This document shows, one piece after another, positions 1 to 64,000 of a stretch of DNA of 64,000 nt. Position 1 is the stretch's first letter, and each line of letters starts with the position of its first letter. The stretch comes from Chryseobacterium sp. JM1 (lineage in GTDB: Bacteria > Bacteroidota > Bacteroidia > Flavobacteriales > Weeksellaceae). The notes below the pieces were generated by a model. It saw only the letters and a list, made by a program, of their open reading frames with translations. It ran no database searches and was not told where the DNA came from. The stretch lies in assembly GCF_000737715.1 (NCBI RefSeq), contig NZ_JPRN01000024.1, positions 1-64,000 on the forward strand, read 5' to 3'. Both the position numbers and the translations under genes were made by a program.

Positions 1-351
1 TTAAACAGAGATGGTTCAATTATCCTGGCAGGAACCAGTGCTGAAGAACTTGGAAAAGAGAACTGGAAGATCGTGAAGCTTGGAGATGGTCAGATCAACA
101 AACTCATAGAAAAACAAGACATTAAGATCTATCCGAATCCGGTTTCAGATTATGCTTATGTAGAAATAGGTTTCGACTTTAATGAAGCAGATATTATCCT
201 GTATGATATGGGTGGAAGACAGCTTCAGAGCTTGAAAACGAAGAATAAAGTAACGAAGATCAATACGCAGAATCTGATTCAGGGAGCTTATTTGGTGACG
301 ATTAAAACGGATACGAACAAAACAGCGAATGCTAAACTGATTAAGAAATGA
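1..351 (+). CDS. C-terminal end of a T9SS-secreted protein (partial at window edge)
   Basis: The frame is open from base 1, so the gene begins before the window and only its last 116 codons are seen. The C-terminal ~75 residues form a type A T9SS sorting domain: an IYPNPVSDY motif, then short beta strands and a closing AKLIKK. In Bacteroidetes this domain directs the preprotein through the type IX secretion system, where it is cleaved. An internal GTG at 73 could be read as a start, but the frame continues upstream with normal coding sequence. The stop overlaps the next gene's ATG (ATGA, 348-351), implying co-transcription with the RHS protein. The function of the missing N-terminal part cannot be known from here. 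Confidence 0.85.
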   Translation, partial: LNRDGSIILAGTSAEELGKENWKIVKLGDGQINKLIEKQDIKIYPNPVSDYAYVEIGFDFNEADIILYDMGGRQLQSLKTKNKVTKINTQNLIQGAYLVTIKTDTNKTANAKLIKK

Positions 352-3300
352 TAAAAATTACCCCCATTATATTCACTCTATTTATTTATCAGAGTGTAAA
401 TTCTCAGCGTCATTTAGGAAATGAAATGACCAACATTGTTCCGCCATCACCTCAGTCAGAACAAATGACGACTTACGGAAATCAACCGTTAAATGAGTAC
501 AAAGGAATGGCTCAGATCAGTATTCCGATTACAGGAATAAAGGAAAAAGACCTCTTCAACAATATTGAACTGAGATATTCAAAATTAGGAGTTAAAGTAA
601 ATGATGTCCCCAATAATGTGGGAGCCAGCTGGCTTCTTGATATGGGAGGAGTTATTACAAGGACAATATATGATTTCCCCGATGAGATGCGAATTCCTGC
701 CAAAAGATTGATTTTTGAAAATTTATATGGAATCAATACCCTGACCCAATCACCCAACGGTTCGGCAAATGCAGCTTTGCTGAATTCATATGTTAAGGAT
801 GCCACTCTTGATAATGAAGTTGATGTATTTAATATTTCAGTTAATGGACTTACCGGCAGCTTTTATTTAGACAAAGATTTGAATCCCGTATTATTGGCAG
901 ATACTCATCAGTTCAAGATCCAGACGGTAGGAGATTTTAAAACTACCCATGCGTTTATACTGACGACAAACGAAGGAATAAAATATTATTTCGGGGGAAG
1001 TACTGCTATTGAAAGAACATTTGTAAGAGATTCTCCGGAACTTGGAGGATATACGAGTTTTTATCTGACAAAAATTCAAAATGTCCAGGGAAGTGAACTG
1101 AATTTTGAGTATAAAAATAACGGTCCGACGAGTACTCCTATATCAGAAACTGAATATAAGACGATCCGAACTCAGACTTTTCAGGATTGTGAAAATCCTA
1201 CAAGATCGTTGGGATTTAACAAAACTTATTCCGGTTTTGTTTTAAAAGTAAATGATTCCAGAGTTTTAACTGCTATTAAAGGTGAGCAGTCCAGCATTAA
1301 AATCAATTATGATCCTGCGGATGTTGACAAAATATTATCAATAGAAGTTTTTAACAGAAATAAAAAAAATAAGGAATTTGAATTTATTTATATAGATTCA
1401 ACACCTAAGAAAAGATTCTTTTTATCAAATATTAAGATATATGATGTTGTAAACGATGCCAGAATATATAATAATGAATATGCTTTTGAATATAATGATC
1501 CACTTCGGATACCGGCAAGAATGGCTCGTGCTACAGATCTGTACGGTTATTATAACGGAAATAGTGGGCCTACTTTAGTTCCCAATCTCAATTTACTGAT
1601 TGGTGACGGAACTCAAACTGATTTTCCCGGGCTGGCAGGGCTGGCTGACAGAAGATCAAATTTTGAGTATGCTGTAAAAGGTACCCTGAAATCAATAACT
1701 TATCCTACCAAAGGAAAAACATTATATGAATATGAAGGATTAGGCCAGAAAAGTATTGTCTATGGCAGTCAGGGCGCAATGCTGGATGCCGACGAAATTC
1801 CTGCCAATATAGAGAATACTTCATTTCTTAATGGAAATGAGATCATGGATGATAAAATCAGTGTGACATTATATATCTCCCAACATATGGTAAGTGGTCC
1901 TCCGGCCAATTATACAGCCAACTTTAAAATACTGGATGCTGTTACCAATGAAGTCTTAAAAGATCAGAATTTGCTTTTACCTAAGCCTATTTTTGGACAG
2001 GAGGGACCGTCTCAAAAAACAGTTGTTTTTGATTTTGCCACTGTAAAAAACAGACAGTATAAATTTGTTATGAAACTGCTAAGAACCAACTATCATGATA
2101 TAGGCGATTATCTGGTTGTTTATAAGAATAAATACAAAGAGGTAAACAATGTGGGGCTACGATTAAAAAGAATATCTGATTTTGATGGCGTTAATACGAC
2201 GAATATTAAAAGATTGTATTACTCTTCATTTGATGATATTAATAAACCTGACCTTCTTCCTGACAATCTTTATCAGATAGGTGGATATACAACTTATATT
2301 TATGATATAGCCGGCTGTTCGAATGGGAATGGAACTCCTTTATTTTACCCTAAAGCTATTCAACAGTCTATTCTTTCATCACAAAACTCAAACGACTATT
2401 TTGATCAGTCACCTTCTTTTCCGGTAGTTACGATTAGTTATGGAGGAGATAATTTTGAAAAAGGCGGAGAAGAAAAAAGATTTATAAACGGAGTATTTGA
2501 TGGGACGGATGGTTTTTATGCACCGCCACCTCCTGCTACGGGAACAACCTTCTTTGGAGATGCTTCTGATTTAAGTATAATTACGGGTTCTGCTGTAAAA
2601 GATTTTAATCGTAATGTTTTATACGAAGATTATAATGGTAAGCTAATAGAAAATAGGGTTTTTTCAAGTTTAAATAATGGAAAAGCCTATATGAAACAAA
2701 AAACTGTTTTTAACTATGATTTTATAGAGACTAAAACGGTTTACAATCTTATGGGGAAATCAGTGTATGAGCAGTTTTTCTTCGGAGCAGGAGAGGACCC
2801 GAATAACCTTGTGACCAATTTGGCTCTATTTTATCTTCCGAGAAAGTCTTATTCTGTTCCTCTGAATAATAAGACAGAAACCCTATATTTTGAAAATGTT
2901 CCGGTAGATACGGATGACGATTCTTCCTATAAAAAGTCTACCACGACTACGAATTATTTCTATAATAATCCGCTTCATTATCAGGTGACCCAGCAAAAAA
3001 CAACCTATCCGGATAATACAGTGTCTACATCCGACTTTGCATACGCTCACGAAAAGGGAAATCAAAGACTAATCAATGCCAATATGATAGGTGTTCCATT
3101 GGAGACAGAGACTAAAGAAAACGGAAAATTAGTCAATAAATCAGAAACAAAATATGACAGCCCAATCCATTTACTGCCAACGTCTGCATTGTCATTTGAT
3201 TTACAGAATCCAGCTACAGGTTCTACAGAACTTACTTATGACCAATATGATTCAAAAGGAAACCTGCAGCAGTATACGACAAAAAATGGTCTTTCCACAA

Positions 3301-3686
3301 CCATCATTTGGGGCTACAACAAAACCCAGCCTATCGCTAAAATCGAAGGGGCAAAACTTTCAGATATCAGTCAATCGTTAATTGACAATGTAGTCAATGC
3401 CTCAGACAATGATGCTCAATTGGGTACAGATGCTTCCGAACTGTCACTGATAACAGCGTTAGATACGTTCAGAAATAATTCTGCATTATCGGGTTATCAG
3501 ATAAGTACGTATACTTACAATCCACTAATTGGAGTTACCAGTATCACCTCTTCATCCGGCATCCGGGAAATTTATACTTATGACACTGCTAATCGACTGA
3601 AAGAAGTAAAACAACTGGATAAATATAATGATGGAGCACCTGTCTACAAAATCGTGAAAGAATACCAATACAATTATAAAAACTAA
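348..3686 (+). CDS. Secreted RHS/YD-repeat-like wall-associated protein
   Basis: A 1112-aa protein with an N-terminal signal peptide (hydrophobic stretch ending VNSQ at about residue 19). The body is rich in Y/N/G strands. Near residue 950-1110 it shows YD-repeat elements (YDQYDSKGNLQQY, IIWGYNKTQPIAKIEGA, YTYDTANRLKEV). This matches the large RHS-associated proteins that flavobacteria encode next to DUF6443 RHS proteins; they are thought to form a secreted beta-cocoon shell. It has no hypervariable toxin tail and ends in the repeat region. It overlaps the upstream T9SS gene by 4 nt and lies 8 nt before the next RHS gene, so the three probably form one operon. Role and partner relationship are inferred. 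Confidence 0.8.
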   Translation: MIKITPIIFTLFIYQSVNSQRHLGNEMTNIVPPSPQSEQMTTYGNQPLNEYKGMAQISIPITGIKEKDLFNNIELRYSKLGVKVNDVPNNVGASWLLDMGGVITRTIYDFPDEMRIPAKRLIFENLYGINTLTQSPNGSANAALLNSYVKDATLDNEVDVFNISVNGLTGSFYLDKDLNPVLLADTHQFKIQTVGDFKTTHAFILTTNEGIKYYFGGSTAIERTFVRDSPELGGYTSFYLTKIQNVQGSELNFEYKNNGPTSTPISETEYKTIRTQTFQDCENPTRSLGFNKTYSGFVLKVNDSRVLTAIKGEQSSIKINYDPADVDKILSIEVFNRNKKNKEFEFIYIDSTPKKRFFLSNIKIYDVVNDARIYNNEYAFEYNDPLRIPARMARATDLYGYYNGNSGPTLVPNLNLLIGDGTQTDFPGLAGLADRRSNFEYAVKGTLKSITYPTKGKTLYEYEGLGQKSIVYGSQGAMLDADEIPANIENTSFLNGNEIMDDKISVTLYISQHMVSGPPANYTANFKILDAVTNEVLKDQNLLLPKPIFGQEGPSQKTVVFDFATVKNRQYKFVMKLLRTNYHDIGDYLVVYKNKYKEVNNVGLRLKRISDFDGVNTTNIKRLYYSSFDDINKPDLLPDNLYQIGGYTTYIYDIAGCSNGNGTPLFYPKAIQQSILSSQNSNDYFDQSPSFPVVTISYGGDNFEKGGEEKRFINGVFDGTDGFYAPPPPATGTTFFGDASDLSIITGSAVKDFNRNVLYEDYNGKLIENRVFSSLNNGKAYMKQKTVFNYDFIETKTVYNLMGKSVYEQFFFGAGEDPNNLVTNLALFYLPRKSYSVPLNNKTETLYFENVPVDTDDDSSYKKSTTTTNYFYNNPLHYQVTQQKTTYPDNTVSTSDFAYAHEKGNQRLINANMIGVPLETETKENGKLVNKSETKYDSPIHLLPTSALSFDLQNPATGSTELTYDQYDSKGNLQQYTTKNGLSTTIIWGYNKTQPIAKIEGAKLSDISQSLIDNVVNASDNDAQLGTDASELSLITALDTFRNNSALSGYQISTYTYNPLIGVTSITSSSGIREIYTYDTANRLKEVKQLDKYNDGAPVYKIVKEYQYNYKN

Positions 3687-3694
3687 ACACAGAC

Positions 3695-6600
3695 ATGAAA
3701 AAAATAATCATTCCCATCGGTTTTTTGTTGATGGCTCATTCGGCGCATGCTCAGCTTACCCAGGGAGAAAACTATGTGTATTCTAAATCTTATCTTGATT
3801 ATAATGTGGGCGGACAACCGACAAAGACCTCAGAAACTGTACAGTATTTCGATGGTTTGGGAAGAGCCAAACAGGTGGTTAATGTAAAAGCTTCTCCCTT
3901 AGGAAGAGATGTCGTTACCCATATAGAATACGATGCATTTGGAAGACATGTTCTGGATTTTCTTCCTGTTCCTCAGGCTGGAACTCAAAACGGAGGAATT
4001 GTTCCTTCTTCATTAGCCAATGCGACCCAAGCCGATATTTACGGATCAGAAAAGATCTTTTCAGAGAAAATATTTGAAAACTCTCCATTAGACAGGATTT
4101 TAGCCCAGAAAAACCCAGGAACATCCTGGAATGATAAACCTGTCACATTCGGATATGATGCTGTTACAGTAGGAGATGGAGTAAGAAAATTCACCACCGT
4201 AACCACATGGGAAAATGGGGCGACTAAATCTGTTTTGGGAGAAAACTGGCTTTATACCGACAATCAGCTTTATAAAAATACCGTAACCGATGAAGATGGT
4301 AATAAAACCATAGAATTCAAAAACGGAAAAGGACAGACTATCCTGCTGAGAAAAGTTGTAAACAGTACCGACAATGCAGATACCTATTATGTGTATAACG
4401 AATATGATCAACTTGCATTTGTTCTCCCTCCAATCGCCTGCATGCGTGGCGATATTGTTTCTAATACAGTAAAGCATGACGAACTTTGTTATCAGTAAAA
4501 AAACGCTATGACGGGAGAGGCAGATTGGTTGAAAAGAAGCTTCCCGGAAAAGGCTGGGAGTTTATGGTGTATGATAAACAGGACAGATTAGTAGCTACTC
4601 AGGATGCGAATTTAAATGCAAAAGGGCATTGGCTGTACACCAAATATGACCAGTTCGGAAGAGTTGCCCTTACAGGAATAAGTACAGGCGGATCAAGATC
4701 TGCTGAACAGTCCCTGGCCAATCTTCAGAATTCAAATAATGTAGGCCGGATCAGTACAGTGCTATTTAACAGGCAGGGTATGGATGTCTATTATGACAAT
4801 CCTGAAAACACATACCCCAAATCTCCGACCTGGGTTAAATTACTGTCTTTAAACTATTATGACAGCCTTCCGGGCTACAGTTTCAATCCTTCGGTTTCAG
4901 ATGTTTTGGGAGAGCCTGTTCTTACAGGTACAGTATCTGCAGGCAGAAGCACCAAAGGCCTTCCGGTGATGAGTCTTGTCAAGAATATCGAAGATGATAA
5001 CTGGACCAAGAATTATACCTATTACGACACCAAAGGCCGACCGGTTGGCACCCATTCCATCAACTACCTTGGAGGATATACTAAGACAGAATCCAAACTG
5101 GATTTTTCAGGCGTTCCCCAGACCGTTATTACAAGGCATAGAAGAGGAGCTAATGAAACAGAAAGAATCATCACTGAAAACTTCACTTATGACCATCAAA
5201 ACAGAGTATTGGTTCACAAACATCAGGTAGACGGAAATCCTGAAGAAATTCTGTCTCAGAATAAATACAATGAGCTTTCCCAGCTCGAATCTAAAAAAAT
5301 AGGGGGATCCGATGCCGTATCTCCACTTCAGACCGTAGATTACAAATACAATATCAGAGGCTGGATGACCCAGATCAATGATCCTGCGAGTTTAGGAAAT
5401 GATTTGTTTGGATATAAAATCAAATACAATCAGGTAGAAGGTCTGGAAAGCCCCAATACAGATTATACAGATCTGAAAGTAAAACCCAGGTATAACGGGA
5501 ATATTGCAGAAGTAGACTGGAGAACTTCCACAGCTCCCAACGATAAAAAAAACTTTGGGGAAATACCACAGCAGCTCTTATCAACAATATGGGGTATGCA
5601 TATGAGGGTAACAGGCTTATTTCAGTTACGGATGCTATCCCCAATTTCGTTGGGTATGTAGGTGGTGAAATGAAGTATGACGAGAATGGGAATATGACAA
5701 AAAATCCGGACAAAGAGCAGGAGATTTCTTATAATTTTCTGAATCTGCCTTCTGTTATTTCTATAGGTACCGGAAGGAGAAGCTCTTTTGTAAATTATAT
5801 GTATAGAGCAGATGGAGTTAAACTGCGAAAAGACCATAATACATCCATAGGTATAGTAACGACGGATTATCTGGATGGATTTCAGTATGCACCTGAACCG
5901 GCATGCTTATTATGTCCTCCTAATTTAGGTGTTCTTCAGTTTGTGCCCACTTCGGAAGGTTATTTTGATTTTATCAAAAATAAGTATATTTACAATTATG
6001 CGGATCATTTAGGAAATACAAGGGTAAGTTACATGAAAGGAAGTTCAGGAATAGAGGTCATTGCGGAGAATAACTACTATCCATTTGGATTACAGCATGA
6101 AGGGTACAATATTGTGGGTGCCAATCCTCAGTATCAGTATAAGTACAATGGAAAAGAGCTTCAAACCGAATCTGGTATGTATGATTATGGAGCGAGGTTC
6201 TATATGGCAGATTTGGGAAGATGGGGTGTTGTGGATCCGCTGGCGGAGAAGATGAGAAGATATAGCCCTTATAATTATGCGTTTAATAATCCTATTAGGT
6301 TTATTGATCCGGATGGAAGACAAGCAGATGATTTTGTTAAAAGAAAAGACGGATCTATCTATTGGGATAAAAATGCGAATAACCAAGCTACTACAAAATC
6401 AGAAGAAACTTACTTAGGGAAAGAATTAACATTCAAATTCAATAGTTATATTGATGCAAAAAGATGGGATGGTCCCAATAGTAAAGCTCCGGGAGATAAG
6501 CTTACAAGTACAGTTATTTTAACTGCTAGAGAAAATGATGCAGGGGAATTAACAAGGTTAGTTGGAGAAGCTTCTTATGAAGTTGGATCTACACCTATTG

Positions 6601-7022
6601 GAACTGCACGAGATTATTATCCTGGTGAAGGAGGAAATAATAATGTATTTAATTTAACAAGTACTTCAACTGGAATTAATGTTAATTATGAACAGCATGC
6701 AAGCGTTTCTTGGCAGGAAGAATCAGGAATGAACTTGATGGGGTTTAAAATTGTAGATGTTGCTCAAAAATTGGATATCAATTACAACAGTAGTAATGGT
6801 AATCTTTCCGTAGAAGCTTCAACAAATATATTTCCTTCCGCTAATTTAACTGTTTCTGGTAATGGAAATACTTCTACACTGATGCAATATAACCAACCTT
6901 CATTCCCAGGAACACATAGGGCGCCAGACTCAAAAACAGAAAGAAATTATGGAAGAGGCGGCGTATCTACTCCTAGAAAAGATTTTTCATACTACCCTTC
7001 AAGATTTTATAAGAGAAATTAA
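3695..7022 (+). pseudogene. DUF6443/RHS repeat protein with two frameshifts at poly-A tracts
   Basis: Three overlapping reading frames (3695-4498, 4486-5661, 5589-7022) make one ~1108-aa RHS protein. The order is signal peptide (ends HAHAQ), DUF6443-like start (YVYSKSYLDYN, GGLGRAKQVV-like motif), YD repeats, and an RHS core (ESGMYDYGARFYMADLGRWG, VVDPLAEKMRRYSPYNYAFNNP). After FIDPDGRQ comes a ~240-aa C-terminal region I cannot assign. The frame breaks at an A7 run (4497-4503, after LCYQ) and an A8 run (5545-5552, after NDKK). One added base at each restores family-like sequence. At the second break, part of the usual YGYxYDxLNRL segment also seems missing, so a deletion may accompany it. 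Disruption, phase variation and homopolymer sequencing error all remain possible. Confidence 0.75.
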
Positions 7023-7023
7023 T

Positions 7024-7419
7024 ATGATAAAACCTGCTTTTTCAAATATTCTGTTTTATATATTCATAAAATATTTATTGTTTTATATTTTTATGATGTT
7101 TAAAAATAACGATTACTATCTTATAAATCCAGGGATTAGGGATAGTACTGATTTATTTTATTATTTATGGTCATTCTTGTCTTTTCCGGTCTTAATAAGT
7201 ATTCTTTTTTCTATGCCTATTTATTTTTCGTTTAACATAAAAAGGTTAGTACATTTTATCCTCGTTAATATTTTGTTTTTAATAATAGAATATTTATTAT
7301 ACACTTATTTTATTTCCCAATTAGATTTAATGAATGGTATTTATAATGGTATAATCGGAATTATTTTATTTGGGGTATTTTTCTACAAAACAATCCGATC
7401 AAAATTTACAGAAGCATAA
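7024..7419 (+). CDS. Small polytopic membrane protein downstream of RHS gene
   Basis: A 131-aa protein read from the ATG at 7024, one base after the RHS stop; an in-frame upstream start at 6949 lies inside the RHS gene and is less likely. It is very hydrophobic with about four predicted membrane segments (near residues 7-26, 45-65, 73-95, 103-122). No conserved family is recognised. A small gene placed immediately after the variable C-terminus of an RHS protein is often the matching immunity gene, and membrane immunity proteins occur with pore-forming effectors. That role is inference from position only. A strong terminator follows at 7441. Confidence 0.6.
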   Translation: MIKPAFSNILFYIFIKYLLFYIFMMFKNNDYYLINPGIRDSTDLFYYLWSFLSFPVLISILFSMPIYFSFNIKRLVHFILVNILFLIIEYLLYTYFISQLDLMNGIYNGIIGIILFGVFFYKTIRSKFTEA

Positions 7420-7440
7420 TGAAATAGGAATCTCCATCAA

Positions 7441-7478
7441 TAACAAAACCATTGTAAAAACAGTGGTTTTGTTATTTT
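7441..7478 (+). terminator. Rho-independent terminator after the RHS operon
   Basis: TAACAAAACCATTG (7441-7454) pairs with CAGTGGTTTTGTTA (7461-7474) through a 6-nt A-rich loop, with one G-T wobble, followed by TTTT. It lies 22 nt after the last plus-strand gene. Confidence 0.8.
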
Positions 7479-7722
7479 AGCCTCAATTAAAGTAAGAAAA
7501 ATCTTCGGTAGAGACACTCAGATTATTTAGAGGATTTCCAGTGTGAATTTGGGTTGAAAAAAATGGTATATGAGTTAATACAACTTTTGGAATTTGCATT
7601 AATCAATATGTTGGAACAAACGTTTTTTTAACAAATCCACTTAAAAACTTAATATTAAAAATGTTTAAAAATAATAATGTAAAACTCTTATTTTCTTTGA
7701 TGGGGTTTATCATTTTATTTAT

Positions 7723-8757
7723 CTATTTTAATTCAGAATTCTGTGCTGCCTGAATTCTCTCCTCAATAACTCTCCAGTCATAAAAATGGAAAACCCTTCC
7801 ATTGCTCATCGCTACGAATACTCCTTTAGGAAATTTCGGTCCTAAATTCACATTCGTTACTTCTGAACCATCGCTTTCGCTGGTAGAAACCGGGATTTCT
7901 GCAATTTTTCCCTTTGCCGGATTTTCTCTCAGATATACGTTAAAAGTATCTTTCTGTTGGTTGGAGACCAGGATGTAGCCTGTTTTTACTGAAGTCGGGT
8001 AGATGGAAATGCCTTCCACATCAGATTTAAAATCACCCTTTCCGAAAACCAAAAGCTCCTTATTGCCTTTCGCCGGATCTGCGTAATACTGATGCACACC
8101 AAACTGCTCATCAGAATAATAAATGTAGCCCATTTCATCATCTACAGCGATGCTTTCGATCTCTTTTAGCCCGCTGTATTTTCCAAATTTACGGATTACT
8201 TCACCTGTTATTTTCCCCTCTTTTTCAGAAAGTTGATACTGCCACAGATAGCCGTCAGCCGGACCGGATTTTCTTCCTACTACAGTATAAATTTCTCCTG
8301 TTACCGGATTTTTGTACATCGAAATTCCCATCGGATCACGTTCTGTTTCACCATCAAATACGGTAAACTGACCAACTTCCTTCAGATCAGGAAGACTGTA
8401 GATTTTTACGGTATTCGTTTCCCTTTCGGTTACGGCGGCAATGTCTGTTTTTTTTCCGTTTAGCATGAATCCATATTCAAGATCTACGTTGTTCGGACGC
8501 TTTAATCCCGGAACCTTATGGATGATTTTTCCATTCAGATCGAAGGCATAAAGTCCGCCATCCGTATCTTTATCGGTCCCTATGACGATACTTTTTGTGG
8601 CATCTTCAGGATTGATCCAGATCGCCGGATCATCCGTATCATGCATAACGGTTTCTGTGATAACGGAAGGTTGTATTTTTTTTCCTAAATGTTGAGTGCT
8701 GCAGCTTACCACAAAAGGCAGAACTGAAACAGCGAATATAAATGGTATCTTTTTCAT
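7723..8757 (-). CDS. Beta-propeller phytase (3-phytase), lipoprotein
   Basis: A 344-aa protein starting MKKIPFIF at 8757. An upstream in-frame start at 8772 would overlap the receptor gene, and the MKK start gives a clean lipoprotein signal with lipobox LPFVVSC/S. The body matches beta-propeller phytases (PF02333): HDTDDPAIWINPEDATKS near residue 43, GLYAFDLNGK, RPNNVDLEYGF, a VEGISIY segment, and acidic clusters that bind Ca2+ in this family. Such enzymes hydrolyse phytate (inositol hexakisphosphate) outside the inner membrane. It follows the TonB receptor by 4 nt in the same direction, suggesting the receptor imports a product or substrate of the enzyme. Confidence 0.88.
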   Translation of the reverse strand: MKKIPFIFAVSVLPFVVSCSTQHLGKKIQPSVITETVMHDTDDPAIWINPEDATKSIVIGTDKDTDGGLYAFDLNGKIIHKVPGLKRPNNVDLEYGFMLNGKKTDIAAVTERETNTVKIYSLPDLKEVGQFTVFDGETERDPMGISMYKNPVTGEIYTVVGRKSGPADGYLWQYQLSEKEGKITGEVIRKFGKYSGLKEIESIAVDDEMGYIYYSDEQFGVHQYYADPAKGNKELLVFGKGDFKSDVEGISIYPTSVKTGYILVSNQQKDTFNVYLRENPAKGKIAEIPVSTSESDGSEVTNVNLGPKFPKGVFVAMSNGRVFHFYDWRVIEERIQAAQNSELK

Positions 8758-8761
8758 GCGT

Positions 8762-11572
8762 TTAAAAATCAAATTTCACCCCTAAAGTGAATCTAGGTCT
8801 GTAATATTCAACCTGTGCGGTTCTGCTCTGAATTCCCTGATAATAACGTAACGGCTGATTAGTCAGATTATTGGCTTCTGCGAAAACCCTCAACTGGCTT
8901 GTGATCTTGTAGGAAGCATTCGCATCAAGGAAAACCTGCTTATCATAATAACGGTCTTCAAATGATTTACCACCCAGTTCATCAATATAATGAGAAGCAT
9001 AATTCATAGAAACCCTTGCTGAAAAACGCTTGTTTTCCCATGAAAGCGATCCGTTGAACATATGCGGCGCAGCGCCCGGAAGGCCTACATCTGTTCTCTC
9101 AACGCCATCTTCATTCGTAATCCCTTTGGCTTTGGATTTTGTATAGGTATAGTTCACATAGACTCCAAGACCTTTCCAGAAGGCTCCCGGAATAAAGTCC
9201 AGCTGTCTCTGAAGTGCCACCTCGAAACCATAAATATCTACATTGTCACCGTTACGCTGCTGGGTAAATCTCCAGTTATTTTCTCCCGAAGGAATAGGGT
9301 TGGACTGTCCTGCAAAATCATTCGCGAAATCTTCGGTTGTATAATTTCTTCTTGAATACGTGTAAATAAAGTCTTTAAGATTCTTGTAAAATAAACCTCC
9401 GGAAAGTATCCCCACCGATTTAAAGTATTTCTCCGCCATAAAATCAAAATTATAAGCATATGTTGCCTTTAAATCCGGATTTCCGGCTGCGATGGTTTCA
9501 TCTGCGGAAATAACATTAAGGTAAGGAACCAGTGAGTAGTAATTCGGACGGGCCAAAGCCGTTGTAAATGCTGCACGAAGTACCAGATCCTGAACCGGAA
9601 CATATTTAAATGACAAATTCGGAAGTACATTGGTGTACGTATTGGTCCGGTTAATTTTTCCTGCCAGATCCTCTTCATTCAACACATAATTTCCTGTATA
9701 GTCAATTTTCGTTGTTTCAAAACGCGCTCCCAAAATCATTGAGAATTTGTCGCTGAAATCCTGATCCCATCTGATGTATCCTGCATAAATATTCTCCTTT
9801 GCGGTATAATTACTGGAAAGGAATTCTTCAGGTTTTGATTCTCCTTTAAATAAATTAGGATTAAACAGATCCAAACCACCGATGTAAGAAGGGTTCACGA
9901 AAGTTCCCGGAACATAATTCCCCGGTTGGAAATTTTGCCCGTCAAAATGAACCGTTGGAACAGACAGCAGACTTCCCATAGTATCTAAAGGTTCAAAAGC
10001 ATAATAATCATTGTTTCGCTCTTTTTCCTTTAAACGCAGACGTAAACCTGCACGTAGCCTGCCTTTCTGATTCTCAATGACAGAAAACGGAAAACGCACA
10101 TTCACCTTGGCACCAAACTCTTTTTCCTGCGTAAAGCTATTCGAATCCGAAAGGTCACTTAGCTGGTAAACGCCCAGATTATCTACAGAAAGGGGCGTGA
10201 TCATTGGTCTTCCCGGATCACTCAGGTCCGAAGAAAAATTCATCTTTCCATTTTCAAACTCTATATATAGTTCGTGAGGTTTCTTTTCACTTGCCATAGC
10301 ATAGTTCATAGACCAGTCAAGATCAATTTTTGAACCCAGAAGATGCTCTCCTCGTAAAGCATAATTCTGTACTTTCTGCCTTTCAAGACGTGTATTGTCA
10401 TTATCAGAATCTCCACCCTTATTTTGTCTGGTAATGCTGCCTTTCCAGCCTGTGATCTCTGTTTCGTCACTGTTATAGACAGGTTTTACTTTATACCCTA
10501 ATGCAAACCTGTTTTCCTTATCCGTTCTGAAATTGTACATCGCCGAAGCGTAGATCTTGTTTTTGGAATTAAATTCATAATCCATATTCAGATCAAAACT
10601 ATGCCTGATACGATGTTCATTATAATAACGGACTCCCATTTTGCTCACGTAAGCGGTTTGTGCAGCATCGTTGGCAAGGCTCCACGTCGGTTCAATATTG
10701 TCTGATCCGAAATTATTATTGTTATAGGAGAAACTGAAAACAGCGCCCAGTTTCTTATTTAAAAAACGGTTTCCATAAACGAATCCTGCCGTATAATTTC
10801 CTTTTTCACGGATCGGATTATAACCTCCGGCTACCGTTGCTGAAATTCTCTGTCCGTTAGGGGAAGCTCTTGTGATCAGGTTTACAGAACCACCGATGGC
10901 ATCGGCATCCATATCAGGTGTCAGGGTTTTATTTACCTCAATAGTAGAAATCATGTCCGACGGGATAAGGTCCATCTGAACATTCCGGTTATCTCCTTCT
11001 GCGGATGGAATTCTGTCACCGTTCAAGGTCACCGAATTCAGATTCGGGGCCAGACCACGGATAATCAGGTTTCTGGCTTCACCCTGGTCATTTTGTATCG
11101 TGATTCCCGGAACACGTTTTAAAGCATCCCCGATATTGGCATCAGGAAAACGACCGATCTGGTCGGATGAAATCACGTTGGTGATATTGGCATTGTTTTT
11201 TTGCTTATTCAGTGCTCTTGCCTGGTTTTTAAGAGTGGCCCCGGTAACAACCACTTCTGCAATAGTAGTTTCTTTTCTGGTGAAAATAATGTTTTGCTTT
11301 GTATTCTTTTCAGCTTCTACACTTACATTGTATTCACTGGTTCCGTAGCCCAGATAATCTACCTTCATCGTATAGTTTCCGGGAGGAACGTTTAGAAAGA
11401 CGAAGTTTCCATGATCATCCGAGGTGGTATAAATATTTCCCGGTACCAGAGAAATTTTTGCGCCCGGCAGGGATAACTTTGAATCATCATTGAGAGTTCC
11501 GGAGACAGTCCCGGTCTGTGCATAGAAAAACAGAGATGCACAAAATAAAACAGAGGTAAAAATTTTCTTCAC
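8762..11572 (-). CDS. TonB-dependent outer-membrane receptor paired with phytase
   Basis: About 936 aa when read from the GTG at 11572, which gives a good signal peptide (VKKIFTSVLFCASLFFYAQ). A TTG at 11599 is the only other upstream start. Order: carboxypeptidase-regulatory-like beta sandwich (about residues 20-95), plug domain (IGRFPDANIGDALKRVPGI, NLIIRGLAPNLNSVTLNGDR), then a 22-strand barrel ending YYRPRFTLGVKFDF. The plug resembles the TIGR01782-type receptors for carbohydrates and other ligands. The barrel should bind an extracellular ligand and import it with TonB energy. Co-transcription with a phytase suggests an inositol phosphate or phosphate-containing ligand, which is inference. 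Confidence 0.85.
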   Translation of the reverse strand: MKKIFTSVLFCASLFFYAQTGTVSGTLNDDSKLSLPGAKISLVPGNIYTTSDDHGNFVFLNVPPGNYTMKVDYLGYGTSEYNVSVEAEKNTKQNIIFTRKETTIAEVVVTGATLKNQARALNKQKNNANITNVISSDQIGRFPDANIGDALKRVPGITIQNDQGEARNLIIRGLAPNLNSVTLNGDRIPSAEGDNRNVQMDLIPSDMISTIEVNKTLTPDMDADAIGGSVNLITRASPNGQRISATVAGGYNPIREKGNYTAGFVYGNRFLNKKLGAVFSFSYNNNNFGSDNIEPTWSLANDAAQTAYVSKMGVRYYNEHRIRHSFDLNMDYEFNSKNKIYASAMYNFRTDKENRFALGYKVKPVYNSDETEITGWKGSITRQNKGGDSDNDNTRLERQKVQNYALRGEHLLGSKIDLDWSMNYAMASEKKPHELYIEFENGKMNFSSDLSDPGRPMITPLSVDNLGVYQLSDLSDSNSFTQEKEFGAKVNVRFPFSVIENQKGRLRAGLRLRLKEKERNNDYYAFEPLDTMGSLLSVPTVHFDGQNFQPGNYVPGTFVNPSYIGGLDLFNPNLFKGESKPEEFLSSNYTAKENIYAGYIRWDQDFSDKFSMILGARFETTKIDYTGNYVLNEEDLAGKINRTNTYTNVLPNLSFKYVPVQDLVLRAAFTTALARPNYYSLVPYLNVISADETIAAGNPDLKATYAYNFDFMAEKYFKSVGILSGGLFYKNLKDFIYTYSRRNYTTEDFANDFAGQSNPIPSGENNWRFTQQRNGDNVDIYGFEVALQRQLDFIPGAFWKGLGVYVNYTYTKSKAKGITNEDGVERTDVGLPGAAPHMFNGSLSWENKRFSARVSMNYASHYIDELGGKSFEDRYYDKQVFLDANASYKITSQLRVFAEANNLTNQPLRYYQGIQSRTAQVEYYRPRFTLGVKFDF

Positions 11573-11698
11573 TTTATACAGTATATTAAATCTGAACAAA
11601 ATTAAACGTCTGTTTGGAGAGCGGCCTGAAATATAGATTACGATTGTTTTAAGGATTTGTGAACAGATTGCAGGAATTTAGCTTTAAACCTAGAAAAA

Positions 11699-11735
11699 CC
11701 GGCCTTGGTATAAATTAAATCTTATACCCGGCCGG
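11699..11735 (-). terminator. CCGGCC hairpin, minus-strand terminator 1
   Basis: CCGGCC (11699-11704) pairs with GGCCGG (11730-11735), extended by GGTATAA/TTATACC with a small internal bulge. Read on the minus strand it is followed by a TTTTTC run. It lies in the 402-bp gap between the protease and the TonB receptor and shares its arm with the hairpin at 11886. Confidence 0.6.
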
Positions 11736-11885
11736 CTGAAAAAATACTTTAAAAAATTACTAGAATCTATTTTGGGGTGTAGTGTTTTTTTAATTAATTT
11801 TTAGACAACTTAAAATTCAGTATCTGCTGATATCAAATAGTACTTTATCTTTATTGTGATTGCAGTTTTGATACGTTGAGAAAAG

Positions 11886-11931
11886 AACCGGCCATGATGT
11901 AACTAAGCATTAACATTAAATCTGGCCGGTT
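11886..11931 (-). terminator. AACCGGCCA hairpin, minus-strand terminator 2
   Basis: AACCGGCCA (11886-11894) pairs perfectly with TGGCCGGTT (11923-11931). On the minus strand it is followed by TTCTTTT, 44 nt downstream of the protease stop, so it most likely ends that transcript. The rest of the gap 11600-11974 holds nothing else I can support. Confidence 0.65.
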
Positions 11932-11974
11932 AAAAAAATATATTAAAATTTGCTAAAATGAAGCATGTTAAAGG

Positions 11975-14575
11975 TTACTGTTTAATGAATTTCTGACTAA
12001 GCTTTTGGCTGTCACTATCTACCGAAAGAATATAAGCTCCCGCCGGAATACGGGAAATATTAATGATATTCTCACCATTTACAGCGCTTTGTATAAGAAC
12101 CTGTTTTCCGGAAGCGTCATAAATTCTGATGACAGATGCTTTCTCTCCCTTCACAGTAAGACGTACATTGATTTGATCTTGAGCAGGATTAGGATATACT
12201 TTGAGCTGATCTGTATGACCTGAAGATAATTCCGGGTGGACAACAGCAAAAACTGAATTGGTTGAATTACCTGTCACTCGAAGTTTATAACAGCTGTTAG
12301 CATTAAAACTCTGATAACCATATATTTTTAAATAATAAGTTCCAGCGCCTAACGTTTTTGATATCTGTTCATTGCTTGTGCCTCCTTGTTCAGATAAGGC
12401 TAGTCTGGTACCAGTGCTGTTTTGTACTTCAATATCTATATCATGGGAAAGCTCTGTAAGACTAAAGGTGTATGTTCCCTGTGGTACTGTTATTTTATAG
12501 TAATCCAGATCACCGTTGGTTCCGATAGCAGCTTTATAGTCCGTATTTGAACTGATAGTGTAAGCTGAAGCTAGAGTATTATTATTTTCGTAAGCCTGTG
12601 CACAAGATGTAGCCGGATTGGCTGCTGTTGTAAACCCTGCCGATGCATATGCGCTGGATACCGTTGCACTGCAGTTGGCCTTTATTCTCCAGTCATAGCT
12701 GGCTGCTGAAGTGAGTCCTGATATGGTAGTGGTAGTAGCAGTACCTGTATAACCTGTTGTCCAGTTGCTGGCAGAACTTGATTTGTATTCTACAGTGTAT
12801 CCTGTGTTAGCAGATGTAGAAGCTGTCCATGAAAGCGTTACTCCGCTGGCTGAAATATTGCTGCTGGCCAGATTGGTAGGTACGCTGCATGTTGGGGTTA
12901 CAGGAGTAGTCCCCGGGGTTGAAGTTTTACCTGTTACGATCAGGGTGTAATTTTGAGAGCCTCCGGCTAAAGTACCTTTATGACTTACAATTACTGAATA
13001 CTGTCCTGCAGGAAGAACTCCGGCATCTACACGTTCAAAATTATCACTGTTATTGTCCTGTTTATTATTAGTAGATCTGGAAGTAAGTGCCCAAGGATAA
13101 TAAGTTTGTCCGTTTGCGCTTACAATGCGGAGATCGAGGTCATTCACAAGCCTTTTGGTAGTGCTGTTCAGATCACTGCTTGAGGTTTGTGTGGTACCGC
13201 GACGATCATACCATGAAATTGAAGCAGTTACCGGATTGATCCCGTCTGCATTGATGGATAGGGTTTGCGTACCTCCGGCTGATAATGTTTTGTCGGAAAT
13301 AAGAGCTGTGGTATTGCGGTTGGTGATGGTTTGTGCCATTTTTTTGGCGTTAAGTAATCCCCATCCGAAATTCACATCAGGTCCTGCTGCTCCTGCATCA
13401 TCGGCAGTATGCAGTGCTAAACCTTTCAATGCGGCCCCCAACATAAAGTTTCCAGTCTGATTTTTGAAATGTTCATTGACTAACACCAGCGTTCCCGTCA
13501 CATTAGGGGATGCCATTGAAGTACCGCTAAATGAATTATAAGCACTATTGGAAGAAGAAACGGTTGAATATACATCTGTGCCGTTTCCGGTGATATCCGG
13601 TTTGATTCGAAGATCATCTGTAGGACCCTCGCTGCTTGTGGAATTAATGGACACAGAAACCAAGTCACCTGCACTATCGATATTAGCGTCGTTGGCATTG
13701 GCTACTACAATTACATTTTTTGAAGTAGAACGATCACTGAGGTTATCGAAAACACTTGAGGAACCACCCCCTATAGGATTGGGATTATAGCCACTTCCTC
13801 CACTATTTCCAGCTGCTTTACACAGAACATAATAAGGAGCATTAAACAGAATGTCATCATATTGGGCAGACTCTTCGATATAAGCTCCATAAATCCATTC
13901 CAAATTGTGTTGTCTTATTAATCTAGGATCAGCTCCATAAGAATGATTAGAAATAATAAGAGCCTGTGCTGCTTCACTGGCCATTTCACCAGTATCATTA
14001 TTCCATTCAAATGATTTGAGTTTAGCCTTAGGAGCCATACCTTTAGCAGCAGCATTCACACCTGCAGCAGCAATAGTTCCACCTACATGCGTAGCATGTT
14101 TATTGCCATCTGTATCTCCAGCTGGATTTCCATTATCTCCAGCGGTTACACGGTTTCCAAATTCCTGATGAGTTGCACGGATCCCATCACCATCCCAGAC
14201 ATTTACCTGAATGTTTTCTCCATCCAGATTCAATCCTAAAGAGCCTCCTGAATTTAAGTGGTTAGCTCTTGTGGATTTCGCTGCTGCTACATTGTTATTG
14301 GTATAGTAGAAAGGTTTTCCACCAATGATCTTCATTAATTCCTGCATAGAACCATCTCTGTTATTGATAATTACAGGAATATTATTTTTCTTAGCGAATT
14401 CCAATGCTTCTTTTTTTTCACGGGTGAATTGTTCCGTGTATTTCTTGGATAGATTTTGAAGTGCAGAAACATTGGTTTCCTTAATGATTTCAGCTCTCTC
14501 TTTCTGAGTCTGAGCATGGGTGATTGTGAGGCCGGTTACAAGTAGAGCACCCAGCAGAATGGATTTTTTTTTCAT
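11975..14575 (-). CDS. Secreted subtilisin-like S8 serine protease with FnIII, PPC and T9SS domains
   Basis: An 866-aa protein: signal peptide (ends THAQ, ~residue 22), S8 catalytic domain, fibronectin type III domain (~560-645), a bacterial pre-peptidase C-terminal (PPC) domain (~655-770), and a type A T9SS sorting domain (KVYPNPAQDQINVRL to SQKFIKQ). The catalytic triad is visible: Asp in VNVWDGDG (~129), His in KHATHVGG (~160), Ser in GTSMASPN (~353). The oxyanion-region motif ISNHSYG is also present. The family cleaves proteins outside the cell; the sorting domain predicts export by the type IX system. It is monocistronic, with a hairpin terminator downstream. A TAGATTTG box (14637-14644, minus) could be a -7 element, without a clear -33. 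Confidence 0.93.
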   Translation of the reverse strand: MKKKSILLGALLVTGLTITHAQTQKERAEIIKETNVSALQNLSKKYTEQFTREKKEALEFAKKNNIPVIINNRDGSMQELMKIIGGKPFYYTNNNVAAAKSTRANHLNSGGSLGLNLDGENIQVNVWDGDGIRATHQEFGNRVTAGDNGNPAGDTDGNKHATHVGGTIAAAGVNAAAKGMAPKAKLKSFEWNNDTGEMASEAAQALIISNHSYGADPRLIRQHNLEWIYGAYIEESAQYDDILFNAPYYVLCKAAGNSGGSGYNPNPIGGGSSSVFDNLSDRSTSKNVIVVANANDANIDSAGDLVSVSINSTSSEGPTDDLRIKPDITGNGTDVYSTVSSSNSAYNSFSGTSMASPNVTGTLVLVNEHFKNQTGNFMLGAALKGLALHTADDAGAAGPDVNFGWGLLNAKKMAQTITNRNTTALISDKTLSAGGTQTLSINADGINPVTASISWYDRRGTTQTSSSDLNSTTKRLVNDLDLRIVSANGQTYYPWALTSRSTNNKQDNNSDNFERVDAGVLPAGQYSVIVSHKGTLAGGSQNYTLIVTGKTSTPGTTPVTPTCSVPTNLASSNISASGVTLSWTASTSANTGYTVEYKSSSASNWTTGYTGTATTTTISGLTSAASYDWRIKANCSATVSSAYASAGFTTAANPATSCAQAYENNNTLASAYTISSNTDYKAAIGTNGDLDYYKITVPQGTYTFSLTELSHDIDIEVQNSTGTRLALSEQGGTSNEQISKTLGAGTYYLKIYGYQSFNANSCYKLRVTGNSTNSVFAVVHPELSSGHTDQLKVYPNPAQDQINVRLTVKGEKASVIRIYDASGKQVLIQSAVNGENIINISRIPAGAYILSVDSDSQKLSQKFIKQ

Positions 14576-15208
14576 ACAAATTGTCTTTTTAAAGTAGATT
14601 AGTCAGAGTTTAAATAATGATAAACATCTTCTGATCCAAATCTAATGTTTAGTACATGAGGTTTTTACATCCGGGCGACTGAGCTAATAATAAATATTTA
14701 TTAAATTATTGTTTTTTAGTACTTTAGGTATTTTTGAGTTAACAATAAAATATCTTATTTATAGGCTTTTTGTAGATTAAAACACTTATTGAAGATAATA
14801 ATGACCTGCCCATATCACTATAAAGTGAAGGATTTGTTTTAAAACTGGATTGAAATATTCAATTTTAGGATAAATCCGATCTTTTATTTCCAAAACAGGA
14901 GAACTTATAATTAAAATCAGCCAGTATAGCAAGGATATTTGAAAATTTTTTGGCAATTTTCAATTAAAAAAAATAATAACCCTAAAATAGATAAGTATGA
15001 AGGATAAGCCAGTGGAAGCCCTATTGAATAAGAAATACTCTCTTTGGCTTTCATCAAAAGAATATAAGTCCAAACAATACCTCCATACTAATGGAGATGA
15101 AATCGCTGCACTGCGAAATGATAATATTTAAAAAGGACGAATTCAGTAAATTAACCACTTTGAAATTTTTAGATTATTCAGTTAGAATTATTAAACTTAA
15201 AAAGAAGA
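14576..15208. other. 633-bp gap with one possible 44-aa gene
   Basis: AT-rich intergenic stretch between the divergent protease and DUF6624 genes. It holds an ATG-initiated 44-codon frame at 14997-15131 on the plus strand (starting MKDKPVEALLNKKYSLWLSS) with hydrophilic, coding-like composition but no family I recognise; I give that gene about 0.3. I see no RNA gene or repeat in the remainder. Confidence 0.4.
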
Positions 15209-15781
15209 ATGAACCAAGTATTGTCAAAAGAATTAATTGAACTGGCCGAAAAAGATCTGTCAGTAAGAGAGAAACTGGCTTCTGAAGGTACGCTTTTCGG
15301 AAGGTATCACCCTGAAATGGAGGAGGTTCACAGCCATAATGCAAAACGGCTTCGTGAGATTATCAGAGAAATTGGATTTCCAACCATTTCAAAAGTAGGA
15401 GAGAAGGCAAGTGATGCCGCGTGGCTGGTTATTCAACATGCTATTGGTGAGCCTGAATTCCTTCAAACGTGTTATGATCTGATGATTGAAAATAATGGTG
15501 ATATTAATCCTTCCAATATCGCTCTTCTGTATGACAGAATCCAGGTTTTTCAGAGCAAACCGCAACGGTATGGTACACAGCTGACCGCAGAAGGAACTAT
15601 TTATCCTGTAGAAGATAAGAGTACTCTGAATAATGGACGAACACAGATGAATTTGCGCCTTTTATCTCAGGAAGAAATCGACAGAATTCCTTTAATAGAA
15701 GATATTCCGGAGATAGACGCAAAAGACCCGGATTATACGGTATGGAGAATAAAAACCGGATGGATTTCCCAGATAAGATAA
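15209..15781 (+). CDS. DUF6624 family protein
   Basis: A 190-aa cytosolic protein without a signal peptide. It contains the pattern I associate with DUF6624: an N-terminal helical part, then AAWLVIQHAIGEPEFLQ, a helical LMIENNGDINPSNIALLYDRI segment, and the strongly conserved KPQRYGTQ motif. The biochemical function is not known for the family. It is preceded by a 633-bp gap and followed by a small membrane-protein gene 81 nt downstream, with which it may or may not be co-transcribed. Confidence 0.7.
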   Translation: MNQVLSKELIELAEKDLSVREKLASEGTLFGRYHPEMEEVHSHNAKRLREIIREIGFPTISKVGEKASDAAWLVIQHAIGEPEFLQTCYDLMIENNGDINPSNIALLYDRIQVFQSKPQRYGTQLTAEGTIYPVEDKSTLNNGRTQMNLRLLSQEEIDRIPLIEDIPEIDAKDPDYTVWRIKTGWISQIR

Positions 15782-15862
15782 GGCATGAAATTTAAATAAT
15801 TTCCGAAAAATTCACCATAGATCAGTCATTTATTTACTGCATATTTGTATAAAAGCAAATAA

Positions 15863-16219
15863 ATGATTTTAAAAATTATCAATTCTCTACTTATTCTGAC
15901 TGCTGTTTTTATGGGAATAAAACAGGGAACAGCTATGGTGATGGGCAAGCCTGAAATGACGGCTATGTTTGGAAAATGGGGCTTTAGCAAAACCGGACTG
16001 ATGATCAATGGAGCAATAACCATTCTCGCTGCGATACTGATTCTATTTCCCAAAACATTTGTCTGGGGAAATTTTCTGATGGCCGCCGGAATATTATTGA
16101 TTATGTGTTTTCAGCTTCAGGACAGAGATTTTAAAGGAGCGATGATTGAAATTCCGTTTCTTATGCTGAATCTGCTCATTATTTATCTCCAGCATCCTTT
16201 AAAACAAGAGGTCTTATGA
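15863..16219 (+). CDS. DoxX-like four-helix membrane protein
   Basis: A 118-aa protein with about four hydrophobic helices (near residues 3-20, 45-65, 69-86, 93-110) and a short KPEMTAMFGKWG segment after the first helix, as in DoxX-like inner-membrane proteins. Function unknown. Its stop overlaps the ATG of the following lipoprotein gene (ATGA, 16216-16219), so the two are translationally coupled. Confidence 0.65.
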   Translation: MILKIINSLLILTAVFMGIKQGTAMVMGKPEMTAMFGKWGFSKTGLMINGAITILAAILILFPKTFVWGNFLMAAGILLIMCFQLQDRDFKGAMIEIPFLMLNLLIIYLQHPLKQEVL

Positions 16220-16644
16220 TCAGAAACTTTGCTATTGTAGCTGTTATTTCCCTGTCATGTATGGCATGTGGACAAACGAAGAAGAAAGAGTATCAAAAAA
16301 CAATTACAACACAAAAACAAAACAATATGGATCTATCAAAAATAACAGATGACACAGTGAAACAGGCCATTCAGGCATTGCAGGATGGAAATCAGAGCTG
16401 GTACACCTTCTTCACTGAGAATCCTGTGATGACCGATGACGGCAATACCATAGATTTTAAATCATTTTTTTCCAATGCTTTGGGAAAAGAAAAATTTCTC
16501 AGTATAGACAAAGTGGAAAATGATAGCAAAGATATTTATGGAAATTTCGAAGCAGGGAAGTGGGGTACATTTCACACGTTCTTTAAATTTCACAAAAATA
16601 ATGAAGGAAAATTTGACAGATTGGATATCGGCCAGGCAAAATAA
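16216..16644 (+). CDS. Lipoprotein with NTF2/SnoaL-like domain
   Basis: A 142-aa protein. The N-terminus is a lipoprotein signal with lipobox SCMA/C at ~residue 18. After a charged linker, residues ~40-140 resemble small NTF2-like (SnoaL) folds: a helical TVKQAIQALQDGN start, the SWYTFFTEN segment, and C-terminal strands GKWGTFHTFFKFHKN...FDRLDIGQ. No catalytic residues can be assigned. It is coupled to the upstream DoxX-like gene by a 4-nt overlap and may act with it at the membrane. It is the last chromosomal gene before the tRNA-Ser attachment site. Confidence 0.6.
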   Translation: MIRNFAIVAVISLSCMACGQTKKKEYQKTITTQKQNNMDLSKITDDTVKQAIQALQDGNQSWYTFFTENPVMTDDGNTIDFKSFFSNALGKEKFLSIDKVENDSKDIYGNFEAGKWGTFHTFFKFHKNNEGKFDRLDIGQAK

Positions 16645-16770
16645 ACCGAATCTTTGAATTTTATTCATTATCAGATCGTTGTAAATGCCTGCTGTGTATG
16701 GGAATTCTTATAAATAGAAGCATGTATGATTTCGTGAATCAATGTTTTTTCAGAAAGTGTAAAAAATATT

Positions 16771-16800
16771 TTGTCAGTTTCAAAAAACGTTATATATTTG
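16771..16800 (+). promoter_or_regulatory. Flavobacteriia promoter of tRNA-Ser
   Basis: TTG (16771-16773), 19 nt, then TATATTTG (16793-16800) fits the -33/-7 consensus TTG-N17-23-TAnnTTTG. It sits 33 nt ahead of the tRNA. Confidence 0.7.
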
Positions 16801-16833
16801 CACCACTGAAAACAACGGTATAACCGTGATTCA

Positions 16834-16921
<88 letters not shown>

Positions 16922-16942
16922 ATTGGGGAACCAAAATAAGCT

Positions 16943-16978
16943 AAAACGCTGTAAACATCAATGTTTACAGCGTTTTTT
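16943..16978 (+). terminator. Terminator after tRNA-Ser
   Basis: AAAACGCTGTAAACAT (16943-16958) pairs perfectly with ATGTTTACAGCGTTTT (16961-16976) across a 2-nt loop, followed by T's. It ends the tRNA transcript and lies within the island. Confidence 0.9.
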
Positions 16979-17003
16979 GTTTTTACGCTAGAGTCAAAAA
17001 AAA

Positions 17004-17071
17004 TCAAAATAGGTCACGATTTATATGACCTTTTTAGTGACCCATCCTGAAAATTTCAAAATAGGTCACGA
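17004..17071 (+). repeat. Two 16-bp direct repeats, candidate integrase arm sites
   Basis: TCAAAATAGGTCACGA occurs at 17004-17019 and 17056-17071, 52 bp apart, between attL and the integrase gene. An inverted partial copy (TAGTGACC) lies between them at 17035-17042. CTnDOT-family integrases bind arm-type repeats beside the core site, so these are good candidates. Confidence 0.55.
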
Positions 17072-17172
17072 AAAATTCAGGGAAGCCCGACCAATAGGCA
17101 GTCTAACGATTGTACATCTTGCAAAAAGTGGTAACAAAAACTAAATTATTAAACAATTAAAGTTACCACACA

Positions 17173-18390
17173 ATGAACAAAACATTCAACCTGTTATTCT
17201 TTATAAAAAAGAATAAAATCCGAACAAACGGAACAGCACCTATCTACTTACGAATCACGATAGATGGCAAGGCAGCGGACATTGCCGCTAAAAGGTACAT
17301 CGACCCACAGAAATGGGATGGTAAAGCACACAAGGCACTAGGTAATACCCAAGAAGCCAAAACACTGAACCTCTATCTTAAAACTTTGGAACAGCGAGTT
17401 TACGATTCTCATTACCTGATGCTGAAAGAAGAAGACTTTGTAACATCAGAGAGTTTAAAATCTAAACTACTTGGAACCGATATTTCCACAAGAATGCTCA
17501 TTCCTATTTTTCAGGATCACAATGATAAAGTAGAAGCCCTGGTTGGTCAGGATTTTGCGCCTGGAACATTGGAGCGCTATAAAACATCGTTAAAGCATAC
17601 GCAGGAATTTCTAATCTGGAAATATCAAACTTCTGATATTGACATTACAAAGATTGATCACGCTTTTATTATGGATTATGACTTCTGGCTTCGAAGTGTG
17701 CGTAAATGCGCAAACAATACTGCGGTAAAGTATATCAAGAATTTCAAAAAGATCATTCGGTTATGTATGGCAAATGGATGGCTCTCAAAAGATCCTTTTC
17801 TAAGCTACAAAGCAAAGCTTAAAGCTATTGAACGACCATATCTTACTAAAGAAGAAATTCAGACGATTTATGAAAAGGAATTTGCGTCAGACAGATTAAA
17901 CCAAGTACGTGATATTTTTCTTTTTAGTTGTTATACAGGTTTCGCATATATTGATGTAAAGAAATTGTCTAAATCTAACGTCAATATTGGGATAGATGGT
18001 GACAAATGGATATTCACGCATCGTCAGAAAACGGATACCTCAACCAGAGTTCCGTTATTACCTTTAGCACAGGAGCTGATTTTAAAATATGAAGACCACC
18101 CAGAATGTGTAAATTCAAATGTCTTGTTTCCCGTTCTCAGTAATCAGAAAATGAATTCCTATCTCAAAGAAATTGTGAACGTCTGTGGAATTAATAAAGA
18201 GTTGACATTTCATATCGCAAGACATACATTTGCGACTACTGTTACATTATCTAATGGTGTTCCGATTGAAAGCGTAAGCAAAATGCTCGGTCATACGAAT
18301 ATAAAAACTACTCAGCATTATGCGAAGATCTTGGATAAGAAAGTGAGTGATGATATGTCAGTTTTAAGGGGGAAACTTCAAAGTAGATAG
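17173..18390 (+). CDS. Island tyrosine recombinase/integrase (CTnDOT-like)
   Basis: A 405-aa protein with the Bacteroidetes phage-integrase layout: N-terminal arm-binding domain (~1-90, LLFFIKKNKIRTNGTAPIYLRI), SAM-like core-binding domain (~110-210), and catalytic domain (~220-395). Visible catalytic residues are HIARH (HxxR, ~347-350), LGHTNIKTTQHYAK with the second His and the nucleophilic Tyr (~382), and the beta-strand Lys near HRQKTD. The usual first Arg is replaced (CYTGFAYIDV), as in IntDOT-type enzymes. It should catalyse excision and integration between the tRNA-Ser core repeats. It sits directly beside attL, with candidate arm sites upstream. Confidence 0.92.
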   Translation: MNKTFNLLFFIKKNKIRTNGTAPIYLRITIDGKAADIAAKRYIDPQKWDGKAHKALGNTQEAKTLNLYLKTLEQRVYDSHYLMLKEEDFVTSESLKSKLLGTDISTRMLIPIFQDHNDKVEALVGQDFAPGTLERYKTSLKHTQEFLIWKYQTSDIDITKIDHAFIMDYDFWLRSVRKCANNTAVKYIKNFKKIIRLCMANGWLSKDPFLSYKAKLKAIERPYLTKEEIQTIYEKEFASDRLNQVRDIFLFSCYTGFAYIDVKKLSKSNVNIGIDGDKWIFTHRQKTDTSTRVPLLPLAQELILKYEDHPECVNSNVLFPVLSNQKMNSYLKEIVNVCGINKELTFHIARHTFATTVTLSNGVPIESVSKMLGHTNIKTTQHYAKILDKKVSDDMSVLRGKLQSR

Positions 18391-18471
18391 GAAATAAAAT
18401 GTTTAGGATAAGAACTGGTAGTTAAAGATGAGCTTTAAAGTATTTTTCTAATCAATATCCAAAAAAAATAA

Positions 18472-18495
18472 AAATCCCAACGAAAGTTGGGATTT
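18472..18495. terminator. Bidirectional terminator between integrase and small minus-strand gene
   Basis: AAATCCCAAC (18472-18481), GAAA tetraloop, GTTGGGATTT (18486-18495), with A's before and T/A-rich sequence after. It serves the converging integrase and the 49-aa gene. Confidence 0.7.
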
Positions 18496-18514
18496 AAAAT
18501 AAAATAGACAAAAC

Positions 18515-18664
18515 TTATTTCGATTCCCCTGGTTTGTGAACATGAGGTTTCAAAGCCGGATGTTTAGGTTTTGTTTCTGGCGTTACTCGTTGTCTTCTGT
18601 CTGGTGTTCCATCTGCTTTATCAGGTTTTGGGCCAGGCTTGATCGCTTCAACTGTTGTACTCAT
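18515..18664 (-). CDS. 49-aa proline- and lysine-rich small protein
   Basis: The 49-codon frame begins MSTTVEAIKPGPKPDKADGT and ends KPHVHKPGESK. It is very hydrophilic and Pro/Lys/His-rich, probably disordered, without membrane segments or cysteines. No family is recognised. It has an ATG start, an independent position, and a hairpin terminator 20 nt downstream on the minus strand, which support a real gene. Confidence 0.45.
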   Translation of the reverse strand: MSTTVEAIKPGPKPDKADGTPDRRQRVTPETKPKHPALKPHVHKPGESK

Positions 18665-18797
18665 AATAAATAATTTATTGGTTAATATGAGTAAAAGTAA
18701 TTTGGTTTTTCCTAATTAGATTACGGGAATCCGTATTCCACAAAAATATTTTTAAATACAACTTAATTACTGTTGCTGTAAATGGTCAGCTTATCAT

Positions 18798-19290
18798 TTA
18801 CTTTCCCTTGGCGAGCTTATAGGTAAAAAAGTTTTCTTGTCTTCAAGATTCCAGGTGGCAAGTTCTTCAGACACTTCTGCCGGATGTTTTTTACTAATAT
18901 TGCGAAGCGCATTTCCAACAGACTTTCTGAGATATTCGCTGTCTTCTGATTTGTGTGGGCTGATAAGATGGATAGCCACTTTAGGATGTTCCTTAAAATA
19001 GGGTCTTCCTGTCAAAATCCGAAGTCCCTCGATCGTGGGGGATCGGCGAGCCATATTTTAATCTTGGGAAGACTTTTCTCGTAGCCTCTCATACTGCACT
19101 AATAGTCAAACGCCTAGTAAGCATTTCCTGAACGTGCCAGTCGGGGTCTTCTGCCACGCTTGTTGCAAGTAGATTCAGTGCTTCGAATGCAAAACGGAAA
19201 CCTGTCCGGGTATATAGGTTGCAAGCATCCTGATCTGATAGCTTTTATCCCCTAAAATATTGATAAAGAGAGTTATATGGTTTGTGATTA
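18798..19290 (-). pseudogene. DNA alkylation repair (AlkC/AlkD-like HEAT-repeat) gene remnant
   Basis: Fragments of one protein lie in shifting frames. From the right: INILGDKSYQIRMLATYI, then EDPDWHVQEML, then GYEKSLPKIKIWLADP, then an intact 60-residue part EGLRILTGRPYFKEHPKV...EYLRKSVGNALRNISKKHP, then FTYKLAKGK in another frame ending at 18798. This is the HEAT-repeat C-terminal half of AlkC/AlkD-type DNA glycosylases. The N-terminal half is absent and at least three frameshifts or stops interrupt it, so it cannot encode an active enzyme. It fills the space between the integrase region and the HXS operon. Confidence 0.7.
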
Positions 19291-19315
19291 ATCTTTCAAG
19301 ATGGAATCTCCAGCT

Positions 19316-20458
19316 TTAGTTTAAAGCTTTTATATATGCACTGCTTTTTTTTGTATTAGATTTAAAAAATCCACCGCAATTTGATAGTACATTACATTTT
19401 GAACACTCATCCATGTAGATGTTTTTCCAGTCGGATATGGACTTTCTAGAAAAAGGCCATAGTTCTTTGGGCAGCAAACAAAGTGGAATATTATAAATTG
19501 AAACTTTCATCCCGAAGGTATGTAAATAAAATACAGTATCTTTTAATATTTCCTGATAGTCATAGGGGTCAATCCATAGCTTATCAATATTATGAGGTGT
19601 GTATCCTTCGATCTCTAGTCCCATAAGGGCAATGTGTTCAACAAAAGGCATGTTCTTGTATATAAACTCTGCTAACCTTACCAATCTAGGGATTGTTATC
19701 TTATGCAAAACGACTCTCAATTCAATTCGAATATTATAACGAGCAAGATTGTAAATACCCCTTACAGTTTGGTGAAAAGCGTCCTTTGCCTGTACTACAT
19801 AATCGTGGATTTCAGCTATATCTGAGTAGATTGGTATACACAATATTAAATTTTCATTTTCTATTTCAGCAGTCTTTTTCGTTATATTTTCCCAAGCAAA
19901 TGAACGCCCATTTGTAAGACAAGGCACATTTGTATCAGGTAAATGTTTTTTCAATAATTTTAATAAAGAAAAAAAATAGTTTCCTAACAGTGTTGGTTCA
20001 CCACCTGTGATTCCTAACTCCAAACAATCGTTAGGGATTAATGGTATTAATCTGGAATTCACTTCAAAAAAATATCTTGAGTCATCTCTGTTTTTTGGAG
20101 GTTGTGAACACATTAAACAATTGCTATTGCATCTTTCTGTGAAAAACATGAAATTGTTCGGAGAATTAATACGATATAATGTATTTATTACGCCATCGGT
20201 ATTTAGAAGGACGATGTCACCTTCTTGCAGGTGTGTAAGAGTTTTGATGGAATGAATTATTGGGCCTCGAGTATTAGTATGTGTCTTGTTGGTGTTTTCA
20301 GTTATAACAGCAAGAAAATTGGATTCAATTGCAATATCTACAACTAAATCTTCCTGTAATAGCAGAATTGAATTTTCATCTGCAGATCCAGATCTATTTA
20401 TTGTTCCAACTACAATATCGTCAAAATTTTCTGCGTTACCTTTTGTTTTAAGTATCAT
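19316..20458 (-). CDS. hxsC: His-Xaa-Ser system radical SAM maturase HxsC
   Basis: A 380-aa radical SAM protein. The 4Fe-4S/SAM motif CNSNCLMC (CxxxCxxC) is at ~residues 114-121, preceded by an unusually long N-terminal domain (~110 aa) as in HxsC. LGITGGEPTLLG is the SAM-binding GGE region. A C-terminal cysteine set (DECSKCNVLSNCGGF, ~348-362) probably holds an auxiliary cluster. It is the last gene of the operon, overlapping hxsB by ATGA (20455-20458). In HXS systems two radical SAM enzymes are thought to modify the His-Xaa-Ser repeat protein; the chemistry is not established. Assignment rests on gene order and sequence pattern. Confidence 0.85.
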   Translation of the reverse strand: MILKTKGNAENFDDIVVGTINRSGSADENSILLLQEDLVVDIAIESNFLAVITENTNKTHTNTRGPIIHSIKTLTHLQEGDIVLLNTDGVINTLYRINSPNNFMFFTERCNSNCLMCSQPPKNRDDSRYFFEVNSRLIPLIPNDCLELGITGGEPTLLGNYFFSLLKLLKKHLPDTNVPCLTNGRSFAWENITKKTAEIENENLILCIPIYSDIAEIHDYVVQAKDAFHQTVRGIYNLARYNIRIELRVVLHKITIPRLVRLAEFIYKNMPFVEHIALMGLEIEGYTPHNIDKLWIDPYDYQEILKDTVFYLHTFGMKVSIYNIPLCLLPKELWPFSRKSISDWKNIYMDECSKCNVLSNCGGFFKSNTKKSSAYIKALN

Positions 20459-21948
20459 AAGTTATATCCAGTGATCCAGCTTTTAAAAATTTTCTCATTG
20501 TTTTTGTCCTGTATCATCAAATCAAATAAGTATCGGATGATTTCCATATTTTTTTTGCAGAAGATATTCGTAGGACGGAAACCGTACATGTCGCCCTGAG
20601 TCGCATGATTAAGAACAGGGTCGGCGCCGCAGTAGGTCTGAAAAGCACATTCACTGCAGCCCGCAAGAGATTCATTTGTGAAAATATCCGAAATTTCAAG
20701 GGATTTGTCACCATAAAATATCTCATTATAGCTGTTGGAACCCAATTTCCCTAATTGAAATGTATAATCCTTGTTTTCAGCCAGCATTCTTGCTTCGTCA
20801 GTTGCATACACATATCCGTCATAATTAAAAACAATCACACTATTGATCAAACCGGCAGGGGATTGCAGGTCGACATAGCCGACTGGAAAGGGTGTGAAGA
20901 TTTTTTTTAATATGATTAATGCATAGTCCTCAACAATGTATTGACCATTTTTATTTAATTCTAAGATATAGTTTAATCCCTGTTTATAAAACTCTAAAAA
21001 TTCTTCAATGAAATAATGGTTCTTCTTCGGGTTGTATTTAGCAAAGCCGTATGGGCTGATTGGACGCAAGAAAATATTACTGAAACCTTGCTTGATATAT
21101 TCGTCGATAATTTCTTTTGGGTAATGTAAAGAAAGTGATGTAGTTGTCATCAAGGCAGAAACTCGGTCTTGTCCTAGTTGATTCTTACATTTGTTTATGC
21201 CTTCGATTGTAACTTCGTAGCTGTTATTCCCTGGTCTGCGTCTGTTTTTATTATGGATGAATTCCGGACCATCGAGCGAAGTTGAAACCAGAATATTATT
21301 AATTTTTATAAATTCTATTATCTCATCAGTAATGGGTGCTAAATTTGTGCAGACGACAAACGTTATGTTTTTATTAAATTTTTTCGCTTGGTCATTTGCG
21401 GAATTTACGGCATATACAATTTTATCAAATGCTAATAATGCTTCTCCACCTTGAAATTCCATTGTGACGTTAGGATTGGGGGATTGCATCATTAGTTTTA
21501 TACCCTCATCAATATCTGAGAATGACATATCGAATGCTCCTTTATTTTCAGTAACACGTGAGACCTGGCAATAATGGCAAGTGTGTTCACATCTCAGAGT
21601 AATTACAAAAATATGAAGAGAGGTAAAATTGTCTAGAAAAGATTTTTTTGTGCGATATCTGGCTTCAATAACAGGTAAAAGTTCTGGTTTTTCAGATTCA
21701 GATATAATGAAATTTGAAATAAGGTCATAATATAATTCTGTATTTTCATTTTTAGAAAATGTGCGGTTTACAATTTGTTTTACCGTTCCTATCGGTGTGA
21801 TCATAAAATCTCCAATATCGTTAACTATAAGTTCATGGGATTCGTTGATTTTCAAAAACCGGAATGGTAGCAGAAAATAGGTGCTAATTTCATTAACGTA
21901 GAAATTTTCGTCGTTAAATTTTCTTGTCGACTTTTCAGTAATAATCAT
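20455..21948 (-). CDS. hxsB: His-Xaa-Ser system radical SAM maturase HxsB (SPASM)
   Basis: 497 aa when read from the ATG at 21948, one base after the hxsD stop; an earlier start (21993) would run into hxsD with a hydrophobic, unlike-family leader. The radical SAM core shows CEHTCHYC (CxxxCxxC, ~118-125) and EFQGGEALL. A C-terminal SPASM-type cysteine set (AGCSECAFQTYCGADP, ~425-440, then a later FCKK Cys) holds auxiliary 4Fe-4S clusters as in peptide maturases. The ~110-residue N-terminal extension may recognise substrate. Tight coupling with hxsA, hxsD and hxsC points to joint action on HxsA. Confidence 0.88.
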   Translation of the reverse strand: MIITEKSTRKFNDENFYVNEISTYFLLPFRFLKINESHELIVNDIGDFMITPIGTVKQIVNRTFSKNENTELYYDLISNFIISESEKPELLPVIEARYRTKKSFLDNFTSLHIFVITLRCEHTCHYCQVSRVTENKGAFDMSFSDIDEGIKLMMQSPNPNVTMEFQGGEALLAFDKIVYAVNSANDQAKKFNKNITFVVCTNLAPITDEIIEFIKINNILVSTSLDGPEFIHNKNRRRPGNNSYEVTIEGINKCKNQLGQDRVSALMTTTSLSLHYPKEIIDEYIKQGFSNIFLRPISPYGFAKYNPKKNHYFIEEFLEFYKQGLNYILELNKNGQYIVEDYALIILKKIFTPFPVGYVDLQSPAGLINSVIVFNYDGYVYATDEARMLAENKDYTFQLGKLGSNSYNEIFYGDKSLEISDIFTNESLAGCSECAFQTYCGADPVLNHATQGDMYGFRPTNIFCKKNMEIIRYLFDLMIQDKNNEKIFKSWITGYNL

Positions 21949-21949
21949 A

Positions 21950-22314
21950 TCAATGAATAGCGTTAGGGTCAAATCCAACAGGATCACTAACAATTGATGA
22001 CATTATCGTTTCTTCCTCATAGTTTGATAATGCCTTTGCAATGATCAGTTCTCTAATGTTTTGAGTTTCATGATTAATAATTGCCCTTAATTTGTAATCT
22101 GCCAAGTCATTTTTAATTCTGAAAATTAATTCTTCTTCATCAAACGGTCTAGCAGCCTTGCTCTTTAAGGTAATTCTAAAATGATTTACATTGTCAAGAA
22201 GGTCAAAGCTGTAGTCACCCAGGTACCAATAGAAACATTTGTAAATAACCGATTCATTATATAAACTTTTATCCAGAGAAAAAGCTAATGTTGTATCTAT
22301 AAACTTTATTTCTC

Positions 22315-22318
<4 letters not shown>
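21950..22318 (-). CDS. hxsD: His-Xaa-Ser system protein HxsD
   Basis: A 122-aa soluble protein. The diagnostic C-terminal segment NDLADYKLRAIINHETQNIR corresponds to the LLNDYxLRE motif that names this family (TIGR03976), followed by ELIIAKAL. No catalytic motif is visible; a scaffold or recognition role for the maturases is inference. It starts inside the hxsA stop (ATGA, 22315-22318) and ends one base before hxsB, so the order hxsA-hxsD-hxsB-hxsC is fully coupled. Confidence 0.82.
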
Positions 22319-23055
<737 letters not shown>

Positions 23056-23073
23056 GGTTATTTAGTTAAGATT

Positions 23074-23102
23074 CAAATATATAAATATTAGATTAATAAC
23101 AA
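23074..23102 (-). promoter_or_regulatory. hxs operon promoter
   Basis: On the minus strand TTG (23102-23100), 18 nt, then TATATTTG (23081-23074): a full match to the Flavobacteriia consensus. The hxsA ATG begins 18 nt further on. Confidence 0.7.
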
Positions 23103-23212
23103 CTATTCTAATATTTATTTAAGTTAAAGTTTTCAATTTTGGATGAAATTATTTAACAATAATTTATTTATTCTTCTAAACAGACATTATATAGTTATTT
23201 ATTTGATTTCAG

Positions 23213-23446
23213 CTAATAAAGTTTAAAAGTTGTCATCCAACTTTCATGATTTCCATTGCCGTTTTTATAATCTACATATCTTTTCAAAACTTCAATCGTA
23301 AATTGTGAACAATCATAACCAGATTTAATTCCACATAAATCACAACCTTCATTACAATAATGACTTTCTCCTAAAATTAATAATTTAATTCCATTTTCAT
23401 ATTTGCTTCCAACTATTGGGTGATAAAATGTATAATTTAAATCCAT
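23213..23446 (-). pseudogene. Truncated gene of an unknown Cys-containing protein
   Basis: A 77-aa frame: MDLNYTFYHPIVGSKYENG, then KLLILGESHYCNEGCDLCG and ESWMTTFKLY before the stop. The GESHYC segment resembles the N-terminus of longer (~200 aa) hypothetical proteins, possibly uracil-DNA-glycosylase-fold-like, so this is probably a 5' fragment whose remainder was lost. About 120 bp of AT-rich sequence separates it from hamB. Identification of the family is tentative. Confidence 0.45.
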
Positions 23447-23565
23447 ATTTATTAGAGATATATTAGAGAATCTTGAACATAATCTTACTAGAACTATTGA
23501 TGTGGGATTTTTTAGTTTTATCTAGTTTATATTTGCTAAAAATAATCTCAGCCATAACAAGTTAA

Positions 23566-25908
23566 CTATAAGTATCTTTCAATTAATTTTAAATTATCTG
23601 GAATTTCAATATATTTACTGACACTTTTTTTGAAAACTATCTCTGTTTCATCTATTTTTTGTACATATTCAATAAGTTCTTCAATCTCATCGAAACTGAA
23701 ACCATACTTGATTAACCAAATTTCAGTTTCATCGTTCGTTCCATACTTTACGAAATTACTTAATATCTTGGCTCTAATATCATTTGTTTTTTGATAATAA
23801 ATAAGAAAAGCACTTGAGATAGGATCTTTTATTGATAGTGACAGAACTTTATCAATGTAGTCGTATGTATCATAGATTATTTTGTCAAAATCAATATCTA
23901 TAATACTAGTATCTGCAGAGAATAGAGGGACAGGTCTTTTAAAAGACTTATTGGGTAAAGATTCTGCAATGCATGAAAATCTAACTTTTTTCTTTGACAA
24001 TAATAATCTGAATTCCCCAATATTTATTTCTTTCCTAAGCAACTGTCTTCTAAGTTTTCTTCTATAATCCTTTTCCGATAGAAAAGCATGTCTCAATGAA
24101 ATAATTTCGGCAAATGATTTACCTTGAATTTGCCAAAGGAGAATAGGTACCGAAGTACTTAAAACATTCTTTTCACCACTAGATAATTCTGTACGTCTAA
24201 GATGAGATTTATATATGGTTTCAAATGATAATTTGATTTTTTTCCTTTGATCATTTTTTAATTTGTAATATTCTTTTACAGTTAAAGGCTCCAATTGTTT
24301 ATTTAAGAAATTATCTAGTATGAAAGATAATTCGTCATCAAGATTAGCGTTTGATATTCTTTCTATTTGACTATCTGTAAGCTGCAGATCTACGTTGAAA
24401 GTATCATTTTTAATGGCATCTACAATATCAGCAAAATCCTCATTATTCGGATCTGTTTGATTATCTAAATTTGAAGTTATTGATAACGAAGATTCTTTAT
24501 TTAGCCTTTCTGTAAAAAGTCTTTTATTCTTCTTTTCAATTATTACATATCCATAATCAAAATGATCATTATCTACTGTTGTTCGACCTGCTCTACCAAT
24601 TAAATTTTTAAGGTTAAGAGTTTTTTGGTCTTCATTGCCCGTAAATGAAAAGTTATTAATCCAAACAATATCAAAAGGCATATTTATACCTTGGATTAAT
24701 GTAGATGTTGAAAAGCATATTTTTGCATGATGCTCATTTACAAACTCCTCAAGTATCAGACGGGCTTTGAGAGGAATTGATCCGTGATGAATAACAATTC
24801 CTCTTTTCATTAAGTAAATGAGTATTGAACTTTTTTCTCTATCATTTTTTGTTCCTAAGAATTCCTCAAGTTTATTTATGTAAAATAAACTTTTTTGATC
24901 TTTTAGCTCTGGACACAATTCTATGTAGCTTGCAAATGTTTCTAAAAAACTACCATCATATATTTTTGATTTTGATATATATATTAAAGCTGTTCCATTA
25001 TCTTTAATAACATCTGTAACAATGTTACCGTCAATTGTCTTTCCTTTTATTTTGTCCTCAAATGGAGAAAAATATTTGAACTTATTTTCAAAGTGCTCAA
25101 TATAAATTTTACCAACTGTCTTTTGATTATATGCTTCAGAATCTATATCATTTGTTATATTATGCTTTTTAAATTGCGCATCGGGGTTTAAAACAAAAGG
25201 ATGAGTAAAAACTTTTTTTACATTTTTTAATTTTTTATCGATTCTTCTTACTAAAGAGTCAAATTTCATCCCTCTAATTCCCTCTTCTGATATTTGAGCC
25301 TCGTCTAGTAATATCAGCTCTAAATTTAAATTTTCAATATTTCTAAAAATCTCTTCACCACGTTCAGGAGTGATTATGTATATTCTGTTTTTTGTTCGTT
25401 TAGTATTAATAATTTCAATGAATTGTAATACTAAAGTTTCATTTGCAACTAATTTTTTGACCTTTATTAAATACTCAGAGAGTAATGCTCTCGATGGCAA
25501 AATAATAATGATATCGCCTTTTGTTTCTTTTATTAGTTCCTGAAAAAGATAGGATTTACCTGCACTAGTAGGTGCAGAAAAAGAAAAGTTCGTATATTTT
25601 TTTATTGAATTATATGCATCTGCTTGTACAGGTGTAAAATTGTGTCCGGTTTCCTCAAGTATTGTTTGTGCGTATACATTATAGATGGTCTCAATAAAAG
25701 TTTTCGGTGTACTTGTTTTATAAAATAAACCCATCAAAAACATTAGCTTTCCTTCATATTTTTGGAAGTCTTCTCTATTGTATTTTTTTAGATATGATAA
25801 AGATTCAAGATGGCTATTATTAACAGGACCATCTTTATGAAAGTCAAAAAGAATTTCCTTGATTAGATCTAGGTTAATTTCTTGTTGGAATAGGATATCA
25901 CTTAACAT
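23566..25908 (-). CDS. hamB: Hachiman helicase HamB (Ski2-like DEAD/DEAH)
   Basis: A 780-aa superfamily 2 helicase. Motif I APTSAGKSYL (~111-120), motif Ia LPSRALLSEYL, motif II LLDEAQ (~203-208), and motifs IV-VI including CFSTSTLIQGINMP and LIGRAGRT (~440) fit Ski2-like helicases. A ~250-residue C-terminal part has no motif I recognise. It overlaps hamA by 7 nt. In Hachiman, HamB scans DNA and restrains the HamA nuclease until phage-related DNA damage is met. The assignment rests on the HamA-like neighbour plus the helicase type; AbpAB is the same architecture. Confidence 0.8.
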   Translation of the reverse strand: MLSDILFQQEINLDLIKEILFDFHKDGPVNNSHLESLSYLKKYNREDFQKYEGKLMFLMGLFYKTSTPKTFIETIYNVYAQTILEETGHNFTPVQADAYNSIKKYTNFSFSAPTSAGKSYLFQELIKETKGDIIIILPSRALLSEYLIKVKKLVANETLVLQFIEIINTKRTKNRIYIITPERGEEIFRNIENLNLELILLDEAQISEEGIRGMKFDSLVRRIDKKLKNVKKVFTHPFVLNPDAQFKKHNITNDIDSEAYNQKTVGKIYIEHFENKFKYFSPFEDKIKGKTIDGNIVTDVIKDNGTALIYISKSKIYDGSFLETFASYIELCPELKDQKSLFYINKLEEFLGTKNDREKSSILIYLMKRGIVIHHGSIPLKARLILEEFVNEHHAKICFSTSTLIQGINMPFDIVWINNFSFTGNEDQKTLNLKNLIGRAGRTTVDNDHFDYGYVIIEKKNKRLFTERLNKESSLSITSNLDNQTDPNNEDFADIVDAIKNDTFNVDLQLTDSQIERISNANLDDELSFILDNFLNKQLEPLTVKEYYKLKNDQRKKIKLSFETIYKSHLRRTELSSGEKNVLSTSVPILLWQIQGKSFAEIISLRHAFLSEKDYRRKLRRQLLRKEINIGEFRLLLSKKKVRFSCIAESLPNKSFKRPVPLFSADTSIIDIDFDKIIYDTYDYIDKVLSLSIKDPISSAFLIYYQKTNDIRAKILSNFVKYGTNDETEIWLIKYGFSFDEIEELIEYVQKIDETEIVFKKSVSKYIEIPDNLKLIERYL

Positions 25909-26600
25909 AATTCGACAGCTATTAGATATAATTCTTTATGTTTGATAATTTCTGCAATTGGGGTAGAATCAAGAGCATTATTTAAAATTGTAATTATGTT
26001 GGCACCATTAAAAGAGAATGCTGCTGCATAACCCTTCTCATCATTAATGATATTTGTTTTAGTTGTGTCATCTAAAAAAGGTTGTAACCATAATAGTTCT
26101 CCATTATCTTTATTATTTATGAATTTCTCAATTTGAGTTAATGCTTCGGATCTCGGAGTGGAATCAATACTAAATTTTGCTTCTCCAAAAATTAAATAAT
26201 TAGTTGAACTAATACTATGGAAATCGAAACCGGGATTTCCGGAAATCTTTTCTTTCAATAATTCTGCAAGGGGTATCTTTTTATGAGAAAAATTTACTTC
26301 AAGTGAATGTTGTGCGGCATATGAAACAATGTATTCACCAATATCTGTATTTACATCTGATGAAACTTTTGCAATTATATCATTCACAATCTTATTGATT
26401 GTTTTTTCGGCGTTTGCTTTAAAAACTTTTTTAGAAATTTCATCTAAATTGTTAATCCAGCTTGTATCAGAAATGTTAATTTCAATTTCCTTAACGATGG
26501 GTTTAAAATCATTAATTTTAATATGAAGACAGTTTATGTTACAACTTAAACCAACAGGATGTTTCTCAAGTAATTTATTGTCAATTTGGTAAATATTCAC
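25902..26600 (-). CDS. hamA: Hachiman effector HamA (DUF1837-like nuclease)
   Basis: A 232-aa soluble protein. FDFHSI (~128-133) followed by YLIFGEAKFS (~137-146) forms a PD-(D/E)xK-like nuclease core (Asp/Glu, then E-A-K), as described for HamA/DUF1837. The C-terminal IAEIIKHKELYLIAVEL strand fits the family ending. It is translated ahead of and overlapping hamB, the conserved Hachiman order. A possible -7 box TAGCTTTG lies 36-43 nt upstream (26636-26643, minus) without a well-spaced -33. A palindrome-containing repeat shared with the PIN operon lies ~100 nt upstream. Confidence 0.75.
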   Translation of the reverse strand: MNIYQIDNKLLEKHPVGLSCNINCLHIKINDFKPIVKEIEINISDTSWINNLDEISKKVFKANAEKTINKIVNDIIAKVSSDVNTDIGEYIVSYAAQHSLEVNFSHKKIPLAELLKEKISGNPGFDFHSISSTNYLIFGEAKFSIDSTPRSEALTQIEKFINNKDNGELLWLQPFLDDTTKTNIINDEKGYAAAFSFNGANIITILNNALDSTPIAEIIKHKELYLIAVELC

Positions 26601-26702
26601 GGCTATTAGTTTTTCTGTTAATCATGGTAATTTAACAAAGCTATGAACTTTAACCACAATATTTTACGGATTCCCATAAATAACAAAAATAAAAATCCGC
26701 AC

Positions 26703-26741
26703 AAAATTTTCAAACAGTACTTATACTGAATTTTCCAAATA
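26703..26741 (-). promoter_or_regulatory. Palindrome-containing repeat A upstream of hamA
   Basis: CAGTA-N4-TACTG (26715-26728), flanked by AAAATTTTCAA on one side and AATTTTCCAAATA on the other. It is nearly identical to 29836-29873 upstream of the PIN gene. The dyad, spacing and shared position suggest a transcription-factor operator. Confidence 0.5.
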
Positions 26742-26772
26742 ATTTATAGTAATATCTTTGATAGTTTATAGC

Positions 26773-26798
26773 AAAAAATCTTAACGAGAGGTAAGATT
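26773..26798 (-). terminator. Terminator after T5orf172 gene
   Basis: AATCTTAAC (26777-26785), GAGA loop, GGTAAGATT (26790-26798), one mismatch. On the minus strand it is followed by TTTTTTG, 55 nt past the nuclease stop. Confidence 0.65.
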
Positions 26799-26852
26799 TT
26801 CAGTTTGGATTTTTTTACCCACATTTTGATAATATAATGTTTTATGAGGGAT

Positions 26853-27482
26853 TTAAAAATATTTAGGATTAGCTAAATTTCTAAAGTTATTATACTTTTC
26901 TGGATTAACTAAATATGATTTATTATCTTTTCTAATTACTTCTTTTTCTTCTAAGTATGATTCGAATATGTCATTTGCTTTATCATACTTACATCTATAA
27001 ATTTCACTTGATTCAGTATCGCCGTCATAAATATCTCCGTCAACTTTGTATTTTAACAGTTGTTGTTGTATTCCAATTTCTACTTGATTTGCATAATCAC
27101 ATTTGACAGCTTTAATTACCACCCAATCATTAGTATTTCCAACTTTTCTTGAGTTTAGTTTTCCAATTCTTTTTTCAGGATCTTCAGTTGTCATCCCAAC
27201 TTTGATGTAATTTTTTATAATACTTCCTGCAATATAAACATAACCAGTTTCTTTAGTTCTTTTCATAAAAGCAATATGTGCAGTATTACAAACAATACAA
27301 TGGGAATGTCGATCTCTTATTGTATGGCCTGCATTTCCACAAGGTGTTGTATTATAGGCAAATAATATATCGTTCTTTTTCATATCATCTTTTATATCAG
27401 AAATACTTTGACCATTTGCATCTATAATGTCATATTTATCAATTTTGTGATATTCAATAAATTCTAATAATTTTTTTTCCAT
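26853..27482 (-). CDS. T5orf172/GIY-YIG-like nuclease with zinc-finger-like N-terminal part
   Basis: A 209-aa protein. Residues ~45-70 hold a probable zinc site (TTPCGNAGHTIRDRHSHC, then IVCN). Residues ~80-150 match T5orf172 (PF10544), a GIY-YIG relative: GYVYIAGS, YIKVGMTTEDPEKRIGKLN, NDWVVIKAVKC, NQVEIGIQQQLLKY, with the conserved Lys, Arg and Glu positions visible. The domain is found in DNA-damaging nucleases of phages and defence loci; the substrate here is unknown. It lies between the protease gene and hamA on the same strand, with its own terminator. Confidence 0.7.
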   Translation of the reverse strand: MEKKLLEFIEYHKIDKYDIIDANGQSISDIKDDMKKNDILFAYNTTPCGNAGHTIRDRHSHCIVCNTAHIAFMKRTKETGYVYIAGSIIKNYIKVGMTTEDPEKRIGKLNSRKVGNTNDWVVIKAVKCDYANQVEIGIQQQLLKYKVDGDIYDGDTESSEIYRCKYDKANDIFESYLEEKEVIRKDNKSYLVNPEKYNNFRNLANPKYF

Positions 27483-27777
27483 ATTGATTTTGAATAATGT
27501 TGTTATTAAATCTTATAATTCTATGAAAACTCCCTATTTTATAATATTTCAATACAGATTAAAACACCTTCAGTGTAACTATATCCAAACCTATAGCTTC
27601 CACCAACACTTACTTTTTCTGTTTCAGAAAAAAAACTTCTTGAACTTGATATTTCTTCTGAACGATATTGGTAATTGTAGCGACCTGACGTAATAGGCGA
27701 AACTGAAAAGAACATAATTAAATATTTCCAATTTTTTAATTTTGAATTGTACAATATTGTTTATTTATCAACTCTAT
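27483..27777. other. 295-bp AT-rich stretch, no secure gene
   Basis: A minus-strand 71-codon frame (27539-27754, starting MYNSKLKNWKYLIMFF) and an overlapping plus-strand frame both fit here. Neither has a recognisable family or start signal. I leave the stretch unassigned; it may hold a gene remnant. Confidence 0.3.
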
Positions 27778-28617
27778 CTAAATATTTACCTTAAGAATAG
27801 TAGATTTAGGAATATTTAAATTATACTGCTTTCTTATAACTTCTGTGAAAACATCTATTCGTGTTGAAATCCAAATATTTTTTTTGCTTGACCATTCTGT
27901 CAAGATAGAAACTAGCTTTTTATCTACATTTTCATCATCAGACTTTATTTGTGTAGGAATAAACCACAAACCACCTCCGCTCATTCCATATGCATCAGGG
28001 CCAGTTACTTTCATTTTAGTTTCATTATCAATTACATTTTTTTTGCTATATGTCACAATAATATTTGAACTTTCCTCAAAACACAAGTCTTTATAATTTT
28101 TTTTTTCTACTGGAATTGTATTGTATATAAATGGTTTGCTATGTAATGCATTTTTGTGCTTATTGTGTTTATTTTGTGTGGCTGGGAAGCCTATTGCAGT
28201 ATAATATGGTAGTTCTACTGTTTCATGATTTATTCCTAACTGATTTTCACTAAGAAAAAGGTAATTTTCTTGCACTTTTTTTATACTTTCCAGATCTAAT
28301 TTTAAAATAGCAATATCAATCTTGTCGTACTCTCTTTTCTGATCTTTTTCTAATTTATTAAATGTCCATATTCCTCCAAGCGTTAGCGCTGTTTTTGCAT
28401 CAATTCCTATAGAAATTTTATTCTCTAATTTTTCGGCCACGTGTGCAGCAGTTAATAAAAAATATGTTTCACCAATTTTCACAAATACTCCAGTTGCATG
28501 AGGATCTGGTATTCCATCTTCAATTATTAAAAAATGACACGTACTTTTATAAGCATCTTGACTTGCTCTCAATTGTAAGCCTATGTGATATTCTACAGGA
28601 TCTATAATATTTGGCAT
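27778..28617 (-). CDS. Trypsin-like serine protease (cytosolic, defence-associated)
   Basis: A 279-aa protein without a signal peptide. The S1-type triad is visible: TAAHV (His, ~56), KIDIAIL (Asp, ~99), GMSGGGLW (Ser, ~214). An intracellular trypsin-like protease next to nuclease-type genes resembles effector proteases of immune systems rather than a secreted digestive enzyme. It starts 26 nt after the PIN gene stop, so the two are probably one transcript. Substrate unknown; activation of the PIN protein or cleavage of a host target are both possible and untested. Confidence 0.8.
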   Translation of the reverse strand: MPNIIDPVEYHIGLQLRASQDAYKSTCHFLIIEDGIPDPHATGVFVKIGETYFLLTAAHVAEKLENKISIGIDAKTALTLGGIWTFNKLEKDQKREYDKIDIAILKLDLESIKKVQENYLFLSENQLGINHETVELPYYTAIGFPATQNKHNKHKNALHSKPFIYNTIPVEKKNYKDLCFEESSNIIVTYSKKNVIDNETKMKVTGPDAYGMSGGGLWFIPTQIKSDDENVDKKLVSILTEWSSKKNIWISTRIDVFTEVIRKQYNLNIPKSTILKVNI

Positions 28618-28643
28618 ATTGATTAGTATTTAATTAGCAATAA

Positions 28644-29738
28644 CTAAAGAATTTTCACTCGGTCAAATTTATCTAACGCAAAAGGTACAAAACCTAATTC
28701 TTCGTTTTCATTAATTGTCACATCTTCTAAATTTATGACTACATTTTGCTCGAGTTTTAGTTGAACAGAATCTTCAATTAAGTAATAATGTCTATTAATT
28801 TCTTCACTGTATTTAGGCAAATCGTCGTATGACCAATAGTCAGCTTTGAAAACCGCATATTCAATATTTGAATTACATATAACTGAAATAGGTACAAACG
28901 CCTCCTTTCCTACGATTTCAATATCATCATAGTATATTTGAAAAATAGGGTCAGTTAAATCTTGTATAGTTGCAGCTTTATCATCTGACTTTAATTTGTC
29001 ATCAAAAAATTCCAAATAACTTATTCCATTAATAAATTCTAAAACCTCTTCTTCAATTTCGGGTTGAAATTTAAGAAGATAGCGGTTTATGAATTTAAGT
29101 TTTTCCTCATTATCTATTAAGTCATTGTATTTTTCCAATGTTACCTTAAAATTTTCATCTCCAAAAAATTCATCTAAATTTTTGAATGTATGGACATTTG
29201 ATGATAATGTTTTTACAGCCTTCCTAAAATCACCATCATTGGATATTACAAACAGTTCAACTTGATTACATAACTCCTTTATGTCTTGAAAAATAAATGC
29301 GTCAGGGATATCATTCCTGCTTTTTAAAGTTTTAAAAGGTTTATTTCCTTTGAAATAATCTTCAAAAATAAGTGTTGAATATTTTTCTTTAAATTCGTAC
29401 AACTTGGAGTTTGATGCACTTATATAATCTTTCCACCTACTTATTACTGATGAACTAATCTTTTGTTCTAAAGATTGTAATTCGTCAATTATAAGTTCAG
29501 AACTATCAATTTCATTTTTAATAACTCCTAACCTTGGAAGTGACCTCAAGGCAGATATTGCATCTTTTATTTTTTGTATAGATTCACTTATACCTGTAGT
29601 CGTATATTCTTTGTAAACAAACCACGGTAGATGATTTGTCAGAAGACCACGTTTTCCTAAGTCTCTGATAAGCGAGAAATTTTTGCTGTTAAGATTTCTG
29701 TCTTTTTTATATTCTGTGCTATCTATAATTATATGCAT
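28644..29738 (-). CDS. PIN-domain (DUF4935-like) protein
   Basis: 364 aa when read from MHIIIDSTEYKKD at 29738; a longer frame to 29846 adds 36 poorly family-like residues and crosses the repeat at 29836. The N-terminal ~175 residues form a PIN domain of the DUF4935 type: IIIDSTEY with the first Asp, Glu/Asp in RNDIPDAFIFQDI, and FVISNDGDF with the last Asp pair. PIN domains are Mg2+-dependent RNases, often toxins. The C-terminal half is acidic beta-rich sequence of unknown role. It is followed closely by the protease gene and preceded by an XRE gene. Confidence 0.75.
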   Translation of the reverse strand: MHIIIDSTEYKKDRNLNSKNFSLIRDLGKRGLLTNHLPWFVYKEYTTTGISESIQKIKDAISALRSLPRLGVIKNEIDSSELIIDELQSLEQKISSSVISRWKDYISASNSKLYEFKEKYSTLIFEDYFKGNKPFKTLKSRNDIPDAFIFQDIKELCNQVELFVISNDGDFRKAVKTLSSNVHTFKNLDEFFGDENFKVTLEKYNDLIDNEEKLKFINRYLLKFQPEIEEEVLEFINGISYLEFFDDKLKSDDKAATIQDLTDPIFQIYYDDIEIVGKEAFVPISVICNSNIEYAVFKADYWSYDDLPKYSEEINRHYYLIEDSVQLKLEQNVVINLEDVTINENEELGFVPFALDKFDRVKIL

Positions 29739-29835
29739 AAATACTGCTACATTAAAAATATTTGTTATGCGTTTCGAGCTAATTTTATTTGATAATAAAA
29801 TAATATTGCGTGTATGTAAAGATGGAAAATATCTT

Positions 29836-29873
29836 AAAATTTTCAATCAGTATTTTTACTGAATTTCAAAATA
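29836..29873 (-). promoter_or_regulatory. Palindrome-containing repeat B upstream of PIN gene
   Basis: CAGTA-N4-TACTG (29848-29861), with flanks AAAATTTTCAAT and AATTTCAAAATA, nearly identical to 26703-26741. It is ~110 nt ahead of the PIN start, a similar distance to that of copy A from hamA. Confidence 0.5.
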
Positions 29874-29935
29874 CTAAACACTGATCAAATAACAAGTATC
29901 TTTCTAAATATTTCTCGACTTTCTACATAAGAAAA

Positions 29936-29957
29936 AATCCTAACTTTCGTTAGGATT
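29936..29957 (-). terminator. Terminator after XRE gene
   Basis: AATCCTAAC (29936-29944), 4-nt loop, GTTAGGATT (29949-29957). On the minus strand the loop is GAAA and a TTTTTTC run follows, directly after the XRE stop. Confidence 0.85.
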
Positions 29958-30191
29958 CTAATCTGTTTTAAAGTTCAGCAAATCTTTAGGAGATACATTT
30001 AAGCCTTTAGCTAAGTCTATCAATGTAGTAAACGCAAAATTTCTTTTTCCATTCTCTATATCGCTTACTGTGCCTTTAGTGATTTTGCTGCTATTCAGTA
30101 CGACTTCATCTTGAGTTAGTCCAGATTTAATTCTTAAATCTTTAACGTGTTCTCCAAATTTTCTTAGTATTTCATCTTTTAAAATGTCCAT
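29958..30191 (-). CDS. XRE-family helix-turn-helix repressor
   Basis: A 77-aa protein that is almost entirely an HTH_3 domain: FGEHVKDLRIKSGLTQDEV, the recognition helix region KGTVSDIENGKRN, and the closing LAKGLNVSPKDLLNF. Such single-domain regulators control restriction-modification and defence operons. Two perfect palindromes lie 7-66 nt upstream and probably mediate autoregulation. It is transcribed toward the PIN/protease genes but is separated from them by a strong terminator. Confidence 0.88.
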   Translation of the reverse strand: MDILKDEILRKFGEHVKDLRIKSGLTQDEVVLNSSKITKGTVSDIENGKRNFAFTTLIDLAKGLNVSPKDLLNFKTD

Positions 30192-30197
30192 TTATTA

Positions 30198-30257
30198 GCA
30201 CTTTATACAAAGTGCGGAAATTTTCCCACATATTTTGTTACAAGTACTTGTAACAAA
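30198..30257. promoter_or_regulatory. Two palindromic operators upstream of XRE gene
   Basis: GCACTTT-ATAC-AAAGTGC (30198-30215) and a perfect 24-bp palindrome centred on AAGTACTT (30234-30257; inner 20 bp TGTTACAAGTACTTGTAACA). Both sit in the promoter region of the XRE gene and are likely binding sites for it. Confidence 0.6.
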
Positions 30258-30826
30258 TTTAAAAATTCTTATATTTGGAAATAATTACTTATTAAAGTAA
30301 TTTTGCGATACTTCAAAGAATAATAGAAGCTATTGCTTAGAATCTCAAATTCGAAAACTGGTAATTTTTAACATACGAGATGATAAGCAGAAAGCTCACG
30401 ACCTAGGCGTGGGCTCTCTTATCTGTATGTAAGGTATACCAGTGCCCCGAATTGGATAATGTAGAGTTCCATGCCGTTTTATTTTCCAATGCAGTCCTCA
30501 TTTTCTACACTCTAAGCACCTTCAAAAACATAGTATCAGATTAAACGATACAATGAGGTGTACAACTCATTGCGGCTTTACAGCTTTCACGGGACACAAT
30601 TTTCATTCATATTAATTTTTTTATGATTGTTTGGGCAGGAGATTTTTCTCTACTAAGGAAGTCTCCTCCCAAGCATATCATTTTCAAACAGCAACTAAAA
30701 ACAAATATCAAAACACAGATAATTTAAAGCAACCATTAGAAAAAGAAAAAGCCCTTTCCTCAGTTTGCAGACCACAGGAAAGAGCATAATCAGTAATTAA
30801 TAATCATTAAAAATCTATTCAAAAAT
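30258..30826. other. Structured non-coding stretch between XRE and TlpA genes
   Basis: No gene fits. Besides the large hairpin at 30357-30443, it holds CAATGAG/CTCATTG (30551-30572), a bulged TTGGG-GGAGA/TCTCC-CCCAA stem (30631-30672) and CTTTCCT/AGGAAAG (30754-30782). No promoter consensus is clear. Confidence 0.5.
30357..30443 (+). ncRNA. Candidate structured RNA: four nested helices
   Basis: Nested pairs: ACTGGTA 30357-30363 with TACCAGT 30437-30443; ACATAC 30371-30376 with GTATGT 30425-30430; GATAAG 30382-30387 with CTTATC 30418-30423; AGCTCACG 30393-30400 with CGTGGGCT 30408-30415 (one wobble). The apical loop is ACCTAGG. There are no U-run and no gene inside. It could be a small RNA, a leader element of the TlpA/SusCD unit, or a DNA cruciform recombination or transfer site; I do not recognise a family. 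Confidence 0.45.
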
Positions 30827-32128
30827 ATGAAAAATATTTTTTGCAGGGGATTTATGTCCTTTGCTTTTACCATAGTGTCAGCAACCACATCCTTTGCCCA
30901 GAACAAGTCTCTTAAAATTGGAGATTCCCTTCCTGAAATTTTTTGGACAACACCTTTACAGGTTGTCAATCATCCTCAGAAAACGATTGATCTTTCAGAG
31001 GATAAGAATAAATTAATCCTAATCGATTTTTGGAGTACGTGGTGCAGTGCCTGCCTGATCAATCTTCCTAAAATTGAATCATTGCAACAAAAGTTCGGAA
31101 ATAAAATAAAAATACTTCCGGTAAGCAGCCAGGATAAAGCCGCTCTGGAAAAATTCTTCACTTCTTCAAATGGAAAGAAATATAAAAGCATGATGTCCAC
31201 CTATGAAGACAAAAAGCTTCACAACCTTTTTCCACACGCAGGTGTTCCGTTTATCATATGGATAAAGGATGGAAAATTATTTAATACCACCGATGCAGGA
31301 CAGCTCAGTGAACAGACCATCAATGAAGTTCTAAGTGGTGATAAATCATCTTTGCAAACCATTATCCAAATTGATAGGGCAAGACCATTTATGCTTTCCG
31401 AAGATTACGACCGTCAAAGAAATGTTCAACTCCTCAATTATTCATTCTTTGCAAAAGGACAAATTCCTGACATTGGTGCAGGAGGAACCTACCGTAAAAC
31501 AGCATCCGGAAAAATTCAAGGCAGACAGTTTACCAATCTGCCATTATGGGATATGTATTATGCCATAGGATTTGAACTTTTCAGACAACAGGATAAAACA
31601 TCTTTCACCGAAAAAAGAATGATTATCGAGGTCAATCAACCTGAACAGCTAATGCCGATGGAAAGAACAGATGGTTCGAATGTTGGAGCAAATCTTTACA
31701 ACTACGAATTCATCATCCCAGAACAGAAATCTGATTCTCTATACAATTATATGTTGGGAGATTTAAATCGTTATTCAGGCTATACCGTAACCCTTGAGAA
31801 AAGACCTGTAAAATGTTTTGTGTTAGTAAGAACAAGCAAGAAAGACAAACTGGCGACCAAAGGAGGAGAAAAGCGTTCCACCTTTCCACGAACCCCATCC
31901 ATTCTGAGAAATGTACCTCTTAAAAATATGGTCAATATGCTGAATGGTGAGATTCCCATCAAGGAATTGTTTATCGATGAGACAGAATACACAGGCAATG
32001 TAGATCTGGAAGTTTCAGGAGTCAAAGATATTGCCACCTTAAAAAAAGAGCTTCAGAAATACGATCTTGACCTGATACCAGAAGAACGTCAGATTTTGAT
32101 GATGATTATCAAAGACCAGCGGAATTAA
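30827..32128 (+). CDS. TlpA-like thioredoxin-fold protein with DUF3738-like C-terminus
   Basis: A 433-aa exported protein with a signal peptide (ends TSFAQ, ~25). A TlpA/ResA-like thioredoxin domain (~35-165) has the redox motif WCSAC (~73-77) and a cis-Pro loop GVPFIIW. The C-terminal ~200 residues (YSGYTVTLEKRPVKCFVL, then LKNMVNMLNG and ELFIDETEYTGNVDL) resemble the DUF3738 region. It begins a transcript with SusC- and SusD-like genes (58-nt gap). The combination suggests thiol-redox handling of material taken up by the SusCD pair; the real substrate is unknown. Confidence 0.82.
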   Translation: MKNIFCRGFMSFAFTIVSATTSFAQNKSLKIGDSLPEIFWTTPLQVVNHPQKTIDLSEDKNKLILIDFWSTWCSACLINLPKIESLQQKFGNKIKILPVSSQDKAALEKFFTSSNGKKYKSMMSTYEDKKLHNLFPHAGVPFIIWIKDGKLFNTTDAGQLSEQTINEVLSGDKSSLQTIIQIDRARPFMLSEDYDRQRNVQLLNYSFFAKGQIPDIGAGGTYRKTASGKIQGRQFTNLPLWDMYYAIGFELFRQQDKTSFTEKRMIIEVNQPEQLMPMERTDGSNVGANLYNYEFIIPEQKSDSLYNYMLGDLNRYSGYTVTLEKRPVKCFVLVRTSKKDKLATKGGEKRSTFPRTPSILRNVPLKNMVNMLNGEIPIKELFIDETEYTGNVDLEVSGVKDIATLKKELQKYDLDLIPEERQILMMIIKDQRN

Positions 32129-32186
32129 ACATTCCCGCCGTTCGAAAAACTATTGAATTTACATTAACGCAAAACTATCTCAAACT

Positions 32187-35100
32187 ATGAAGAAATTATT
32201 AGTGCTTCCCGTCATATGCTATTGTGTGCCAGTTATGGCACAGCAAATGTTTACGGGAAGCGTTATCGACGAAACAACCCGATTACCTGTAAGAGGAGCA
32301 GCAATCGCCATACAGAACTCAAAAACCGTAACTACTACGGACAGATATGGAAACTTCAGTCTTAGTACCAATGACAAAAAAATCAATCTTGTTATCCTTG
32401 GTAAAGGTTATGAAGAACAGGTGATTGTTTTGGAACTTCCTTTGAAAGAACCATTAAAAATTAATTTATCCGAAAAGATAGCCCAAATTGATGAGGTAGT
32501 ACTCACGACAGGTTATCAGAAAATCCCTAAAGAACGTTCCACAGGTTCTTTCTCTTCAGTAAGTAATTCAGCTCTGAACACACAGGTGTCCACCAATATC
32601 CTTGACCGTTTAGCTGCTACAGCCAATGGAATTGTTATCAATAAAGGAACATCCCAAGGAGGGTCACAAATTATGGTCAGAGGACTAAGCACCATTCAAG
32701 GACCTAAATCGCCTTTGATTGTAGTAGACAATTTTCCTTACGATGGTGATATCAGCAACATCGACCCCAACATTGTTGAAAGCATTACTGTTCTCAAAGA
32801 TGCCGCCGCATCGAGTATCTGGGGAGCAAGGGCAGCCAACGGTGTGATTGTCATTACGACCAAAACGGCAAAGTACAACCAACCTGTGACGGTCAATTTC
32901 AACACTTATTTAATGACCAGCCCTAAGCCTGATTCCAATTATCTGAAAACAATGTCCAGTTCAGACTTTATCGATGTGGAACAGGAATTATTTAAGAAGA
33001 ATTTTTATAACACAGATATTAATTCGACCAGCCATCCAGTATTATCTCCTGTAGTTGACTTACTGAACAAGGAAAAGAAAGGATTGCTTTCATCCGAATA
33101 TGTACGAAATGAAATAGATCGTTTGAAGACCATTGACTCCCGTGACCAATATCGAAAATATATGTATCAGCCTTTGGAAAACAGACAGTATTCTTTAAGT
33201 ATGGCGGGCGGAGCTCCTCAATTTTCTTGGACATCATCTTTGGGGTATGATGACAATACCGGAAATCTCGGAGAAAAATATGAACGTGTGAACCTACGCT
33301 TCCAGAATACCTGGCAACCGTTGAAAAACCTGACTTTGAACACCGGAATCTTCTTTACCCATTCCGCAACCCAAAGCGGTCGAAGTGCTTATGGAAGTAT
33401 TATTATGAAAACTAATGCTGTTCCCTATATGGAGATGGCGGACACATTCGGAAACGCATTGGCAGTTTCAAAATCGTATGAGCAGGGATATAAATCAACA
33501 TTAGGCAACGGAAAATTATTAGATTGGAATTATTATCCGCTTACCGATTGGCAGCATAATTCAGCCAAAAGCAAAAGCTCAGAGATCATTCTCAATGCAG
33601 GATTGAACTACAAAATATTAAAAGGATTGGATGTTGATATAAAATATCAGTACCAGAGAACCACAGGACTTTCCACTACGCTGTATGATGAGGAAAGTTA
33701 CTTTGTAAGGGATTATGTGAACAGGTTCACAGTTATCAACAGTAATGGCAGTGTGACCTACAATGTTCCCAAAGGAGCGATAATAGATAAGACCAACTCG
33801 CAATTACTGATCAATAATTTCCGAGGACAGCTCAACTTTAATAGAGGTTTTGGCAAACATCAGATTTCAGCTATTTTGGGAAGCGAGGTAAGAGATGCAA
33901 ATTCACAGTCGGGCAATAACCGTTATTATGGCTATGACCCCAACAACCTTTCGTTTGGAATGGTAGACCTCAGCAAGAGATTCCCGATTATTGCAGGAGG
34001 TACAGGATTTATCGATAATCTGAACTCTTTAAGGGAATCCACCAATCGTTTTGTATCGGTCTATGCGAATGCAGCCTACACATTTGACAATAGTTATACT
34101 ATATCTGGAAGTGCCCGTCGTGATGCCAGCAATCTGTTTGGGCTGAAAACCAATGACCAATGGAATCCTTTCTGGTCAACAGGGATTTCGTGGAATCTAG
34201 CCAATGAAAAGTTTTATACTGTAAGCTGGCTTCCGAATCTGAAGCTAAGAGGTTCATACGGTTTCAATGGGAATATCAATCCTGCAATGGTTGCCGTAAC
34301 CACGATGGCATTACTCGGTGTTTCAACATACACGCAGGAGCAGATGGCAAGATTTGACAATTACTACAATCCGCAGCTTCGTTGGGAAACGGTCAGAATG
34401 ATCAATGCAGGATTGGATTTTGCAACCCGTACTAATAGGATCTCAGGTTCTGTGGAGTATTTCCAGAAAAAAGGAGAAAACCTTTTCGGGCAGGTTCCGC
34501 TGGATTATACCATCGGATTGAGCAGTCTTGTATGGAATGTTGCAGGAATTGAAGGAAAAGGCGTTGATGTGGAACTCAAGACCATCAATATCAATAAATC
34601 TTTCAGATGGCTCACCACTCTTAATTTAAGTACTTACAAAGATAAAGTGACGAAGTATTATCCGAGCAGTACCATTGCAAGGAACTTTGTAATTGCCTCT
34701 GTTCCGATATCCGGAATTGAAGGTTTACCTGTGTATTCGATGTTTGGATATCAATGGGCAGGACTAGATCCCCAGACAGGTGATCCAAGAGGTTATCTTA
34801 ATGGAGAGATCAGTAAAGATTACGCCAAGATAATGGGAGCCGATGTTAAAGACCTGCAGTATTTTGGTTCTGCAATACCTACTGTTTATGGTTCTTTAAC
34901 CAATACATTTGTTTACAAACAATTATGCCTTGATGTCGGAATTACCTATAAGATGGGTTATTATTTCAGAAAACCATCCATTAATTACACCAGCTTATTC
35001 AGGGAATGGAACGGTCACAGGGATTACGAACAAAGATGGCAGAAACCCGGTGATGAAGTTTTCACCAATGTTCCTTCCAACCAATACCAGACTAATTCCA

Positions 35101-35366
35101 ACAGGGATGCCTTCTATGCAGGTTCGGCTGCATTGATTGAAAAAGGCGACCATATCCGTCTGCAGTACATCAATCTTGGATATGAGATCAGTAAAAGGCA
35201 ATGGCGTGGTTTACCGCTTAAAAGTCTTCAGCTGTATACTAATGTCAGTAATCTCGGAATACTCTGGCAAGAGAGTAAAAGCGGGATCGACCCCGATTTT
35301 AATTTGGGAAACAACACCTTAAAACCTCCTATGACCTTTACATTAGGATTAAAAGCTAAATTTTAA
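32187..35366 (+). CDS. SusC/RagA-family TonB-linked outer-membrane transporter
   Basis: A 1059-aa protein: signal peptide (ends VMAQQ), carboxypeptidase-D-like regulatory domain (~20-95), plug domain with the SusC hallmark AAASSIWGARAANGVIVITT (~200-222), and a C-terminal barrel ending FTLGLKAKF. SusC proteins import ligands with TonB energy and are capped by a SusD lipoprotein, encoded here 11 nt downstream. No glycoside hydrolase is nearby; the TlpA-like gene upstream suggests a peptide or thiol-containing ligand rather than glycan, which is inference. Confidence 0.92.
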   Translation: MKKLLVLPVICYCVPVMAQQMFTGSVIDETTRLPVRGAAIAIQNSKTVTTTDRYGNFSLSTNDKKINLVILGKGYEEQVIVLELPLKEPLKINLSEKIAQIDEVVLTTGYQKIPKERSTGSFSSVSNSALNTQVSTNILDRLAATANGIVINKGTSQGGSQIMVRGLSTIQGPKSPLIVVDNFPYDGDISNIDPNIVESITVLKDAAASSIWGARAANGVIVITTKTAKYNQPVTVNFNTYLMTSPKPDSNYLKTMSSSDFIDVEQELFKKNFYNTDINSTSHPVLSPVVDLLNKEKKGLLSSEYVRNEIDRLKTIDSRDQYRKYMYQPLENRQYSLSMAGGAPQFSWTSSLGYDDNTGNLGEKYERVNLRFQNTWQPLKNLTLNTGIFFTHSATQSGRSAYGSIIMKTNAVPYMEMADTFGNALAVSKSYEQGYKSTLGNGKLLDWNYYPLTDWQHNSAKSKSSEIILNAGLNYKILKGLDVDIKYQYQRTTGLSTTLYDEESYFVRDYVNRFTVINSNGSVTYNVPKGAIIDKTNSQLLINNFRGQLNFNRGFGKHQISAILGSEVRDANSQSGNNRYYGYDPNNLSFGMVDLSKRFPIIAGGTGFIDNLNSLRESTNRFVSVYANAAYTFDNSYTISGSARRDASNLFGLKTNDQWNPFWSTGISWNLANEKFYTVSWLPNLKLRGSYGFNGNINPAMVAVTTMALLGVSTYTQEQMARFDNYYNPQLRWETVRMINAGLDFATRTNRISGSVEYFQKKGENLFGQVPLDYTIGLSSLVWNVAGIEGKGVDVELKTININKSFRWLTTLNLSTYKDKVTKYYPSSTIARNFVIASVPISGIEGLPVYSMFGYQWAGLDPQTGDPRGYLNGEISKDYAKIMGADVKDLQYFGSAIPTVYGSLTNTFVYKQLCLDVGITYKMGYYFRKPSINYTSLFREWNGHRDYEQRWQKPGDEVFTNVPSNQYQTNSNRDAFYAGSAALIEKGDHIRLQYINLGYEISKRQWRGLPLKSLQLYTNVSNLGILWQESKSGIDPDFNLGNNTLKPPMTFTLGLKAKF

Positions 35367-35377
35367 AATTGATAGAA

Positions 35378-36727
35378 ATGAGAAAAACTAAAATACTATT
35401 GATATCATTATCATTAATTCTGACCTCGTTTGGATGCAGTGATTTTTTAGACGAAAAGTCTGACCTGAAGCTGGCGACTCCCGATAGATTGGAAGACAAC
35501 CAGATCCTTCTCAATAATTATGGTTTCCTTAATGTGGATTTTGCTTCGAGTGGAGAAACGAGTTCGGATGACTATTATCTTACGGATGCCGATTACAACG
35601 GTTTGAGCTTTGAGGCGACAAAACGTCTTCATATATGGATGCCGGATAATGTGGCGAGTCCCATTTCATCAGGAAATGACTGGTCTACCTGCTACAGAAG
35701 TATTTATATCTGTAATGCCGTTTTATTCAATATGCAGGATAAAAACTTCACAGGCGAGCAGGCAGATAATATCAGAGGTCAAGCGTTGGCGCTTCGTGCA
35801 TTCAGATATCTGGATGCTGCACAAATCTGGTGTCCCGCTTATAATCCTCAAACTGCGGGAATAGATTTGGGGCTTCCGTTAAGATTAGACCCTGATATGA
35901 ATATCCCATCGGTACGCTCAACAGTCAAGCAGACCTATGACCAGATCATCAGTGACCTGCAAACTGCAATACCGCTACTTTTGCCTAAACAGATTTCCGG
36001 AATGAGGATATCGAGAGCAGCAGCTTACGGTCTATTGGCTCGTACCTATCTATTTATGGGAGATTATAATAATGCGCTTCAGAATACTCTGCAGGCATTA
36101 AGTATCAATAATGACCTGATGGATTTTAATACCCTCAATCCCAATGCTGATTATCCCATTGAGGAAATGAATAAAGAAATTCTTTTATGGACAGCTCTAA
36201 CATATGAATCTCATTTGATGCCCGCAAAGATTCCTGACCACATTTACCAGATGTATGATAACAATGATTTACGAAAAACAATATTTTTTAGAAAAAATAC
36301 GGTTAATGAAGTTTTATTCAAGGGCTATTACAATAATGTCAATGGACCGATTGTAAGTGTTGCAACCGATGAACTTTATTTGATAGCTGCCGAGTGTAAT
36401 GTTAGACTGAACAAGATTCAGGAAGGTATGGGTTATCTCAATAACCTGCTTGTCAAAAGATGGAAAACAGGAACTTATATCCCACTGACTGCCAATTCAC
36501 AGGCAGAGGCTTTGAATATTATTTTAAAAGAAAGAAGAAAAGAACTCTTGATTCGAGGACTAAGATGGTCTGATCTAAAAAGGTACAATCGTGATGGTGC
36601 GAATATTACGCTTACCAGAACTGTTAATGGGCAAACCTACACTTTGCCACCTAATGATCTGAGATATGCCATCGCTATTCCCGAAGATATTATTACGCTT
36701 ACAGAAATGCCACAGAATCCAAGATAA
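35378..36727 (+). CDS. SusD/RagB-family surface lipoprotein
   Basis: A 449-aa protein from the ATG at 35378 (an in-frame TTG at 35369 is less likely). Lipobox LTSFGC with Cys at ~20, then the SusD helical body with TPR-like helices (QALALRAFRYLDAAQIW, ARTYLFMGDYNNALQ), LKERRKELLIRGLRWSDLKRY (~390-410) and the C-terminal NPR ending typical of RagB/SusD. It binds ligand at the cell surface and delivers it to the SusC barrel. A strong terminator follows. Confidence 0.9.
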   Translation: MRKTKILLISLSLILTSFGCSDFLDEKSDLKLATPDRLEDNQILLNNYGFLNVDFASSGETSSDDYYLTDADYNGLSFEATKRLHIWMPDNVASPISSGNDWSTCYRSIYICNAVLFNMQDKNFTGEQADNIRGQALALRAFRYLDAAQIWCPAYNPQTAGIDLGLPLRLDPDMNIPSVRSTVKQTYDQIISDLQTAIPLLLPKQISGMRISRAAAYGLLARTYLFMGDYNNALQNTLQALSINNDLMDFNTLNPNADYPIEEMNKEILLWTALTYESHLMPAKIPDHIYQMYDNNDLRKTIFFRKNTVNEVLFKGYYNNVNGPIVSVATDELYLIAAECNVRLNKIQEGMGYLNNLLVKRWKTGTYIPLTANSQAEALNIILKERRKELLIRGLRWSDLKRYNRDGANITLTRTVNGQTYTLPPNDLRYAIAIPEDIITLTEMPQNPR

Positions 36728-36734
36728 AAAATAA

Positions 36735-36767
36735 TAGGGTTGGCAAATTATTGCCAACCCTACTTTT
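36735..36767 (+). terminator. Terminator after SusD gene
   Basis: TAGGGTTGGCAA (36735-36746), ATTA loop, TTGCCAACCCTA (36751-36762), then CTTTT. It is symmetric and can also serve the converging DUF6520 gene. Confidence 0.85.
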
Positions 36768-36788
36768 AAATCCTGATTGAAAGGACTA

Positions 36789-37103
36789 TTACTGTCTTCT
36801 CTCACTCGGATGAATAGCAAGAACTTGAGAGTTAGTCATTCCTCCGATCACATCAACCAGATCCTGCCCTTCCGGAACTGTGATTGTACAAGGTTTATTT
36901 CCTGTGGTCAGACAAGATGCACCTGCTCCTACTGCCCAGTTAGACTCTTGAGAGAAAGCACCTGCAGAAGTGTCTGTACTATTGTAATAGAACTGTTGGT
37001 CAGCTGTCTTTTTTTCGACGATTTTAAATGACATCACTGAGCCCGTAAACATAACAGCTGCAATAGCAACTGCATTGATTTTCAAAAATTGATTGAATTT
37101 CAT
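36789..37103 (-). CDS. DUF6520 family small exported protein
   Basis: 104 aa from the ATG at 37103 (MKFNQFLKINAVAIAAVMF). The N-terminal hydrophobic helix is followed by a short exported domain with two cysteines (GASCLTTGNKPCTITV) and Gln/Trp positions typical of the DUF6520 family of Bacteroidetes. Function unknown. It sits between the SusD gene and a MauE/DoxX-like gene, an association often seen together with TlpA-like proteins; the Cys pair makes it a possible substrate or product of a thiol-redox system (inference). Confidence 0.65.
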   Translation of the reverse strand: MKFNQFLKINAVAIAAVMFTGSVMSFKIVEKKTADQQFYYNSTDTSAGAFSQESNWAVGAGASCLTTGNKPCTITVPEGQDLVDVIGGMTNSQVLAIHPSERRQ

Positions 37104-37382
37104 TTTATTGGTCTTTTTATACATCAAAAAAGATTACCATAAAAACTTTTAGAATCTGCCTGAGAAGTACGATTGAAAAGGTAAAATAATTAGCTATACC
37201 CATAGATTCACGAATCTTGTCGTACCAAATACCCTATTCTACATATTCTCAAACAAATTGTTGTTAATAAATTCATTTTAGAGTTTCGGATTGTTAGACA
37301 GCTTTCGACCGTCTAATTCTAAGGTTAAACTTTAATATCAAATTCCAATCATAATCGTCCGTAAGTAACTACGGTAACATTC

Positions 37383-37811
37383 TTATCTAGCAGGCCTGCT
37401 GTATTTTATATTCATTACTAAATCTATTGCAGCGAGTAGGACGCATCCTATATTAAAAATCAGGTGCTGATTCCAGCTCATTTTCTCTAAAATTCCTCCG
37501 CAGGAACAAGGAAGCTTTTCGGTTGTACTTAATATTAGTGCAATATATCCTGTGAAGACGAGCATCAAAATGAAACTTCCTATCATTCCTACATTTCTGG
37601 TCTTCCGATAACACAATAATCCTGCAATGATCAATTCCAGAATAATGATTGCAAAAGGTATGAATCCGGCGTATGCACTTAATAAAGGTGATTCCGAAAT
37701 CTGAATCTGAAAATTTTCAAAATCCATTATTTTACTGATGCTGGCATAACAAAACAACAGTATAAAGAAATAGCTGATGAATTCTACGACTCTTGTTTTG
37801 ACTTTTTTCAT
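37383..37811 (-). CDS. MauE/DoxX-type redox-associated membrane protein
   Basis: A 142-aa protein with four membrane helices (~10-28, 47-67, 73-93, 115-133) and the loop motif EKLPCSCGGILEKMSWNQH, whose CSCGG is the typical cysteine motif of MauE/DoxX proteins. MauE is needed for maturation of disulfide-rich methylamine dehydrogenase, and relatives act in periplasmic thiol chemistry. It is downstream of an AT-rich gap and points toward the DUF6520 gene (279 nt gap). Together with the TlpA-like protein it suggests an envelope thiol-redox pathway. Confidence 0.75.
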   Translation of the reverse strand: MKKVKTRVVEFISYFFILLFCYASISKIMDFENFQIQISESPLLSAYAGFIPFAIIILELIIAGLLCYRKTRNVGMIGSFILMLVFTGYIALILSTTEKLPCSCGGILEKMSWNQHLIFNIGCVLLAAIDLVMNIKYSRPAR

Positions 37812-38084
37812 AATATTTTATGATTTATTTAAAATTGATTTGCTGATTGATTCACTTGGAATTCTGAAGTCTAAATTACACTGACTGTGAGGTTGAGAAA
37901 AACAATAGTGGGAAAGAAATATGTTTTCTACGTAATGAAATATACATCCTTCCCACTATATTTATTTTTAACTAATTGAAAATTAATCATTTATAAGGCT
38001 AGTGGAAATAGAACCGAACTCGAAGCTTGTTCAAGTACATTTTGTAATAGATTTTTCCGGTAAATTTGAATATATCATAATGTT

Positions 38085-39785
38085 ATGCATTATCATCATA
38101 AGATTTCATTTCTGATTTTTAATTTGTTCTTCTTTTTTCTTAACGCCCAGGAATTACAAAGTTTATCATACAAGACGATTTCAGACTTGTATGAAAACTA
38201 TCCTGAAAACGATTCAAGGGCAATGGTTTTTGTAAATAAGTATATAGGAAAAGCAAAAAAAGAAAATAATTGGAAAAAGCAGATTATAGGTTATGAAGAT
38301 GCCATATACTACACCGAAGACATAAACCGCAAATTGTCTTATGCAGATAGTGCTATTGTGGGAGCATTCAAATCTGGTGACCGTGATATCATTTCAAGGG
38401 CATACCTCGGAAAAGGCATTATCTACTATTATAACAAGAGACAATATAAGTATGCTTTGGAGCAATACCTTAAGGCGTATCAATTCTCTCGGAATTCAAG
38501 CAACGATTATCTAATAAATAAAATAGACTATCATCTTGGGATGGTAAAAAGTTATCTGGGCTACTACGAAGAAGCTGCAGTTCACTTTAGAAATACTACG
38601 AAATATTTTGAGGAACATATGAAAGAAAACCTTCACCCAAACATAAGGTTGAATAATGAGGCGGGTTATTTTAATAGTATTTACCGCCTGAGTACTTGTT
38701 ATGAAAATCTTCTTTTATACAACAAGGAAGATTCATTGATTAGTATCGGGTTAAAAAAATTGAAAAACATCAATGAGCATTTACTTGAATATGGTTACTT
38801 TCAAAAAGGGAAAGGTGTACAACTTTTAAGAAAAGGGAACACCGATGAAGCACTTAAACATTTGGAACTTTCACGCGATATTTTGGTCAATAATCAGGAT
38901 TATAACTCATTAACCGCTGTTTATTTTTACTTAGGGAAACTATATTGGCTCAAAGGAAACAGAGTAGAATCACTGGTTTATCTGAATAAAGTGGACTCTA
39001 TGATTAACAAGGTTCAATTTACTACTCCCGAGATCCGGTCAAGTTATAAGTACCTCATTACGGATGCAACAGAGAACGGTAGTTTGGGTAAGCGACTGTA
39101 TTATAGTGACCAGTTTTTACTAACGAATTCAACCTTGAATGTTGATTTTGCAATGTTGTCTTCAAAAATCCACGAAGAATATGATACGGAAAGATTACTA
39201 GAAGAAAAACAAATATGGGAGAATAAACTGCATAATGATTTTTACTTTCTAATTGCTACGCCAGTTGTGATTTTTCTTCTATTTTTTTTAGTAATCAGAC
39301 TGCGTAATAGAGAAATTAAATTTCCTGGAAAATTTATTAAACTATTGAAAAAGTTCAGGAAGTATTATTCTTTTCTAATTGCAAACAAAAAAACTTCTGA
39401 AAAGAAAAAAACACACAGTCCCGAAATCATTGAAGATATTAAAGAAAAACTCAAAAAGTTTGAAGAAGACAAACGATTTCTTGACAAAAACCTGACCTTA
39501 CCAATGGTTGCAAAAATGTTTGGAAGAACACACTCCCAACTATCTTATGTACTGAATGAACATCTGAATGTTTCTTTCACGCAGTATCTAAAGGTTTTAC
39601 GAATCGGATATATTACCAATCTTCTTGTGGAAAATAAAATGTATCTGCAGTACAAAGTTGAAAACCTGGCTCAGGAATGTGGAATGTCTAGCCGACAATT
39701 ATTCTCAACCCATTTTTTCGAAATTAACGGAATAAGACCTATAGATTTTATAAAGAATAGAATGAAGGAAATCGATGAGAATTGA
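38085..39785 (+). CDS. Membrane-anchored TPR/AraC-type transcriptional regulator
   Basis: A 566-aa protein: signal or N-terminal anchor (~8-20), a TPR-rich sensor region (~30-340, e.g. GKGIIYYYNKRQYKYALEQYL), one transmembrane helix (~387-405), and a C-terminal AraC HTH domain (LTLPMVAKMFGRTHSQLSYVLNEHLN, then VENLAQECGMSSRQLFSTHF, ~465-555). This architecture occurs in Flavobacteriia next to SusCD or TlpA/MauE clusters and probably senses an envelope signal to switch them. It is divergent from the MauE/DUF6520 pair. Confidence 0.83.
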   Translation: MHYHHKISFLIFNLFFFFLNAQELQSLSYKTISDLYENYPENDSRAMVFVNKYIGKAKKENNWKKQIIGYEDAIYYTEDINRKLSYADSAIVGAFKSGDRDIISRAYLGKGIIYYYNKRQYKYALEQYLKAYQFSRNSSNDYLINKIDYHLGMVKSYLGYYEEAAVHFRNTTKYFEEHMKENLHPNIRLNNEAGYFNSIYRLSTCYENLLLYNKEDSLISIGLKKLKNINEHLLEYGYFQKGKGVQLLRKGNTDEALKHLELSRDILVNNQDYNSLTAVYFYLGKLYWLKGNRVESLVYLNKVDSMINKVQFTTPEIRSSYKYLITDATENGSLGKRLYYSDQFLLTNSTLNVDFAMLSSKIHEEYDTERLLEEKQIWENKLHNDFYFLIATPVVIFLLFFLVIRLRNREIKFPGKFIKLLKKFRKYYSFLIANKKTSEKKKTHSPEIIEDIKEKLKKFEEDKRFLDKNLTLPMVAKMFGRTHSQLSYVLNEHLNVSFTQYLKVLRIGYITNLLVENKMYLQYKVENLAQECGMSSRQLFSTHFFEINGIRPIDFIKNRMKEIDEN

Positions 39786-39955
39786 TTTCTATATAAATGC
39801 AGTGTTACTCTTTTGGATGTCCCAAAGTACATTCTGCAATATGAAAAAACCAGTGCATTTATTGAAATATGGAAAACTCATCCCGGCTTTTCCCACGGAG
39901 TTTCCCACATTCCAACAAAGTTTTCACAACAACAGCAGACCTTTTAAAAATTCAT

Positions 39956-40178
39956 AGATGTGTAAAATAGATATGGGTATTCAATCAACCTGCGTAAAAA
40001 AGATACAGGTTCTTAGCTGACCTGTGTAAAAAAGATATAGGTTGGTATTTTTCCTGTACAATAGCAACCTGAGTAAAAGAGATACAGGTATTCGATTGAC
40101 CTGCGTAAATTAGACACAGGTTCTTGGCTGACGTGTGTAAAATAATACAAGGTCAACCTGCGTAAAAAGAGGCTAGGT
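39956..40178 (+). repeat. Array of seven 23-bp iteron-like repeats
   Basis: Copies start at 39956, 39988, 40020, 40067, 40099, 40131 and 40156, each 23 bp. Consensus: ACCTGYGTAAAA followed by WAGATACAGGT, with inverted ends ACCTG/CAGGT. Four of six steps are exactly 32 bp (about three helical turns). Some spacers share a TTCTTRGCTG string. The first copy is the most diverged. There is no coding frame across them. This is the form of an iteron replication origin or a cooperative operator array, ~420 bp ahead of two HTH genes. Confidence 0.8.
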
Positions 40179-40310
40179 GTTATTTTCATCATTTGTCATC
40201 TTCCAAAACAGATTTATAAAAAATAGATGTTGGTTTTCAGTTAATTACATAATAATTATGATTCTATTTTTCTGTTTTAGTGCTCTGAAATAACATTCGT
40301 TGATTTTAGC

Positions 40311-40377
40311 GGCAAGATGTGTCTTTGTATATACAAACTTTTCAAGTTTTATATCCAAAGACGCTCTTGCCTTTTTT
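40311..40377 (+). terminator. Large hairpin with T6 tail upstream of HTH genes
   Basis: GGCAAGA (40311-40317) with TCTTGCC (40365-40371) and GTCTTTG (40321-40327) with CAAAGAC (40356-40362), plus an AT-rich upper stem, followed by TTTTTT (40372-40377). It could terminate transcripts from the iteron region or act as an attenuator for the genes at 40600. Confidence 0.6.
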
Positions 40378-40531
40378 GCAAAAAGGGAAAAAAACTGCGG
40401 AACTTGTTTTTTGTTTTTCTTAAAATTGGTTTAAAGATTCCAAATCATTCTTATTTATTCTTTTTTAATCTCCACCTATTTCCAAATTATTCCAGATTGT
40501 TCTTATTCAATCCAACTCCCTTTAACACTCT

Positions 40532-40562
40532 TGTTTTAACGATTTTGATGTTCCAATTTTGC
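40532..40562 (+). promoter_or_regulatory. Likely promoter of the HTH gene pair
   Basis: TTG (40532-40534), 20 nt, CAATTTTG (40555-40562), one mismatch from TAnnTTTG, 37 nt before the ATG at 40600. Confidence 0.4.
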
Positions 40563-40599
40563 AAAAGAAATTTTAATCAAAAACAAAAATGAAGAAATT

Positions 40600-40860
40600 A
40601 TGAGAGTAAACCTTGTTACCAAAGAAGACCTTCAGGAGTTCAAAACCGAATTGCTTGAAGACATTAAAAATCTTTTTAATATCAAAATTTCAGAGCAGAA
40701 ATTATGGCTGCGTTCATCAGAGGTCAAAGAACTTCTGAAAATTTCTACCGGAACATTACAAAATCTTCGTGTCAGTGGAACTTTATCCTACACTCGTGTT
40801 GGAGGCACAATATATTACAATTACAAAGACATCGAGAAAATGTTAAATGGCAAAGGATAA
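40600..40860 (+). CDS. HTH_17/excisionase-like DNA-binding protein
   Basis: An 86-aa protein. After a short coiled N-terminus (KEDLQEFKTELLEDIKNLF), residues ~40-83 are a winged MerR-like HTH_17 domain: LWLRSSEVKELLKIST, TLQNLRVSGTLSYTRVGGT, YYNYKDIEKML. Proteins of this kind are excisionases or control factors of Bacteroidetes mobile elements. It is 15 nt upstream of the next gene and downstream of the iterons and hairpin, making it a candidate to bind one of them. Confidence 0.8.
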   Translation: MRVNLVTKEDLQEFKTELLEDIKNLFNIKISEQKLWLRSSEVKELLKISTGTLQNLRVSGTLSYTRVGGTIYYNYKDIEKMLNGKG

Positions 40861-40875
40861 TTTATTAGTAACAAA

Positions 40876-41208
40876 ATGAATTACATAAAACATCTCACAG
40901 GTTTCTATGAAAAGGTGGCTCAAGATAGTACACTTAATCCCACACACATCAGCCTCTACTTAGCATTATTCCAATTCTGGAATTTCAACCGTTTCCGAAA
41001 TCCGGTCAGTATTTCACGGGATGAAGTGATGCGAATCAGTAAAATACACTCAAAAGCCACCTATCACAAATGCCTTAAGAATCTTCATTCTTCGGGCTAT
41101 ATTGATTATCAACCGTCTTATAATCCATTCAAAGGAAGTCAGGTTTTTATGCTTGATTTTGCGGGGGAATTGAAGCCCACTCCTAAGCAAATAAGAATCA
41201 AAAATTAA
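40876..41208 (+). CDS. Winged-HTH mobile-element protein
   Basis: A 110-aa protein of a kind commonly paired with the excisionase-like gene in Bacteroidetes integrative elements. HISLYLALFQFWNFNRF and a winged-helix segment SISRDEVMRISKIHSKATYHKCLKNLHSSGYIDY are seen, the latter resembling replication-initiator or regulator wHTH domains. No enzyme motif. It probably acts in regulation, excision or replication of the island (inference). Together with the iterons it is the only replication-like module in the element. Confidence 0.65.
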   Translation: MNYIKHLTGFYEKVAQDSTLNPTHISLYLALFQFWNFNRFRNPVSISRDEVMRISKIHSKATYHKCLKNLHSSGYIDYQPSYNPFKGSQVFMLDFAGELKPTPKQIRIKN

Positions 41209-41330
41209 ATTTCTTCTGAATTTCCCAAGTGCTAGTTAATAGCAGACGTTATTTGGCGACATTTTATGGACTTATGCATTATGACAATTATTTTTCAATA
41301 TCAATTTTATTATTTTTAGCTATTTTAGCA

Positions 41331-41359
41331 TTGTATGCATCTAACATTTTTTATCTTTG
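41331..41359 (+). promoter_or_regulatory. hsdM promoter
   Basis: TTG (41331-41333), 18 nt, TATCTTTG (41352-41359): full consensus match, 24 nt before the hsdM ATG. Confidence 0.7.
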
Positions 41360-41382
41360 AGGATTAACATTAATGATACTAA

Positions 41383-42951
41383 ATGTCAGAAGAACAAAGA
41401 CGTCAGTTGCAACAGCAACTTTGGAATATAGCCAATACTTTAAGAGGGAAAATGGACGCCGACGAATTTCGGGATTATATTTTAGGATTTATTTTCTATA
41501 AATATCTGTCCGAAAAGATTCATTTTACAGCCAATAAAATTTTATTAGATTCAGGAGAAGACATCGACTATAATGACGTTGATGAAAATACTGAAGAAGG
41601 AAAAGAAATCGTTCAGGCAATTTATGAAGAGGTTGTTGAAGATTTAGGATATTTCTTAAAACCATCAGAACTTTTCAGTAATATTGCTAAAAAAGGTCAT
41701 CAAAAAGAGGAAGGTAAATCAAATTTTATCCTTGCAGAACTTTCAAAGATTCTTACTAATATTGAGCAGTCCACTTTAGGTACTGATAGTGAAGACGATT
41801 TTGACAATCTTTTTGAAGATTTGGATTTAACATCTTCCAAATTAGGAAAAACTGAAGACGAGAAAAATACTCTTATTTCCAAAGTGTTGTATCATCTGGA
41901 TGATATTGATTTCAATCTTTCTGATACCAATGCCGATGTTTTAGGCGACGCTTATGAATATCTCATTTCACAATTTGCCAGTGGTGCAGGTAAGAAAGCA
42001 GGCGAATTCTACACACCTCAACAAGTTTCTACCATTTTGGCTAGAATCGTTACCAGCAGAAAATCCCAGTTGAAATCCGTTTATGATCCGACTTGCGGAA
42101 GTGGTTCTTTGCTCCTTCGTGTTGCCCGTGAAGCAAAAGTAAGTGATTTCTATGGTCAGGAAATGAACCGAACCACTTATAACTTGGCGCGAATGAATAT
42201 GATTCTACACGGTGTCAATTACAGTAATTTCGATATCAAGCAGGAAGATACGCTTGAAAAACCTCAACACCTTGATAAAACGTTTGATGCTATTGTTGCC
42301 AATCCGCCCTTTTCTGCGAATTGGAGTAGCAATGAACTTTTATTGTTAGATGAGCGTTTCTCACAATATGGAAAATTAGCTCCGGCTTCCAAAGCTGATT
42401 TTGCTTTTATCCAGCATATGATTCATCATTTGGATGAGAACGGAATTATGGCAGTTGTAATGCCTCACGGAGTTTTGTTCCGTGGTGCAGCGGAATTGGT
42501 TATTCGTAAATATCTTATTAAAGAGAAAAATTATCTGGATGCTGTAATCGGTTTACCTGCCAATATTTTCTTTGGTACCAGCATTCCTACTTGTATATTG
42601 GTTTTCAAGAAATGCCGAGAGCAAGATGAAGATGTTCTGTTCGTGGATGCCAGCAAAGAATTTGAAAAGCAAAAAAATCAAAATATCTTGCTTCCAAAAC
42701 ATATCAATAAAATTGTTGATATGTACCAAGAAAGAAAAACGGAAGATAAATTCTCTCATCTCGCTACTTTGCAGGAGATTGCCGAAAATGATTACAACCT
42801 GAATATCCCTCGTTATGTAGATACTTTTGAGGAAGAAGAAGAAATTGACATCCAAGCGGTAATGGCAGAAATCAAAGTTTTGGAAGCCAAACGTGTCGAA
42901 CTCGATAGTGAAATTGAAGTTTATTTAAAAGAATTAGGATTAGTAAGTTAA
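41383..42951 (+). CDS. hsdM: Type I restriction-modification methyltransferase subunit HsdM
   Basis: A 522-aa N6-adenine methyltransferase. An N-terminal HsdM_N helical domain (RRQLQQQLWNIANTLRGKMDADEF) precedes the methylase domain with SAM motif I DPTCGSGSLL (~236-245) and catalytic NPPF (~306-309). A C-terminal helix contacts HsdS. It resembles EcoR124-type (IC) HsdM. With HsdS it methylates both strands of a bipartite site, and with HsdR it forms the restriction complex. hsdS follows after 58 nt. Confidence 0.95.
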   Translation: MSEEQRRQLQQQLWNIANTLRGKMDADEFRDYILGFIFYKYLSEKIHFTANKILLDSGEDIDYNDVDENTEEGKEIVQAIYEEVVEDLGYFLKPSELFSNIAKKGHQKEEGKSNFILAELSKILTNIEQSTLGTDSEDDFDNLFEDLDLTSSKLGKTEDEKNTLISKVLYHLDDIDFNLSDTNADVLGDAYEYLISQFASGAGKKAGEFYTPQQVSTILARIVTSRKSQLKSVYDPTCGSGSLLLRVAREAKVSDFYGQEMNRTTYNLARMNMILHGVNYSNFDIKQEDTLEKPQHLDKTFDAIVANPPFSANWSSNELLLLDERFSQYGKLAPASKADFAFIQHMIHHLDENGIMAVVMPHGVLFRGAAELVIRKYLIKEKNYLDAVIGLPANIFFGTSIPTCILVFKKCREQDEDVLFVDASKEFEKQKNQNILLPKHINKIVDMYQERKTEDKFSHLATLQEIAENDYNLNIPRYVDTFEEEEEIDIQAVMAEIKVLEAKRVELDSEIEVYLKELGLVS

Positions 42952-43009
42952 ATTTTTTTTGACTTTAGAATATCCTTAATTTTTATAGCAGTAACAATAA
43001 ATTATCAAG

Positions 43010-44161
43010 ATGACAGAAAAAAATAAAAGTATCAGAAATTTTCCAACTTTGCGATTTCCAGAGTTTAAAGAAGAGTGGGAAAGGAAGAAGTTGGGGGGAA
43101 TTGCTAAATTTTCAAAAGGAAAAGGAATTTCAAAAATTGACATTGATGAAAATGGAGAAACAGAATGTGTCAGATATGGAGAACTATATACTCATTACGG
43201 AGAAGTTATCACGGATATAAAATCAAAAACAAATATTGACAAATCAAGTTTGGTACTCAGTGAGGGAAATGATGTAATTATTCCCGCTTCTGGAGAAACT
43301 CAAATAGATATTGCAACAGCATCTTGCGTATTGAAATCTGGTGTTGCTCTAGGTGGAGATTTGAATATTATAAAAACCTCAAATGACGGGGTATTTCTTT
43401 CATATTATTTGAACAGTAAAAAGAAAATGGATATAGCGAGACTATCGCAAGGAATTTCTGTTGTTCACCTATATTCAAGCCAATTAGCTTTATTGACGTT
43501 AAATCTACCTAAATTAGATGAACAAAGAAAAATTGCTTCTTTTTTGTCCCTTTTAGATGAGAGAATAAGATTATCAATGAAAATAATTGAGGTTTTAAGA
43601 ACACTAAAGATTGAAACACGCAAAAGGCTGATTACCAAAATTATTAAAGATGAGTATGAACCTTTATTGATCAAAGAAATTTTAAATTATGAACAGCCAA
43701 CAAAATATATCGTTACAAGTACAGATTATTCATCTGATAAGACATTAATTCCTGTTTTAACTGCAAATAAAGCCTTTGTTTTGGGATATACTGATGAAAA
43801 TTTTGGAATTTACGATAAAGGGAATTGTATAATTTTAGACGATTTTACAATGGATTTGAAATATGTAGACTTTTCATTTAAGGTAAAATCTTCTGCAATT
43901 AAACTTTTGACAGCAAAAGAAGGAGTTAATTTGAAATATGTTTTTGAATATTTTTCTTTTCTAAATTTTTCATCTAGCGAACATAAACGACATTATATTT
44001 CTGAAATCGAACAAATTTCTATTATTTTACCACCTTTAGAAATACAAAATAAAATAGCGAACTATTTTTCAAAAATTGATGAAAAACTAAAGACTGAAAG
44101 GGATATTTACGATTTACTTGTTCAACAAAAAACGTATTTGCTTGCCAATTTATTCGTCTAA
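43010..44161 (+). CDS. hsdS: Type I specificity subunit HsdS (expressed copy)
   Basis: A 383-aa protein with two target-recognition domains separated by conserved helices (LDEQRKIASFLSLLDERIRLSMKII, ~165-190; a second set LEIQNKIANYFSKIDEKLKTERDI near the C-terminus). Codons 1-10 lie outside, and codons 11-23 (FPTLRFPEFKEEW) inside, a 39-bp sequence repeated inverted at 45405. The second recognition domain is unlike that of the silent copy. This copy is in line with hsdM and has an ATG, so it sets the current DNA specificity. Confidence 0.92.
   Translation: MTEKNKSIRNFPTLRFPEFKEEWERKKLGGIAKFSKGKGISKIDIDENGETECVRYGELYTHYGEVITDIKSKTNIDKSSLVLSEGNDVIIPASGETQIDIATASCVLKSGVALGGDLNIIKTSNDGVFLSYYLNSKKKMDIARLSQGISVVHLYSSQLALLTLNLPKLDEQRKIASFLSLLDERIRLSMKIIEVLRTLKIETRKRLITKIIKDEYEPLLIKEILNYEQPTKYIVTSTDYSSDKTLIPVLTANKAFVLGYTDENFGIYDKGNCIILDDFTMDLKYVDFSFKVKSSAIKLLTAKEGVNLKYVFEYFSFLNFSSSEHKRHYISEIEQISIILPPLEIQNKIANYFSKIDEKLKTERDIYDLLVQQKTYLLANLFV
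43040..43078 (+). repeat. Left inverted repeat of hsdS inversion system (39 bp)
   Basis: Identical over 39 bp to the reverse complement of 45405-45443. It begins on a codon boundary of hsdS (codon 11, Phe) and encodes FPTLRFPEFKEEW, so inversion keeps the reading frame. Confidence 0.92.
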
Positions 44162-44166
44162 AACGT

Positions 44167-44196
44167 AGCCTGTCAAGGTTCAAACCTTGACAGGCT
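44167..44196. terminator. Bidirectional terminator between convergent hsdS genes
   Basis: AGCCTGTCAAGGTT (44167-44180), CA loop, AACCTTGACAGGCT (44183-44196): a perfect 14-bp stem exactly between the two hsdS stop codons. Confidence 0.8.
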
Positions 44197-44198
44197 GG

Positions 44199-45434
44199 TT
44201 AAATAAAAAGATTTGCCAAAAGGTATTTCTTTTGAGTTTCGTATTGAGCTAAAATTTTCTTTTCTGTTTCGATTTTCTTTTCAATTAAAGAAAAAAAATC
44301 TCCTATAACTTTTTGTTCTGACAAGGTTGGGAGAACAATTTCAACATTAGAAAACGACTTAACTGATATTGTAAATCTTGTACTTCCTGTCGCAAATTTT
44401 GATAACTGGCTTAAAACGATTGGAACATTACAGAAGTAATTAGAATACAATATGTTAATTTCAATCTTTGGTCTAAAACGCATCAAATGATAACTAAACA
44501 CAGCATTTTCAAGATTTTCAGAAATAACGACAGAATGACCAATATCATCAGGTGTTTCTGATGATGGAGTAAAAAGAATATCTCCTTTTCTTAGATTGCA
44601 ACTAATAATTTGCTGTTCTTTTGCAGTTACTTTTTGAAATGATTTTATTGTATTAGAGTTTATATCTTCGTGTCTATAAACGTTCATATAATTCACTAAA
44701 TAAACCTCATTTTCGTTTTCTCTCGAAAGCTTATCAATACTACTTGTTTGAAAACTTCCAATTTCGCCGAGTTTTAATTTTTTCCAATCAGGGAAATCAT
44801 ATCCTTGCTCATCTTTAAATCTTAATTTTTGAGAAAAAATATTTACACGGCTTACCCTCATTGAGGTTTCTAATTTCTCAATTATTTTCCTTTGGGTTGA
44901 AATTCTATTATCTATAAGAGATAAAAAGCCAGCTATCATATCTTGCTCGATAAGTGAAGGAAAATATAAAACTATTGAGCTCAGGATCTCTTGTCCAACA
45001 TTAAATCTTGTACTTCCTCCGGATTTTGATGTAATACTATCTCTCGCAGAACTAGTTTTTAAAAGTTTGTTAAAAAAAATGGGATTATAATTACCAATCT
45101 TTTTTCCCCTAATTACAAATCCACCGAATGTTGCATTATTTTCTTTATCAAGATAAACATTTGCTGTTCCCACTTCTTCCCTTGTTTCTGAACTTCTTTG
45201 AAAAAGTACATCTCCATATTGAACAGAAAATTTTTCTATTATATTTTTATCAACATCAACTTTTCCAACAATATTTTCATAGATAATAAAGTCATTATTT
45301 AAAATATCTAAAACATTAATAAACTTAACTCCTTTTCCATATTGTTCTTTTGATGCATTAATTCCATTCTTAAATTCTAATAAATTCCCTAATTTATTTG
45401 GTTTCCACTCTTCTTTAAACTCTGGAAATCGCAA
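44199..45434 (-). CDS. Silent hsdS cassette (alternative specificity)
   Basis: About 411 codons of full HsdS: TRD1 after FPEFKEEWKPNKLG, central helices EQDMIAGFLSLIDNRISTQRKI, TRD2 after DFPDWKKLKLG, and C-terminal EQKVIGDFFSLIEKKIETEKKI. The frame has no ATG: it is open back to a stop near 45467, and only a TTG inside the inverted repeat could start it. No promoter consensus is visible. It is therefore probably unexpressed until inversion of 43040-45443 places it behind the start codon at 43010. After inversion the joined reading frame would be intact. Confidence 0.88.
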   Translation of the reverse strand: MRFPEFKEEWKPNKLGNLLEFKNGINASKEQYGKGVKFINVLDILNNDFIIYENIVGKVDVDKNIIEKFSVQYGDVLFQRSSETREEVGTANVYLDKENNATFGGFVIRGKKIGNYNPIFFNKLLKTSSARDSITSKSGGSTRFNVGQEILSSIVLYFPSLIEQDMIAGFLSLIDNRISTQRKIIEKLETSMRVSRVNIFSQKLRFKDEQGYDFPDWKKLKLGEIGSFQTSSIDKLSRENENEVYLVNYMNVYRHEDINSNTIKSFQKVTAKEQQIISCNLRKGDILFTPSSETPDDIGHSVVISENLENAVFSYHLMRFRPKIEINILYSNYFCNVPIVLSQLSKFATGSTRFTISVKSFSNVEIVLPTLSEQKVIGDFFSLIEKKIETEKKILAQYETQKKYLLANLFI

Positions 45435-45443
45435 AGTTGGAAA
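45405..45443 (-). repeat. Right inverted repeat of hsdS inversion system (39 bp)
   Basis: Reverse complement identical to 43040-43078. It lies at the 5' end of the silent cassette, 110 bp from the recombinase gene. Confidence 0.92.
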
Positions 45444-45552
45444 CCTAAAGATTAATGATTTCCAATCTTAAATTTTACAGAGTTTTCTTCTCAAATCCTT
45501 TATTCATACCTTTTTTGATTTTTAATAATAATTTAAAATCAAAAAGAAAATT

Positions 45553-46479
45553 ATGACGACACAAAAAACATTTGCTCAAATCGTGGAATTATGGAAAAAA
45601 GACAAACAACTTTATGTGAAAAAATCAAGTTTTTCGGCTTATGTGCTTTTGCTGGAGAACCATTTGTTACCCAAATTTGCTGAAGTAAGTAGCATAGAAG
45701 AAGAGGAAGTTCAGCAATTTGTTTTTCAAAAATTGGAACAGGGATTGAGCCAGAAAAGCATCAAAGATGTTCTTATCGTTTTGAAAATGGTAATGAAATT
45801 TGGGGCAAAGTATAAGTGGATTCAATACACACCATTTGACATCCAATATCCAACAGTTCGGGAAAATCAGAGTATTGAAGTTCTGACCAGAACCCATCAG
45901 AAAAAAGTAATGAATTATATTCAGGAGCATTTTACATTCCGGAATCTTGGGGTTTATATTTGTCTTTGTTCGGGAATGAGAATTGGAGAAATCTGCGCAC
46001 TCACTTGGGAAGATATTGATACGGATAACGGGATTATCAACATCAAAAAAACCATTCAGCGAATCTACATTATCGAAGATGGAAAACGCAGAACAGAATT
46101 GCTTCTCGATACACCAAAAACCAAGAACTCAATTCGAGAAGTTCCAATGAGCAGAGACCTTTTGCGAATGTTGAAGCCCTTTAAAAAAATTGTGAATCCT
46201 TTATTTTTTGTTCTAACAAATGATGCCAAACCAACTGAGCCAAGAACTTACCGGAGCTATTATAAAAATCTGATGAAACAACTGGAAATCCCGGAAATTA
46301 AATTCCACGGATTGCGTCATAGTTTTGCAACCCGATGTATTGAAAGCAAATGTGATTATAAAACTGTGAGTGTCCTGCTGGGTCATTCCAATATCAGTAC
46401 AACATTGAATCTTTATGTCCATCCAAATCTAGAACAGAAGAAAAAAGCAATAGATCAAATGTTTAAAGCACTTAAATAG
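45553..46479 (+). CDS. Tyrosine recombinase, probable hsdS invertase
   Basis: A 308-aa tyrosine recombinase with an N-terminal SAM-like core-binding domain (~1-100) and catalytic domain. Visible catalytic residues are the first Arg in CSGMRIGEICAL (~142), HGLRHSFA (HxxR, ~252-255), LGHSNISTT (His) and the nucleophile in LNLYVHP (~288). Its place inside the hsd locus, between the silent hsdS and hsdR, is the standard arrangement of phase-variable type I systems, where such an enzyme inverts hsdS segments. It differs from the island integrase in size and in retaining the first catalytic Arg. Confidence 0.9.
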   Translation: MTTQKTFAQIVELWKKDKQLYVKKSSFSAYVLLLENHLLPKFAEVSSIEEEEVQQFVFQKLEQGLSQKSIKDVLIVLKMVMKFGAKYKWIQYTPFDIQYPTVRENQSIEVLTRTHQKKVMNYIQEHFTFRNLGVYICLCSGMRIGEICALTWEDIDTDNGIINIKKTIQRIYIIEDGKRRTELLLDTPKTKNSIREVPMSRDLLRMLKPFKKIVNPLFFVLTNDAKPTEPRTYRSYYKNLMKQLEIPEIKFHGLRHSFATRCIESKCDYKTVSVLLGHSNISTTLNLYVHPNLEQKKKAIDQMFKALK

Positions 46480-46523
46480 TTTTAGTTATGATATTTTTTG
46501 TTAGATTTGATAAAACTATTAAC

Positions 46524-46560
46524 AACATTGTCAGAGTTTCAAACTCTGACAATGTTTTTT
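46524..46560 (+). terminator. Terminator after recombinase gene
   Basis: AACATTGTCAGAGTTT (46524-46539), C loop, AAACTCTGACAATGTT (46541-46556), then TTTT. It isolates hsdR from the recombinase, so hsdR may need its own promoter or read-through. Confidence 0.85.
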
Positions 46561-46585
46561 TAACCATAAAACTCGTAAACGCAAA

Positions 46586-49444
46586 ATGTCCAGCCAGCCC
46601 GAATATATTCTTGAACAGAAATTAGTAGAACAATTACAGCAGTTAGGTCATAAGCCAGTCAGGATTTGCAATGAAGCAGATTTGATTATCAACCTAAAAA
46701 CTCAGCTCGAAATTCATAATAAAAAACAATTTTCTAATAAAGAATTTGAGAAGATTCTAAATCATCTTGCCAAAGGAAATGTTTTTGAAAAAGCTAAAAT
46801 ATTGCGTGACCGATTTCAGTTTACCAGAGATGACGGGAATTCGGAATGGATTGAATTCATCAATCAGGAAAGCTGGTGTCAGAATCAATTCCAGGTCACA
46901 AATCAAATTGCTCAGGAAGGAGATTATAAAAACCGTTACGATGTCACGATTCTTGTCAACGGTTTACCTTTGGTTCAGATAGAGCTCAAACGCCGTGGTT
47001 TGGAAATGAAAGAGGCTTTCAATCAAATCAACCGTTATCATCATCAGTCATTTAATTCGGGAAAAGGTTTATTCAACTACGTTCAGTTGTTTGTCATTAG
47101 TAACGGGGTCAATACAAAGTATTATTCCAATAACGCCAAGCAGAGTTTTAAACAAACTTTCTTCTGGTTAGACGAGCACAATAATAATATCACACAACTT
47201 GAAGATTTTGCACAGGCATTTTTAGAGCCTTGTCACATTGCCAAGATGATTACGAAATATATCGTGCTTAATCAAACGTATAAAATTTTAATGGTTCTTC
47301 GACCGTACCAATATTATGCGGTAGAAAAAATCGTTGACAGAGTAAGGAATACCGATAATAACGGATTTATCTGGCATACAACGGGTTCGGGTAAAACATT
47401 GACTTCTTTCAAGGCAAGTCAGATTCTCAAAGAAATTCCTAAAGTTGAAAAGGTTGTTTTTGTGGTGGATAGGAAAGATTTGGATTATCAAACGCAAAAA
47501 GAATTTGATGCTTTTGAAAAAGACAGCGTAGATGCTACAGAAAATACGGCACATCTTGTAAAGCAACTTTCTGACAATACAAAACTCATTGTAACAACTT
47601 TACAAAAGCTGAATACCGCAATTACCAAAGAAAAGCACGGTAGAAAAATAGACCGTTTAAAAGACAAAAAAGTTGTATTCATTTTTGATGAATGCCATAG
47701 AAGTCAGTTCGGAGAAACGCATCAAAATATTAAGAAATATTTCCAAAAAGCGCAAATGATTGGCTTTACCGGAACGCCAATTTCGGAAGTGAATTCAGTT
47801 GGTAAAATAGATGGAATTGCTGCAACGACCAATATGCTTTTCAAAGAATGTCTGCATAAATACGTGATTACAGATGCTATCAGAGATGAAAATGTTCTAA
47901 AATTCTCAGTCGAATACGTTGGCAGATACAAAGAAAAAGAAGGTAGTAATACTTACATAGATATGGAAGTTGAAGCTATTGATACTCAAGAGTTATTAGC
48001 AAGTCCAAAGCGTCTGGAGAAAATCGTGGATTACATTATAACGGAACACGATAGAAAAACCCATCAGAAAACATTCAATGCTATGTTCTGTGTGAGTAGC
48101 ATAGATGTTTTGCAGAAATATTATGACCTCTTTCAAAAGAAAAAAGAAGAGGGAAAACACAATTTGAAAATTGCAACCATCTTCAGTTATGGAACTAATG
48201 AAGAAAATAATGATGCAGACGGAAATTATCAGGAAGAAGATGTTTTGTCAATGGTTGCGGAGCCACCTGCAAAATATGGTGATTCACATAGCAGGACTGT
48301 TTTAGATCGATATATTGGTCATTATAATGAAATGTTTGGGATGAACTTTTCTACTAAAGATAGCCAGACTTTTTATAATTATTACAATGACATTGCAAAA
48401 AGAGTCAGAAACAAAGAAGTTGATTTGATTATTGTGGTCAATATGTTTTTGACAGGATTTGACAGTCCGCAATTGAATACTTTATTTGTAGATAAAAACC
48501 TGAAATATCACGGATTGATTCAGGCGTTTTCAAGAACTAATAGAATTATCGGAGAGAAGAAGTCGCAGGGAAATATTGTTTGTTTCCGCAATTTAAAATC
48601 TGCTACAGATGATGCTGTTACTTTATTTTCTAATAAAGAAGCTATACAGGAAATTATCATTCAACCCATTGAAGATTACATTGAACTTTTCAAAAATTCT
48701 TTAGAAAAATTAAAGTTGGTTGCGCCAGAAATTCAAAGTGTAGACACTTATCAAACCGAGCAGGAAAAATTTGAATTCGTTACAGCATTCCGAGAATTGA
48801 TGCGTATTCTAAATGTTTTAAAATCCTTTACAGATTTTAGTTTTGAGCAATTAGAGATGACAGAATTTGAATTTGATGGATATAAAAGTAAATATCTTGA
48901 TATCTGGACTGCAACACATCCCAAAATTTCAGGAGACGGAAAAGTCAGCATTTTAGATGATGTTGATTTTGAATTAGAGCTCATCCACCGTGATGAAATC
49001 AATGTGAGCTATATACTTTCACTATTAGCAAATATTGCAGATATAAAAGGAATTAAACGAGAAGCGAAAATAAAAGAAATTCGTGAAATCCTATCCGGCG
49101 ACGCCCAATTAAGAAGCAAAAAAGAATTAATTGAAAAATTCATAGACGAGAACTTGCCACATATTCCGGACGGCGATGCTGTAAGTGATGAATTTGATAA
49201 TTTCTGGAACAAAGAAAGAACTGATGCTTTTGAGAAAATTGCAGAAGAAGAATCCCTTAATAAAGAGAAATTCCAGGAAACTATTGACAGCTTTCTTTTC
49301 ACTTCTAAAATACCTAAAATGAGCGATGCTCTAAAACTTTTAGAAATAAAACCAAAACTTACGGAACGAAATAATATTGGAAAAAGAATTATCCAAAAAG
49401 TTCAGGATTTTGTGGATGTGTTTATTGATGGAGTGGCTTCGTAA
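46586..49444 (+). CDS. hsdR: Type I restriction endonuclease subunit HsdR
   Basis: A 952-aa protein. The N-terminal PD-(D/E)xK nuclease has NRYDVTILVNG and QIELKRRG (~130-140). The SF2 translocase shows HTTGSGKTLTS (motif I, ~267-277), FDECHRS (motif II, ~368-374), GFTGTPIS (motif III) and FSRTNRI (motif VI). The C-terminal helical domain docks on HsdM. It cleaves DNA lacking HsdM methylation after translocation. EcoR124-type by length and by its partner. The start is 26 nt after the terminator hairpin arm; an upstream TAGATTTG box (46502-46509) lies before that hairpin. Confidence 0.95.
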   Translation: MSSQPEYILEQKLVEQLQQLGHKPVRICNEADLIINLKTQLEIHNKKQFSNKEFEKILNHLAKGNVFEKAKILRDRFQFTRDDGNSEWIEFINQESWCQNQFQVTNQIAQEGDYKNRYDVTILVNGLPLVQIELKRRGLEMKEAFNQINRYHHQSFNSGKGLFNYVQLFVISNGVNTKYYSNNAKQSFKQTFFWLDEHNNNITQLEDFAQAFLEPCHIAKMITKYIVLNQTYKILMVLRPYQYYAVEKIVDRVRNTDNNGFIWHTTGSGKTLTSFKASQILKEIPKVEKVVFVVDRKDLDYQTQKEFDAFEKDSVDATENTAHLVKQLSDNTKLIVTTLQKLNTAITKEKHGRKIDRLKDKKVVFIFDECHRSQFGETHQNIKKYFQKAQMIGFTGTPISEVNSVGKIDGIAATTNMLFKECLHKYVITDAIRDENVLKFSVEYVGRYKEKEGSNTYIDMEVEAIDTQELLASPKRLEKIVDYIITEHDRKTHQKTFNAMFCVSSIDVLQKYYDLFQKKKEEGKHNLKIATIFSYGTNEENNDADGNYQEEDVLSMVAEPPAKYGDSHSRTVLDRYIGHYNEMFGMNFSTKDSQTFYNYYNDIAKRVRNKEVDLIIVVNMFLTGFDSPQLNTLFVDKNLKYHGLIQAFSRTNRIIGEKKSQGNIVCFRNLKSATDDAVTLFSNKEAIQEIIIQPIEDYIELFKNSLEKLKLVAPEIQSVDTYQTEQEKFEFVTAFRELMRILNVLKSFTDFSFEQLEMTEFEFDGYKSKYLDIWTATHPKISGDGKVSILDDVDFELELIHRDEINVSYILSLLANIADIKGIKREAKIKEIREILSGDAQLRSKKELIEKFIDENLPHIPDGDAVSDEFDNFWNKERTDAFEKIAEEESLNKEKFQETIDSFLFTSKIPKMSDALKLLEIKPKLTERNNIGKRIIQKVQDFVDVFIDGVAS

Positions 49445-49519
49445 TCTTATTACGGTTTTCCGTAATTTATAAACTTGTTAAATTAAGAACGAATTAATAT
49501 TAAAAACTTCGATGAACAT

Positions 49520-50575
49520 ATGGATCAATCAGAATTTATTGAGCAACAAAAAGCAATTAATAAGCTAACTGCGTTGGTTAGAAAAGGAGCAACCATTAAA
49601 GATTGCTCACATCCTAGCAAAGAAGAATGTAAACCACCTATCAAAAGTGCACATAGTTTACAACGTCAAGGCTCTTTAAAACATTTGGAGAAAACGATAA
49701 ATAATAATGCATTTATTTATTCACATACGGATAGACAAATTAATAAAAAATACGGTTTCTTAGATTTGAAGCCTATTGGTAGAAAAGACGCATCAACGTT
49801 TTTTGGTTTTTGTGAATTTCACGATACTGAATTATTTAAGGAAGTTGAAAACGACCCTGAAGCGACAGATATTGAAAATGATATGCATTGTTTTCTCCAT
49901 ACCTATAGATCTTTTTCTCATTCGTATCATAGAAAATATGAGGAATATAAACTATTCACTTCAGAGGAAAAGGAAGTTGTAGAACATTTTAACAAAACGT
50001 ATGGGAAAGATAAAGAGGATATTGTCAAAGGAGTAAAGCTAGCTTTAGAAGACTTGGAAATTCCTAAAAAACGTATTGATGATTTATTACTTAATAAAAA
50101 ATACGATGGTCTTAGATACTATTGTTATGAATATTCCTATCGTTGTCCTGTCGCTTGCTCTGGAGTAACAACACCTGGTCATTTTAAAAATGGAGAACCA
50201 TTTAATTTAAGTGAAAATTCAAATAATAAATATTCTGACATTTTTACAACGGTACTGCCATTAAAAGACAGAACAGTAATTATATTAGCTGCTTTTCCTG
50301 AGGACGAATTGGCAATAAAATATTTAGACGAATTAGATACAGTTTCAGATGATTTAGAATTTGAAAAGTATTTATCATTCCATATTATCAATAATTTAGA
50401 AAATGTTTATATCTCTCCATATTTTTATGATAGAAAAGATTATAAATGGAGGCAAAGTTATTGTGAATTAATTAATATTATTTCGAATAAATATACTCCT
50501 TATATTAGATTCAATAAAAGATTTCCTATAAACTATTTTGCAAAAACGGAAAGTATTCGTTCTGAGTTAACTTAA
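49520..50575 (+). CDS. Unrecognised 351-aa Cys/His-containing protein in RM island
   Basis: A soluble protein with no family I can name. The N-terminal part has Cys/His spacing suggestive of metal binding (DCSHPSKEECKPPIKSAHSLQRQGSL, written here in parts: CSHP, EEC, SAHS). DASTFFGFCEFHDTELF (~95-112) is a striking conserved-looking FCxxHD motif, followed by a helical DIENDMHCFLHTYRSFSHS. The C-terminal half is alpha/beta with no motif. The gene sits between hsdR (75 nt) and the DUF262 gene, same strand, so a defence role is likely but unproven. The HS...FCxxHD pattern could be an HNH-like or zinc-bound nuclease site. Confidence 0.55.
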   Translation: MDQSEFIEQQKAINKLTALVRKGATIKDCSHPSKEECKPPIKSAHSLQRQGSLKHLEKTINNNAFIYSHTDRQINKKYGFLDLKPIGRKDASTFFGFCEFHDTELFKEVENDPEATDIENDMHCFLHTYRSFSHSYHRKYEEYKLFTSEEKEVVEHFNKTYGKDKEDIVKGVKLALEDLEIPKKRIDDLLLNKKYDGLRYYCYEYSYRCPVACSGVTTPGHFKNGEPFNLSENSNNKYSDIFTTVLPLKDRTVIILAAFPEDELAIKYLDELDTVSDDLEFEKYLSFHIINNLENVYISPYFYDRKDYKWRQSYCELINIISNKYTPYIRFNKRFPINYFAKTESIRSELT

Positions 50576-50719
50576 TAAATATAGAATCCACATTGTTACT
50601 TATAGTTGGAAATTTGAACTTAAAAAATTTTAACCTCGGAAAAAAATATTCATTGCCAATTTATAACAATTGTTTTTAAAAAAATGAACAAAATAAAGAA
50701 CTTATAGTCCAAAAAACTA

Positions 50720-52381
50720 ATGGAAACCACAAAAGAAATACAGAATAAATCAGGAGAAAGCATTAAATCTCTTTTTATTAACACGGATCATATCAGAATA
50801 CCAGCCTATCAGAGAGCATACAGTTGGGAAAATAAACAATGCTCACAATTTCTTGAAGACCTTTTAGAGCAGAAAGGAAAGCGATATTACTTAGGGCAGT
50901 TTTTGTTTGAAAAAGAGGGTGGGACATTGTTTATAATTGACGGACAACAGCGTTTGACAACAACAATTTTAATCCTTTCCGCACTTGCAAAAATCCTAGA
51001 AAAACAAGGACAAAATGTTGAGCAAATCAGAAGTGCTTATCTAAATGATGTTTTTAGAACTATTGAGGATGATCAGATTATTTTTAAAAAAGTTAGTCAA
51101 AAACATTTAGTATCTACAATCGACGATACTGAAACAATTTCTCAAAAAAGAATTATAGCAGCATTTAGTTTTTTTGAAACAGAATTGGAAAAAATTGATA
51201 GTGATAGTTTATATCTTTTACTAAAAACATTAGAGAATGCTATAATAAGTACTTTCTATATAGCTAATAAAGTAGAGGAGACACAAGTATTTGAATATCA
51301 AAATAACAGGGGAAAAGAATTATCAAGATTTGAAATTATTAAAGCATATTTAATGCATCAAATCTATATACACAGTGAAAATAATATCAAAGCTAATAAT
51401 GATATAGCGGACATTCAAAGAGAAATATCCCAAACTTATAGATATATTGAAGCTGTTGAAGGTTATTTTACGGAAAATGAGCTATTAGACAATTACTGCA
51501 ATTTATATTTTAATACAAACGGATATATAGAAGAAATTAAAGAGAAATTAAGTAAAGAACTAAATAAAACCAATTGGATAAAACTGTTTTTTGAAAACTT
51601 TGTTGAATTAACTCACAGTGCCAAAAGTATTGTTAGTAATAAACATATTCCCGAAATATCAAATCTATTTTTTGTAGGTAATGAGGCTAATTGGAAATTA
51701 GTTTTATTGACGATATTTAATAAAGGGGAAGTATCAGGGAGTACTTTCAAGTATATATTAAAACTTCTTGAAATTCTATGCTTCAAATTAAAATTAGGCG
51801 ATTTCAGAAGCGATAGTTTACCATCTTTTGCAAAAAAATATTTCAAATCTACGGATGGTTATGATATTGAAAGTTTATATTCTGATATAAAGTATGCAAC
51901 CGAATATGGATTCCAATGGTATTGGAATAATAATGATTATTTTCAAAATATAATCTCAAACTATTTTGATACAGAACAGAATCATTATTATAAATCTCAT
52001 CGAATCAAATTTGTTCTTTGGCAGTATGAAAATAGCTTAAGAATAAAAAATAAGTCGGGTGCGCTCTTGGATAAAGATTTATACAATAGTTATACAATAG
52101 AACATATTACACCGCAAACTCCAGAAGAAGGAGAATATACAGATAAATTTAGAAATAATTTTTTACAAATTGTAGGGAATTTAGCTTTATTAACCCAAAG
52201 TCAAAATAGTAAGTTTAGTAATAAATCATTTGAAGATAAAAAAATACTTTTTCAAGATACCGCTCTCTCTAGCTACACAGAAATTCGTGAGCAGCCTATC
52301 TGGACAGAAAATGAAATTTCAGATCGACATACTAGAATTTCAGATTTTGCGAAACGATATTTTGATACAAGCAATTTATAG
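50720..52381 (+). CDS. DUF262/DUF1524 (GmrSD-like) modification-dependent restriction protein
   Basis: A 553-aa fusion. The N-terminal DUF262 (ParB-like NTPase) has IPAYQRAYSWENKQ and the hallmark IDGQQRLTT (~74-82). The C-terminal DUF1524 HNH nuclease has YTIEHITPQ (~457-465) and NLALLTQSQNSKFSN. This architecture is that of GmrSD/type IV enzymes that cut glucosylated or otherwise modified phage DNA. It lies between the unrecognised 351-aa gene and mcrB, so the locus covers unmodified DNA (type I) and modified DNA (this protein and McrBC). Confidence 0.88.
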   Translation: METTKEIQNKSGESIKSLFINTDHIRIPAYQRAYSWENKQCSQFLEDLLEQKGKRYYLGQFLFEKEGGTLFIIDGQQRLTTTILILSALAKILEKQGQNVEQIRSAYLNDVFRTIEDDQIIFKKVSQKHLVSTIDDTETISQKRIIAAFSFFETELEKIDSDSLYLLLKTLENAIISTFYIANKVEETQVFEYQNNRGKELSRFEIIKAYLMHQIYIHSENNIKANNDIADIQREISQTYRYIEAVEGYFTENELLDNYCNLYFNTNGYIEEIKEKLSKELNKTNWIKLFFENFVELTHSAKSIVSNKHIPEISNLFFVGNEANWKLVLLTIFNKGEVSGSTFKYILKLLEILCFKLKLGDFRSDSLPSFAKKYFKSTDGYDIESLYSDIKYATEYGFQWYWNNNDYFQNIISNYFDTEQNHYYKSHRIKFVLWQYENSLRIKNKSGALLDKDLYNSYTIEHITPQTPEEGEYTDKFRNNFLQIVGNLALLTQSQNSKFSNKSFEDKKILFQDTALSSYTEIREQPIWTENEISDRHTRISDFAKRYFDTSNL

Positions 52382-52407
52382 TTTTTTTATTAAGTAATAT
52401 TAACTTT

Positions 52408-54435
52408 TTGAATATGTATCAAGAATTACAAGCTCAAGTCTTTAATTGGCTTAAAAATAAATATAACCAAGACAATAATTTCACTTTTTCAGTTCGTCAG
52501 AAAGCTAACAAAGGAGCTGAACTCAATTATTTCATTGGCACTGAAAAATCAAAATACTTTTCAACAACCTTTTGGTATGTACCTGTAGCATACCCAGGCT
52601 CTTCAAGTGATTTGATTAATTTAGTTATCACGATAAGAAGAAATAAAAAAATTGAATTTCATCTTCAGTTTAATCAGACAAAGACTCCACACGATGATCA
52701 GAATAATTATGCTTTAGAGTTGATTCAAAGTATTAAACCTTTATTCAAACAGGTTTTCCCCGATGGTCTTTACGCACCAGATACCAATAAAATGGAGTTT
52801 TTTGCGGCATACTCAAAAGCAGTATATAGCAATTTCGAAGAGTTGCAAAATGATTTAGATGTATTTTTAGGTAAGATAATTCCCATCGTGGACAGACAAA
52901 TTGCTGTTTTAAAAACAAAATATCCAACATTTATAGCACATCGATATTCCCCAGACGATCAGGATAAAATGTTAAAAAAAATGCAGGAGCGATTTGACAA
53001 GTATAAAGTGATTGAAAATCTCACGGAGGAACTAGAAGAAGAAGAGGAGCTATTAATAGTTGATCCTAAACTTGATTACGATTATCCTGTTAACCAAATA
53101 CTTTACGGTCCGCCAGGAACAGGAAAAACATACAATACCATCAATAGAGCAATTAGCATTGCCAATCCAGAATTCAATTTGCATCAGCCGCGAGATATTG
53201 TTAAAAAAGAATATAATCGGCTGGTTCAAAATGGTCAGATTGTATTTTCTACTTTTCACCAAAGTATGAGTTATGAAGATTTTATTGAAGGTATAAAACC
53301 TCAGATTGAAGAGGATTCTGATGGTAATAAAACAGTCATTTATGAGATTAAAAATGGAGTTTTTAAACTAATCTCAGAAAAAGCGCTGGAAAAAAGGATA
53401 AAAGAACAAACGATAAATCATCAATTTGACTTTGATGATGCTTGGGATGCTATTATTAGTGAAGCAAATTTAGGATTGGAAAATAACAATGCATTGAAAT
53501 TATCAATCCAGACACCGAATTTAGGACTTAAAATAGTGGATGTTACTGAAAAAGGGAATCTTAAACTAAAACCCATCTATTCAGAAGAAGCCAAAGAATA
53601 TATTGTTTCGTATTCCAGAACGAAAACACTTCAGGAAGCTTTTCCTGATTTATCTGTAATTAAAAATATAGATAAAGAATTTAGGGCAGTAATAGGAGGT
53701 TCCAATTCTACTGCGTATTGGGCAGTGATTAATTATATCAATAATAAAATTAACTCAGAAAAAAAATTAACTACTAAGGAGGTTGAACTTCCTCCATTAC
53801 CACACGTTCTAATCATCGACGAAGTCAACCGTGGAAATGTCTCACAGATTTTCGGTGAACTCATTACGCTGATAGAAGAGGGCAAGCGTATCGGGAATCC
53901 GGAAGAACTGTATGTGACTTTACCTTACAGCAAAACTAAATTTGGAGTGTCATCCAATCTTTACATTATTGGCACAATGAACACAGCAGATCGCAGTGTT
54001 GAAGCTTTAGATACTGCGTTAAGAAGACGATTCAGTTTTGTTGAGATGATGCCAGATTTGAGTGTGGTTGAAAAAGAAGAGTTTTCAGATTTTCCAAGAG
54101 TGCAAGTAATGCAGAAAATTAATGAAAGGATAGAACTACTGCTAGACAAGAACTATACTTTAGGACATTCGTATTTTATGAAAGACAATTTCCAGGCTTC
54201 TTTTAAAAATGAGATTATTCCATTATTGCAGGAATATTTCTATAACGACTGTGGTAAGATAGGTTTGGTTTTAGGAAGAGGTTTTGTGAGGGAAAAGGAA
54301 ATCTCAAAAACTAATCAGCAAAATGTATTTGCAGATTTTGACATAAGAAACGAAATTGAAATCATAAAATCCTACGAGCTGATTCCGTTTGAAGAAATTG
54401 ATTTTAATTCCGCAATAGAATTCTTATTAGCATAG
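52408..54435 (+). CDS. mcrB: McrB-type AAA+ GTPase subunit
   Basis: A 675-aa protein. The N-terminal ~200 residues are a DNA-recognition domain unlike E. coli McrB and of unknown specificity. The AAA+ domain shows Walker A GPPGTGKT (~235-242), Walker B IIDEVNRGNVSQIFGEL (~468-484) and the McrB signature MNTADRSVEALD (~522). McrB rings hydrolyse GTP and drive the McrC nuclease on DNA with modified cytosines or other bases. mcrC follows 2 nt after the stop; the gene begins 26 nt after the DUF262 gene, so all three are probably co-transcribed. Confidence 0.92.
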   Translation: MNMYQELQAQVFNWLKNKYNQDNNFTFSVRQKANKGAELNYFIGTEKSKYFSTTFWYVPVAYPGSSSDLINLVITIRRNKKIEFHLQFNQTKTPHDDQNNYALELIQSIKPLFKQVFPDGLYAPDTNKMEFFAAYSKAVYSNFEELQNDLDVFLGKIIPIVDRQIAVLKTKYPTFIAHRYSPDDQDKMLKKMQERFDKYKVIENLTEELEEEEELLIVDPKLDYDYPVNQILYGPPGTGKTYNTINRAISIANPEFNLHQPRDIVKKEYNRLVQNGQIVFSTFHQSMSYEDFIEGIKPQIEEDSDGNKTVIYEIKNGVFKLISEKALEKRIKEQTINHQFDFDDAWDAIISEANLGLENNNALKLSIQTPNLGLKIVDVTEKGNLKLKPIYSEEAKEYIVSYSRTKTLQEAFPDLSVIKNIDKEFRAVIGGSNSTAYWAVINYINNKINSEKKLTTKEVELPPLPHVLIIDEVNRGNVSQIFGELITLIEEGKRIGNPEELYVTLPYSKTKFGVSSNLYIIGTMNTADRSVEALDTALRRRFSFVEMMPDLSVVEKEEFSDFPRVQVMQKINERIELLLDKNYTLGHSYFMKDNFQASFKNEIIPLLQEYFYNDCGKIGLVLGRGFVREKEISKTNQQNVFADFDIRNEIEIIKSYELIPFEEIDFNSAIEFLLA

Positions 54436-54437
54436 AG

Positions 54438-55676
54438 ATGTTTAGAAAAGATTCTATTCAGGTTTTTGAACACAGCTTTTTACCAATTGGCGAAAAAGGA
54501 TTTGATAAACGTCATTTTGTCGCGTTATCAAAACTTAATGCCCTACATAATTATCAATATTTTGATTTAAAACACAATGGAATTGTATTTAAACAATTTG
54601 TTGGTGTAATTCAGGTGGATGGTTTGACAATAGAAATTCTTCCCAAGATTGACCGTTACGAAACGGAGAATACGACAAACAAGATTAAATGGCAAAAGGT
54701 TTTGATAGAAATGCTTCGGGTAACCCGAAAGGTGAAAATTCAACAGATTGGTCAGGCAAACGTTTCTAAGCAGTCGATTCATCTGTTGGATATTTATTTT
54801 GAATGGTTCCTGAAAGAAGTGCAATTGCTGATTCATCAAGGTTTAATCAAACAATATTACAAGGAAACTGGAAATATAAAAGCTCTAAAAGGAAAGCTCA
54901 AATTTGCTGAAAATATCAATAAAAACCTTATTCATAAAGAAAGATTTTATACTACACATCAAGTATATGAAAAAGACCATTTGATTCATCAGATTTTAGG
55001 TCAGGCTCTAGATATTATTTCACATTTATCAAAAGGAACTTATTTGTATAGTAAATGTAAAACAGTGCAGCTTGATTTCCCTGAAGTAAAAGTCATCAAA
55101 GTTAATGAACAAACGTTTACTAAAATTCCTCAATCGAGAAAAATTGCACCATACGAAATGGCTTTATCGATTGCCAGATTAATTATTCTAAGTTATGCAC
55201 CTAGTATCTCTAGTGGTTCAGAAAATATGATAGCCTTGCTTTTTGATATGAATGGTCTATGGGAGGAGTATGTTTTGGTTAAATTAAAGCAAGCTGCTCA
55301 AGATAGTGGTATTGTAGTCTTTGGACAGGATTTAAAGCTATTTTGGAATAAAACTAATATTCGCCCAGATATTGTTCTGAAAAGAAATGATGAAGTGGTA
55401 TTGATTATTGATACGAAATGGAAGAATATTGATCAGTCTCAACCTTCAACGCACGACCTAAGGCAGATGTATGTTTATAACGAGTATTGGAAAAGTAAAA
55501 AAGCTCTTTTGCTTTATCCTTCAAATGATAATAGTTTAGAGAGTTTTTTAAGTTTTGAAAAAATTACAGAAAATGAACATCATCAATGTGGTTCGGGGAA
55601 AATTTCTGTTTTAAACTCTTTCGGACAATTAGATGATTCTATTGGAATTAAATTATTAAATATAATTAAGAATTAG
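54438..55676 (+). CDS. mcrC: McrC nuclease subunit
   Basis: A 412-aa protein with the McrC N-terminal beta-rich part (QFVGVIQVDGLTIEILPKID) and a C-terminal PD-(D/E)xK nuclease: IRPDIVLK (~308-315) and LIIDTKWK (~321-329) supply the Asp and Asp-x-Lys residues. It forms the McrBC type IV restriction complex with the preceding AAA+ subunit. It is the last gene of the island before the right attachment repeat. Confidence 0.92.
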   Translation: MFRKDSIQVFEHSFLPIGEKGFDKRHFVALSKLNALHNYQYFDLKHNGIVFKQFVGVIQVDGLTIEILPKIDRYETENTTNKIKWQKVLIEMLRVTRKVKIQQIGQANVSKQSIHLLDIYFEWFLKEVQLLIHQGLIKQYYKETGNIKALKGKLKFAENINKNLIHKERFYTTHQVYEKDHLIHQILGQALDIISHLSKGTYLYSKCKTVQLDFPEVKVIKVNEQTFTKIPQSRKIAPYEMALSIARLIILSYAPSISSGSENMIALLFDMNGLWEEYVLVKLKQAAQDSGIVVFGQDLKLFWNKTNIRPDIVLKRNDEVVLIIDTKWKNIDQSQPSTHDLRQMYVYNEYWKSKKALLLYPSNDNSLESFLSFEKITENEHHQCGSGKISVLNSFGQLDDSIGIKLLNIIKN

Positions 55677-56053
55677 AAATTTGCTATATCTCAATTCCAG
55701 AAAAAAATCGATGATAAGTAATAAAAACAAAAGCCAAAGATAGTTCGATCCCTAGTCCAGCTGCTAAATTCTGTCAAGGTTTTTTGGTTTTTTCTTCGTT
55801 TTCTTTTAGAAATATTTCATCTGAAAAATATCCCAAGAGTAGAAAGAACATTGAATTCCAATTATCAATTCAAAAAAAAGTGTTCAAAATTCAGCAATCT
55901 TTACTTGCAAATTCCAACGAAAATTTTTACTTTTACTACGTAAAATTTTTATAATGGATTTTACCGCTTTTTGCAAATGCCCTATTTAAGGCCTTTCACA
56001 AGATGCTACAGCGAAACGCTTATAAATAAAAGGACGAGAAGAAGTTACAAAAA
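55677..56053. other. Non-coding right end of the island
   Basis: 377 bp between mcrC and attR with no coding frame I can support. A T-loop-like string (AGTTCGATCC near 55746) lacks matching arms for a tRNA. Confidence 0.5.
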
Positions 56054-56067
56054 CCCTCTCTCTCCGC
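56054..56067 (+). repeat. Right attachment core (attR), 14-bp direct repeat
   Basis: CCCTCTCTCTCCGC, identical to the tRNA-Ser 3' segment at 16906-16919, with no tRNA around it. It marks the island's right boundary. Confidence 0.8.
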
Positions 56068-56115
56068 AAGATAGATATGCTGACGGGATTTTTTGAAAGC
56101 ATATAAAGAACGTAA

Positions 56116-56152
56116 AAAGCCTGCAATTTATAAATTGCAGGCTTTATTTTTG
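56116..56152. terminator. Perfect 30-bp palindromic terminator beyond attR
   Basis: AAAGCCTGCAATTTA (56116-56130) immediately followed by TAAATTGCAGGCTTT (56131-56145) and ATTTTT. In the island-free chromosome it would lie just after tRNA-Ser and could terminate it. Confidence 0.8.
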
Positions 56153-56168
56153 TGGTCTCAGTCTTAAA

Positions 56169-56258
56169 ACTTAGAGATTAAAATAGGAATCTCTAAGTGG
56201 TTTGAATTTTTGCTCTCGCAGATGATATGGATAAAGCATATGAGCGAAAATTCAAACC
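56169..56258. repeat. Two adjacent long hairpins outside attR
   Basis: ACTTAGAGATT (56169-56179) pairs with AATCTCTAAGT (56188-56198). Directly after it, GGTTTGAATTTTTGCTC (56199-56215) pairs with GAGCGAAAATTCAAACC (56242-56258), 17 bp with one wobble. There is no coding frame. Possibly a small RNA or the relic of a small repeat element. The rest of the gap to 56532 shows nothing else. Confidence 0.5.
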
Positions 56259-56532
56259 GGCATCATGTGATCTTTGTCCATTCCCTCTATCAGAATCAAT
56301 ACTAATGATTCCTCCTTTGCTTACCTTTATAAATAGTATAATCATTTTCTTTGCATTAAAAAAGCTTTATCTGCTCACCAAGTTTTACAGATGATCCAAT
56401 AAACCGCATCAATTATAGATCTATTTTTATATCGCTATTTCGAGACCAATAAATTTTAAAGATAAAGATACAGCCTCGCTTTTGAGACTGTATCTAACAT
56501 TAATCATATAATCGCTGACTATTAAAAGCTAA

Positions 56533-58242
56533 TTACTGAGCATTTTTTAAAGCTTTGGCAATAATATTCATCAACATAACAGAATTGGATACATTAGTCC
56601 TTAACGGGCTTCCCCATTGACCCAAAACAGGTCTCTTATTACCATCTAATAGCCACGGATAACTGTTGCTGTTTACCGGAGGTGCACTGTTTATATAAAC
56701 CGACATTCCACCATCTCCGAACCAATAGAACTCATTCGCTTTAGATTTGAATGCCACCGGGTTATTAGAGGATGCGCTTCTGGATAAGATATCAATTAAG
56801 TTTGCATTATAACTTCCTCTCAGATCTCTGGCGATACAGGCGTCATTGCCGAAAATTTTTCCTCTTGCATCTCCAAAATCTCCAAGCAGTGTCCCGTCAG
56901 TACTTGAGTTGACAGCCGTACAGTCACTCCAATCTCCAAGACTTACTGACCCTGCCACAATACTATTAAGTAACTGCACAGTATATGTTCCCCTGGTCTC
57001 GGTAAACCAGAGAACTGTCCCGCCATTGTTAATAAAGTTAAGAATAAGATTGGCATCACTACTGCTGGACACATCATAAGCATAACCTACGATCAGCATT
57101 TTATATCCCGCTGTATTTAAATCCGAAACATTACCGCTAGTCACATTACGTCTTGTAACATCCCAACTACCTATTGTTTTAACGGTTCCAGAGGGTCCAA
57201 AATTATTAGTACTGTACATCGCAGTTCCCAATCCTCCATTGCCTCCGTTATCTACTGAATAAGGACTTGCGCCTAAGGCTAATATTTTCAGCTTTGATAA
57301 ACTAAATCCGGCAATAACAGGAAAGTTTACAGTGCAGGCGGATCCACCAATATTCACTATAAAACTCGCTGTTCCTGCTGAGGCTGGTGTCCCGCTTACT
57401 GTATAGGTAATGCTTCCTGAGCCGGTATTAAAGCTTCCGGCAGCGATATTGGCTGTCAGGCCACTAACTCCCGTTGATGTAATGTTTTGGCCTGCATAAG
57501 GGCCACCATTACCTGCGGTGTATGGTATTGTAAACGATACTCCATTAGCGGTGGAGTTCATAACCAATGTGCCTGTCGTAGTGGCGCTTCCGCAGTTTAA
57601 TGTGGCCTGTCCTGGATTTATATTGACATTCACATTCACAGAACAGGAAGATCCACCCATATTAATGGTGAAAATAGCTGTCCCGCTACTTGCCGGAGTT
57701 CCGGCTACGCTGAATACGAGATTTCCAGATCCATTAGTGAAATTTCCTGCAGGAATACTTGCTGTTAAGCCTGTGACTCCTGTAGAATTGATATTTTGTG
57801 CCGGGTAAGCTCCTCCATTACCGGCAGTATAAGGCACCGTAACAGAAACGCCATTTGCCGGTTGCTGACTTACTGCAGTACCTGTAGAACTTGCTCCTGT
57901 ACAATTCAAGGTAGCAGTGCCGGGAACGCTGTTTAGAGGTCTTCCACAAATCTCCAGCCATTGGTTTTGAGGTGCCGCTGCCCAGTAATTATAACACTTT
58001 GTATCGGTATTATAAACCCATAAACCATCAACAACTGAATCTCCAATTGTAGGTCCAATGGACGCAATATTGGATGTTGTAAGCCTTGGGAATAGTACAC
58101 CGGTATTGTTTGTCTTGGAAACAATATCTAAAACTGTTTTCTGATGAGGTGACGATGTGTCTATCCCAACTTTGCCTCCCTGACTGTATAAATTTGATAA
58201 TAAAAGGATGCATAATAGAAATAATAATTTTTTTCCTGTCAT
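56533..58242 (-). CDS. Secreted protein with two ~100-residue tandem repeats
   Basis: A 569-aa exported protein (signal peptide ends NLYSQ, ~20). The N-terminal region GKVGIDTSSPHQKTVLDIVSK...LFPRLT is shared with the protein at 62787-63911. Residues ~108-205 and ~212-308 are two similar beta-rich repeats (each with TATLNC or QATLNC, VPYTAGNGG, NINSTGVTGLTA, GTPASSGTA and a Cys in GGSSC). The C-terminal ~250 residues (LKILALGASPYSVDNGG, VLWFTETRG, FYWFGDGGMSVY) look like an alpha/beta globular domain. I do not recognise an enzyme family. Probably a surface or secreted protein; no T9SS sorting motif is evident. Confidence 0.8.
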   Translation of the reverse strand: MTGKKLLFLLCILLLSNLYSQGGKVGIDTSSPHQKTVLDIVSKTNNTGVLFPRLTTSNIASIGPTIGDSVVDGLWVYNTDTKCYNYWAAAPQNQWLEICGRPLNSVPGTATLNCTGASSTGTAVSQQPANGVSVTVPYTAGNGGAYPAQNINSTGVTGLTASIPAGNFTNGSGNLVFSVAGTPASSGTAIFTINMGGSSCSVNVNVNINPGQATLNCGSATTTGTLVMNSTANGVSFTIPYTAGNGGPYAGQNITSTGVSGLTANIAAGSFNTGSGSITYTVSGTPASAGTASFIVNIGGSACTVNFPVIAGFSLSKLKILALGASPYSVDNGGNGGLGTAMYSTNNFGPSGTVKTIGSWDVTRRNVTSGNVSDLNTAGYKMLIVGYAYDVSSSSDANLILNFINNGGTVLWFTETRGTYTVQLLNSIVAGSVSLGDWSDCTAVNSSTDGTLLGDFGDARGKIFGNDACIARDLRGSYNANLIDILSRSASSNNPVAFKSKANEFYWFGDGGMSVYINSAPPVNSNSYPWLLDGNKRPVLGQWGSPLRTNVSNSVMLMNIIAKALKNAQ

Positions 58243-58704
58243 TTTTCTTCTTGTATTTTAAAATTGTTTTTTATTAAATATTTTGTGCACAATATATTTC
58301 AGACTTTATTTTCATCGGCTTAATAAATGCTGTTCACCTTTTGAGTAATATCTGTAATCCCTTAAAATAAAAGGAATAAACAGTGCTCTTGGTAGTAAAA
58401 AATACCATGATGAATAATTTTATAATGAAAATGTAAAAAGAGATTATATAAAGTAGAATAGTGCGCTTTTCACCTGAAATTATATCCCGGCAAGAATGCG
58501 CATAAGTAATAAAGTCGTTTTTTTCATTTGTAGAGATGTGTTTTTATATTCGAAAGTTTTTTTAATACGATCTAATTGCAATATTAGCTATAAAACTAAC
58601 CATCACAAATAGCAGATATCTGTCATTTTCACCAATCCTTTTAATATTATGAGAATAGAAAATAGCTTTTGTGTGTATAATTTTTTAACAGGGCTTATTC
58701 CACT
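58243..58704. other. 462-bp AT-rich gap
   Basis: Upstream region of the secreted repeat-protein gene. I see no gene, RNA or repeat, and no clear TAnnTTTG box. Confidence 0.4.
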
Positions 58705-58741
58705 AAAAAGCCTCAGAATCAGAGATTCTAAGGCTTTTTTT
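58705..58741 (-). terminator. Terminator after bacteriocin-like peptide genes
   Basis: AAAAAGCCTCAGAATC (58705-58720), AGA loop, GATTCTAAGGCTTTTT (58724-58739), one mismatch; A's and T's on both sides allow use in either direction. Confidence 0.8.
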
Positions 58742-58792
58742 AATGATTGTATTTAAGATATGGTTATCAGAGAAATGATAACGTTTTTAGTC

Positions 58793-58939
58793 TTAGCTCA
58801 ATATATCGCATGGAGCAATGCATATCACCCACGGACATCTTTTGATTCCCGGAGGCGGACAGCAGGCTTCAGAGCAGCTTAATGCTCCACCATTGATATT
58901 TTTTAAATGATCTCTTGAGATTTTTTTAATATTTTTCAT
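58793..58939 (-). CDS. Bacteriocin-like double-glycine leader peptide (48 aa)
   Basis: The leader MKNIKKISRDHLKNINGG ends in a GG processing site. It is followed by a ~30-residue core with six Cys and five Pro (ALSCSEACCPPPGIKRC, then PWVICIAPCDILS). The form matches the 'bacteriocin-like' precursors of Chryseobacterium, exported by C39-peptidase ABC transporters. Activity and modification are unknown; no transporter is in the window. It lies 28 nt after the sister peptide gene and is followed by a strong terminator. Confidence 0.75.
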   Translation of the reverse strand: MKNIKKISRDHLKNINGGALSCSEACCPPPGIKRCPWVICIAPCDILS

Positions 58940-58967
58940 AATAAAGTAATTGGGTTAAACTTAAAAT

Positions 58968-59111
58968 TTAGGGCTGATTTCCGCCGCCACATCCGTCATA
59001 TGGCATACAGTGCCATTTTCCATTGATTAAACATATCTGGCCGCCAGGGCAGTTGATGCCTCCTTTAATAGCCTTCAATTTCTGTCTTTCGATTTTTTTA
59101 AGATTTTTCAT
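58968..59111 (-). CDS. Bacteriocin-like double-glycine leader peptide (47 aa)
   Basis: The leader MKNLKKIERQKLKAIKGG is nearly the same as that of the downstream peptide, followed by a different core INCPGGQICLINGKWHC then MPYDGCGGGNQP with four Cys. Probably the first gene of a two-peptide transcript. The conserved leader with a divergent Cys-rich core is typical of secreted peptides cut at GG. Function unknown. Confidence 0.75.
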   Translation of the reverse strand: MKNLKKIERQKLKAIKGGINCPGGQICLINGKWHCMPYDGCGGGNQP

Positions 59112-59334
59112 ATAATTTAGGTTTAGTTCTAACCGAAATTAATCAATTTTCTTTAACTAAAATAAAATTATTATAAAAATATTTCTCTTAAATGAGTTTT
59201 ATTGTATAATATTTTCATGTTAAAAACCCTATGATTCAATAAAATATAATGCATGAAAGCTTTGAGAAATACCGTTTAATCTTGACATAGAATGCTATGA
59301 TGAAATCAGGAACTTTCTGAAAAAACGAATAGTT

Positions 59335-60129
59335 TTAAAGCACGAGCAGACTGTGATTCATCGTAAACGCAATGAGTTCCGCTGAAGTTTTAGTGTTTGT
59401 TTTCTTTCTAAGGTTTCGTTTATGGTTTTCTACTGTATGATAGGAGAGGAAAAGCTTCTCTGCAATTTCCGGGCTGTTCAGGCCCTGTGCCATAAGTTTC
59501 AGAACGTCTTTTTCACGATGGGTTATAGTAGGTTTTTCCATATCTATTTTACGCAGATCCTGATCAATATGCCTGAAATACTGAACTTCATTATCCGTAA
59601 AATCCATGAAGGAAAGTAATGGCATATTTTGAATAATGAAATGGGAAAGATCATAAATAAATACGATAGAAGCCTTGATTTCGTAATTATGGGTAATTTG
59701 AATAGGGGATTGCAGTAATATCCAGCGGTATTCTCCATTCCGGTCTATCATTCTGCCATAATGATTGAAGGTTACATCCGTTTTTCCTTCCCTTAGAAAC
59801 TGTAAACGCACGTTGGCAGAAAATACAAAGGCCGCCATTAAATACGCTCTGTCTTGCGGATGGAATAGATTCATAAAAAATTCAGTACCTGAATCCATCC
59901 AGTCTTCCTTTTTAAATGGAGTAAACTGTTCAATATTTTCACTGATCCGTTCAGTTTTCATTCTTGTGCCATTATTAATAAACCATAAGTAAGGTCCTAT
60001 GGCAAACCTTTTAGCATTTTTAATGGAATCATCAAAAAAATCAAAATAATTTTTGGGCAGTTTACCGTCTTTCTTGTCAAAATAATCATTGAACTGCTGT
60101 TCATTTATAGGGTTGATCTTTTTTTTCAT
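59335..60129 (-). CDS. LuxR-type regulator with PAS-like sensor (copy 1)
   Basis: A 264-aa protein. An N-terminal region of ~190 residues includes a PAS-like fold (FFMNLFHPQDRAYLMAAFVF, RMIDRNGEYRWILLQS, IKASIVFIYDLSHF), followed by a GerE/LuxR HTH (~195-258: THREKDVLKLMAQGLNSPEI, LFLSYHTVENHKRNLRKKTN). No receiver domain. It is about 80% identical by eye to the next gene upstream. It probably senses a small molecule or cell state and activates nearby secreted-protein or peptide genes (inference). Confidence 0.85.
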   Translation of the reverse strand: MKKKINPINEQQFNDYFDKKDGKLPKNYFDFFDDSIKNAKRFAIGPYLWFINNGTRMKTERISENIEQFTPFKKEDWMDSGTEFFMNLFHPQDRAYLMAAFVFSANVRLQFLREGKTDVTFNHYGRMIDRNGEYRWILLQSPIQITHNYEIKASIVFIYDLSHFIIQNMPLLSFMDFTDNEVQYFRHIDQDLRKIDMEKPTITHREKDVLKLMAQGLNSPEIAEKLFLSYHTVENHKRNLRKKTNTKTSAELIAFTMNHSLLVL

Positions 60130-60266
60130 AGCACTGTAAATAAAATGGTTATATAAAATGGTTCTGATAATCTTTATAATGGTAATATCTTTATTAAACG
60201 CGTTTTACTGTATCATATTTTAATTTAAAAGATTTAGCATTAATATAATATCAAATTTTGTCTTAC

Positions 60267-61058
60267 TTAAAGCACAAGTAGACTGTGATTCATCGTAAAC
60301 GCAATCAGTTCGGCTGAAGTTTTAGTGTTTGTTTTCTTTCTAAGGTTTCGTTTATGGTTTTCCACTGTATGATAGGAAAGGAAAAGCTTCTCTGCAATTT
60401 CCGGACTGTTGAAGCCCTGGGCCATAAGCTTTAGAACATCTTTTTCGCGTTTTGTAATAGAAGGCTTGTCTACATCTATTTTATGCAAATGCTGATCAAT
60501 ATGCCTGAAATACTGAACTTCGTTATTAGTAAGATCCATAATGGAAAGCAACGGCAGATTTTGAATAATAAAATGGGAAAGATCATAAATAAATACTATG
60601 GAAGCTTTTATTTCGTCATCATGGGTAATTTGGAGGGGTGATTGAAGCAATATCCAGCGATACACTCCATTTCGGTTGATCATTCTGACATAATGATTGA
60701 ATGTAATGTCAGTTTTTCCTTCCTTTAAAAACTGCAAACGTAAATTGGCGGAAAATACAAAAGAAGCCATGAGATAAGCTCTGTCTTGTGGATGGAACAG
60801 ATTCATAAAAAACTCAATATCTGAATCTATCCAGTCTTCCTTTTTAAAAGGAGTAAACTGTTCAATATTTTCGCTGGTTCTTTCTGTTTTCAGTTCTGTA
60901 CTGTTACTGATAAACCATAAGTATGGGCCCAGGGCAAAGTTTTTAGCCTTTTCAATGATATCATTAAAAAAATCAAAATAATTTTTAGGCAGGTCACCAT
61001 CAATTTTATTAAAATAATCATTAAACTGTGCTTCATCGATAGGATTGATTTTCTTCAT
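60267..61058 (-). CDS. LuxR-type regulator with PAS-like sensor (copy 2)
   Basis: A 263-aa tandem paralog of the downstream regulator with the same layout: PAS-like region and LuxR HTH (ITKREKDVLKLMAQGFNSPE, then identical LFLSYHTVENHKRNLRKKTN to the C-terminus). The DNA-binding end is almost identical between copies, while the sensor part differs at scattered positions, consistent with a duplication in which the sensory input is diverging. 137 nt separate the two, so each may have its own promoter. Confidence 0.85.
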   Translation of the reverse strand: MKKINPIDEAQFNDYFNKIDGDLPKNYFDFFNDIIEKAKNFALGPYLWFISNSTELKTERTSENIEQFTPFKKEDWIDSDIEFFMNLFHPQDRAYLMASFVFSANLRLQFLKEGKTDITFNHYVRMINRNGVYRWILLQSPLQITHDDEIKASIVFIYDLSHFIIQNLPLLSIMDLTNNEVQYFRHIDQHLHKIDVDKPSITKREKDVLKLMAQGFNSPEIAEKLFLSYHTVENHKRNLRKKTNTKTSAELIAFTMNHSLLVL

Positions 61059-61519
61059 AACATTATAAATAAAATGGAATATTTTTTAAATAAAATGTGT
61101 CTGATATCTTGTTTGCAACGGTAATTACACCAATAATTACTTGATATTAACTGTACTGTTGAAAGGGAAAAGACACATGAAAAGCACTAAGATTAAAAAT
61201 TCTTAATGTCCGTTTAGCTGGTTATGCATACGCATTTATATGAACAAAATTTCAGTAAATATTGAACATTTTTGTTGTTTCCGGCTGTTTATGAGAAATG
61301 GTTAGAAGTAGTAGAATTGATGCGTTTTGCCGTTTTAAGGCTAAAGAATTTTATAGGGTATTTAAATTGGATTCCAAAAAAATTTTAGAGATGGAAATCT
61401 GAATAATAACAAAGCATCGGTATCCCAAACAAAATAATTAGATGAAAATTAAATCAAACTCTTAAAAAATATGAAAGAATAAAAAATATACCGATGCGAT
61501 GTTATACATTTAAATAAGT
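61059..61519. other. 461-bp gap with a 10-bp inverted repeat
   Basis: GCATCGGTAT (61414-61423) and ATACCGATGC (61488-61497) form an inverted repeat downstream of the minus-strand gene at 61520, possibly part of its terminator. Nothing else is recognised. Confidence 0.4.
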
Positions 61520-61756
61520 TTATTTTTGAATAGCATAATCATATACCGTATCTTCAGTGAGATACAGATACAGTTTTGTTTTAAATATTCCGAAAAACGA
61601 TTTTTTCAGAATAAAAACACGCTCGTTTGTATGTAATTTCTGGATCTTATATTCAACAAGAAAACATTCAAGATCGTCTATGTTTTTCCCAATTAATTGG
61701 TCTTCAGATATAATATTGTGGTTTTTATCATGGAAATAATATCTTTTAGCTTTCAT
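61520..61756 (-). CDS. 78-aa hypothetical protein
   Basis: A small basic protein starting MKAKRYYFHDKNHNIIS, with beta-type patterning (RVFILKKSFFGIFKTKLYLYL) and no Cys or signal peptide. No family recognised. It lies 44 nt downstream of the HTH gene at 61801 on the same strand, which supports expression as a unit. Coding confidence is moderate. Confidence 0.45.
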   Translation of the reverse strand: MKAKRYYFHDKNHNIISEDQLIGKNIDDLECFLVEYKIQKLHTNERVFILKKSFFGIFKTKLYLYLTEDTVYDYAIQK

Positions 61757-61800
61757 CCCGGGAGTGTTTTTTATTTGTGAAGTTTTTTATTCTTTTCCTG

Positions 61801-62103
61801 TTATTTTTTTTTCCAGGCTGCCAAAGTATTTCGGCTCAGTTTAAATACTGAAGCAATGGCAGTATTAGTCATGTTATTTTTTCTTTGATACTCCAATATT
61901 TTTGCAATACTTTCATCATCATAAGATTTGTGTTCATTATTTGTTTCACCATCATGAAATAAAATGTGGTTGAGGGTGATCACCTCTAATGACGATAACT
62001 TTTTCTTTTCTAATAAATATTTGCAACGGGAAATTTTTTCAGGAAACTTTTTTGAAACGATGTCTGAAAAGATTTTCACATAATCAGGTCCTTGATTTTC
62101 CAT
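61801..62103 (-). CDS. Small helix-turn-helix protein
   Basis: 100 aa from MENQGPDYVKIF at 62103 (a longer frame to 62151 overlaps the upstream gene). Helical throughout. The C-terminal segment DDESIAKILEYQRKNNMTNT, AIASVFKLSRNTLAAWKK is a helix-turn-helix of the transposase/Psq type. Often paired with the following HTH family in Chryseobacterium. It could be a domesticated transposase DNA-binding subunit or a regulator; no catalytic domain is present. Confidence 0.6.
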   Translation of the reverse strand: MENQGPDYVKIFSDIVSKKFPEKISRCKYLLEKKKLSSLEVITLNHILFHDGETNNEHKSYDDESIAKILEYQRKNNMTNTAIASVFKLSRNTLAAWKKK

Positions 62104-62131
62104 GATTATTATGTTTTTTGGATGTGTATTC

Positions 62132-62554
62132 TTATGATTTATATTTTCCAAGCCACTTGTATAGTGTGGTTTTAGGAATTCTATATTCTGTAATCACTTG
62201 GTTTCTAGTCTTTTCTCCGCTTTTTATCAGGTTTAAAATAAAATCAATAATTTCTTTTGTATAAATGTTTTTCCTGAATTTGGGCAATCCCGATTCGTGC
62301 TTTACGACAGACTGATTTTTTACAAGTGCCGGAGCATACCAGATCAGATGCTGGGTGTAAATTCTGAAAAAATCATATTCTAAAATTTTGCTCCATCTCA
62401 ATATGACTTCAGAATCAAGACTTTTTGAAGAATACATGGCATTGATCTCATCCTCTGAACACTTAAGGAACTTGCAGATACGGTAAGTGTCAATTCCAGA
62501 TTCCGATACTCTTTGCCGGATGATCTGGCCTATGTGTATATTTTTAAAATCCAT
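62132..62554 (-). CDS. HTH protein of the Chryseobacterium 'transposase-like' family
   Basis: 140 aa from MDFKNIHIGQII at 62554; the frame extends to 62641, but the MDFKN start is the conserved one. The N-terminal part (IIRQRVSESGIDTYRICKFLKCSEDEINAMY) is an XRE-like helix bundle. The middle is LRWSKILEYDFFRIYTQHLI. The C-terminal LPKFRKNIYTKEIIDFILNL with NQVITEYRIPKTTLYKWLGKY is an IS3-OrfA-like HTH. No DDE domain or terminal repeats are near, so this is not a complete insertion sequence. Such genes recur beside bacteriocin-like peptide genes and may regulate them (inference). Confidence 0.65.
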   Translation of the reverse strand: MDFKNIHIGQIIRQRVSESGIDTYRICKFLKCSEDEINAMYSSKSLDSEVILRWSKILEYDFFRIYTQHLIWYAPALVKNQSVVKHESGLPKFRKNIYTKEIIDFILNLIKSGEKTRNQVITEYRIPKTTLYKWLGKYKS

Positions 62555-62786
62555 TAATTCTCTATTTAAATTACTGAATATGAAACCTGTTGTTGTTCTG
62601 ATTTTTACCAGACCACAAGCCTCTGAAAGGCTTGTAATCATGATAAAATATATAAAATGTGTTTTTTTAAATTTGATGCCGGTAACACTTCTTGGTTATT
62701 TAATTCAAATATTAGAAAGTTGATCCTGTGCTTTTATAGTAATAAAGGGACGAATTTAAATTCTAGGGTATAAGAATTACTTCAGC

Positions 62787-63911
62787 TTAAAATTGTTCCG
62801 CTATAATAGCCCAGGTATAAGGGTTAGGGCCGTTTACATACCAGGTCACTCTATAATATCTATTGTTATTATAATCTAAAATGTTGGCCATATTCTTTTC
62901 TCCGTTAGCCAGAGACTGCTTACTGCCATTACTGAATAGATTCTGAAAAGTAGCAAAATTGGAAGAATTAAAGGTGAGCACATTGGCATCATATTCAAAT
63001 CCATTAGTAGCATAATTTGTTTCTACCCCCATATAAAGTCGCTTATTGGTTAAAGGATTGGAAGCTAAAGCCATCTGAGGTCCGTTAAAGTTCGAATTAA
63101 ATCTGAAGACCATTCCTCCTACAGTGATCGTTTTAGAAGGATCTCCTCCTGATGCGTTATAGATAGTTTTCTTTACGGACAACCCTTCTTGTGCGTTACC
63201 TCCTGGCTGAAACCTCACCCAAACGCTTCCATCAAAATAATAATATCCGATATCTGTTACATTGATCGTTTGCCCGGCAGGAGCGGAATCTACCTGTGTT
63301 ACGTATATCAGTGTTCCGGCTTGCGCTGCCGTATAATTTTTTGCCCGGAGCTGATTTCCTGTAATGAGAGGAGATTTGATCCCATCTAGCCTGCTGGCAT
63401 CTGTGGGACGTCCTATTACTTCCAGGTTTAAATTAGGTGAAGTTGTTCCTATCCCTACATTCCCATTATCTTTTGCAACAAAATCTGTCCCTGGATCCCT
63501 TGCAGTAGAACCGTCGGATTTGGTGCCTAGCTGTACCATCGTGTTAGAAGGATCGTTTATCCACGCATCATTGGTAGTATCCCCGGAAGAACCGGAAACT
63601 TTTTGCCAAATGTTGCCATCGAAATAATAATAGCCTGCAGCTATAATATTTGTGGTTTTTGGAGAAGGTGAAGACACAGCAGAAGTTGCATATATCAGTG
63701 TTCCTGTCTGGTTTGTGGCATAGTTGGAATCTGCAGATTTTATCTGATCCCCGGTAAGCCTTGGTGCAATAATACCCTCCGGTTTACTGCCATCACTAGT
63801 TTTTGATGTTACGTCAAGGGTGGCTTGGGGGCTGCTATTGTTAATTCCTACTTGCGAGATTGCGAGAGGGCTTATCATGAGAGTCATAAGTGTTATAAAA
63901 TTTGTTTTCAT
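62787..63911 (-). CDS. Secreted protein with two homologous N-terminal repeats
   Basis: A 374-aa exported protein (signal peptide ends LAISQ, ~20). N-terminal VGINNSSPQATLDVTSKTS with APRLTGDQIKS...YATNQTGTLIYAT...YYYFDGNIWQKV is repeated at ~155-235 as VGIGTTSPNLNLEVIG...SPLITGNQLRAKNYTAAQAGTLIY...YYYFDGSVWVRF (listed in pieces). The C-terminal ~130 residues are a separate beta-rich domain ending YTWAIIAEQF. The opening matches that of the protein at 56533-58242, so both belong to one family of flavobacterial surface or secreted proteins of unknown role. Confidence 0.78.
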   Translation of the reverse strand: MKTNFITLMTLMISPLAISQVGINNSSPQATLDVTSKTSDGSKPEGIIAPRLTGDQIKSADSNYATNQTGTLIYATSAVSSPSPKTTNIIAAGYYYFDGNIWQKVSGSSGDTTNDAWINDPSNTMVQLGTKSDGSTARDPGTDFVAKDNGNVGIGTTSPNLNLEVIGRPTDASRLDGIKSPLITGNQLRAKNYTAAQAGTLIYVTQVDSAPAGQTINVTDIGYYYFDGSVWVRFQPGGNAQEGLSVKKTIYNASGGDPSKTITVGGMVFRFNSNFNGPQMALASNPLTNKRLYMGVETNYATNGFEYDANVLTFNSSNFATFQNLFSNGSKQSLANGEKNMANILDYNNNRYYRVTWYVNGPNPYTWAIIAEQF

Positions 63912-64000
63912 AAAAAATCTTAAAATGATTGTTGCTTCAAAATTGATTCATTTTTGATGCGGTGTCCAGTAGCATAGAGCTATCAGACTTTTTAAGAGTT

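Follow-up and report, generated by a model that had tools for sequence, protein, structure and literature searches.

A putative recombinase-driven hsdS inversion switch, probably with two states, in a type I restriction-modification locus of Chryseobacterium sp. JM1

The inversion of hsdS specificity genes in type I restriction-modification (R-M) loci is, both as a mechanism and as a kind of switch, already known from other bacteria. In the systems presented by Atack et al. 2020 (PMC7394358), which include those of Porphyromonas gingivalis, Tannerella forsythia and Streptococcus suis, a second gene, hsdS', lies on the opposite strand and lacks both an ATG and a recognised promoter, the inverted repeats are exact and 20 bp or longer, and recombinases are found at several loci, not at all of them. 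Patrick et al. 2010 (PMC3090145) described hsdS shufflons in Bacteroides fragilis, shufflon BB of strain NCTC 9343 and those of strain 638R, in which a tyrosine integrase gene is found next to the last hsdS; the NCTC 9343 shufflon comprises four repeat sets and yields eight forms. At the pneumococcal Spn556II/SpnIII locus, one inversion requires the recombinase PsrA (Li et al. 2016, PMC4948785), and 13 species with inverting type I systems were reported in a read-based survey (PMC5903667). The main text of PMC7394358 does not mention Chryseobacterium, a passage search of PMC5613308 yielded no text on inversion, and a literature search, conducted without the papers' supplements and without two key studies, returned no description of hsdS inversion in a Chryseobacterium type I R-M system. 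A first-pass annotation of the locus reported here had taken the phase-variable design as known, which PMC7394358 bears out, and had judged this instance probably undescribed, with which the search agrees within its limited scope.

The window analysed here is a stretch of 64,000 nucleotides from Chryseobacterium sp. JM1, in which hsdM, hsdS-A, an inverted hsdS-B, a tyrosine recombinase gene and hsdR follow one another as a complete type I R-M locus with a second, distinct hsdS (Table 1). Our main reading, to which, judging from sequence, we assign a probability of roughly 85%, is that the locus constitutes an active, recombinase-driven invertible hsdS switch. We infer that, in this strain, the adjacent tyrosine recombinase would recombine both 39-bp repeats and invert the 2.4-kb segment, that inversion would fuse either hsdS-A or hsdS-B in frame to a fixed 10-codon leader behind hsdM, from where it would be expressed, the other hsdS being left silent without a start codon, and that, with a pair of HsdS proteins differing in both TRDs, the cell would toggle between two motifs and hence two methylation and restriction specificities, with the corresponding biological effect.

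Table 1. Features of the R-M locus and of the proposed invertible segment (positions in the window).
Feature	Positions	Strand	Remarks
hsdM, type I methyltransferase subunit, 522 aa	41383..42951	+	Pfam N6_Mtase and HsdM_N; NCBIfam TIGR00497 hsdM, score above its cut-off
hsdS-A, putatively expressed specificity gene, 383 aa	43010..44161	+	Pfam Methylase_S, 2 stretches
Left 39-bp repeat arm, from codon 11 of hsdS-A	43040..43078	+	first 20 bases are the conserved core of related loci
Degenerate central site in hsdS-A, 13 exact bp still common with hsdS-B	43579..43591	+	positions converted from distances to recombinase start
Hairpin, near-perfect, separating the convergent hsdS stop codons	44167..44196	.	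fold -25.7 kcal/mol on +, z -8.3; -23.6 on -, z -7.3
hsdS-B, silent specificity cassette, 414 codons counted from repeat edge, without ATG	44199..45443	-	Pfam Methylase_S, 2 stretches
Central site kept in hsdS-B	44881..44918	-	27/38 against the B. fragilis shufflon repeat; best of 30 shuffles 24/38
Right 39-bp repeat arm	45405..45443	-	
Tyrosine recombinase, putative invertase, 308 aa	45553..46479	+	Pfam Phage_integrase
Intrinsic terminator-like hairpin 3' of recombinase	46524..46556	+	terminator scan; fold -19.9 kcal/mol, z -7.2
hsdR, type I restriction subunit, 952 aa	46586..49444	+	Pfam HSDR_N, SWI2_SNF2 and EcoR124_C; NCBIfam TIGR00348, score above its cut-off

The hairpin between the two hsdS genes is possibly a terminator; the terminator scan called no T run there and did not list it, and an Rfam scan of 40000-50000 gave no match at the gathering score. 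Upstream of the locus, iteron-like direct repeats around (A/G)ACCTGYGTAAAAA occupy 39959-40168 (five copies of 16 nt, spaced by 32, 47, 32 and 57), followed by a small HTH_17 gene (40600-40860) and by a 110-aa gene without a Pfam match (40876-41208). These repeats could be part of a mobile element bearing the R-M locus. Downstream of hsdR, a 351-aa open frame (49520-50575) matched nothing at E <= 0.001 in Pfam, PADLOC or NCBIfam.

The two arms of the repeat are 100% identical over 39 bp, and a search allowing up to 3 mismatches found these two copies and no further ones in the 5.26-Mb genome. They also form the longest exact inverted repeat in 42952-45552 when arms more than 300 bp apart are considered, 39 bp being set against a maximum of 17 and a mean of 12.3 in 300 first-order Markov simulations, by which a chance origin is ruled out. 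The right arm lies 110 bp from the start of the recombinase gene. Because the ATG of hsdS-A is at 43010, codon 11 begins at base 43040, and codons 1-10 form the fixed leader outside the invertible segment. When 43040-45443 is inverted in silico, this leader is joined in frame to hsdS-B (MTEKNKSIRN-FPTLRFPEFKEEWKPNKLG...) in an open frame of 424 aa, and hsdS-A takes the place of the silent gene, preceded by the in-frame stop that now lies upstream of hsdS-B. Two claims of the first-pass annotation, that the convergent hsdS genes have identical 39-bp inverted repeats in common and that the left one begins at codon 11 and leaves inversion in frame, therefore hold, the arms being exact and unique in the genome and the inverted product open throughout.

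As it stands, hsdS-B has an in-frame TAA 9 codons upstream and neither ATG nor GTG between the repeat and that stop. A TTG inside the repeat, the mechanical ORF start of hsdS-B at 45434, could permit weak translation of the silent gene. The minus-strand gene had been described as having no ATG and no promoter: the first part is read directly from the sequence, and the second is not established by a scan for the sigma-70-type consensus, which may not be the host's and which matched 26 sites against 17.9 +/- 4.8 in shuffles, among them one weak 9-of-12 match directly upstream of hsdS-B (45494-45465, minus strand). Bacteroidota promoters follow a consensus other than the sigma-70 type. As for the encoded proteins, HsdS-A and HsdS-B have 14/17 residues in common at the 5' end, 28/119 aligned residues in TRD1 and 23/110 in TRD2, within segment borders that we set ourselves. 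Since both TRDs have diverged, two different specificities are expected, and the two proteins should recognise different motifs.

The recombinase retains Arg143, Lys189, His252, Arg255, His278 and Tyr288, the conserved R, K, H, R, H and Y that we take to be catalytic; across 51 loci the first Arg is present in 50 and the other five residues in all. The solved structures that scored best by sequence are the Int proteins 6emy, 6en0 and 6emz, and PADLOC gave no match to the protein at E <= 0.001. At E <= 1e-30 the recombinase occurs in 35 of 173 genomes of the genus, and a relative from Prevotella (L061) is 64% identical to it. A scan of genome contigs yielded 67 loci with a markedly constant neighbourhood: hsdR follows the recombinase on the same strand in 63 of the 65 with enough flank (not in L028 and L043), and hsdM lies ahead of it in 38 of 43 (not in L014, L025, L030, L065 and L069). 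Recombinase identity, moreover, tracks HsdM identity (Spearman 0.55 over 51 loci; 0 of 999 permutations).

Some loci depart from this arrangement. L014 (Chryseobacterium pennae) combines a 5' repeat pair, the recombinase and hsdR, and an upstream HsdM match was not found there; in L028, L109 and L061 the best hsdR match lies upstream of hsdM, not 3' of the recombinase, and the same recombinase family here goes with another order of genes. In 16 loci the hsdR match begins not about 1.0 kb but about 1.7-2.4 kb after the recombinase start, so that additional genes lie between recombinase and hsdR in these.

In relatives, the 5' repeat spans codons for V/F-P-N-L-R-F-P, with a core of about KTTCCNAATTTGMGATTTCC. 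We counted this core over the 56 complete loci, that is, those with at least 4 kb upstream, with the window included and three loci left out as duplicates or partial (L112, L113 and L069). The motif is present on the silent side in 39 loci, and 28 have a plus-strand copy that equals the silent one throughout the 20-bp core; identity ends precisely with the core's first base in 21 of them and extends 3-5 bases further in the other 7. By this pattern, which misses some exact repeats (L024, L027, L043, L044, L054 and L067), the remaining 28 loci divide into 3 with a non-identical core, 8 without the motif on the plus strand and 17 without it on the silent side. Exact repeats of just 20-32 bp, found in many relatives, are short for homologous recombination. 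With the window included in both counts, 49 of 54 silent copies lack a start codon in the stretch from the in-frame stop upstream to the core, and an ATG is present in 36 of 37 plus-strand copies.

Codon choice within the core is restricted. Across 52 silent copies identified with a codon-degenerate pattern, Asn is encoded by AAT (46/46), Leu by TTG or TTA (49/52) and Arg by AGA or CGA (51/52); the two Pro codons are unconstrained at their third positions (1.57 and 1.75 bits), and the third positions of the surrounding codons mostly show 1.1-1.8 bits, the exception being TTT at +24 (0.14 bits). Part of the conservation acts at the DNA level, and part perhaps reflects codon usage and a protein motif. 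That the repeat is nothing more than a conserved protein motif, F/V-P-x-L-R-F-P, was considered as an explanation and judged insufficient, without being wholly discarded. When 171 genomes of the genus were searched with the codon-degenerate motif, 50 matches were obtained, 44 of them at recombinase loci as read from coordinates; TTG or TTA for Leu together with AGA or CGA for Arg occurred in 42 of these 44 versus 1 of the 6 others, a weak control, the six being few and of unchecked hsdS identity, and five of them encoding other residues there. A looser motif, with matches in at least 104 of the 171 genomes, was excluded from the counts.

Public assemblies of the relatives are consistent with inversion. 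Contigs end 60-300 bp upstream of the recombinase in 14 of the 67 loci, compared with 0.42 expected (Poisson P about 4e-17) when the 25 other ends found in 837 kb serve as the background, and five of the ends lie inside the core itself (L052, L047, L018, L004 and L015). Contig ends thus pile up at the repeat as mixed orientations would cause, given that mixed orientations would be expected to break assemblies and a 20-60 bp repeat alone would not at usual k-mers. The hsdM contig also ends 101-227 bp past hsdM in four of seven genomes examined (G098, G077, G086 and G137); the recombinase contig of G086 extends upstream by another 2.1 kb, and the HsdM proteins of G137 and the window share only 48% identity. 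Contig ends were compared in five genomes. By script, two contigs of G137, where the public contig name starts with k141, have exactly 141 terminal bases in common, as would be expected of a de Bruijn branch at k = 141; a long common 5' end of both hsdS genes would give the same picture, and a separate contig with the hsdS pair was not found in that genome. The contigs of G077 share 10 bp at their ends, as judged by eye from the printed ends, and in this comparison a long shared end was not found in G064, G098 or G086. Contig breaks have other possible causes, such as long shared 5' ends: in L005 and L063 the repeat arms reach 503 and 513 bp, both hsdS genes share much of TRD1, and a 5' inversion would alter little of the first half.

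Cassettes of the same kind are also found in either orientation. Pairs of genomes carry near-identical segments in opposite orientation (99.5% over 783 bp between L108 and L111; 99.4% over 511 bp between L006 and L100), and the TRD1 of hsdS-A resembles, at 73-76%, both the silent-side TRD1 of six loci (L012, L022, L031, L036, L107 and L111) and the plus-strand TRD1 of six others (L014, L042, L062, L064, L105 and L114). The first-pass annotation had placed a dedicated tyrosine recombinase beside the silent hsdS; the gene is there, and its dedication to the locus finds support in synteny, co-inheritance, the conserved core, the contig breaks of relatives and these cassettes. The arms of the 5' repeat are 6.1 kb apart in L107 and about 3.5 kb apart in L022, L108, L111 and L043, versus 2.4 kb here, and the longer spans would leave room for three or more hsdS cassettes.

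Different numbers of states might result from such a locus, depending on a second repeat in the centre of hsdS. Exact repeats of at least 18 bp were found at the 5' end in 37 of the 56 complete loci, in the centre in 39, at both places in 31 and at neither in 11. Most of the listed central repeats contain AACCCAAAASAAAATAATT or part thereof, and in the four relatives compared 26-30 of 38 bases are as in the B. fragilis hsdS shufflon repeat (PMC3090145). In the window, hsdS-A has no match to this published repeat, the best plus-strand score within 41001-47000, located in the recombinase gene, being 22/38, a value that shuffled sequences also reach. The 5' pair is hence the one intact repeat pair, and the several sets of the B. 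fragilis shufflons are lacking. With the central repeat degenerate, only whole-gene swapping is expected, and on this sequence pattern we consider two states, rather than four, quite probable.

A four-state switch, in which the recombinase would also use the degraded central pair and swap the hsdS halves separately, is an alternative that we hold to be unlikely. The frequency of the central repeat among relatives, alone or with the 5' repeat, speaks for it, as do the site kept in hsdS-B and the 15-bp repeat on which the pneumococcal PsrA works (PMC4948785), which makes a rare central exchange conceivable and possible at this locus too; the 13 bp that the two genes still have in common here, and an hsdS-A centre unlike the published repeat, count against it. 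Retaining the two-state switch for this strain, we put forward, as a tentative conjecture that may well fail, a wider proposal: that a recombinase family of Flavobacteriia, Sphingobacteriia and beyond reads two unlike sites in hsdS, held by selection partly at synonymous positions; that the window represents a four-state shuffler turned into a two-state toggle through loss of the central site in one gene; and that the number of states is set by decay of the sites, not by the enzyme.

The second hsdS could instead be a dead cassette, left as a frozen relic after inversion had ceased. Decay does occur, as the 11 of 56 loci with neither repeat indicate, so that not every locus of this type need be switchable and some may be frozen, and the strain's own contig is unbroken across the segment. 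Against this stand identical 39-bp arms, two open hsdS frames with two Methylase_S stretches each, an inversion product that stays in frame and a recombinase with all six catalytic residues, which together render a relic improbable here. A further alternative is an inversion by RecA-type homologous recombination between the repeats with the adjacent recombinase dispensable, for which it may be said that two of three pneumococcal hsdS inversions (IR2 and IR3) persisted without PsrA (PMC4948785) and that spnIII recombination is, according to the title of the report, independent of all known site-specific recombinases (PMC6620402), and which we regard as improbable in view of the synteny and co-inheritance of the recombinase with the locus, the fixed core, not any repeat, at the repeat edge, and the shortness of the exact repeats in many relatives.

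If the proposed recombinase-driven switch indeed flips, a clonal population would contain two methylomes and, with them, two restriction specificities; effects on phage survival, on DNA uptake and possibly on gene expression would follow, and genetic work on the strain would be confounded. The comparison furthermore provides a simple recipe, the recombinase together with the 20-bp core and the central site, by which switches of this type can be sought in related bacteria and the number of states of each predicted.

The locus agrees with the systems described in the text of PMC7394358 in having a second hsdS that follows the first but is read from the other strand, a perfect inverted repeat in both, a silent copy without ATG and a recombinase gene. 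It differs from the three veterinary pathogens treated there, which have two repeat pairs, one before TRD1 and one between the TRDs, and four forms, whereas here the 5' pair alone is intact and inversion and motifs are predicted. With the pneumococcal Spn556II/SpnIII locus (PMC4948785) it has in common a tyrosine recombinase gene in the locus and hsdS sequence that inverts, here as a proposal, between short repeats; the pneumococcal locus has three hsdS genes, three repeat pairs and another gene order in another phylum. The B. fragilis shufflons (PMC3090145) belong to the same phylum, have a tyrosine integrase gene immediately by the last hsdS and possess a similar central repeat, a likeness of gene position and repeat. 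Unlike NCTC 9343 with its multiple repeat sets and forms, the Chryseobacterium locus has one intact repeat pair, and it is apparently a simpler example of the same kind of switch, probably with two states, among many relatives that have sites for more.
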